DNA of 36,285 nucleotides, from assembly GCA_020627905.1 (NCBI GenBank), contig JAHDFZ010000005.1, positions 1 through 36,285 of the forward strand, written 5' to 3'. The stretch comes from Verrucomicrobiota bacterium (GTDB lineage Bacteria; Verrucomicrobiota; Verrucomicrobiia; Verrucomicrobiales; DEV007). This document shows, piece after piece, positions 1 to 36,285 of this stretch; positions within the stretch are counted from its first letter, which is position 1; every line of letters begins with the position of its first letter. Position numbers and translations under genes: made by a program. The notes below the pieces were generated by a model, which saw nothing but the letters and a program-made list of their open reading frames with translations, did no database searches and was not told where the DNA came from.

Positions 1-3000
1 AAACGAAAGTAGCAGTGCCAGTGAAATCTGGATCAGGGGTAAACTCCGGAAGACCGGTGGTAGCATTGACACTCACACTCCCATTGGTCGCCTGGTCGGC
101 TCCAATGACTGTGAGGGTATCCCCCTCCAGGTCGAAATCGTTCGGGGTTACCGCAACAGGACTCGTTGTATCCTCATCGATCGTTATGGTATCGTCAGCA
201 GCTGTCGGTGGATCATTCTGGTTGGATACATTGATCGTGACCGTCGCCTCGTCAGTCCCGCCGTTCCCATCACTGATGGTATAAACAAAAGTCGCTGTCC
301 CAGTAAAATCTGCATCTGGCGTAAACTCCGGAAGCCCGGAAACCCCACCAATGGCTACCGTTCCATTAACCGCCTGATCAGCCCCGATGACTGTGAGGGA
401 ATCGCCGTCCAAGTCCGTGTCATTCAGCTCCAGACCGATGATCGGCGTCGTTGAGTCCTCGTCTACGGTAACAGTATCGTCGGCAGCGACCGGTGGATCA
501 TTTTGATTCGCGACATTCACCGTCACTGTCGCCTCATCTGTGCCTCCATTCCCGTCACTCACCGTGTAGACGAAAGTCGCTGTGCCTGTAAAATCAGCAT
601 CCGGGGTAAACTCGGGAAGACCTGTGGTGACATTGATAGCTACCGTGCCGTTTATCGCCTGATCAGCTCCGATGACGGTCAGGACATCCCCATCGACATC
701 CAGGTCATTCGGCGTGACTGCAATCGCTGTCGTCGTATCTTCATCGATCGTCACCGCATCATCAGCAGCTACTGGCGGATCATTCTGATTGCTTACGTTA
801 ATAGTAACCGTAGCCTCATCCGTCCCGCCATTGCCGTCACTAACCGTGTAAACAAATGTAGCCGTCCCCGTAAAATCAGGATCAGGAGTGAATTCCGGAA
901 GACCAGTAGTAGCGTTAATGACCACCGTCCCATTTGTCACCTGGTCGGCACCAATGACCGTGAGGGTGTCTCCATCGACGTCAGAATCATTTGGACGAAC
1001 GCTGATCGGCGTTGTCGTATCCTCATCGATCGTAAACGCGTCGTCGACAGCCACGGGTGGATCGTTCTGATTAGCGACGTTTATCGTCACTGTCGCCTCA
1101 TCGGTGCCGCCATTACCATCACTGACTGTGTAAACGAATGTAGCCGTCCCTGTGAAATCGGGATCCGGGGTAAATTCGGGCAGTCCGGTCGTCCCGTTAA
1201 TCGACACTGTCCCATTTGTTGCCTGATCAGCTCCGATAACGGTCAGTGCATCCCCATCCACATCCGTATCATTCGGCGCGACTGAGATAGGTGTCACAGT
1301 GTCTTCATCGATGGTTACCATATCATCCACGGCAACCGGCGCATCGTTCTGATTCACAAAGTTGACAGTCGCTGTCGCCTCGTCTGTGCCGCCGTTTCCA
1401 TCGCTGATGGTATAGACAAAGGTGGCTACTCCCGTGAAATCAGGATCAGGGGTAAACTCCGGCAAGCCAGTTGTCGCACTGATCGCCACAATCCCATTGG
1501 TCGCCTGATCGGCTCCAATGACGGTCAGCGTATCTCCATCAACGTCAGTATCATTGACAGTCACCGCAACAGAGGTCGTCGTATCCTCATCAATCGTCAC
1601 CGTATCGTTCACGGCAATCGGGGGATCGTTTTCGTTGACCACATTGACCGTAACCGTGGCCTCATCCGCGCCCCCGTTTCCATCACTGATGGTATAGACA
1701 AAGGTCGCCGTTCCGGTAAAGTCTGCATCAGGAGTAAATTCCGGAAGCCCCGTGGCTGGGTCGAAAGTGACAGTTCCGTTGACTCCCTGATCAGCACCAA
1801 TGACAGTTAGAGCATCCCCGTCGATATCGATATCGTTCGGGATGACATCTACAAGAGTCGGTGTGTCCTCTGTGATGGTAAGCAGGTCGTCAGCTGCCAC
1901 AGGATCATCATTCACATTAGCGACATTGACAGTCACGATTGCCGTATCCTGGCCTCCGTTCCCATCACTGACTGTGTAAACGAAAGTAGCTACACCGGTA
2001 AAGTCAGCATCTGGTGTGAACTCAGGCAACCTAGTAACCGGGTCAATCGTCACCGCACCGTTAACAGCTTGGTCAGCACCAACCACGGTCAGAGAATCGC
2101 CATCCACATCGCTATCATTGGTCAGAACCAGCAGAACGCTCGTTGTATCCTCATCAATAGTCACGACATCGTCCGAAGCAACCGGCACATCGTTGTCATT
2201 CGTGACGTCGATGGTCACCGTCGCTTCATCCTGCCCTCCGTTGCCATCGCTAAGGGTGTAAACAAAAGTCGCGACTCCGGTAAAATCGGCATTAGGCGTG
2301 AAGATCGGCTGCCCTGAAGCAGGATCGACAGAGACGCCTCCATTAACCGCCTGGTCAGCACCGATCACCGTCAGGGCATCGCCATCGATATCGCTGTCAT
2401 TCGGCAGCACTGAGATGACCGTAGGCGTATCCTCCACCACCGTTGCGCTGTCATCACTCGCCACTGGTCGATCGTTAGTATTGGCAACATTCACTGTCAC
2501 GGTAGCCTCATCCAGACCACCATTCCCATCGCTCACTGTGTAGACAAATGTCGCCGTGCCGGTGAAGTCTGGATCCGGGGTGAACTCCGGTTGCCCCGTG
2601 GCAGGATCGATGGACACCGTGCCATTGACGGCCTGGTCGACGCCGACAACTGTCAGCGGATCGCCATCTACATCACTATCGTTCGAAAGCACATTGACAG
2701 GAATCGGCGCATCCTCTGTGCCTGAAACGACCTCCTCCTGTGCCACCGGAGCATCGTTTTCATTGATCACATCAATCGTCACAGTTGCCTCATCCTGGCC
2801 ACCGTTGCCATCACTCACTGTGTAGACAAAGGTAGCGGTCCCGGTGAAATCAGCATCGGGAGTGAAAAGAGGTTGCCCAGTAGTGGGATCGATAACCACA
2901 GAACCATTCACGGCCTGGTCAGCGCCTACTACCGTGAGAGTATCGCCATCGACATCACTATCATTCGCGAAAACCGTTATCAGACTCGGCGTGTCCTCGG

Positions 3001-4144
3001 TGATTGTGCGGGTATCGTCCTCTGCGATCGGAAGATCATTCGTGTTCGCCACATCTATGAAAGCAGTCGCCTCAGACTGAGAGCCATTGCCATCGCTGAT
3101 CGTGTAAACAAAGGTAGCCGTCCCCGTGAAGTCAGGATCCGGGGCAAAAACCGGAAGCCCCGTAACAGCGTCAATCATGACGCTACCGTTCACAGCCTGG
3201 TCAGCTCCGATCACGGTCAGGCTGTCCCCGTCGACATCGCTGTCATTGAGCAGCACATCAATCGGGGAAGGCGTATCTTCGTCAATCTCCACCGAGTCGT
3301 CAGCCGCCACAGGAGCATCGTTTTCGTTTGTCACGTTTACCGTGACCGTTGCTTCATCAATTCCTCCATTCCCATCGCTCACCGTGTAGACAAAGGTAGC
3401 TGTCCCTGTGAAGTCGGCATCCGGAGTAAATTCAGGCTGGCCCGTGATCGGATCGATCGTGACACTCCCGTTAACACCCTGACCGACTCCTATGACAGTC
3501 AAGGGGTCACCTTCTGTATCACTGTCATTTCCCAGGACCGGAATGACGGATGAAACGTCTTCCAAGATGGTTGCCGTATCATCTTCAGCCACAGGCAAAT
3601 CGTTCAGGTCCGCTACCGTCACGGTGACGGTAGCTTCATCCAGGCCACCATTCCCGTCACTCACCGTGTAAACAAAGGTCGCCGTTCCCGTGAAGTTCGG
3701 ATCAGGCGAGAACTCCGGCTGACCTGTCACCGGATCGATTGCCACCGTGCCATTCGTCGCCTGATCAGCACCGATGACTGTCAAAGCATCCCCATCCACA
3801 TCGCTGTCATTCGCGAGAACATCGATCAGGGTCGGCTTATCCTCGTCGATCACAGGATTGTCCGGCGCTGCCAGAGGCGCGTCATTCTCATTGATGACAT
3901 CTATGGTAACCGTTTCGACATCCACCCCGCCGTTGCCATCGCTAACGGTGTAAACAAAGGTCGCTGTGCCTGTGAAATCGGAGTTTGGGGTGAAAACTGG
4001 CAATCCGGATGCAGGATTTATCACCACATTTCCATTTGTGACCTGATCGGCACCGACCACCGTCAGGAGATCGCCATCAGCGTCAGTGTCGTTAGCAAGG
4101 ACATCAACGAGCACCGAGCTATCTTCCACGATCGTCACAATATC
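1..4144 (-). repeat. In-frame 282-bp (94-codon) tandem repeat array
   Basis: The TFVYT anchor (plus-strand tgtaaaca or tgtagaca) falls at 4231, 3949, 3667, 3385, 3103, 2821, 2539, 2257, 1975, 1693, 1411, 1129, 847 and 565. That is thirteen consecutive intervals of exactly 282 bp. The next anchor is at 280, an interval of 285 caused by one extra residue (IIGLELNDTD). The array continues off the left edge. Units are clearly diverged at the DNA level but almost free of length change. Units nearer the window edge (below about 1850) are more alike (NQNDPPVA, DEDTTTP) than those nearer the N-terminus. Confidence 0.93.
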
Positions 4145-5452
4145 AGCCCCGGCCTCCGGGGGATCATTCTCCCCCTCGATAGTAACGGTGACAGTGGCTG
4201 TATCAGTCCCGCCGTTGCCGTCGCTGATCGTGTAGACAAAAGAATCCGTGCCGGTAGCATTCGGATCGGGGGTGTAGGTGAATTCGTCGGTAGCCGGGTC
4301 ATAGGTCACCGTGCCGGATTCCGGGTCAGTCAGGCCGATTACCGAGAGGGTATCACCATCAATGTCAGAAATTAGCCCCGCAAGAGGTAGGATCAGTTCA
4401 CCGTCTTCTGTCAGCACTCCTTCATCATCGAGCGCGTTCGGCATGTCATTGAGGCCCTGCACAACAATCTCAACCGTTGCTGTAGCAGTCTGTCCGCTGG
4501 GGTCCTCAATTTCGTAGTCAAAGGAAACGGTCTGCGAGTCACCAACCCCAAGCGCCGCGCTGGAAGCTGCCGGCTGGAAAAGTAGTTCACCATCCGCTGT
4601 AAGAGTGGCCTGCCCACCATCCGGCAACAGGACAGGCTGATTCTCGATTAACGGAATACGAGTTCCCTCGAAAACCAGCGCTGTAACCTGCGCATTCCTC
4701 AACTGGCTGCCCGTGTCGTTTCCGATGAGATCGATGAGCACCGCTTGCCCCTGATTGGTGGAGGCCCGATCCAGAACGGCTGCCAGCGTATCTGCCGGAA
4801 AGTCCGGAAACCGATCCCCCAGGCTCTGCTGAACCCCTGACGGCAAGGTCAGCGGAGTATCCTGAGCTGACGCGAAATCGATGTATCGGACAGCTGAGAA
4901 GCGCATCAGGGTATATCCACCACCCGCTCCACCGGCACCGTCTCGACCTCCCGTGACAAACCCCAATCCAGAAGCTGCACGACCTAAGTCCACATCAGCC
5001 GGCCATTCAGACCTTCCAGCATCTTCAGCGACAAATTGCTCAGCAGCTGTTGTTGGGATGTCTAGCTCGGAGATCCTGATGATCTCATCGCTGCCGATGA
5101 CTGGAGAAACGGCCCCAGCCTCTTCCCGCTGAGAATGCACGATCGTTTTGCCTGAGAGATCCGCGTAGATGATGTCATCTACCTCCTGCTCACCAGGCTC
5201 GCCCTGCTCCGCAAAAAGGGTCGCCCCAAGCCCTGCGTCAGCATAAAAGTCCTTGAAGCGGATGGTTAAGCCCGCATCGGTCGTCGCGATGAGGTCCTGC
5301 GACTCCTGCGTTAGATCGACAATGACAGGTTCTCCTGAAACGGTCAGGATTTCGAAAGACTGTTCTCCCTCGACTGGGATCACCATATCACCATCGATCG
5401 CCTCCTTACGGACGACGTTATCAGCACTGGTGATTTTGACGAATAAATCCAT
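1..5452 (-). CDS. Giant tandem-95-type cadherin/Ig-like repeat surface protein (3' end outside window)
   Basis: This minus-strand frame is open from an ATG at 5452 to the left edge, giving 1,817 complete codons and no stop. The ORF track omits it for that reason. The N-terminus (MDLFVKITSADN) has no signal peptide. Residues about 1-100 carry a hydrophobic/acidic segment (VIVDLTQESQDLIATTDAG, then RFKDFYAD) that resembles the prefix domain of BapA/LapF-like proteins exported by type I secretion; this is inference. A Gly-rich stretch (GGRDGAGGAGGGY) follows, then a linker of roughly 200 residues, one divergent domain, and fifteen repeats (the last one partial) with the cores VDGDxLTVIGADQ and TFVYTVSDGNGG. 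The Asp-rich DxDxDGD loops suggest Ca2+ binding. NCBI names such proteins 'tandem-95 repeat protein' (Cadherin_5/Big_9-like). The likely role is adhesion or biofilm formation. No ABC/HlyD export genes are visible here. There is no Shine-Dalgarno at the start. Confidence 0.9.
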   Translation of the reverse strand, partial: MDLFVKITSADNVVRKEAIDGDMVIPVEGEQSFEILTVSGEPVIVDLTQESQDLIATTDAGLTIRFKDFYADAGLGATLFAEQGEPGEQEVDDIIYADLSGKTIVHSQREEAGAVSPVIGSDEIIRISELDIPTTAAEQFVAEDAGRSEWPADVDLGRAASGLGFVTGGRDGAGGAGGGYTLMRFSAVRYIDFASAQDTPLTLPSGVQQSLGDRFPDFPADTLAAVLDRASTNQGQAVLIDLIGNDTGSQLRNAQVTALVFEGTRIPLIENQPVLLPDGGQATLTADGELLFQPAASSAALGVGDSQTVSFDYEIEDPSGQTATATVEIVVQGLNDMPNALDDEGVLTEDGELILPLAGLISDIDGDTLSVIGLTDPESGTVTYDPATDEFTYTPDPNATGTDSFVYTISDGNGGTDTATVTVTIEGENDPPEAGADIVTIVEDSSVLVDVLANDTDADGDLLTVVGADQVTNGNVVINPASGLPVFTPNSDFTGTATFVYTVSDGNGGVDVETVTIDVINENDAPLAAPDNPVIDEDKPTLIDVLANDSDVDGDALTVIGADQATNGTVAIDPVTGQPEFSPDPNFTGTATFVYTVSDGNGGLDEATVTVTVADLNDLPVAEDDTATILEDVSSVIPVLGNDSDTEGDPLTVIGVGQGVNGSVTIDPITGQPEFTPDADFTGTATFVYTVSDGNGGIDEATVTVNVTNENDAPVAADDSVEIDEDTPSPIDVLLNDSDVDGDSLTVIGADQAVNGSVMIDAVTGLPVFAPDPDFTGTATFVYTISDGNGSQSEATAFIDVANTNDLPIAEDDTRTITEDTPSLITVFANDSDVDGDTLTVVGADQAVNGSVVIDPTTGQPLFTPDADFTGTATFVYTVSDGNGGQDEATVTIDVINENDAPVAQEEVVSGTEDAPIPVNVLSNDSDVDGDPLTVVGVDQAVNGTVSIDPATGQPEFTPDPDFTGTATFVYTVSDGNGGLDEATVTVNVANTNDRPVASDDSATVVEDTPTVISVLPNDSDIDGDALTVIGADQAVNGGVSVDPASGQPIFTPNADFTGVATFVYTLSDGNGGQDEATVTIDVTNDNDVPVASDDVVTIDEDTTSVLLVLTNDSDVDGDSLTVVGADQAVNGAVTIDPVTRLPEFTPDADFTGVATFVYTVSDGNGGQDTAIVTVNVANVNDDPVAADDLLTITEDTPTLVDVIPNDIDIDGDALTVIGADQGVNGTVTFDPATGLPEFTPDADFTGTATFVYTISDGNGGADEATVTVNVVNENDPPIAVNDTVTIDEDTTTSVAVTVNDTDVDGDTLTVIGADQATNGIVAISATTGLPEFTPDPDFTGVATFVYTISDGNGGTDEATATVNFVNQNDAPVAVDDMVTIDEDTVTPISVAPNDTDVDGDALTVIGADQATNGTVSINGTTGLPEFTPDPDFTGTATFVYTVSDGNGGTDEATVTINVANQNDPPVAVDDAFTIDEDTTTPISVRPNDSDVDGDTLTVIGADQVTNGTVVINATTGLPEFTPDPDFTGTATFVYTVSDGNGGTDEATVTINVSNQNDPPVAADDAVTIDEDTTTAIAVTPNDLDVDGDVLTVIGADQAINGTVAINVTTGLPEFTPDADFTGTATFVYTVSDGNGGTDEATVTVNVANQNDPPVAADDTVTVDEDSTTPIIGLELNDTDLDGDSLTVIGADQAVNGTVAIGGVSGLPEFTPDADFTGTATFVYTISDGNGGTDEATVTINVSNQNDPPTAADDTITIDEDTTSPVAVTPNDFDLEGDTLTVIGADQATNGSVSVNATTGLPEFTPDPDFTGTATFV

Positions 5453-5509
5453 TTTTTAGAGAAAGAGGGCCTACCAAAATAGGACAAAGACTGGTCACCA
5501 AAAAGGCAC

Positions 5510-5542
5510 AAAAAACCGGCAAGATGGCGCAATCGCGCCATC
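5510..5542 (-). terminator. Candidate intrinsic terminator after the metallophosphoesterase gene
   Basis: On the minus strand a perfect 8-bp stem, GATGGCGC-GATT-GCGCCATC, lies 12 bp past the stop at 5554. It is followed by TTGCCGG and a run of six T. The seven bases between stem and T-run make it imperfect. It also separates the upstream gene from the giant repeat-protein gene that begins at 5452. Confidence 0.5.
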
Positions 5543-5553
5543 CCAAAAACCAG

Positions 5554-6303
5554 TCAAACAACAGGCAGCACAGCTTTGGGGTGGCATGCCCAGGTCCTTT
5601 GCACGGAATAGGCAGCGCAATCTGCCACCGCCCCACCTGACGACCATTGCGTAAACGCCGGCATGACCCAGTTTGTGACAGCTTTCCCCGACACAGAACC
5701 TGTCCGTTCGAGCAGTGCCGGGACGGATGACCGCGTGCCCGCTCCATCATCCAATCGCACGGCTGGATGAATGTGCCCCTGCACCGTATGGATTCGCTCA
5801 GAGGTCGAGTCCTCAACAGCTTCAATGAGAGGCGTCAGTCGGTCACCGTGAAAAAAGATCCATTCCTCAGAATCCGCTCGTTCAGAGTGTGTCTCCACCC
5901 ACGTCATCTCCTCGACTGAAGCCAGCTTCCGGTCATGATTTCCCCTAACATAGATGGTTTGAGGAACGAGCACGCTGAGCCGGGAGAGAATTTCGCGGGT
6001 CTCCCGCACGGAAGCCGCTCCATCGGCGATATCGCCGCAAAGAATGAGTCGCTCGGGCTGATATTTGCGCAGGAGAGCCACCATCGTTGCCTCGACTTGT
6101 TCATCTCCCCAATCAGGCCAAAGGCCACCCAGTTCCTGACGCCGCCTCGCATAGCCAAGGTGCAGGTCTGCCACCGCTAACCAGCCCTGTCCGGCATGCC
6201 AGAGAGCACGGTGACCGTCTAAAGAAACGCCCGGACTGACTTCGAGAGAAGCAGCCTCGGGAATCGAGGGAACTTCGGTTGATTTTTTGTCCGTCCGCTT
6301 CAT
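5554..6303 (-). CDS. Calcineurin-like metallophosphoesterase, PdeM-like
   Basis: About 249 residues from ATG 6303; the track's longer form begins at TTG 6315. The metallophosphoesterase motifs appear in order: VADLHLGYARR (D-x-H), LILCGDIADG (GD), VRGNHD (GNHD), FFHGD and GHIHP. The ADLHLG...GHxHP arrangement and the size match the DNA-ligase-associated endonuclease/phosphoesterase family PdeM (known family). No ligase, Lhr helicase or Lhr-associated exonuclease lies nearby, so the DNA-repair assignment is tentative. The gene diverges from lysS across about 80 bp. It would be a cytoplasmic dinuclear-metal enzyme. The general family is secure and the subfamily is moderate. Confidence 0.8.
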   Translation of the reverse strand: MKRTDKKSTEVPSIPEAASLEVSPGVSLDGHRALWHAGQGWLAVADLHLGYARRRQELGGLWPDWGDEQVEATMVALLRKYQPERLILCGDIADGAASVRETREILSRLSVLVPQTIYVRGNHDRKLASVEEMTWVETHSERADSEEWIFFHGDRLTPLIEAVEDSTSERIHTVQGHIHPAVRLDDGAGTRSSVPALLERTGSVSGKAVTNWVMPAFTQWSSGGAVADCAAYSVQRTWACHPKAVLPVV

Positions 6304-6382
6304 TCTAGGGCGCAAATTACAGCGAGAACGCCTACGGCAGAAAGCCGCAGCCCGAAACGCCTTTTTCCCTCAGATAAACAAG
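6304..6382. promoter_or_regulatory. Short divergent intergenic region, metallophosphoesterase / lysS
   Basis: About 79 bp separate two divergent starts and must hold the promoters for both genes unless these overlap the coding sequences. I see no convincing -35/-10 pair and no Shine-Dalgarno before the lysS ATG (cagataaacaag). Only the layout supports this entry. Confidence 0.35.
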
Positions 6383-7867
6383 ATGCCAGAAAACACGGAA
6401 CCGGTAGAACAGCAGGAAGATCTCAGTGAACTGTTACGCGTCCGCCGCGAAAAACTCGATGCCCTCACGGAGCTCGGCGTAGATGCTTTCGGAGGCAAAT
6501 TCGAGACGACGCATGAGCCTGCTGCCCTGAGAGCCGATTTCGCAGAGGAGCAGTCTGTCCGCATCGCAGGGCGCATCACAGCCCTTCGTGATATGGGTAA
6601 GTCGAACTTCCTCGATCTCTCCAGCATCCATGGTCGCATCCAGGTTTTTGTGAACCAGAAAGCGATCGGAGACGACCAGTGGGCTGCCTACAAGCAGCTG
6701 GACATCGGTGACTGGATCGGAGTGGAGGGCGAGACCTTCACGACAAAAGTTGGCGAGCCCTCCGTGAAGGCCCTCAAGGTGACAGTCCTCTCCAAATCCC
6801 TGCGCCCCCTACCATCCAAGTGGCATGGAGTGGTCGATCCCGAGATCAAATATCGCCAGAGGTATCTCGATCTCGTTTCCAACGAGCGCTCACGTGAGGT
6901 CTTCCTCCTCCGCGCAAAGATGATTTCCGAGATGCGCCGGTATCTGGAGCAGCGCGGCTTTCTGGAAGTCGAGACTCCTATGCTCCAGGATGTCCCCGGG
7001 GGAGCAGCGGCGCAACCTTTCGAGACCTATCACAATGCCCTCGGAATGGACCTCTACATGAGGATCGCCCCCGAGCTTTACCTGAAACGCCTTCTCGTCG
7101 GCGGTTTCGATAAAGTCTTTGAGCTGAATCGTAACTTCCGCAACGAGGGCATCAGCCGCCGCCACAACCCGGAGTTCACCATGCTGGAGGCTTACTGGGC
7201 CTATGCAGACTTCGAGCAGATGGCCGACCTTGTGGAGTCGATGATCTGTCATCTGGCGGAAACCTATTGTGGTGGCCTGAAGATTGACCACAAGAATGCT
7301 GAGGGTGAGGTGACAAAAACGATCAATCTCAGCCGCCCATGGAGAAGAGCGCCCTACAAAGAGCTGGTAGCCGAGGCTGCGGGCGATGACTGGTGGACTC
7401 TCTCTATCGACGAAAAGAAGGCGCGCTGTGGAGAGCTGAAAGTGGAGATTTCCCCTGAGATGGAGGAACATGAAATTTCTCAGCAAGTCTTCGAAAAACT
7501 TGTCGAGGAGAAGGCAATCGATCCGATTTTTGTCACTCACGTCTCGAAAGAACTCGTGCCGCTGGCTAAGCAGAATGCCGAGGATGAGAGCGTTGTCGAC
7601 GTCTACGAACTCATCATCAATGGCGCCGAGATATCCCCGGGATACTCTGAGCTGAATGACCCCATCATCCAGCGTCAGCGCCTGGAGGAGCAGGCTGGAG
7701 AAGAGGTGCAGAAGATCGACGAGGACTTCCTGCAGGCTCTCGAATATGGAATGCCGCCGGCTGGTGGGATCGGAATCGGGATCGACCGCCTCATCATGAT
7801 GCTGACCGGCGCGGAATCGATCCGCGATGTCGTTCTCTTCCCTCAGCTGAAGCGCAAAGATTCCTAG
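6383..7867 (+). CDS. lysS: Lysyl-tRNA synthetase, class II
   Basis: This enzyme charges tRNA(Lys) with lysine in the cytoplasm. The start is placed at ATG 6383 (MPENTEPVEQQEDL), giving 494 residues, the usual length. The track's 526-residue form adds an unlikely Arg-rich leader that runs into the divergent gene. An N-terminal OB-fold anticodon-binding domain (VRIAGRITALRDMGKSNFLD) is followed by the class II catalytic core. Motif 2 is FRNEGISRRHNPEFTMLEA and motif 3 is GIGIGIDRLIMMLTG, with the family ending RDVVLFPQLK. The downstream exonuclease gene begins 20 bp after the stop, so the two are probably co-transcribed. All expected motifs are intact. Confidence 0.97.
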   Translation: MPENTEPVEQQEDLSELLRVRREKLDALTELGVDAFGGKFETTHEPAALRADFAEEQSVRIAGRITALRDMGKSNFLDLSSIHGRIQVFVNQKAIGDDQWAAYKQLDIGDWIGVEGETFTTKVGEPSVKALKVTVLSKSLRPLPSKWHGVVDPEIKYRQRYLDLVSNERSREVFLLRAKMISEMRRYLEQRGFLEVETPMLQDVPGGAAAQPFETYHNALGMDLYMRIAPELYLKRLLVGGFDKVFELNRNFRNEGISRRHNPEFTMLEAYWAYADFEQMADLVESMICHLAETYCGGLKIDHKNAEGEVTKTINLSRPWRRAPYKELVAEAAGDDWWTLSIDEKKARCGELKVEISPEMEEHEISQQVFEKLVEEKAIDPIFVTHVSKELVPLAKQNAEDESVVDVYELIINGAEISPGYSELNDPIIQRQRLEEQAGEEVQKIDEDFLQALEYGMPPAGGIGIGIDRLIMMLTGAESIRDVVLFPQLKRKDS

Positions 7868-7887
7868 CCATTCAGAGAGCCTCGTTT

Positions 7888-8436
7888 ATGCCGAAAAACT
7901 ACGTCTACTTCGACCTTGAGACTCAGCGCTCTGCGAATGACGTGGGCGGCTGGAACAACAAAGCTGACATGAAAATGTCGGTCGGAGTGACCTTCAGCAC
8001 GGCCGACAACGCCTACCATATTTACGATGAGGGCAATGTGCAGGAACTCATCGACGAGCTGCTGGAGGCAGATGTCGTCGTTGGCTTTAACCACATCTAT
8101 TTCGACTACGAGGTACTGATGGGCTACACCATCCTCGATCTGAAAGAGCAGACGACGAATCTCGATCTCATGCTCGATCTGGAGAAGGAAGTGGGGCACC
8201 GCCCGAAGCTGGATGCCGTATCGGCGGAAACTCTTGGCACTGGTAAAACGGCTGTCGGCACAGATGCCATCAAATGGTGGCAGGAGGGGCGCATCATGGA
8301 TATCGCCGAATACTGCTGTTTCGACGTGAAAGTAACCAAACTGGTCCACGAGATCGGCGCGAAATACAACCGCGTGAAATACAAGAATCGATACAACCAG
8401 ATCCTCGACGTTCCCGTGCCCTGGGAACTCAGCTAG
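7888..8436 (+). CDS. Small DEDDy-type 3'-5' exonuclease (DnaQ/PolB-like RNase H fold)
   Basis: 182 residues. The three exonuclease motifs are visible: ExoI YFDLETQ (Asp and Glu), ExoII GFNHIYFDYEVL (Asp), and ExoIII YCCFDVKVT, which fits the Y-x3-D signature of the DEDDy group. The protein is only the exonuclease domain, with no polymerase or helicase attached. It is likely a metal-dependent nuclease acting on RNA or DNA ends, but the substrate is unknown. It lies 20 bp after lysS and 20 bp before the YbjN gene on the same strand, which suggests a three-gene transcript. An alternative name would be predicted RNase H-like nuclease (YprB-type domain). Confidence 0.75.
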   Translation: MPKNYVYFDLETQRSANDVGGWNNKADMKMSVGVTFSTADNAYHIYDEGNVQELIDELLEADVVVGFNHIYFDYEVLMGYTILDLKEQTTNLDLMLDLEKEVGHRPKLDAVSAETLGTGKTAVGTDAIKWWQEGRIMDIAEYCCFDVKVTKLVHEIGAKYNRVKYKNRYNQILDVPVPWELS

Positions 8437-8456
8437 CGTCACTTCACCCAGCCTCT

Positions 8457-8972
8457 ATGACACCGACATCTCCTCTCTACGATTCTGTGGTCGATCTCTT
8501 TCAGAGGGAAGGCTGGCAGTTCGCCCCCGTAGAGGGGCGCGAAATCATCCGCTGCGGTTTCGAGGCGCAGCACACGCGCGTCAACATCCACCTGCAGGTC
8601 TTCGCTCCCATGCAGGCTCTCTCTGTGGTGTCTGAGTCTGACTGGAAGAGCGCAGATCAGAAGAAGCGCGTGAAACTGGCCGAGCTGGCAATGCGGGTGA
8701 ATCGCGAGCTGACAGTCGGCAATTTCGAGATGGACTGGGAGCAGGGACAGCTTGTCTTCCGAGTAACGAACCTTTTTCCAGAGGGAAATGTTTCCCTCAG
8801 CATCATTAAAGGAATGGTGCATACCGTCATCTCTGAGATGGACCGGATCGCCGCGATCGAGAGCCAGATCCATCAGGCAGAAGGGACCGACCTGCTGCGC
8901 CTGAACCTCCCGATCCTACTCTCTCGGGAGGACCTGCTGCCACCCGTTCCGGACCAGGAGCAGCCGTCCTGA
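8457..8972 (+). CDS. YbjN-domain protein
   Basis: 171 residues from ATG 8457 (MTPTSPLYDSVVDLF). The track's longer 8274 start runs through the upstream gene in another frame and is rejected. The pattern (FQREGWQFAPVEG, VNIHLQVFAP, MRVNRELTVGNFEMD, a C-terminal helix with VISEMDRIAAIESQI) fits the YbjN/type III secretion chaperone-like fold, found in many small regulatory or chaperone proteins of unclear role. The C-terminus has a Pro/Gln/Glu-rich tail. Last gene of the lysS run; a structured non-coding stretch follows. Confidence 0.65.
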   Translation: MTPTSPLYDSVVDLFQREGWQFAPVEGREIIRCGFEAQHTRVNIHLQVFAPMQALSVVSESDWKSADQKKRVKLAELAMRVNRELTVGNFEMDWEQGQLVFRVTNLFPEGNVSLSIIKGMVHTVISEMDRIAAIESQIHQAEGTDLLRLNLPILLSREDLLPPVPDQEQPS

Positions 8973-9003
8973 GAGGGGTTCCGTAGGGTTGAGCACTCTG
9001 TTA

Positions 9004-9069
9004 CGATCAAGAATTGGCGCCGATGCGGTTTGATGTCTGGGGTTACCAGGAACCCGATTCTCTTGATCG
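9004..9069. repeat. Inverted repeat between converging genes
   Basis: Perfect 8-bp arms CGATCAAG (9004-9011) and CTTGATCG (9062-9069) enclose about 50 nt, which hold a smaller gggtt/aaccc hairpin. The arms also sit in an imperfect direct repeat (gatcaagaattggcgcc versus gatcggaattgacgcc). It lies in the gap between the ends of the YbjN gene and the membrane-protein gene, so a transcript-end or repeat-element role is possible. No T-run follows. Confidence 0.35.
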
Positions 9070-9105
9070 GAATTGACGCCGCAAGCTGGCACACACGGCC
9101 TGTGG

Positions 9106-9174
9106 CTCGCGACTGAAGTCGCGATTCCATAGATTGCACCTGTCCTGCCATGGAATCGCGGATTCATTCGCGAG
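9106..9174. repeat. REP-like paired palindromic element
   Basis: Two 25-bp arms in opposite orientation, 9106-9130 and 9150-9174, match at 22 of 25 positions (CTCGCGA..TGAA....CGCGATTCCAT). Each arm is itself palindromic: the first contains a perfect TCGCGACT-GA-AGTCGCGA hairpin and the second a weaker TCGCG...CGCGA one. This head-to-head layout in a convergent intergenic gap resembles REP/BIME elements mobilised by RAYT transposases. No transposase gene is in the window. Confidence 0.6.
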
Positions 9175-9266
9175 CATCATCTGTCCCAGACATTTGACCG
9201 TGGCCGGGCCAAGCTGAAACGACGCCTACCAGACATCGGTCACTCAGTTTTTCAACGGACCCCTGA

Positions 9267-10685
9267 TCAGGTCAGAGGAGAAGCAATCCCCTGCACCACT
9301 CGCCAGCCGACCCAGAAAGCCGGCGGCAGCATGAGGAGGAAATAGAGCTGGTTTGCCACACTGCCGATTTCCGCCCGCGTGAGTTGTCGCCGAAATCGCT
9401 CTGCCAACCAGAAACAGGTCAGCAGGACGGGGAGAAAGAGACTGTCCAGGACAGCGATCAATGGAGGATACCGCTCGACTCCGAAACCGACGACCAGAAA
9501 GGTCACGAGTGAACAGACGATGGTGAAGCCGAACATCCAGAAGGCGCTCGTTCCGTGGATCTTCCACACTTCCAGGCTCTGTCTCCGATAGGCTCTCTGA
9601 TGAAGAAGCCCGATGACGATCACGACGAAAATGGCATAGCCCAGCAGCACGGCTTGCCGCCAGAGCACCGATTCCTTGACAGCCTGCCACCCATTCGTCG
9701 TCGCTTCTTTTAATGATGGGAGCAGCCCTAGCTCAGCAATTTTCCCAAAGAAGCCACTGTGTTCCCCAGGCACCTCTCCAGCTGGAGTCACCTGCGCTGA
9801 AATGGCGTAAGCTGCCGTCGTGGCCTGGGAAAAAAACGGGCTACCGAATGTCTCAGCAGAGAATGCCAGCCGCGGTCCAGCCACGAGCAGAAATACCGCT
9901 AAGGAAATCGAAACGCCGACTACGTGGTTCGGATTACTCCACCCCCTTTCCGCCCGGTCAACGACTCGGCGCAGCCGCACAGCTTTTTCTACGCCGCGTG
10001 CCAGCGAAACAAGAATGAAGGCGGCGACGATGGTCCAGATCTGCGGGTGAACAAGAAACGTCAGGCCCATAGCCAGACCTAGGAAGGAGTAATGCCAGAG
10101 GGAATTCTCACGAAGGAGACTGAGGATCACCATCCACACGGTGACCACCCCGATCAGCAGGAGCGCCTCCTCATGAAAGAAGCAGGACCGCTGCAGAAGC
10201 ATCCCGAACCCCATGATGAGAACGGTGACGACAGCTCCCATAAAGGAAAAAGCCTCCGCGGCCAGAATCCCGAATACTAGCAGGGCAATGAGGGTCAGGG
10301 AAAAATTCAGCCACTTCCCGCGAAGAAACAGTTGGTCCGAATCCACATTGGTCTCTCCTCTCAGGAGCCATGGCCAGAAGGGTTGAACCTCATCCGTCAT
10401 GAAGTGCGGAAACGCCTGCTTCACAAATGAGCGAACCGGCTTACCCGACTCCTGCTCCTGCTGCTGTTGGTATGACTGAAATGCCAGCACCCCTTCCACG
10501 TAGACCTGCTGGCGATCACGACCGGGGTCTACATTCGCCCCAAGGATAAAAAGGGCACCCAGATGCGTGTAAACCCCGACGAAGAGCACGAGAAACAAGC
10601 CGTAACCGATCCAGCGACGAGCCTTCCATCGACGAGAAGAAGCAGACTTGCCCGCAGGCTGATGAGGTGATGCGTTTGTGGTCAT
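9267..10685 (-). CDS. Polytopic membrane protein of unknown function (possible GT-C-like fold)
   Basis: 472 residues from ATG 10685. A basic, soluble N-terminus (about 1-25) is followed by roughly eleven hydrophobic segments. After the first one comes an extracytoplasmic loop (NVDPGRDRQQVYVEG...) before the second membrane span. Large first loops followed by many spans are typical of GT-C/ArnT-type lipid-linked sugar transferases, but I see no diagnostic catalytic motif, so that is only a possibility. It starts 8 bp after the small PH-like gene and closes a minus-strand run that begins with a ParA ATPase. It may be the membrane anchor or client of that set. Confidence 0.6.
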   Translation of the reverse strand: MTTNASPHQPAGKSASSRRWKARRWIGYGLFLVLFVGVYTHLGALFILGANVDPGRDRQQVYVEGVLAFQSYQQQQEQESGKPVRSFVKQAFPHFMTDEVQPFWPWLLRGETNVDSDQLFLRGKWLNFSLTLIALLVFGILAAEAFSFMGAVVTVLIMGFGMLLQRSCFFHEEALLLIGVVTVWMVILSLLRENSLWHYSFLGLAMGLTFLVHPQIWTIVAAFILVSLARGVEKAVRLRRVVDRAERGWSNPNHVVGVSISLAVFLLVAGPRLAFSAETFGSPFFSQATTAAYAISAQVTPAGEVPGEHSGFFGKIAELGLLPSLKEATTNGWQAVKESVLWRQAVLLGYAIFVVIVIGLLHQRAYRRQSLEVWKIHGTSAFWMFGFTIVCSLVTFLVVGFGVERYPPLIAVLDSLFLPVLLTCFWLAERFRRQLTRAEIGSVANQLYFLLMLPPAFWVGWRVVQGIASPLT

Positions 10686-10693
10686 GGCACGGG

Positions 10694-11110
10694 CTAGCTG
10701 TCAGCATTCCCCTCACCCCACGTGCGTGACTCGACTGCCTGCAGCTCAGCCTGCGCGCGCTCGAATTCCACTGAGCTTACAAAAGCGGCTGCGGCGTCGG
10801 CCTGCTCCTTGGGAATCTGCACGAGTAACTCTCCCGTTTCTGCGCCGGGAAACGCCGACAGTCGATCTACCTCCCGAACGACGATGCGAACCTGGATGGG
10901 CCGAAACCAGCCTTTCTTCAGCTCGACTTCAGAAATCTCAGAAAACGGCAGCTCGATCTGCTGCGCGTCGTGTTTGCGAAACGTCCTGTCCTTCAGCTTG
11001 AAGACAATGAGGATCCCCTGAGACGAGATCGCCAGCTGGCCCTCCAGAGCACCATGCCCCATCGCATCCTGCGAGGCCTTCTCAAATCGGACTGTTTTCT
11101 CGGAGAGCAC
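10694..11110 (-). CDS. Small hypothetical protein, possible PH-like beta domain
   Basis: 138 residues, with a GTG start at 11110 as the best available choice (next Met at codon 17). The sequence looks like a small beta-rich domain (GQLAISSQGILIVFKLKDR, then IELPFSEISEVELKKGWFR and IQVRIVVREVDRL), followed by a C-terminal helix (EQADAAAAFVSSVEFERAQAELQAVE). That order of strands followed by a helix resembles bacterial PH-like domains; this is inference from pattern alone. No signal peptide or membrane span. It sits 14 bp from the gene above and 8 bp from the membrane-protein gene below, so it is almost certainly co-expressed with them. Confidence 0.6.
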   Translation of the reverse strand: MLSEKTVRFEKASQDAMGHGALEGQLAISSQGILIVFKLKDRTFRKHDAQQIELPFSEISEVELKKGWFRPIQVRIVVREVDRLSAFPGAETGELLVQIPKEQADAAAAFVSSVEFERAQAELQAVESRTWGEGNADS

Positions 11111-11124
11111 GACGCTAGCAGGTT

Positions 11125-12510
11125 CTAGTTAGTGATGGATGAAAACGGGCTGGCTGCCACTGTCGGCCCTAACACAACTCTTGAGAGTTCCTTTCGCCAG
11201 GTCGTCACCTCGATGTCATCAAGGGGTTCCGCCCGGTCGAAGCAGACAAAAAAGCGTGGATCACGTGCCCAACAGGGTAAAAGACAGGCCCAACCATGCT
11301 CACCATTGCGCACCTGGCTGACAGCGAAGTCATCGAGGATTTCAGTCTCGCACAACTGCATAGCCGCGAGCTGCAGCTCCTTGCGCGGGAATGAACGGAA
11401 AACTTCAGCCCGCTGAACCGGGAGCAAGGGGTAGCCGTCGCGATCAAAAAGCTCGACATTCCGAGCATCGAGAACCTCTGCCAGCTCCAGAGCGAACTCC
11501 TGCAGTCGATCGACAAGAGCACCCTGGGTCTTGGATCCCTGCTCCTCTGGAAGATTGTTCTCGGACCCAGTTTCCACCGGAGCGTCATCAACGGTGTCAG
11601 GGGCTGCATCAGAGGCCTCACGCTCGACCTGCTCGCTGACGGCATCCGTTAAGGATTGAAAGGGTTCAGCTTCGTCTTCATCTACCCAATCTTCGATCCC
11701 TCGCAGAAACCACTGCGTGCGTTCATTATCGACGAGGATCCGTGGCAGCAGGTCGTCCGATTCGCCCTCGGACTCCTTCAGATCTTCGACAGTTGGCTCG
11801 TCATCAGCAGTCGGCTCTATATCCTCGATTCCCGGAGCCAACCAATCATCGTCAACGGCAGAAGGCTCCGCTTCGACCTGCTTCACTGAACCTCGTTCCA
11901 AAAGCCCCGAGCGCTCAGCCCGAGCCCGGGTTTCCTGCAGGAGACTGGTCGCCTTGCGACTTTCCTCCTCGTCAGAGACGGGTGACTTCAGCATGGACTG
12001 CGCTGCGAGGGTCTGAGAAACAGTGTCCAAAGATACGGGGGCGAACCATGCCTCAGCATCAATGGAAGCCGAGGGCAGAACTCCAACGGCCGACTCTGCA
12101 TTCTCTACGGAAGACTGGTTGATGATCTCAGGACTCGCTTCCCCATCGAGTGCAGAGAATAATTCGTTGCTGAAAGCCCTTGATGGTTTTTCTAACCGAA
12201 CCGGCTTCTCTGGACGAACATCAGCGCCTTCGAGAGACCGAGTCGTGCCCGGAGCTGTCCAGAGACCCGAGCGCTCAGTCGAAGCAGCCTCGGATGGAGC
12301 TGTCTTGTCAAAATCTTCTCCAATGGGCTCGCTGGAGGTCCGCGTTTTTGCGCCCACGTCGTGTGCGACCGGGTCGTCTGCGACTTGCCGAGCTATCTCA
12401 GCCTTCCGCTGTTTTCGCGGGGCGGGCTTGCGAGACGGCTCTGAGAAATCACCAAGCAACTGCTCCAGCTCGTCCTTATCAATCCACGAGTCGCTCATAA
12501 GCCCTTTCAT
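11125..12510 (-). CDS. Acidic, mostly disordered protein with a C-terminal folded domain; ParA-linked
   Basis: 461 residues from ATG 12510, with a second candidate start at 12498 ([18 protein letters not shown]), which reads as a natural N-terminus. A short helix at the N-terminus is followed by about 300 residues rich in Glu, Asp, Ser and Pro with no clear fold. The last roughly 130 residues look globular ([44 protein letters not shown]), vaguely like a Roadblock/LC7 module; that is speculation. The start overlaps the end of the ParA gene (stop at 12479), implying translational coupling. The arrangement suggests an adaptor linking the ATPase to a cargo. I do not recognise the family. Confidence 0.6.
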
Positions 12511-13330
12511 TTATGGGGTTCGCTTCCTCGTCCAGCAGATGGAGCCGCTGCTCTACCTCTGCCGCCAGCTGGTCAAAAATCAGGCTGGTCGAAGTAGGTC
12601 GATTTCGCAACATAGCTACCGGGATACCCCGCCGCGTAGCCTCCTGATAATCACGATGCTCAGGAATAACGGTCTCCATGACCATCTCCGATGGCAGCAG
12701 GTCACGGAATTCCTGCTGCTCTGCCAGATTTGAGGGATCGTCGAGATCAGTCATCGATAGAATAAACCCGCCCAGCGCCGGCGCTTGCTCCCCCTCCGGA
12801 ACGCGCCGCAGAGACGCCAGCACGCGAAGCATCTGCGGCAGGCTGCGGATGCAGAGAGGCTTCGCCTCCTGCGGCACCATCACAAAGTCAACGAGACGAC
12901 AGAGATTCATCGTCAGCGGCGAGGCACCCGTAGGGGTGTCATACAGGATCAGGTCATAATCGAGCAGGGCAAACTCACCCGCCAGTCCCTGGACCGCTGT
13001 CGTGGAGCACCAGCTCCAGCTTTCATCGCCTAGAATGGTGTCTACTGCCTGTGAGCTGCCTCGGGTGAGGAGATCCAGCTCAGGAAGATTGGTCTTCAGA
13101 ATCACCTCTCTCAGCGGAGTCTCGGCAGGGTCCACCGCCTCACTCAGGTAGTCGTAATAGCCGGGTATATTGCGCGCCTTCTCCGTCAGAGAAAAGCCGA
13201 CTCCTCCCTGGAGATCGGCATCGACCAGCAGCACCCTCCACCCGCGCCGCGCTAGTGAATAGCTGAGATTGACGGCGATGTTGGTCTTCCCTACTCCGCC
13301 TTTTTGACTGATGAAAGCAATGCTGGACAC
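12479..13330 (-). CDS. ParA/MinD-family ATPase (orphan)
   Basis: 283 residues from GTG 13330 (reads [15 protein letters not shown]). The track's form starts at a TTG 57 bp upstream, but P-loop ParA proteins usually begin only a few residues before the Walker motif. The deviant Walker A KGGVGKTN, the [15 protein letters not shown] loop, Walker [10 protein letters not shown] and [12 protein letters not shown] fit the family, which uses ATP-driven dimerisation to position plasmids, chromosomes or protein complexes. No parB or parS-like site is visible nearby, and the next genes are an acidic protein and membrane-type proteins. A role in positioning a protein complex therefore seems likelier than DNA segregation. 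Confidence 0.85.
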
Positions 13331-13334
13331 GATA

Positions 13335-13397
13335 AAAGTTTTTAAACTATCTTTATATTCAGGTGAAACAGGACAATTTCCAGCCAAAGTTTTTAAA
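13335..13397. repeat. Direct repeat AAAGTTTTTAAA flanking the ParA gene start
   Basis: Identical 12-bp A/T-rich copies lie at 13335-13346 and 13386-13397, 51 bp apart (about five helical turns), between the end of the aminotransferase gene and the ParA start. They could be operator half-sites or simply A/T-rich promoter sequence. The second copy almost touches the aminotransferase stop at 13400. Confidence 0.4.
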
Positions 13398-13399
13398 TC

Positions 13400-14548
13400 T
13401 TACATGTCAGCAAGTCCATCTATTTCGCTGATTTTCTCGAGAGCTTCGAGAACCCTATCCTGCTGTGTCGCGAAATTCAGACGCATCGCCTGAGGATAGC
13501 CGAAGTAGGCACCATCCGACAGGAAAAGCCCCTGCTCTTCCGCGGCTCTTGCAGGATTTTTCATGCCACAGGCACTTGTCTCCAGCCAGGCCAGGTAAGT
13601 GGCTTCAATCTTCGGGAGGTGCACTTTCGGCAGATGATCTGGCACAAACTCTTCGACCAGATCCCGGTTTTTACCCAGATAGCGGATCAGCTCCTGCCGC
13701 CATGGCTCTCCGTGTCGATAGGCTGCTTCAGCAGCATAATAGGCCAGGGCATTGATCTCTGGAGAGGTGTGACCTTTCGCTTTTTCGAAACGCTTACGCA
13801 CCTGCGCATTCGGAATCACCGCATAGGCATAACCCAGCCCGGCAATGTTGTAGGTCTTGGAGGGAGACTGCAGAACGATCAGCTTTTCGTGGAACGACTC
13901 TGCGAGCCTGAGCGCGCTGAAGAACGGAGTTTCCGTCTCATTCAGGACGAGATCGCAGTGTATTTCATCAGAAACCAGAATGAGATCGTGACGCTGGCAG
14001 AAGCTGGCGACCTGCTGCACCTCCTCCATTGTGAAACAGCGTCCGAGAGGGTTCTGCGGATTACAGAGAAGAAACAAGCGTGTCCGCTGGGTGACGTTCT
14101 GCTCCATCGCTTCCCAATCAAATGTCCACTGCCCATTCTCAAGGCGATGAGGGACGCGAATCGTCTCCATCCCGGCATCATTGGCCACCGAGAGGAACGG
14201 CGGATAAACCGGCGTGCAAGTCATCAGCGCATCTCCAGATTCTCCAAAGGCTCTAGCTGCCAGCGAAAGGGCCGGCACCAGCCCCCCGAGATGGACAATC
14301 TGCTCGCTGGCGACGGCATGACCGTGACGCTCGCGCAGATAGATGACCACGGCCTCGATCAGGCCCTCATGCGCTTGAGCATAGCCAAAAACGCCGTGGT
14401 TCACGCGCTGACTCAATGCCCCAAGCACTGGCTCCGGGGAGACAAAATCCATGTCGGCTACCCAGAAAGGATCCAGAGAGGGCTTCAGGTCCCACTTGAT
14501 GGAGCCCGTCCCCCTGCGATCAGGGCAGTCAGAAAAAAGGGAATTCAT
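13400..14548 (-). CDS. PatB/MalY-family PLP-dependent C-S lyase or aminotransferase
   Basis: 382 residues from ATG 14548 (MNSLFSDCPDRRGTGSIKWD). The track's 426-residue form adds an unlikely leader. The family N-terminal RRGTGSIKWD and VADMDF are present, as are CNPQNPLGR, SDEIHCDLVL and the PLP-lysine motif SPSKTYNIAGL. These are hallmarks of the fold-type I MalY/PatB group, often annotated as cystathionine beta-lyase, that cleaves C-S bonds in cystathionine or cysteine. It would be cytoplasmic. It diverges from rpoZ and is followed 69 bp later by the ParA gene; a link between the two is not evident. Confidence 0.88.
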   Translation of the reverse strand: MNSLFSDCPDRRGTGSIKWDLKPSLDPFWVADMDFVSPEPVLGALSQRVNHGVFGYAQAHEGLIEAVVIYLRERHGHAVASEQIVHLGGLVPALSLAARAFGESGDALMTCTPVYPPFLSVANDAGMETIRVPHRLENGQWTFDWEAMEQNVTQRTRLFLLCNPQNPLGRCFTMEEVQQVASFCQRHDLILVSDEIHCDLVLNETETPFFSALRLAESFHEKLIVLQSPSKTYNIAGLGYAYAVIPNAQVRKRFEKAKGHTSPEINALAYYAAEAAYRHGEPWRQELIRYLGKNRDLVEEFVPDHLPKVHLPKIEATYLAWLETSACGMKNPARAAEEQGLFLSDGAYFGYPQAMRLNFATQQDRVLEALEKISEIDGLADM

Positions 14549-14731
14549 AGCAGCGAAAGATAAGGTAGGGAGTTGGGATAGGAGACCGTTGATACGCAAA
14601 GAACGCAGGAATAGCAAGGAAAGCGCCGCCTCTCCTTGACTTTTCGCAAATGTAGACGAGGACTCTTCCCCGCCAGTCAAAACGGGTCTTCCCGCGTTTC
14701 TTTGGAAAAACTGGCCAGCCCTAGCTCACAT
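14549..14731. promoter_or_regulatory. Divergent promoter region, aminotransferase / rpoZ
   Basis: 183 bp lie between two divergent starts. A TTGACT box at 14636 is oriented toward rpoZ, but no good -10 stands 16-18 bp after it. A short CGGG-tctt-CCCG hairpin lies upstream of rpoZ. Supported mainly by layout. Confidence 0.35.
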
Positions 14732-14944
14732 ATGAAAAGCGACCTCGTAGAACAAGCCTCTGAAATCGTTCAAGACCCTCCTGTTTTGATCAATCTCGTG
14801 AGTGCCCGGGTGAAGCAGCTGCAGAATGGCCGAGCACCTCTGGTGAAAACCAATCATCGTATGAGCACTGCGGACATCGCTCTCACAGAGATCATCGAGG
14901 GCAAAATCACAACGCTCGACACCGAGGCGGAAGGCGACAGCTAA
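14732..14944 (+). CDS. rpoZ: RNA polymerase omega subunit
   Basis: 70 residues from ATG 14732; the track's 14636 start is too early. The sequence INLVSARVKQLQNGRAPLV followed by ADIALTEIIEGKI is the conserved core of omega, which binds and stabilises the beta' subunit during RNA polymerase assembly. It is shorter than the E. coli protein (91 residues), as in many phyla. It heads a plus-strand pair with the HAD phosphatase, 84 bp downstream. No Shine-Dalgarno is visible. Confidence 0.92.
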   Translation: MKSDLVEQASEIVQDPPVLINLVSARVKQLQNGRAPLVKTNHRMSTADIALTEIIEGKITTLDTEAEGDS

Positions 14945-15018
14945 TACAGCGTCTCCGATCTCTCGCAAAAACGCTCCGAACACAGCCGTCCTGCCTTTTG
15001 GTGAAGGCACGAGGCATC

Positions 15019-15022
15019 GAGG
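15019..15022 (+). promoter_or_regulatory. Ribosome binding site deciding a GTG start
   Basis: GAGG sits six bases before GTG 15029. This is one of the few clear Shine-Dalgarno-like sites in the window and favours that start over the in-frame ATG at 15044. Confidence 0.5.
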
Positions 15023-15028
15023 TTTATA

Positions 15029-15703
15029 GTGAACGAAAACCTCATGCCACAAGCTACGGAAACGGTCCTCATCTTCGATTTCGACGGGACGATTGCAGAT
15101 ACCCTGAGCGCAGGGATCGAGATCTACAACGAAATCGCCCCATCCTTTCGCGTCTCGACGGTCGGGCCAGAGGACGTGGCAATTCTGCGAAATCTCAACT
15201 CGCGGGCGCTACTCGATCATCTCGGGATCTCGCGGCTGAAGGCCCTCAAACTGGGTGCTGAACTACGCAGGCAGCTGCATCGCAGGATGGACGAGGTCAT
15301 GCCGATCGATGGCATCGCCGCAGCTATCCGTGAGTTAGACGAAAGCGGCTATCAACTCACGATTCTGACCTCGAACAGTCGGGACAATGTGGAGAATTTC
15401 CTGGAGAGAATCGGTCTCAAAGAGGCTTTTCAACGCATTGAATCAGGCGTCAGCCTTTTCGGTAAGGCCAAACGAATTCAGAAACTTCTGACGAGCGAAG
15501 GCATCCCCGCCAGCAGTGCGATCTACATCGGCGATGAGACGCGTGACATGGAGGCCAGCCGTTCTGCGCAAGTGCCCTGCATCGCTGTCACATGGGGAGT
15601 CAATGGAGAGCAGGCGATGCTCACAGAAGATCCGCAGAGGTGCATCGGTCATCCGAGCGAACTGAACGCCGCTGTCCGATCCATCGTAGCCGGCGAAGAG
15701 TGA
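15029..15703 (+). CDS. HAD-superfamily hydrolase, phosphoglycolate phosphatase-like
   Basis: 224 residues. The HAD motifs are in order: I FDFDGTIADT, II LTSNS, III FGKAKRIQ (Lys) and IV YIGDETRDMEA. A helical cap lies between motifs I and II. This is the Gph/PpaX-type group that removes phosphate from small molecules such as 2-phosphoglycolate; the true substrate cannot be read from the sequence. The ATG at 15044 would begin MPQATETVLIFDFDG and is the alternative start. The gene ends 19 bp before the convergent TPR-protein gene. Confidence 0.85.
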   Translation: MNENLMPQATETVLIFDFDGTIADTLSAGIEIYNEIAPSFRVSTVGPEDVAILRNLNSRALLDHLGISRLKALKLGAELRRQLHRRMDEVMPIDGIAAAIRELDESGYQLTILTSNSRDNVENFLERIGLKEAFQRIESGVSLFGKAKRIQKLLTSEGIPASSAIYIGDETRDMEASRSAQVPCIAVTWGVNGEQAMLTEDPQRCIGHPSELNAAVRSIVAGEE

Positions 15704-15722
15704 GGGCCATTGCCTGCAATGC

Positions 15723-18113
15723 CTACTCACCCCAAACCCAGTTTTTGAGGCGTAGCCTCTCTGCGAGGTCTGTAGACTCGATAGATCGGCTACCACCGAT
15801 GGCAGTGAGGTAGTCGGCGATCTGGATCGCTTCATCCCACCGCTTCTCTTTCGCCAGCAAGTCAATGGCCCCGAACCCGGCTCGGTAGACCCACCTTTCC
15901 GTCAACTCAGTGTCGTTAGCAGATGGATCGCTCGCCCCAAGCGCTGCCTCCGCGACATTTCCGACGGAGAGCGCGGCCTGACTGGCATTGAGGGCCTGAG
16001 TGTAGGATTCCAATGCGTCGCCACCTTCCCCGAGTTTCATCTGGATCTGAGCTAGCCATGTCTCGCCCATAACCACATACTGCGAAGGGGCCTGCTCCTC
16101 ATAACACTGATTCAGAAAGTCACGGAATGCCTGTTCGGAGCGCTCGAAAAGCAGGTTTTGCGTTTCTCCACCAGAAGGCTCTCCCTCACCCTGCCGAAAC
16201 CACGAAAATGCCTGATCAGCAAGAGCATGCCAGTGAATCTGACTCCGCTTTTCCGCATCGCCTTCGGTAATGAGCCGAAGCTGCTCGCGGCCTGCCTCCA
16301 GTTCCCCGCGGTCGAACAGCAACACGCCCAAAGCATAGTGAGCGAGGTCAGCCCCCTGGCCCTCACCTGTGGCCAATAGGCGCAATCGCCGCTCCCGCTC
16401 TTCGTCATTATCTGTCAGCAGGGCTGCATGCAGACTGACGTTCAGCTGCGCAGCATAAGCCGGGTCGAGTCTCGTGATTTTATCAAGACTCTCAACAGCC
16501 CTGGCAGGCTGCTGCAAATCGACATACCCTAAAGCAAGCAAGGCGTGCAGTTGTGCCTTCTTATCCGTCTCAGGATACCGCTGCAGGAATGACTCTGCCT
16601 CACGAATCAGTTTTTCAGATTCTCCCGACACGAAGACGATCCACACACGGAGGAATGCGACAGCCTGTTGCTGTGCGAGAGAGAGTTCGAGAGTATCAAG
16701 CGATGATACGACCTCCTCGGCACGCTGCACCTGCGGGGGGATCTGGTTGAGATGGAACTCGGAGAGTAGCATCAGGGCATCGATCTCTAAAGGGTGCCCG
16801 GAATACTCGCGCAACCATTGACCCAACTGCGCACCCATAGCCATCGCATCGAGAGGTGCCTCAGCCAGGAGGATCCTGCGCAGTTGAGCCTTACCGGACA
16901 GCAGGTCAGACGACGAATCGGTCGAGCCTCCTTGCAGAGCGTTCGGCTCACGTGAAGTAATGGCGAGATTCGCCCGAGCCAACGCAGACTGCCAACGTGT
17001 CGATGACTTATTGAGACTTTCAGCAAAGCGGGAGGCCGCCTGACTGGATCGAGTAGCCCCTAGGGAAAACACACCCTGCGCAAAATGCATGCGCCCCGGC
17101 CAGGAAGTCAACTGAGCGAAACTCTCAGCCTGAAAGCGAGCGCCATCACCACCCCGAGCCACATAGTGTAGCGCTGCATCGTGAGCTGCCGAGGAGTCAC
17201 CATTTTCATCAATGAAGAGCTCTAGATCAGCAAGAGTTTCGCCGACGCGACGATCCTGACCCAGCAGCACTTCGAGAGTGAGGAATGGAGTAAGTGGGTG
17301 ATCCAAACCGGCCAGCTCGATCAAATCAGCAATCGCCACCCGATAGGCCGGCAAGTCGTTCGCAAAAGCATGCCGGAGGAGATGAAAGTGCTCTCGCCAT
17401 GCCTGATCATCCGCATTTACCGGCAGCGCTGTGAACCACTTCCGCAAGGCGTCCGGGCTTTCCTGCTGGCGTAGAGAAATCCACAACCGGAGCTCCCGCC
17501 CCTCACGCGAGAGTTCTGCAGCAGGGAAAGCATCCAGGACGAGACGGGCCTGGTCGAATTCGCCAAGCGTCACCAACCCCCACGCCACGGGGTATTTTTC
17601 ACGAGCCTCAGTTGGCTCCAGCCGCGTCGCCAGCGCCCTTGCTTCCGGCGCTCTTCCCATCATCACATAGGACAGATAAAGCCGAAAAAGATCGGCACGA
17701 GAGAGCGTCGAGACGCTACCGTCGCTTCGGGACAGCAGACGCGTGACCTCGCTGAAAGCGCCGAGCTGAAAAAGCCTGGAAGTGAGGGCTTCGTCTGCTT
17801 TCAGCGTTTCGAGAATAGGGGCAGGACAGCTAGCGATCAGTCTGGCAAGCGGCTCTGATCGACCGCCTTCCAGCTGCGCGCGGATCCCCTCTACCCAGAG
17901 TAACTCCCGTTCGCGAGCGCTGAATGAATCAGCAACACCGGAGACAATGAGATCCTCTAAATTTTCGGCAACCTCCTCGAGATCTCCCCTCACAGAGGCC
18001 ACTTCAGCAGCCCGATACAGCGGGTCATCCACCAGAGATCCGGCGCTGACCACTTCACCTGAGAAGAAAGAGATCCCTGCCAGGAGGGCACATTTTACCT
18101 TCGCCACAGGCAT
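15723..18113 (-). CDS. Secreted tetratricopeptide-repeat-like protein
   Basis: 796 residues from ATG 18113; GTG 18116 directly before it is the track start. A signal peptide is visible (KVKCALLAGISFFSG, ending near VVSA). The rest is almost all helical, with repeated TPR-like units rich in Ala, Leu and Glu (for example RGELEAGREQLRLI and AVESLDKITRLDPAYA). It is probably periplasmic or outer-membrane associated and a scaffold for protein contacts. It starts 19 bp after the DUF5069 gene, so it is likely the last gene of the nadA operon. No catalytic motif seen. Confidence 0.75.
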   Translation of the reverse strand: MPVAKVKCALLAGISFFSGEVVSAGSLVDDPLYRAAEVASVRGDLEEVAENLEDLIVSGVADSFSARERELLWVEGIRAQLEGGRSEPLARLIASCPAPILETLKADEALTSRLFQLGAFSEVTRLLSRSDGSVSTLSRADLFRLYLSYVMMGRAPEARALATRLEPTEAREKYPVAWGLVTLGEFDQARLVLDAFPAAELSREGRELRLWISLRQQESPDALRKWFTALPVNADDQAWREHFHLLRHAFANDLPAYRVAIADLIELAGLDHPLTPFLTLEVLLGQDRRVGETLADLELFIDENGDSSAAHDAALHYVARGGDGARFQAESFAQLTSWPGRMHFAQGVFSLGATRSSQAASRFAESLNKSSTRWQSALARANLAITSREPNALQGGSTDSSSDLLSGKAQLRRILLAEAPLDAMAMGAQLGQWLREYSGHPLEIDALMLLSEFHLNQIPPQVQRAEEVVSSLDTLELSLAQQQAVAFLRVWIVFVSGESEKLIREAESFLQRYPETDKKAQLHALLALGYVDLQQPARAVESLDKITRLDPAYAAQLNVSLHAALLTDNDEERERRLRLLATGEGQGADLAHYALGVLLFDRGELEAGREQLRLITEGDAEKRSQIHWHALADQAFSWFRQGEGEPSGGETQNLLFERSEQAFRDFLNQCYEEQAPSQYVVMGETWLAQIQMKLGEGGDALESYTQALNASQAALSVGNVAEAALGASDPSANDTELTERWVYRAGFGAIDLLAKEKRWDEAIQIADYLTAIGGSRSIESTDLAERLRLKNWVWGE

Positions 18114-18132
18114 CACCGAGGAACTCGTTCTG

Positions 18133-18660
18133 CTAAGATCGACTAGCTTTCACAAATGCCAAAATGGCGTCATCGTCGCCATCGCTAGCCCACACGACGC
18201 GGAGAAACTCGTCCATAGCCAGGCCGTTAGAACTCAGAAAACTGCGATCCCCACCGCAGCCATACATAATATCAGGATCCAGCTCACCTCGCAGCTTGGC
18301 CCGGGCTTTCGCAATAATGCGTGGCAACCAGGTGATGCCCCCAAGAGCCTCTCCACGACCCGGTAGATCATTGGGCCGGAGAACGGTCGCACTAGTCTCT
18401 CCACCCATCACGTGGTGCAGGTAATCCCGGCGGACAGCAGCAACCAGAAGAGACATCCCGGCTCCCGGATCGCCACTGTCACAGGTGTCCTCGACAAAGT
18501 CGAAAAACTCGCGGGGCTGGTAACCGATGTAGGCGAGGAAGGCCTGATCCGCTTCTGTGTAATAGGTCTGAAAGTTCCGATTGCCCCCCTGGTATTGCTG
18601 GCAGCAGCGGCTGAACAATTCCGAGAAGATTTTGGACCAGGAGTAAGAATTCATTTTCAT
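18133..18660 (-). CDS. DUF5069 family protein
   Basis: 175 residues. The pattern WLPRIIAKARAKLRGELDP, then YGCGGDRSFLSSNGLAMDEFL and a C-terminal Asp-rich segment (SDGDDDAILAFVKA) is the conserved core of DUF5069, a family common in Verrucomicrobiota and Planctomycetota and of unknown function. Most members are about this length. There is no signal peptide or membrane span. It lies 35 bp after nadA and 19 bp before the TPR gene, on the same strand. ATG 18654 is a possible alternative start. Confidence 0.8.
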   Translation of the reverse strand: MKMNSYSWSKIFSELFSRCCQQYQGGNRNFQTYYTEADQAFLAYIGYQPREFFDFVEDTCDSGDPGAGMSLLVAAVRRDYLHHVMGGETSATVLRPNDLPGRGEALGGITWLPRIIAKARAKLRGELDPDIMYGCGGDRSFLSSNGLAMDEFLRVVWASDGDDDAILAFVKASRS

Positions 18661-18695
18661 AATCGTGTTGGATACGTTTTTGACGCCGCCGCTGC

Positions 18696-19637
18696 CTACT
18701 TGCTCAGCTCAAGCATGCGCATGATAGGGGCCTTCGCTTTTTCGCGCATTTCAGGATCAAGAGTTACCTCCGGCTTCAGATTTTCCAGGGCTGAGTGGAG
18801 TTTCTCCAGAGTATTGAGCTTCATGAATCGGCAATCAGCGCAGGCGCAGTGATCCGTAGGTCCGGGGATAAGATTTTTCTCAGGAGCCTCTTTCTGCAGG
18901 CGGTGCAGCATACCAGCTTCTGTGACGACAATGATATTCTTCGCCGGAGTATCGCGGCAGAAGTCGACCATTTTCTCCGTCGAGCAGACCTCATCTGCCA
19001 GCAGCCGGACGGCAGTGGTGCACTCCGGGTGAGCGACGACGACAGCATCGGGGTATTGATCCTTGATCCCCTGAATGCTCTCCCGTGTAAACTCCACGTG
19101 CAGGTAGCAGTTCCCATTCCAATACTCCATCTCGCGGCCCGTCTGCTGCGTCACCCAGGCGCCGAGATTCTGGTCAGGAGCAAACAAAATCGGTCGATCT
19201 TTCGGCGCCTCCTCTACGATACGGATCGCATTGCCACTGGTGCAGATGACGTCAGAGAGCGCTTTTACCGCAGCAGAGGAATTGATATACGTCACCACGT
19301 AGTAGTTTTTCTCACGATTCTCCTCCAGGAAAGCGGCAAGATCCTCCGGCTGACAGCTTTCCTCGAGCGAGCAACCGGCGTTGGCATCCGGTAGGATCAC
19401 CGTCTTCTCAGGATTGATGATTTTGGCAGTTTCGGCCATGAAATGCACCCCGCAGAAAGCGATGACATCGGCATCCGTCTCCTGCGCCCGAAAAGCAAGG
19501 CCCAGGGAATCACCGACGTAGTCAGCAATGTCCTGAATCTCGGGAATTTGGTAGTTATGAGCCAGAATAACGGCGTTTCGCTTTTCTTTCAGCTCGAGGA
19601 TCTCAGTGCGCAAATCGGTGGCAGCAGCAGTTGTCAT
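18696..19637 (-). CDS. nadA: Quinolinate synthase
   Basis: 313 residues from ATG 19637; the GTG start at 19673 in the track is less likely. This enzyme condenses iminoaspartate with dihydroxyacetone phosphate to give quinolinate for NAD synthesis, using a [4Fe-4S] cluster. The cluster ligands are likely Cys89 (ANAGCSL), Cys177 (WNGNCYLH) and Cys268 (DHCACADCRF). The substrate motifs ILAHNYQIPE and GVHFMAETAKI are present. No nadB or nadC is in the window. It diverges from the sulfatase gene and heads the DUF5069/TPR run. Confidence 0.95.
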   Translation of the reverse strand: MTTAAATDLRTEILELKEKRNAVILAHNYQIPEIQDIADYVGDSLGLAFRAQETDADVIAFCGVHFMAETAKIINPEKTVILPDANAGCSLEESCQPEDLAAFLEENREKNYYVVTYINSSAAVKALSDVICTSGNAIRIVEEAPKDRPILFAPDQNLGAWVTQQTGREMEYWNGNCYLHVEFTRESIQGIKDQYPDAVVVAHPECTTAVRLLADEVCSTEKMVDFCRDTPAKNIIVVTEAGMLHRLQKEAPEKNLIPGPTDHCACADCRFMKLNTLEKLHSALENLKPEVTLDPEMREKAKAPIMRMLELSK

Positions 19638-19817
19638 AGAAAATATGGGGGTTACTGGCGCAGATCCTACCACAAAACAGCGCTATTGTCTGCCATTTGC
19701 CCATGATTCGGATTCCGGATAGGCCGCCCTACGACGCAGCACGCGAAAACGCCACCGGTGCAGGATTGAACGCTCAGGGAAAAAATCACAGGCTAGAGAC
19801 GTAGCCCTTCTGTCTCT
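19638..19817. promoter_or_regulatory. Divergent region nadA / sulfatase
   Basis: 180 bp contain promoters for both directions by layout. TTGAAC near 19766 may be part of a -35 for the sulfatase, but no good -10 follows. Neither start has a Shine-Dalgarno. Confidence 0.35.
19795..19817 (+). other. Hairpin directly before the sulfatase start codon
   Basis: Perfect 6-bp arms AGAGAC (19795-19800) and GTCTCT (19812-19817) with an 11-nt loop end at the base before ATG 19818. If formed in mRNA, it would cover the usual ribosome-binding position. It could also be chance, given the small stem. Confidence 0.35.
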
Positions 19818-21275
19818 ATGAAGATATTTCTCTTTGTTTTTACCACTTTGCTCGTCAGTCTCGAAGCCCGCGCCAACGAGCGCCCCAACATTATCCTGAT
19901 CCTTGTCGATGATCTTGGCTACGGAGAAACGGGATTTAACGGCCAGAAACTGATCCAGACACCGCACCTCGATCAGATGGCGGCAGAAGGGGCCGTTTTC
20001 CAGCAGTTTTATGCGGCAGCACCTGTCTGCGGCCCTTCCCGCGCCAGCCTCCTGCTGGGGATGCATACCGGTCGATCTCCCATAAGAGGAAACCCGTCCT
20101 GGGGGCTGGTGCGCACCGCTGCGGACCTTCAGGAACAGCACACTACATTCCCAGAAATCCTCCAAAAAGCCGGATACCGGAATTCCGTCATCGGCAAGTG
20201 GGGAATGAATGAAAATCCTGAAACCGGAACCGGTCATCCTTTCAAACAGGGGTTCGATGAGTTCCTCGGATTCAATACCCATATCGAGGCTCACTTTCAC
20301 TACCCAGATTTCTACTGGGAAGGCGAAGAAAAAATCCTGTTGAGTGAGACTCCCGGTGATAACTGGGAGAAGAAAACGACTTACATCGACGACATTTTTG
20401 CTCAGTCTGCTGTCGAGTTTGTGAAGCGGGAAGCCCGGACTACCGCCCCTTTCCTCCTCTACCTGAATCTGACAGTTCCTCATAAGGGATACACGGCACC
20501 CGAGGACAGCATCGCGCCTTATCAGGGCAAAGGCTGGCCTGAGCGGAAGCTCTCTTCCAATCATTACGAAATGGAGCCTGACATCAATCCAGCTTACGCA
20601 GGAATGGTCACACGCATGGATCAGCACGTCGGGCAAGTTCTCGACGCGGTCAAGCTCGCCGGTATAGCGGAAGAAACACTCATTTTCTTCACCAGCGATA
20701 ATGGGCACGAATACCCTGGCGAGTTGTTTGACTCAAACGGTCCATGGCGCGGCTCCAAAAGAGATCTCTACGAAGGCGGAATCCGGATGCCTACCGTTGC
20801 GGTATGGCCAGGGGTATTGAAGCCCGGGTCTATCATCTCGGAGCCGCTCGCCTTCTGGGACATACTCCCCACTTTTTGTGAGCTAGCAGGGGTCACAGAA
20901 CTTCCCTCCGAGATCTCCGGCCTTTCCTTCGTCCCTTCACTGATTGGCACTCCTCAAGCGCAGAAGTCTCATGATTACTTTTACTGGGAGTTCAATGAGG
21001 GTAGAGGCCCCTGGCAGGCGCTCCGCTTCGGTGACTGGAAAGCACATCGTCAATGGGACAACAAATCGAACGCCATGGGAGCGATCACTCTCTACAACCT
21101 CGCCACCGATCCATCAGAACAACACAATCTGGCAGGCCAGGAGCCTACGGTGATCTCACAAGCTCAAAAGCTTTTTGCTGAAGCGCGCTCACCGAGTGAC
21201 AATTTCCCTCTGACCAAGCGGAAGCCAATCAAATGGCATAAGATTCCCGTTGGCGAAGGCCCTGGTGAGGAATAA
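19818..21275 (+). CDS. Secreted arylsulfatase A-like sulfatase
   Basis: 485 residues with a signal peptide (MKIFLFVFTTLLVSLEARA). The sulfatase signature CGPSRASLLLG supplies the cysteine that is matured to formylglycine. RPNIILILVDDLGYGE holds the metal-binding aspartates, and GKWG and TSDNGH are further family motifs. The enzyme would hydrolyse sulfate esters, probably of algal polysaccharides; the exact S1 subfamily cannot be read by eye. No maturase or polysaccharide-uptake genes are beside it. The stop is 16 bp before the convergent protease gene. Confidence 0.92.
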   Translation: MKIFLFVFTTLLVSLEARANERPNIILILVDDLGYGETGFNGQKLIQTPHLDQMAAEGAVFQQFYAAAPVCGPSRASLLLGMHTGRSPIRGNPSWGLVRTAADLQEQHTTFPEILQKAGYRNSVIGKWGMNENPETGTGHPFKQGFDEFLGFNTHIEAHFHYPDFYWEGEEKILLSETPGDNWEKKTTYIDDIFAQSAVEFVKREARTTAPFLLYLNLTVPHKGYTAPEDSIAPYQGKGWPERKLSSNHYEMEPDINPAYAGMVTRMDQHVGQVLDAVKLAGIAEETLIFFTSDNGHEYPGELFDSNGPWRGSKRDLYEGGIRMPTVAVWPGVLKPGSIISEPLAFWDILPTFCELAGVTELPSEISGLSFVPSLIGTPQAQKSHDYFYWEFNEGRGPWQALRFGDWKAHRQWDNKSNAMGAITLYNLATDPSEQHNLAGQEPTVISQAQKLFAEARSPSDNFPLTKRKPIKWHKIPVGEGPGEE

Positions 21276-21291
21276 CGGTGCTAGCAACTTG

Positions 21292-22611
21292 TTAGATCCC
21301 CGAGAAAACTCCATTTGTCAGCGGCCACCAGAGCGACACAAGGACAAGATTATTTAGCGCGTGGAAGGCGATCACTGTCTTCAGCGAACCAGTGGCGCGG
21401 TAGATCAGGCAGGCAACTACCGCAAACACGAACACGCTGCCACTACCCACGAACCCGTAGAAATGAATGAGGGTGAAAAGGGCAGAGGAACCGATCACAG
21501 CAAACAAAGTCGAAAAACGGTTTTGCAGTGACTGAAACAAAAAGCCTCGGTAGACGATCTCTTCCACAACCGGAGCCACGATAACTGCTATCACAAGATA
21601 AAACCCGAAACCGAGCAGACCGTCATAGCTTGAATCCGCTCTTCCCCAATCGTGCCAGCCCATCTGGTTTGCGATGAGGATGAAAATCCAGTCAGCGATC
21701 AGACAAAGAGAAAAGCCCCCGAAAACGAGACGCCAGTGAACGGGCCGATTCCATCCTAATACGCGAGCAAGGTGAGAAAGGCGCGCAAGCGAAAGCTGGC
21801 AAAGGACCAGAGCGGGAACCGCCATGGCAGCAATCGTGCTGAGAAAATACCCAACCCACTGACCGAAGGGAGATAAGCTTTCGGCGATCAGGCTATACGG
21901 AACGAATGCGAACACGGCGACCAGCATACCAATGAAGGTGAAGGTCACCATTAGACTGGGCCGAAAGCATTTTGTGATGGGGCTTCTCGGTGCGGGGACT
22001 TTTTGAAAAATCGTCGTTAGTGTTCGCTTCAGGCAGGGCAAACCAGCGAGCGTAAAGATGAGCAGGCCAACACTCCCGAAAACATACCACGCGAAAATAC
22101 GCTTCGTCCGATCACCACTGGATTCCAGTTTGCTGAGAATCCAGCTCGGTTGAGCATCAGCCGGGAAAAGCTTCCTCAGAGCATCTCGCTGCCACGCAGT
22201 GAGATTGTCGCTCGGGCCATTCAGATACCTGAATGTTTCGATGTTCAACTCCTCTTTCTCCAACTCGCGAATCTGCTTTAGAGTAGCGAGTCCCTCAGGT
22301 GTCAGGAGATCGTGATCCTCACTTTTTTCAAAAACAGCCCGCGCCTCTGCGTAATGCTGGCTCGGGGCAGGCAGTCCAACCACTGCCACTGCCCAATCCG
22401 GGAGCGACTCCAGCTGCTCATAAACCACCGAAGCTAACTCAAACTCACGCTCTATCGCTTCCGTATGCTGCGCTGGATCGTCAAAGGTGAAAGGGCTCGA
22501 CATCTGCGAACCGATGACGATCAGACTCCATACAAACGCAACCGCAGCGGCAGCAAAAATCGGAATTCTCGTTCGGGAAATCTTTCGGTATTTTGATAGG
22601 AGAGAGCGCAT
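21292..22611 (-). CDS. CPBP-family intramembrane glutamic endopeptidase
   Basis: 439 residues from ATG 22611; the track's 22674 start adds an unlikely leader. After a first membrane span comes an extracytoplasmic region of about 150 residues, then several spans. The C-terminal CPBP/ABI core carries EEIVYRGFLF (EExxxR), TLIHFYG and FHALNNLVL (HxxxN). Relatives (Rce1-like) cleave membrane peptides or act in bacteriocin self-immunity; the substrate here is unknown. It lies 174 bp beyond the allophanate hydrolase gene and is probably separate from that operon. Confidence 0.88.
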   Translation of the reverse strand: MRSLLSKYRKISRTRIPIFAAAAVAFVWSLIVIGSQMSSPFTFDDPAQHTEAIEREFELASVVYEQLESLPDWAVAVVGLPAPSQHYAEARAVFEKSEDHDLLTPEGLATLKQIRELEKEELNIETFRYLNGPSDNLTAWQRDALRKLFPADAQPSWILSKLESSGDRTKRIFAWYVFGSVGLLIFTLAGLPCLKRTLTTIFQKVPAPRSPITKCFRPSLMVTFTFIGMLVAVFAFVPYSLIAESLSPFGQWVGYFLSTIAAMAVPALVLCQLSLARLSHLARVLGWNRPVHWRLVFGGFSLCLIADWIFILIANQMGWHDWGRADSSYDGLLGFGFYLVIAVIVAPVVEEIVYRGFLFQSLQNRFSTLFAVIGSSALFTLIHFYGFVGSGSVFVFAVVACLIYRATGSLKTVIAFHALNNLVLVSLWWPLTNGVFSGI

Positions 22612-22785
22612 GTGGCCAGACTTTCGTATACGCCTTACCCCGAAATCGAAACACTGTCCACAAACCTCGCCCAAACCGTGGATTGAGGAGTTGCCATCTC
22701 GGACGGCCGAGCCTCCGGTAGCGGTCTAAATACAGGAAAGTTCTTAGAAGATCCACCCCTTCGGGTTGCCTCTGAATCGGCCAGC

Positions 22786-24546
22786 TCACCCTCTCTTCAG
22801 AAATTCGCGCCAGCTACCTAAATCGGAAATTTCCCTGGCCCCCTCGGTGTCGATTTGCTCGCACAAAAAACCCGTAATCAGCACGCCATCACTCAGAACC
22901 ACCTTCCCCACACCCAGAGGTGCAGGAATCTGGCTGACAAAATCTCCGAACGCGGTTGGGTCGAGATCCCATACCTCTACATGGATGGCATGTCCCTCGC
23001 CCTCGGGCACCCGAATCAACCCGGGTCGCGGAGGCAAGCTCTCCGTAGGAGGCAAGGCAAAGAACCGATAAGAGGGTGCCGTCTCACTAGCAAAACAGAA
23101 GCGTCCACCTCGCTCAGTCAGCTGATGATTCAAGGCCAGACCATCCATGTGCGCACCACACACGGCTATCTGCAGTCGCTCCTCCGACCTGGCATTGAAA
23201 TCATGCCCAGCGATATCCAGAAGCTGCTGATCAGAGAAAGCCGGAGCAAAATAAGTCACGCCGAAGGGCATACCGTTAGAGAGCTCTCCTGCCGGCACAG
23301 CTACAGCAGCGTAATCCAGCAGGTTCATGAAATTCGTGTAGTAACCGAGGTTCGAATTTAAGGCGACGGGATCGGCCAAAACCTCATCGATCGTGTAGAT
23401 GGTCCCCGTGGTGGGCGTCATGATAGCATCCACGGTTTCCCATACTGCATCAGCCAGGCGCTTCTTATCAGCGAGTTTATACTGCGCGCGAAACGCATCC
23501 ACAGCTGACGGCTTTCCCCCGCCCTCTATGATAGAGCGGGTGACCGGATGCAGAATCTCGGGACGCTCCGTAATGATGTCCTCAATCGCCGCATAGCGCT
23601 CGGCCACCCAGGGCCCCTCATAAAGGAGACGGGCCGCCTCTAAAAAAGGCTGAAAGTCGACCTCCACGACAGTAGCCCCCGATTGCTTCACGCTGTCGAC
23701 AGCCTCTCCAAAACGAGTCCGAGCAGATTCATCCCCGAAAAATTCGAGGTCAGCCTCCCTCGGAACCCCGATGACAGCAACTCCATCACGGGATCGGTTG
23801 TTCGGTGCCGCCACTGGGCGTGCATACGCATCCTTTGGGTCAAATTGCGCCGCCACAGCAAGCACATGCTCAGCCTCTGCGAGCGAGTTCGCAAAAATCG
23901 AGACACAATCCAGCGTCCGACATGCCGGGATTACCCCCTGACAGCTCAACAGTCCGCGGGTGGGTTTCAGCCCCACGAGATTCTGGAAAGCTGCCGGCAC
24001 TCGCCCCGATCCGGCAGTATCCGTGCCGAGGGAGAACGCCGCTTCCCCGAAGCCCACTGCGCTAGCCGATCCAGAACTGGAACCTCCGGGTATGAACTCT
24101 GCCCCGCAGGAGTTCGGAGCGATACCATAGGGACTCCGAGTCCCCACCAGCCCGGTGGCGAATTGATCAAGATTGGTTTTCCCCATCGGGATAGCCCCGG
24201 CATTCATCAGTGCATGAACGACGAAGGCGGTTTCTTCAGGGGCATAGGAGGCGTCCGGGCAAGCTCCCGTTGTAGGAAACCCTGCTACATCTATATTATC
24301 CTTCACGGCGAACGGGACGCCGTAGAGAGGTAACTCATTGCTGCTCTTTTCTTCCAGAGCTGCTATCCACTGATCCAGAGTCTCCTCATCAACCACTGAT
24401 ATCCAGATTTTACTTTGATCAGGATTACGAAGAATCTTTTCGCGCAGAGCTGTCAGGTATTCCCGTGGCTGTGTTGTGCCAGCCTCATACTCCTTGAGGA
24501 GAGCCAAAAAATCGATTCGTTGCGGGTGTTTCATAACATTAGGCAT
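22786..24546 (-). CDS. Allophanate hydrolase
   Basis: 586 residues. The N-terminal amidase-signature domain contains the catalytic triad at Lys82 (AVKDNID), Ser156 (GGSSSGSA) and Ser180 (TDTAGSGR), with the same spacing as in AtzF. A C-terminal domain (about 460-586) is also present, as in full-length forms. It splits allophanate into ammonia and CO2. The start ATG overlaps the end of the carboxylase gene by 8 bp, so the two are translationally coupled. In this cluster it would be the last step of guanidine breakdown. An in-frame ATG at 24534 is an alternative start. Confidence 0.95.
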   Translation of the reverse strand: MPNVMKHPQRIDFLALLKEYEAGTTQPREYLTALREKILRNPDQSKIWISVVDEETLDQWIAALEEKSSNELPLYGVPFAVKDNIDVAGFPTTGACPDASYAPEETAFVVHALMNAGAIPMGKTNLDQFATGLVGTRSPYGIAPNSCGAEFIPGGSSSGSASAVGFGEAAFSLGTDTAGSGRVPAAFQNLVGLKPTRGLLSCQGVIPACRTLDCVSIFANSLAEAEHVLAVAAQFDPKDAYARPVAAPNNRSRDGVAVIGVPREADLEFFGDESARTRFGEAVDSVKQSGATVVEVDFQPFLEAARLLYEGPWVAERYAAIEDIITERPEILHPVTRSIIEGGGKPSAVDAFRAQYKLADKKRLADAVWETVDAIMTPTTGTIYTIDEVLADPVALNSNLGYYTNFMNLLDYAAVAVPAGELSNGMPFGVTYFAPAFSDQQLLDIAGHDFNARSEERLQIAVCGAHMDGLALNHQLTERGGRFCFASETAPSYRFFALPPTESLPPRPGLIRVPEGEGHAIHVEVWDLDPTAFGDFVSQIPAPLGVGKVVLSDGVLITGFLCEQIDTEGAREISDLGSWREFLKRG

Positions 24547-27500
24547 TCGGTTTCAGGAGACTGATGACCGAGCCGGGCTGCACGGGAGCACCTTCGTCGA
24601 GCAAGTGCCCTGACATGACACCATCACATGGCGCCAACACAGGGATCTCCATTTTCATACTTTCGACGATGGCGATTGTTTCATCCTCTTCCACGGCCTG
24701 CCCATCGGCGGCAGTGAGTTTCCAGATCGTTCCAGCCACAGGCGACACGGCAGCCTCCATACCCTCCGGCACATCGTTCGCTGGGTCTCCCGAGTCAGCT
24801 GCATCAGCCACTTCCACCTCGAAGTTCATGGTGCCATCCGCCTCCCAGCGCTCCCGTTCTTCCTGAAACGCATGACTTTGCTGCCCCCGAAATGCCGAAA
24901 TTTGCTCGGAGTTTTCCGATAGGAACTGATGGTAATCAGCGACACGGAAGCTTGTCTCCTCTACTTTCAGCTCCAGTTCGCCTAATTCAAACTGCCGCCG
25001 CATTTCGAGGAGTTCCTCAGCCTCGACGGGATACCAGCGGATCTGATCAAAAAACCGTAGCAGCCAGGGCGTGCCTTCGTGGAAGTGCTTTGTCACACGG
25101 TAGCGATTCCAGATCGGCAGGGTGCGACCGACGAACTGATACCCTCCGGGCCCCTCCATGCCATAAATGCACAGATAAGCACCACCGATGCCGACGCAAT
25201 TTTCTGCCGTCCATGTGCGCGCTGGGTTATACTTGGTCGTCACCAATCGATGCCGCGGGTCCAGCGGAGTAGCGACCGGGGCACCCAGATAAACGTCTCC
25301 TAAGCCCAATACAAAGTAGGATGCGTCGAAAACGATATCCTGAACCTGTTTGATGGACTCGAGACCATTGATCCGACGAATAAATTCGATATTGCTAGGA
25401 CACCATGGCGCATCGGGCCGCACAATCTGGGTGTATTTTTCAATCGCCTCGATGGTAGCCGGATCATCCCACGAAAGCGGTAGGTGGGCAATTCTACTGG
25501 GGAAGGTCATCTCAGCGACCGGAGGCAACTCCCCCACGAGAGAGCAAACCGTTCGAAGGAGCTCCTTCACGCTCAGCTGAGTCGTATCAAACTGAATCTG
25601 TAGGGACCGAATTCCCGGGACCAGTTCTCTGATCCCTTTGATCCCACCATCCAGAATACTCTGGTAGAGAGCCTGGGCTCGAAAGCGCAGATCGAGATCC
25701 AGCTCCATCGCCCCAAACTCGACGAGCACAGCACCATCGCCACTGGCCCGAATCGTCAGCTGCCCCTCTTCCTCATACAAAATCGGCGAACCGACAGGAT
25801 GACTCACCCCTGCTTTTGGCTCATAGAGCGCTCCCTGCTCGATGCTATGCTCCTGACGAGCATGCTCGCTCTCAGCATCCTCCAGCGATAGACAGGCGAA
25901 GCGGACTTTGTCGCCGGGCTTTAACTGCCCCAGTTTCCACAGGTCGGCCTGCACCACAACTAACGGGCAAACAAACCCTCCGAGACTCGGCCCATCCGGA
26001 CCGAGAATGATGGGCATATCACCAGTGAAATCGAGCGACCCCACGACGTAGGCATTGTCGTGGATGTTCGACGGATGCAATCCAGCCTCCCCACCGTCCC
26101 GCCGAGCCCACTCGGGTTTCGGGCCGATCAGGCGGATCCCCGTGCGATCCGAGTTATAATGAATCTCCCACTCCGTGCGGAACAGCATTTCGATGTCACC
26201 ATCAGTAAAAAACTCAGGAGCTGCATGCGGGCCATAAGTGACACGAAGTGCCCACTCATTAGACAATTCGACAGGTTGCTGCGCGACCGGTGAGACTCCT
26301 GCGCTTTCCTCAGAACGTAACCGATCCCCTATTTGCAGGGGCTTGCCCGTCGTTCCGCCAAACTTCCCTAGTCGAAATGTCGCGGCACTGCCGAGATAGC
26401 TAGGTGCATCCAGGCCACCTTTCACGAGCAAATAACACCGCTGTCCAACGGAGCCGATCGTTCCGATCTTCAGGGTCGCTCCAGCCTTCACATGGACGAC
26501 TTCGTGGAATGGGATCTCTTGTCCATCCAGCTCCGCTGGAGCCGCTGCCCCAGCGAGAACGACTTCGGTATCATAGTGGAAACGATACTTCCCTCCGCGG
26601 ATGGTCATCTCCAGCCCGGCCGCGTCAGAAGGATTTCCGAGGAGATTATTTCCGAGGCGAAAATGGTAGGGATCAAAAGGCCCTGACGGAGGCACGCCGA
26701 CGTCCCACATTCCCGTGCGTCCCGGGAAATCCTGAATCGTCGTCTCCAGTCCAGGCTGAAGCACCTCGATCGTTCTCGAGACAAATGATAGAGTGCTGAG
26801 AAAGCGCGTGTAAAGCTCGGCCTGCTGAAACTCAGGGGTCTCCAAGATGGTCGTTAAAAACTCCCGATTGGTTTCGATGCCATAGATGCGGGTGTTTGAC
26901 ACAGCATCTGCCAGCTTCTCCAGTGCGTCCGATCGGTCCTGACCATGAGCAATGAGCTTGCCGATCATCGGATCGTAAAAGTTCGAGACCTCGCTACCAC
27001 TGACATAACCGGAATCAAAACGGACGCCATCCGGCGTCTCCAGCAAGGTGATCAACCCGCTCGAAGGCTGGAACGATTTCGCCGGATCCTCAGCATAGAG
27101 TCGCGCCTGAATCGAATGACCTTTCTGCTCCAGAGAATCCTGCAACTCGCTTAGGGCTGGCAACTCATCGCAGCCTAGCTTCACCATCCATTCCACAAGG
27201 TCGATCCCAAAGACTTCTTCGGTGACTCCGTGCTCGACCTGCAGGCGAGCATTCACCTCCAGCAGAAAGAAATCGCGCGAAGCTTCGTCGAAAAGAAATT
27301 CCACCGTCCCAGCCGAGCGATAAGAAAGGGAGGAGAGAATGGCAACGGCTGACTGGTGCAGTTGCTCCCGCTCGGATTCGTGCAAGCCGGGAGCCGGACA
27401 CTCTTCGATCACCTTCTGGTTGCGCCGCTGGATGGAGCAGTCGCGATCCCCTATCGCGAGGACCTTCCCTTTGCCATCACCGAAACACTGAACCTCAATG

Positions 27501-28120
27501 TGACGCGCCCGCTCGATGTAGCGCTCCAAAAAAATGGCATCATCATTAAAGTTCGTCTTCGATAAATGGGAGACCTGACCATACACCGACTCCAGCTCCG
27601 TTACATCATGGGCGATCTGCATGCCGATGCCCCCACCGCCAGCGGAGGCTTTCAAAATGATCGGATACCCAACAGCTTCTGCGGCAGCAGCGGCCTCCTC
27701 AAAGGTCGTCAGCAGTCCACTCCCCTCCAGAAGCGGAACGCCATGCTGCTTTGCCAGTTCACGGCAGACATGCTTGAGCCCTGAGTCATGCAACTGGGTG
27801 GGCGTGGGGCCGAGAAAAACAATGCCCGCGTCTTCACAAGCTTGTGAAAAAGAGGCCTGTTCGCTCAGGAAACCGTAACCGGGGTGAATCGCCTCCGCTC
27901 CTGTCTGAATAGCAGCCTGAATGATAGCTTCGGCGTCCAGATACGTTTCGGCCGGAGTCATCCCAGGCAGTCGCACTGCCTCATCAGCCCGCAAGCGGTG
28001 CTCCGCTCCCTCGTCAGCATCGGAATAGACCGCAACGCTCTGGATCCCCAGCTTCTTCAGCGTGCGCTGAACGCGACAGGAAATCGCCGCCCGATTGGCG
28101 ATAAGAACTTTTGAAAACAT
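24539..28120 (-). CDS. Biotin-dependent guanidine/urea carboxylase
   Basis: 1,193 residues from ATG 28120 (MFSKVLIANRAAISCRVQ); the 1,224-residue track form is too long. In order it holds a biotin carboxylase domain (about 1-450; ATP-grasp KASAGGGGIGMQ), a KipA-type and then a KipI-type carboxyltransferase region (about 470-1010), and a biotin carrier domain near the C-terminus with VESMKMEI, biotin on about Lys1156. This is the full single-chain urea carboxylase layout. Proteins next to a DUF1989 pair have been shown to be guanidine carboxylases instead; here that is inferred from neighbours. The allophanate hydrolase gene overlaps its end. Confidence 0.92.
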   Translation of the reverse strand: MFSKVLIANRAAISCRVQRTLKKLGIQSVAVYSDADEGAEHRLRADEAVRLPGMTPAETYLDAEAIIQAAIQTGAEAIHPGYGFLSEQASFSQACEDAGIVFLGPTPTQLHDSGLKHVCRELAKQHGVPLLEGSGLLTTFEEAAAAAEAVGYPIILKASAGGGGIGMQIAHDVTELESVYGQVSHLSKTNFNDDAIFLERYIERARHIEVQCFGDGKGKVLAIGDRDCSIQRRNQKVIEECPAPGLHESEREQLHQSAVAILSSLSYRSAGTVEFLFDEASRDFFLLEVNARLQVEHGVTEEVFGIDLVEWMVKLGCDELPALSELQDSLEQKGHSIQARLYAEDPAKSFQPSSGLITLLETPDGVRFDSGYVSGSEVSNFYDPMIGKLIAHGQDRSDALEKLADAVSNTRIYGIETNREFLTTILETPEFQQAELYTRFLSTLSFVSRTIEVLQPGLETTIQDFPGRTGMWDVGVPPSGPFDPYHFRLGNNLLGNPSDAAGLEMTIRGGKYRFHYDTEVVLAGAAAPAELDGQEIPFHEVVHVKAGATLKIGTIGSVGQRCYLLVKGGLDAPSYLGSAATFRLGKFGGTTGKPLQIGDRLRSEESAGVSPVAQQPVELSNEWALRVTYGPHAAPEFFTDGDIEMLFRTEWEIHYNSDRTGIRLIGPKPEWARRDGGEAGLHPSNIHDNAYVVGSLDFTGDMPIILGPDGPSLGGFVCPLVVVQADLWKLGQLKPGDKVRFACLSLEDAESEHARQEHSIEQGALYEPKAGVSHPVGSPILYEEEGQLTIRASGDGAVLVEFGAMELDLDLRFRAQALYQSILDGGIKGIRELVPGIRSLQIQFDTTQLSVKELLRTVCSLVGELPPVAEMTFPSRIAHLPLSWDDPATIEAIEKYTQIVRPDAPWCPSNIEFIRRINGLESIKQVQDIVFDASYFVLGLGDVYLGAPVATPLDPRHRLVTTKYNPARTWTAENCVGIGGAYLCIYGMEGPGGYQFVGRTLPIWNRYRVTKHFHEGTPWLLRFFDQIRWYPVEAEELLEMRRQFELGELELKVEETSFRVADYHQFLSENSEQISAFRGQQSHAFQEERERWEADGTMNFEVEVADAADSGDPANDVPEGMEAAVSPVAGTIWKLTAADGQAVEEDETIAIVESMKMEIPVLAPCDGVMSGHLLDEGAPVQPGSVISLLKPNA

Positions 28121-28140
28121 CTCGTGTGACGAACAGCGTT

Positions 28141-28776
28141 CTACGCATCCCAGATCAACACCTCGATCGGCGTCGGATTGTAGGCATTGCAGGGGTTGTT
28201 CAGTTGAGGGCAATTCGAGATAAGTGCTAACACATCCTCTTTCGCTACCATTTCGACATAGAGACCAGCCGCCGAAATCCCATCCTCGAAAGTCAGCCCT
28301 CCCTCGGGAGTCACAGGAACGTTCATGAAGAAGTTAATATTGCAGCTGATGTCACGCTTCCCAAGCCCCTCTCCCCAGTCGTGAAGACCGATGAGGAAGT
28401 TGTCACGGCAGGAGTGCATCCACTCTGTCCGGGGGCCATACCGCATAGTATTGCTTTCGCGGGAACAAGCACCTCCTACCGTATCGTGGCGACCGCAGGT
28501 ATCAGCAGTGATCTCCAGCATCTCTCGACCCAGATTGGAAATGAGCACAGAGCCAGTCGTCAGGTATAGCGCCTGCTGACGCTGCACGGTATCAGAGGCC
28601 GAGTATCGCTCGTCCGGATCATCCGCCATGTAGAAAAGAATGTCAGCAGCCTGGTTCCCCTCTAAATCGAGGATACGAAAGGTCTGTCCTTTCTTGATCT
28701 TGTGCATCCAGGGATCTCCGGCACGGATGACATGTCGGTAAACGGCAGCTTCTGGGGAAAGGGTAGATTCTGTCAT
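28141..28776 (-). CDS. DUF1989 protein, carboxyguanidine deiminase subunit type (Cys-containing)
   Basis: 211 residues. It belongs to the 'urea carboxylase-associated' DUF1989 group. The conserved core reads [20 protein letters not shown], with two Cys and a His that could bind metal or act in catalysis. Related pairs have been shown to form carboxyguanidine deiminase (CgdAB), which converts carboxyguanidine to allophanate and ammonia. It lies 23 bp after the second DUF1989 gene and 20 bp before the carboxylase. I leave the subunit letter open. Confidence 0.88.
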
Positions 28777-28799
28777 GTTGGGTTTCTGAGTGCTGAATG

Positions 28800-29516
28800 C
28801 TACGAACGCAGTTTGTAATAATCCTCAGTGTTCGTGAGGGCCCATTGATTCTCCGGCCGCGAGTCACGGCAGGGGTCGACTTCCGGTGCGGTCCCTGTCT
28901 CAAAGACTTCCAGCTTCACTTTTGTCTTTGGGTAAGTGGTCGCCGGATCGAATGGGTGCGGGCAGGTGTTGAGAACCACGAGGGTATTCATCTCAAAGCG
29001 GAGGTCGACATAGCCTCCCGCTTCGCTGGATTCCGGGGAGTAATGCAGCTTCCCTTCTTCGTCAGCCTCTACTTTCGAAAACCAGTTAATGTTCGGAAGC
29101 AGGTCGCGCACTCCTAGCCCCCATTTCCCTAACTCGATCAGAAAGCACTCTCGCCCGTTTCGGTGAAAATCATTGCCGTGATCCTGATAGTCCTTTTCGC
29201 CATACTGCTGCAGGATCGACTCCGCATTTGTCGTCCCTGCGACAGTGTCGTGCCAACCTGCTGTATCAGCTGTGATGCTGGCAAAAATACGCCCCATGTC
29301 TGAGTGCAGGCAATACGGGTGGGTCAGATAGAATACATACTGCCCCTTCAGAGTGTCGGGCATGTTGTAGCGCTCCGTTAGCTGGTCAGCGTTATAAAGC
29401 AGCATTCCGACATTGGCACCACCTGTGACGTTGGTGAGACGCATCGTTTTGCCGCGTCCCACCACCTGGGACCACATGCCGGATTTGGTAAGAGTTTTTT
29501 CGTAAATCGGTTTCAT
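28800..29516 (-). CDS. DUF1989 protein, carboxyguanidine deiminase partner subunit type (Cys lacking)
   Basis: 238 residues, homologous to the downstream DUF1989 protein but diverged in the core: [19 protein letters not shown] replaces the Cys-containing motif, keeping the HDT. The N-terminus ([15 protein letters not shown]) and C-terminus ([16 protein letters not shown]) are family-like. It is expected to form a heteromer with the neighbour and may be structural or contribute a different part of the active site. It starts 12 bp after the ABC ATPase gene. Confidence 0.88.
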
Positions 29517-29528
29517 AGGGTTTTTTGC

Positions 29529-30428
29529 TTATTCCACACGGTCATCCTGCTGAGTCAGCTTCAGGATCGGCAAATTCACTGGCTCGGAGCGAGCCTCAGG
29601 TGGGTGGATCAAATTTTCAACGTGCTCTTTCGTCGCCAGAAACTCGGGACTGGAAAACTGCTCAGGGGAGCGCGGCCGCGGCACGGGGTTCTCGATGAAT
29701 TCCTGCACTTGACCCGGGTTTGGGCTCAGGACGAGAATCCGGTCAGCTAAGTAAATCGCCTCGTCCAGGTCATGGGTGACGAAGAGGATCGTCACATCGA
29801 CATTCCGCCAGATCTGCAGGAGATAGGACTGCATGTCAGCTCGCGTGTGCGCATCGAGAGCGCCGAAGGGTTCGTCCATCAGGAGGACCCGAGGCTCATT
29901 TGCCAGAGCGCGGGCGATGGCAACGCGCTGCTTCATGCCTCCTGATAGCTGATCTGGATAGGCGTTCTCAAACTTTTTCAGCCCGACAAGCTCGATCCAC
30001 TGGCGAGCTTCTGACTCTGCTGTCACCGGACTGTGACCCGTCGCCTCCAGCCCGAACATCACATTCCGCAAAACAGTAAGCCAGGGAAACAGCGTGTAAC
30101 TCTGAAAGACCATGCCTCGCTGGGAGCAGGGGCCATCTATGGACTCGCCCTGAAGCAGGGCTTCCCCCGTGGTGGGTGTCTCCAATCCGGCGATGATTCG
30201 GATGAGTGTCGACTTCCCACAACCGGAAGCACCGAGCACGGCGATCAGCTCTCGCCGGTGGATCTTGAGATCGATATCGAGAAGCGCCTGCACCGGGCTG
30301 CCATCGGGCTTCGTAAACGTCTTCGACAGACCGTTCAACTCAAGCTCCAGCGGCCGCTGATACAGCTCTGCGAACCGCTCTTTCACAGCAGCGCTCTTTT
30401 CCTGATAGCTGGGCAGTGGTTGAGTCAT
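29529..30428 (-). CDS. ABC transporter ATP-binding protein (nitrate/taurine/guanidine-type importer)
   Basis: 299 residues. Walker [10 protein letters not shown], signature LSGGMKQR, Walker [13 protein letters not shown] and the switch FVTHD are intact. The size and the [19 protein letters not shown] region match the SsuB/TauB/NrtD group. It energises the importer whose permease precedes it; the start ATG follows the permease stop directly. In this cluster the likely cargo is guanidine, by context. Confidence 0.93.
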
Positions 30429-31754
30429 TTACGAGGCACGGCGCAGGAGGCGGGTGAAGATCGAAGGTTTGCGGGCATTGGGCACCCAAGGGAAAAAGCG
30501 AGGTCTCAACCAGGCTAGCAGCTGATCCGTAGAGAAACCGATCAGCCCGATGAGAATAATGACAGGATAGACCTGGTCAAAGTTTCGCCGAACTCCCTGC
30601 GTGTCGATAATCTCGGTCAGGCCGGATTTCACGCCGATCAACTCCGCAATGACCAGCCAGGTCCAGGCCCATCCAAGGGCGATCCGGAGATCGTTATAGA
30701 GCTGAGGTAGGATCCCCGGGACCACTACTTTTGCGAGGAGTCTCTTCCGCGTCGCGCCCAGCGTCTGGGCTGCCTCCAGCAGGGAGCGATCCAGCAGGCG
30801 CGTCGTCTTGCAGATCATGAGGAAAAGATGGGGGAAAGTCCCGATGAGAACGAGCGCCACCTTTGGAGCATGATGCGCACCGAGCACCGCTACTAACAAA
30901 GTCGCGAAAGCCGGGGCTGGCATATAGCGAAAGAAGTCTGCAAATGGCTCGAAGAGTTTTGAAATACCGTCGAAGCTTCCAGCGATCACTCCGAGGGGAA
31001 CAGCAATGAGAGCTGCTACAAGGAAGCCACCGAAGACAATTCCGATCGACTGCCCCAGTCGGGCACCCATCGTTGGTTTTCCGTCCTCTGCCGGCCGCGT
31101 CCACTGCTCCCAGCCTGTCAGCAGCACTTCATGCGGAGCGGGGAGATAAACAGGATTCGCCGGTTTCCCCTGCGGGATCAGACCGAGAAGTTTTTCCTTC
31201 GGAAAGGTAGCTTTGTCATAAGTTTCAGAAGCATCAGACAGGATGGTCCAATTCTGTCTGGCAATTTCCTGATTCTCCTCGCTCAGGGGGATTCGACGAA
31301 AGACGGCTGGTTCTTCGGCTGCCTGGCGCCAGAGCTGAAAGATGTCCGCATCGCTTGTGAGCTGCCCTTCATGCAGGAGCCCATTGCGCACACTGATCGG
31401 CCCGAGCGCGCGGAGCGTTTTGATATTCGCACGGGAACTCGCGGTCACCGGCTCACCAGCCTGACTGGCCGAGAGTAGCTGGTCATTCGCCTCTCTCGCC
31501 TCCTGCCGCAGCTGAGGGTAGTAATCCTTCCCCACCTGATCCCCCGCTGTGTAGACCGTGGCCCCACTGGAGCCAATATCGAGCTTCACATCCGGATGCC
31601 ACAGGAACGGTGTGTAGCTGATGATACACCACAGAGCGAGAGGTGTGAGAAAGGAGGCCAGCGTGAGTAAGCTGGCCGCCCTAGGAGAGAGATCCTTGCG
31701 GATCTCAAGCCATTTCTTTCGTTTTCCCAAAATGAGAAAGGGCGCAATTGTCAA
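30429..31754 (-). CDS. ABC transporter permease with a large extracytoplasmic insert
   Basis: 441 residues, against about 250-280 for usual TauC/SsuC-type permeases. The first span (about 26-47) is followed by an extra hydrophilic region of about 150 residues (50-200), then the family segment YLPAPHEVLLTGW and the core spans with the EAA-type loop (LEAAQTLGATRKRLLAKV). The best available start is TTG 31754, with AAGG just before it and 5 bp past the stop of the binding-protein gene. No ATG lies near. The insert may contact the binding protein. Confidence 0.88.
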   Translation of the reverse strand: MTIAPFLILGKRKKWLEIRKDLSPRAASLLTLASFLTPLALWCIISYTPFLWHPDVKLDIGSSGATVYTAGDQVGKDYYPQLRQEAREANDQLLSASQAGEPVTASSRANIKTLRALGPISVRNGLLHEGQLTSDADIFQLWRQAAEEPAVFRRIPLSEENQEIARQNWTILSDASETYDKATFPKEKLLGLIPQGKPANPVYLPAPHEVLLTGWEQWTRPAEDGKPTMGARLGQSIGIVFGGFLVAALIAVPLGVIAGSFDGISKLFEPFADFFRYMPAPAFATLLVAVLGAHHAPKVALVLIGTFPHLFLMICKTTRLLDRSLLEAAQTLGATRKRLLAKVVVPGILPQLYNDLRIALGWAWTWLVIAELIGVKSGLTEIIDTQGVRRNFDQVYPVIILIGLIGFSTDQLLAWLRPRFFPWVPNARKPSIFTRLLRRAS

Positions 31755-31759
31755 AGGCC

Positions 31760-32752
31760 TTACTCAGAAGCGAGCGCCTTTGTGAAGGACGGGTCGAGGT
31801 AAGAACTGATGTCGAGAGGCTTCTCATACACCTCATACTTCACATTGAATTCATCGACCACTTTGCTGGAACCATAGACGGACTCCAGACCTTCCGCCTC
31901 TTTCCAGGCAGCAAGTGCTTCTTCGAGAGAGAGAATGTAGGTGCCTGCAAAGAATGGCTCGTATTCCTCCGGCTTCACATCAACGCGGGAAGCGAGGATC
32001 TCCAGCGCCTCATCGATGTTGTCCTCGTCTTTCAGGTAATCGACGATGCGATACCAGACTTTGGCCACTTTCGCCCAGTCATCCTTGCGAGCTTTCAGAC
32101 TTTCCTCATCGACGTAAAGGAGGTCATAAATGATTCCGGGTGCATCACCAGACGTGAAAATAGCCGTTGATCCATCGACAGCCTTGAGAGCCTGCCCAGA
32201 GTTCGGCTGCCAGGCGGTAATGGCGTCAACTGCGCCAGACTTGAGCACCTGAGGTGTCTCGCTGGTCGGTGTGTTGACGATCTCGATATCAGAATCGGAA
32301 AGGCCCGCTGACTCGAGAGCTTTCAGCGTGAGGAGGTGTCCGACAAATCCTTCTTCCACTCCCACTTTCTTGCCCTTCAGATCGGCGACAGAGGAAATGC
32401 CGGGAGCAGCAACCACCATGTCGTTCCCGTTCGAATAGTCATTGATGATGATTCCAACAGAAGGTTTGCCCGTGGCTCCTGTGACCAGGGCGTCGCCGTT
32501 TGTCATGCAGACCGCATCCACCTGCCCGGCCACGTAAGCATCCATCGATGCGACGTAATCGAACCAGAGAAATTCCACATCTACCCCTTCCTCTTTGAAC
32601 CAATCCTTTTTGATCCCGATCTCCCACGCGACCCAGCCCGGCCAATCAGAATAGGCGATCTTGAGAGGTTCTGCCTGAGCAGCAGCACCGAGAGTGAAAG
32701 CACCTGCCAGAGCAGCTACCCAAGCGCGACGAGAAAAAAGTGAACGTTGCAT
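31760..32752 (-). CDS. ABC transporter substrate-binding protein (guanidine-type, NrtA/TauA-like)
   Basis: 330 residues from ATG 32752 ([20 protein letters not shown]); the track's 32830 start is upstream of the signal peptide. A signal peptide of about 28 residues ends in AAAQAEP. The mature protein has the NMT1/TauA-type fold: [19 protein letters not shown], then [16 protein letters not shown] and [16 protein letters not shown]. Such binding proteins next to carboxyguanidine deiminase genes are associated with guanidine uptake. First gene of the seven-gene run; it follows a long non-coding stretch. Confidence 0.92.
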
Positions 32753-33361
32753 AATCGTAAGTGAGTGTGGATGAAAAATCGGCCTAAACGCCTCTTTCGC
32801 AGCGCACAAGAAGCAGCGCTCATGCCACAATCAAAAAAGTCTGCGATTTAGTGGGATTCGCAATCGACCAGCCGAGGTGGCTTTTCTGTCTGGCCAGAAA
32901 CAATGAACTCGGGCAGCCTCTGCGTCGGGGGCTCCTGCCTCCATTCCGACGGAAATGACGTTCTCCAGATCCAATGGGCTCGTTTAGGGCTCCATGCTTC
33001 AGAACCAGCGGTAGGGAAACTGCTGCTCCCGAAAAAATCCGACTATACGTTTCACGGCTGGCCCACTCGATTCAGACATTAACGACAAGTGGCTAAACGC
33101 TTTCCGCACCTGAAAAAGCGGCTTGTCTTTTTGCTCGCTAACGGTGGATTCAAGTTGCTGGGAGACAGTGGATCATAGGCGCCGATTTTAGGCTTTGAGA
33201 GGTTGCGCTGTTAGGCTTCCCGCATGCCAGCGCTGACAGCATCCTGACCGACGATCCCGTATCTCTGTTCAGCCTGCGCCGTGTATTCTGCCCAAATGCC
33301 CAGCAAGCCCGACGAAAGCGAACGCGCACCAACGCCCTAAGCATACGCCAACAGGTGCTGG
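32753..33361. other. 609-bp non-coding stretch upstream of the guanidine operon
   Basis: No credible gene: the only minus ORF (33150-33344, 64 codons, Arg-rich) looks spurious. On the minus strand the part nearest the operon has several hairpins: GTCGG...CCGAC around GGC-AGGA-GCC, GCAG-AGG-CTGC, and TTTCTG-GCCAGA-CAGAAA (about 32885-32950). I looked for the conserved cores of the guanidine-I, -II and -III riboswitches and did not find a convincing match. It must contain the operon promoter and the end of the hisD transcript, and it could be a structured leader or a dispersed repeat. Confidence 0.5.
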
Positions 33362-34654
33362 CTACTTCTCCACCCGGATCGCCGCTGATCGGCCGTGGGC
33401 ATCGAGACCCTCGATACGGGCAAACTCCTCGACAATTGGAACGCTTTTCGCGATGGATGCTTCATCCAGTCGGACAAGGCTGGTGCGCCGCTGAAACATG
33501 TCGACAGTCAGTCCCGGGAACGACTTCCCTGCCCCACCGGTCGGCAGTTCATGGCTAGGTCCTGCGAGAAAATCGCCGACCGCTACGGGAGAAAGATTTC
33601 CCAGAAAAATGGCACCGGAGGTGGTGATGCGAGGCAGGATAGCATCCTCGTCCTCCACAATCAGGCTCAAGTGCTCGCTGGCGAAGTCGTTCGACAGGTT
33701 TACCCCTTCGTCAAGATCCCGGCAGAGAATGCAGAAGGCCCCACGATTGAGAGACTCCTGCAGCTGCTTCTGCCGACTCAGTGTCAGGATCTGGGCATTT
33801 ACCTCTGCCATCACAGAATGGAGCAGTTCAGCTGAGTCGGTGATGAAACCCATGATGCTGTCGCCACCATGCTCCGCCTGCGCCAGCATGTCGGCTGCGA
33901 TGAAGCTCGGGTTGCCCGTGTGATCCGCGAGGGTCAGCACCTCGCTAGGACCGGGCAGCAGGTCAACAGCGACGACACCGAAGAGCTGCCGCTTGGCCTC
34001 GACGACGAAGCTGTTCCCCGGGCCGTAAACCTTAAGCACAGGTTTGATGGTATCCGTGCCGAATCCCATCGCACCAAGCGCCTGCGCCCCGCCAAGCTTG
34101 TAAATCTCGGTAGCTCCAGCGGTCTTTAATGCATAAAGAAGAGCAGGATTAACGGTGCCATCGGGTCCGGATGGGGTCATGACGACGATCTCAGGGCAGC
34201 CGGCAGCTTTCGCAAGGCTCACCGTCATATTCGCCGTCGACACCAGCGGGGCGCTGCCGCCCGGCACGTAGATGCCTACGCGCTCAAAGGGAAGATAGCG
34301 CTCGCCTACGAAAGCCCCCTGCGCATTGGTCCCTGACCAGTCCTGACGCAGGCTCTTGCGAGCGAAGTCAATAACGTTTTCCTGCGAGGCAGCGATGGCT
34401 TCTTTCGTCCGATCCTCGACTGTGGAGAACGCAGCTTCGATCTCGCTTTCGGTAACGCGCAACTCGCTCCCTGAGCTGAAAGAGGTTTTGTCAAAACGGT
34501 TCGATAACTCGATCAAGGCGGAGTCGCCGCGTTCTTGCACATCGGCCAGAATCTGCGAAACCGTCTCTTCGACGCCTGCGGGGGGGGCGTAGCGACGGTC
34601 GAGAGTAGAGATAGCTTCCTGGTAATCGGGATCAGTGTGGCGGATGACTCGCAT
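33362..34654 (-). CDS. hisD: Histidinol dehydrogenase
   Basis: 430 residues, normal length. It carries out the last two steps of histidine synthesis (histidinol to histidine, with NAD+ and zinc). Family segments are visible: YVPGGSAPLVST, VAVDLLPGPSEVLTLAD, QAEHGGDS, and GPSHELPTGGAGKSFPGL, with the C-terminal HGRSA. It starts 9 bp after the methyltransferase stop, so it is co-transcribed with it. No other his gene is in the window. Confidence 0.95.
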   Translation of the reverse strand: MRVIRHTDPDYQEAISTLDRRYAPPAGVEETVSQILADVQERGDSALIELSNRFDKTSFSSGSELRVTESEIEAAFSTVEDRTKEAIAASQENVIDFARKSLRQDWSGTNAQGAFVGERYLPFERVGIYVPGGSAPLVSTANMTVSLAKAAGCPEIVVMTPSGPDGTVNPALLYALKTAGATEIYKLGGAQALGAMGFGTDTIKPVLKVYGPGNSFVVEAKRQLFGVVAVDLLPGPSEVLTLADHTGNPSFIAADMLAQAEHGGDSIMGFITDSAELLHSVMAEVNAQILTLSRQKQLQESLNRGAFCILCRDLDEGVNLSNDFASEHLSLIVEDEDAILPRITTSGAIFLGNLSPVAVGDFLAGPSHELPTGGAGKSFPGLTVDMFQRRTSLVRLDEASIAKSVPIVEEFARIEGLDAHGRSAAIRVEK

Positions 34655-34663
34655 GGATGTGAA

Positions 34664-35590
34664 TTACGAATTTCTGCCTTCTTCGGATGGCGTGGGCGAA
34701 AAGTCAATCCACAGACTCTTCAAATAGTCGTCTCCGTTGTATTCGGGCGGCATCGGTGATGATCGTAGACGAAAGCCCTGATGGCCGGCACGCCGGATGC
34801 CCTGCTCCACATCACGCTGGTAGTCTCGCAGAGGATAGCGGTGGGTATTGGCGCAGCAGAGGAGCCATCCGCCCGGTTTGACGAGCCGCGCCGCTGCTTG
34901 TGCCAGCTCCGCATAATCCCGGTCTGTGCGGAACGACGCCTTTTTGTTCCTGGAAAAGGTCGGAGGATCGAGGATCACCCCGTCGAACTGACGCCCCTGC
35001 CGGGCAAAGGTCTTCAGCCACTGAAAAGCATCCCCTTTGCAGCCGTGATGGTCGTCAGGCACCAAGCCGTTCAGCTGAAAATTCCTCCACCCCCAGTCGA
35101 GATATCGGCCCGAGAGGTCACAAGTGGTGGTGATCGCGCCGGCACTGGCGGCTGCCACAGAGAAGGCAGCGGTATAGGCAAAAAGGTTCAGCACGGAGGG
35201 AGAATCCCCGCTTCCGGCTGCCTGCGCGGAAACCCGCTCGATGACCTGTCTCCGATTCACCCGCTGATCGAGGAAAATACCCGATGAATAGCCTGACTGG
35301 AAGCTGATCTCGAAATCCAGTCCGTTTTCGCGGGCGACGAAGGGCTCGTTCTGCCTGTCCCCAGCGACCCAGGTCGGCTCGGAGTTGGCGGCAGCTGTCC
35401 TCGGTTTCCAATAAAAGCAGTTGCCTCCATGCCGCTGCAATTGTTCCACGAGCGCCGGTGGCAATTTGTCCTCTCGCGTCTGGATCAGGATGCGCCCGGC
35501 AAAGGTGTCTACCCAGTAGCCTCGCTTCGCATCATGAAGCAGTCGCCACATCGTCGTGGACGAATCAGGTTGAGGAGCTAGAGCGGGCAT
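34664..35590 (-). CDS. RlmI/RlmK-like class I SAM-dependent methyltransferase
   Basis: About 308 residues from ATG 35590; a GTG at 35656 would add 22 residues and overlap the sanA-like gene. The SAM-binding and catalytic motifs are NLFAYTAAFS, TTTCDLSGRYLDWG and LDPPTFSRNK; the N-terminal part (WVDTFAGRILIQTRED, SSGIFLDQRVNRR) is typical of 23S rRNA methyltransferases of the RlmI/RlmK group. The target base cannot be read from the sequence. It sits between the sanA-like gene and hisD in a tight minus-strand run. Confidence 0.85.
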   Translation of the reverse strand: MPALAPQPDSSTTMWRLLHDAKRGYWVDTFAGRILIQTREDKLPPALVEQLQRHGGNCFYWKPRTAAANSEPTWVAGDRQNEPFVARENGLDFEISFQSGYSSGIFLDQRVNRRQVIERVSAQAAGSGDSPSVLNLFAYTAAFSVAAASAGAITTTCDLSGRYLDWGWRNFQLNGLVPDDHHGCKGDAFQWLKTFARQGRQFDGVILDPPTFSRNKKASFRTDRDYAELAQAAARLVKPGGWLLCCANTHRYPLRDYQRDVEQGIRRAGHQGFRLRSSPMPPEYNGDDYLKSLWIDFSPTPSEEGRNS

Positions 35591-35642
35591 GCCCTCAGCT
35601 AACGAGAGATTGCCCCTGATGCCACCAGAAAAACGCCCGAGT

Positions 35643-36285
35643 TCAGCGCTGCGCACTCACCTGCAGCTCGGTGCCATCTCCCCCATGAAGCGGGCGCGTT
35701 TTCAGCACGTAGACATCCGCGAGCATGCGCACCCGGGCGAGAGTCTCGCGAGCAACTGCGCGCAGGCGGATACCCCGCCACGCTACATCCTCTGCTACCC
35801 ACCCGATGGCTGGCAGATCATGCGCCTCCGAGAGATACACCGCGCGCTCCGCATGAGAGCGCTGGGAGACGATGAGCAGCTTCTCCGCGCCAAAAACCTC
35901 TTTCGCACGCACAACGGAATCCAGCGTGCGCAGTCCCGCATAATCGCAGATGATCCTATCTGGTGGAACGCCTAGCTTCTGCAGCGCCGCCTTCATGGCA
36001 TCCGGCTCACTGTGGAATTTCGAGCGATTGTCTCCACTGACAAGGATTGGCAGATCCGGGTGTGCGCGGTGCAGGAAATGCGCGGCCTGCATGCGGTAGG
36101 TAAAGTAAAGATTATTCCGACCGCCCCTCACCTTCGGAGAACAACCGAGCACCAGAATGGCGGCACCATCAAGATCCTGCAAATCCTCCACAACATTCGT
36201 GCAAACCGCTGCCCCTGCCACATGCTTGTAGATACCCCACAAAGAGGCCGCCCCGAGCAAACTCAGGACCAGGCAGGCCAATAAC
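35643..36285 (-). CDS. SanA/YdcF-family DUF218 membrane protein (5' end outside window)
   Basis: The frame stays open to the right edge, so the start is probably beyond it; the TTG at 36281 is only the first start-like codon. A membrane span (LVLSLLGAASLWGIY) is followed by the DUF218 domain: ILVLGC, NNLYFTYRMQAA, LVSGDN, EPDAMKAAL, DYAGLRTLDSVVRA and VSQRSHAERA. The order and the DYAGLRTLDS segment match E. coli SanA, linked to envelope barrier function. The final Phe-His step of the usual QRFH motif reads Ser-His here. Confidence 0.88.
   Translation of the reverse strand, partial: LLACLVLSLLGAASLWGIYKHVAGAAVCTNVVEDLQDLDGAAILVLGCSPKVRGGRNNLYFTYRMQAAHFLHRAHPDLPILVSGDNRSKFHSEPDAMKAALQKLGVPPDRIICDYAGLRTLDSVVRAKEVFGAEKLLIVSQRSHAERAVYLSEAHDLPAIGWVAEDVAWRGIRLRAVARETLARVRMLADVYVLKTRPLHGGDGTELQVSAQR

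Follow-up and report, generated by a model that had tools for sequence, protein, structure and literature searches.

A predicted seven-gene guanidine utilization operon from a Verrucomicrobial genome and a NikR-like gene linked to guanidine operons of its relatives

Do the seven genes between positions 22786 and 32752 of the window, the 36,285-nucleotide stretch of Verrucomicrobiota DNA analyzed here, serve the use of urea, as their database names suggest, or of guanidine, and how might such an operon be controlled? All seven genes lie on the minus strand, are intact and contain zero internal stops. Gene starts and ends read from the sequence place the junctions, in order of transcription, at 5, 0, 12, 23, 20 and -8 bp, in agreement with the preliminary description, which had reported gaps or overlaps of no more than 24 bp (observed: -8 to +23 bp).

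An NMT1-type binding protein with an ATG start (31760..32752) is followed by an ABC permease of 441 aa with a TTG start (30429..31754; BPD_transp_1, E 1e-24) and an ABC ATPase (29529..30428; ABC_tran, E 4e-34). Then come two DUF1989 proteins, DUF1989-a of the UAAP1 type (28800..29516; TIGR03425, 314 bits, cut-off 206) and DUF1989-b of the UAAP2 type (28141..28776; TIGR03424, 324 bits, cut-off 285), which resemble the carboxyguanidine deiminase subunits CgdA and CgdB, respectively. The subsequent carboxylase of 1193 aa (24539..28120) shows the full-length TIGR02712 architecture (1678 bits, cut-off 1304) and the biotin motif ESMKME; its start is the ATG at 28120, while position 28213 of the open reading frame list is an upstream TTG. 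The last gene encodes an allophanate hydrolase of 586 aa (22786..24546; TIGR02713, 746 bits, cut-off 511) with an AH_C domain at the C-terminus (E 7e-44). These family assignments by curated profiles are far above chance and confirmed the gene set named earlier, from binding protein to allophanate hydrolase.

Upstream of the operon, a 609-bp leader without a clear gene (32753..33361, minus strand) is followed by a histidinol dehydrogenase gene (hisD) on the same strand. A CAAX-protease-like gene is located downstream. Scans for promoters and terminators gave no usable lead. The source genome is a 77.9%-complete assembly, and its closest named relatives belong to the Verrucomicrobiales (isolate SJ642, 62%; Rubritalea marina, 59%). 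In the permease (30429-31754), an N-terminal extension of approx. 200 residues precedes the transport domain and differs greatly in length among importers of the same subtype.

Substrate of the predicted pathway

The residue that selects the substrate in the carboxyltransferase was proposed earlier as a means to tell guanidine from urea. Alignment to the K. lactis urea amidolyase (PDB 5i8i) placed Asp697 of the window carboxylase (motif SLDFTGD) at position 1330, where the yeast enzyme has the Asn of urea carboxylases. Asp942 corresponds to K. lactis Asp1584, an Asp common to both enzymes. Asp at both positions is the criterion for guanidine carboxylases (PMC11410670), and the window enzyme is thus of the guanidine type. 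Over the full length of the carboxylase, the domain architecture is that of the fungal urea amidolyase/urea carboxylase (PDB 3va7, 5i8i; 1080 bits). The window differs from the fungal system by the Asp in place of Asn1330, by a separate amidase gene and by the DUF1989 pair. Among 130 loci read in the same manner, some of them duplicates, 129 have Asp at position 1330. The only Asn-type locus (L004, also listed as L154) belongs to genome G062; it encodes an allophanate hydrolase within 19 kb, and no DUF1989 pair was detected in these 19-kb surroundings.

The DUF1989 matches in the window's genome are two only, adjacent to each other and one per UAAP type. Both score above the TIGR03425 and TIGR03424 cut-offs, which is consistent with the earlier assignment as a predicted CgdA/CgdB pair. 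The importer points in the same direction. Its binding protein matches the TIGR03427 'urea ABC transporter' family only distantly (161 bits, cut-off 334). In four other species, genes for this importer subtype directly follow a guanidine-I riboswitch in the same orientation, starting about 135 (L059), 270 (L082), 300 (L097) and 950 nt (L074) beyond it, which argues for guanidine import. The importer could also accept methylguanidine or related compounds.

Guanidine rather than urea is thus well supported as the predicted substrate by the two Asp residues, the DUF1989 pair and the importer subtype, as the preliminary description had proposed. Its statement that the operon is hidden under urea annotations is correct for the database names. 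As a novelty it does not hold, since the re-assignment from urea to guanidine has been in print since 2020 (review PMC12186494).

The ABC importer would bring guanidine into the cell, and the biotin- and ATP-dependent carboxylase would convert it to carboxyguanidine. Removal of one ammonia by a CgdA/CgdB heteromer would yield allophanate, from which allophanate hydrolase would release two more ammonia and CO2. The guanidine carboxylase pathway of Pseudomonas syringae, Raoultella and Klebsiella (PMC12186494, PMC11410670) resembles the window in its three enzyme steps, the selecting Asp, the heteromeric DUF1989 pair and the adjoining ABC importer. Unlike these known operons, the window has all seven genes, which are probably co-transcribed, in one compact run, its importer is of another subtype than the L064-like one, and a guanidine-I or -II riboswitch was not found.

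Two other substrates were considered. If the operon were what its annotation says, urea would be imported and then broken down by urea carboxylase and allophanate hydrolase, and the DUF1989 proteins would play an accessory role. Apart from the family names of TIGR02712, TIGR03424, TIGR03425 and TIGR03427, this reading can draw on the genome, in which urease genes were not found, so that a urea carboxylase would be useful; as the assembly is 77.9% complete, their absence is no proof. It is opposed by the Asp at position 1330, by the importer subtype found 3′ of guanidine riboswitches in other species, and by the sole Asn-type relative, which has neither the DUF1989 pair nor the NikR-like gene described below, and we regard it as highly improbable. 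Equally small is the chance that the main substrate is a substituted or larger guanidino compound such as methylguanidine, from which guanidine arises as an intermediate. Methylguanidine-demethylating enzymes are indeed encoded in some guanidine operons (PMC12508155), and a Rieske oxygenase and other genes lie near the guanidine genes in loci of the same genus, but the window operon consists of importer and core enzymes only and contains no such gene. The explanation that we prefer, with a probability of roughly 0.88, is a single transcription unit for the use of guanidine as nitrogen source, of a kind for which relatives have a palindrome and a NikR-derived regulator in place of the guanidine-I riboswitch. 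The guanidine pathway itself is known; its regulation is the new part, and the riboswitch-free, NikR-associated form is a new variant.

A NikR-like gene accompanies guanidine operons of relatives

In many Proteobacteria, guanidine-I and -II riboswitches (RF00442, RF01068) sit in the leaders of operons of the same kind. The window gave no Rfam match, its leader none even at E values up to 10, and in particular no guanidine-I or -II aptamer, a trait that is common in such operons and not defining for the enzymes. Guanidine-I was found neither in the window's genome, where its absence outside the window is again no proof because of the incomplete assembly, nor in any of 96 Verrucomicrobiales genomes, about one third of which carry the carboxylase. 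Control scans of Proteobacterial operons by the same method gave clear riboswitch matches. The Rfam scans of 15 loci and of the window extended to guanidine-III and -IV insofar as the library includes these models. According to a 2025 review, no guanidine receptors are known other than riboswitches, transporters and enzymes, and transcription factors that bind guanidine may still be discovered (PMC12186494).

The operons of relatives contain a candidate for such a factor. A gene for a NikR-like protein of approx. 150 aa directly precedes cgdA in all 20 operons read from the genus and family of the window, and also in other Verrucomicrobia, Thiobacillaceae, Ectothiorhodospiraceae and a Pelobacter. 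All 34 Verrucomicrobiales genomes with a carboxylase not of the Asn type (two of these split over contigs; residues read where loci were available) share the same gene set, and every one of them has the NikR-like gene. Among the 96 genomes, the only one with a carboxylase and no NikR-like gene found is the Asn-type genome G062. The only one with the NikR-like gene and no carboxylase is G018, probably not a true exception, because its sequence ends inside cgdA right after nikR. In the Thiobacillus family, a carboxylase match was obtained in 16 of 61 genomes (14 above the cut-off), and guanidine-type NikR-like genes (78-100% identity) were located on the carboxylase contig, about 2 kb away, in 10 of 10 cases. 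The Fisher tests applied to these associations ignore kinship among the genomes.

The NikR-like gene tracks guanidine-type carboxylases and mostly excludes guanidine-I. Within 82 loci, 31 have the NikR-like gene only, 44 guanidine-I only, four both and three neither. In the four loci with both (L048, L049, L070 and L081), the NikR-like gene is part of a distinct cassette located 3′ of the enzyme genes. Here a riboswitch-type enzyme operon is followed by the NikR-like gene and a type III glutamine synthetase gene, in three of the four together with an importer of the window type, as if the cassette moved as a unit. Well-supported branches of the carboxylase tree carry six or more changes of the label. 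When independent pairs were compared, the riboswitch changed opposite to the NikR-like gene in 3-4 of 6 and in the same direction in none, although p = 0.125 reflects too few pairs for significance. One locus (L045) groups with NikR-type Thiobacillus relatives in the tree yet has a riboswitch, and a search of its whole genome gave no guanidine-type NikR-like gene. Betaproteobacterial NikR-type operons often retain a guanidine-II riboswitch upstream of the carboxylase gene. This links the NikR-like gene to guanidine and shows that not every riboswitch has given way to it.

Is the protein a nickel regulator? The NikR_C domain was found in six of six tested proteins and the RHH domain was called in three of them. 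The profile matched NikR structures with an E value of 6e-45, and NikR is the closest database family, some copies scoring above the NCBI NikR cut-offs. The E. coli NikR row of our alignment matches the PDB alignment in the part compared. Nickel ligands of E. coli NikR are His76, His87, His89 and Cys95 (PMC7055735). Cys95 is absent in 45 of 45 NikR-like sequences, so that we label them NikR-like and not nickel regulators. Most Verrucomicrobial copies have Arg at His76 and Leu at His89. The copies of L036 and L062 retain the three His ligands, which confines the case for a complete loss of metal binding to the other copies. A conserved Glu81, considered as a hallmark of the group, was rejected as it also occurs in P. 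horikoshii NikR.

Candidate operator of the NikR-like regulator

A search for shared hexamer dyads in the relatives returned GTATTA-N16-TAATAC and GTAATA-N16-TATTAC. Their geometry of six-base arms and a 16-base gap is that of the NikR operator, which in E. coli reads GTATGA-N16-TCATAC (PMC7055735). Scored as GTAWTAC-N14-GTAWTAC with at least 12 of 14 matches within 250 nt upstream, the palindrome is present in 33 of 39 loci with the NikR-like gene and in none of seven without it; shuffled controls reached a mean of 8.7 and a maximum of 12. It was missed in L053 and L081, where the importer end is absent from the available sequence, and L035, L104 and L106 have no good match. L132, the last of the six misses, carries the canonical E. 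coli operator upstream of the nikR-like gene; its NikR-like protein lacks Cys95 and His89 despite this E. coli-type site. In four genomes (G001, G010, G013 and G015), enzymes and importer operon are found on separate contigs, and the importer operon has its own copy of the palindrome, with one mismatch. Remaining genomic matches are sporadic and near the level of control patterns.

With NikR of E. coli (1q5v) and P. horikoshii (2bj1), the regulator of the relatives shares the NikR_C domain, clear homology and the palindrome spacing. It differs by the loss of the Cys ligand in all 45 sequences, by the half-site, GTATTAC/GTAATAC in most and not GTATGA, and by its linkage to guanidine genes. A conventional nickel regulator that happens to accompany nitrogen genes might share the same domains, pass the NikR cut-offs in some copies and keep three His ligands in L036 and L062; urease genes, moreover, occur near L035 and L065. 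The missing Cys and the Arg and Leu substitutions speak against it, as do the recurrence of the palindrome at guanidine enzyme and importer operons, with other matches near control level, and the canonical NikR genes of the Thiobacillus family (31-37% identity), which are unlinked to the carboxylase. For the relatives' regulator, to which this alternative is confined, we consider it unlikely, less so than the two alternative substrates. The urease genes near the guanidine operons of L035 and L065 indicate that some relatives can use both substrates. Both loci contain a match to the 5′ ureB sRNA family (RF02514; L035:20690-21018, L065:19173-19467), with urease a few kb away.

The association of the NikR-like gene and the palindrome with guanidine operons is an observation; the regulator may in addition sense guanidine or a pathway intermediate. 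We somewhat favor a reading in which a NikR-derived protein that lost its nickel site acts as a guanidine- or intermediate-responsive factor, binds GTAWTAC-N14-GTAWTAC and takes the place of guanidine-I, the window lineage being exempt at its operon. This reading would apply to Verrucomicrobia and several Proteobacteria, with putative sites before enzyme and importer operons. Our search found no literature joining NikR with guanidine use; subscription papers lay largely outside the search, and earlier notice is possible. Control of guanidine pathways is believed to be riboswitch-based, and the loci of the relatives point to a candidate protein together with the DNA site and the regulon that it is likely to have, so that a single purified protein and a 28-bp DNA would suffice to test the question. 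Genes of these operons named 'urea carboxylase', 'urea ABC transporter' or 'NikR' may then belong to guanidine use.

The window operon among its relatives

The window operon is an exception to this pattern. Neither the 609-bp leader nor the rest of the window contains a nikR-like gene or a remnant of one. A NikR-type palindrome is absent from the window (best match 7 of 14), and the palindrome count of its whole genome is below that of the reversed control. Two diverged NikR-like genes are encoded elsewhere in the genome, on C50 and C306. They nest in the guanidine NikR clade of the same genus (support 99/98) and have lost His87 as well. These two orphan genes would be candidates for control of the window operon in trans. 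The C50 copy (L135) is divergent from a gene that we take to be lgt-like, and in G010, G013 and G015 (L142, L143 and L145) the palindrome and importer operon occupy the same lgt-adjacent position.

The window carboxylase groups with those of Rubritalea and SJ642. Common descent with the other carboxylases of the same genus in the tree was tested and rejected (AU p = 2e-65, from quick trees with long branches). G009, a genome of the same genus outside that tree, encodes a related carboxylase (63% over the available part) at a locus with nikR, cgdA, cgdB and a weaker palindrome. The simplest reading for the window is that the operon was rearranged or replaced, probably leaving the regulator behind.

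Many loci of the same genus and family (L113-L132, e.g. L121:9146-17343) contain a larger cluster upstream of nikR. It encodes a second ABC importer, a Rieske oxygenase distantly similar to glycine betaine monooxygenase, a type III glutamine synthetase, a protein of the polysaccharide deacetylase family and two proteins with FGE-sulfatase domains, and its substrate is possibly another guanidino or amine compound.
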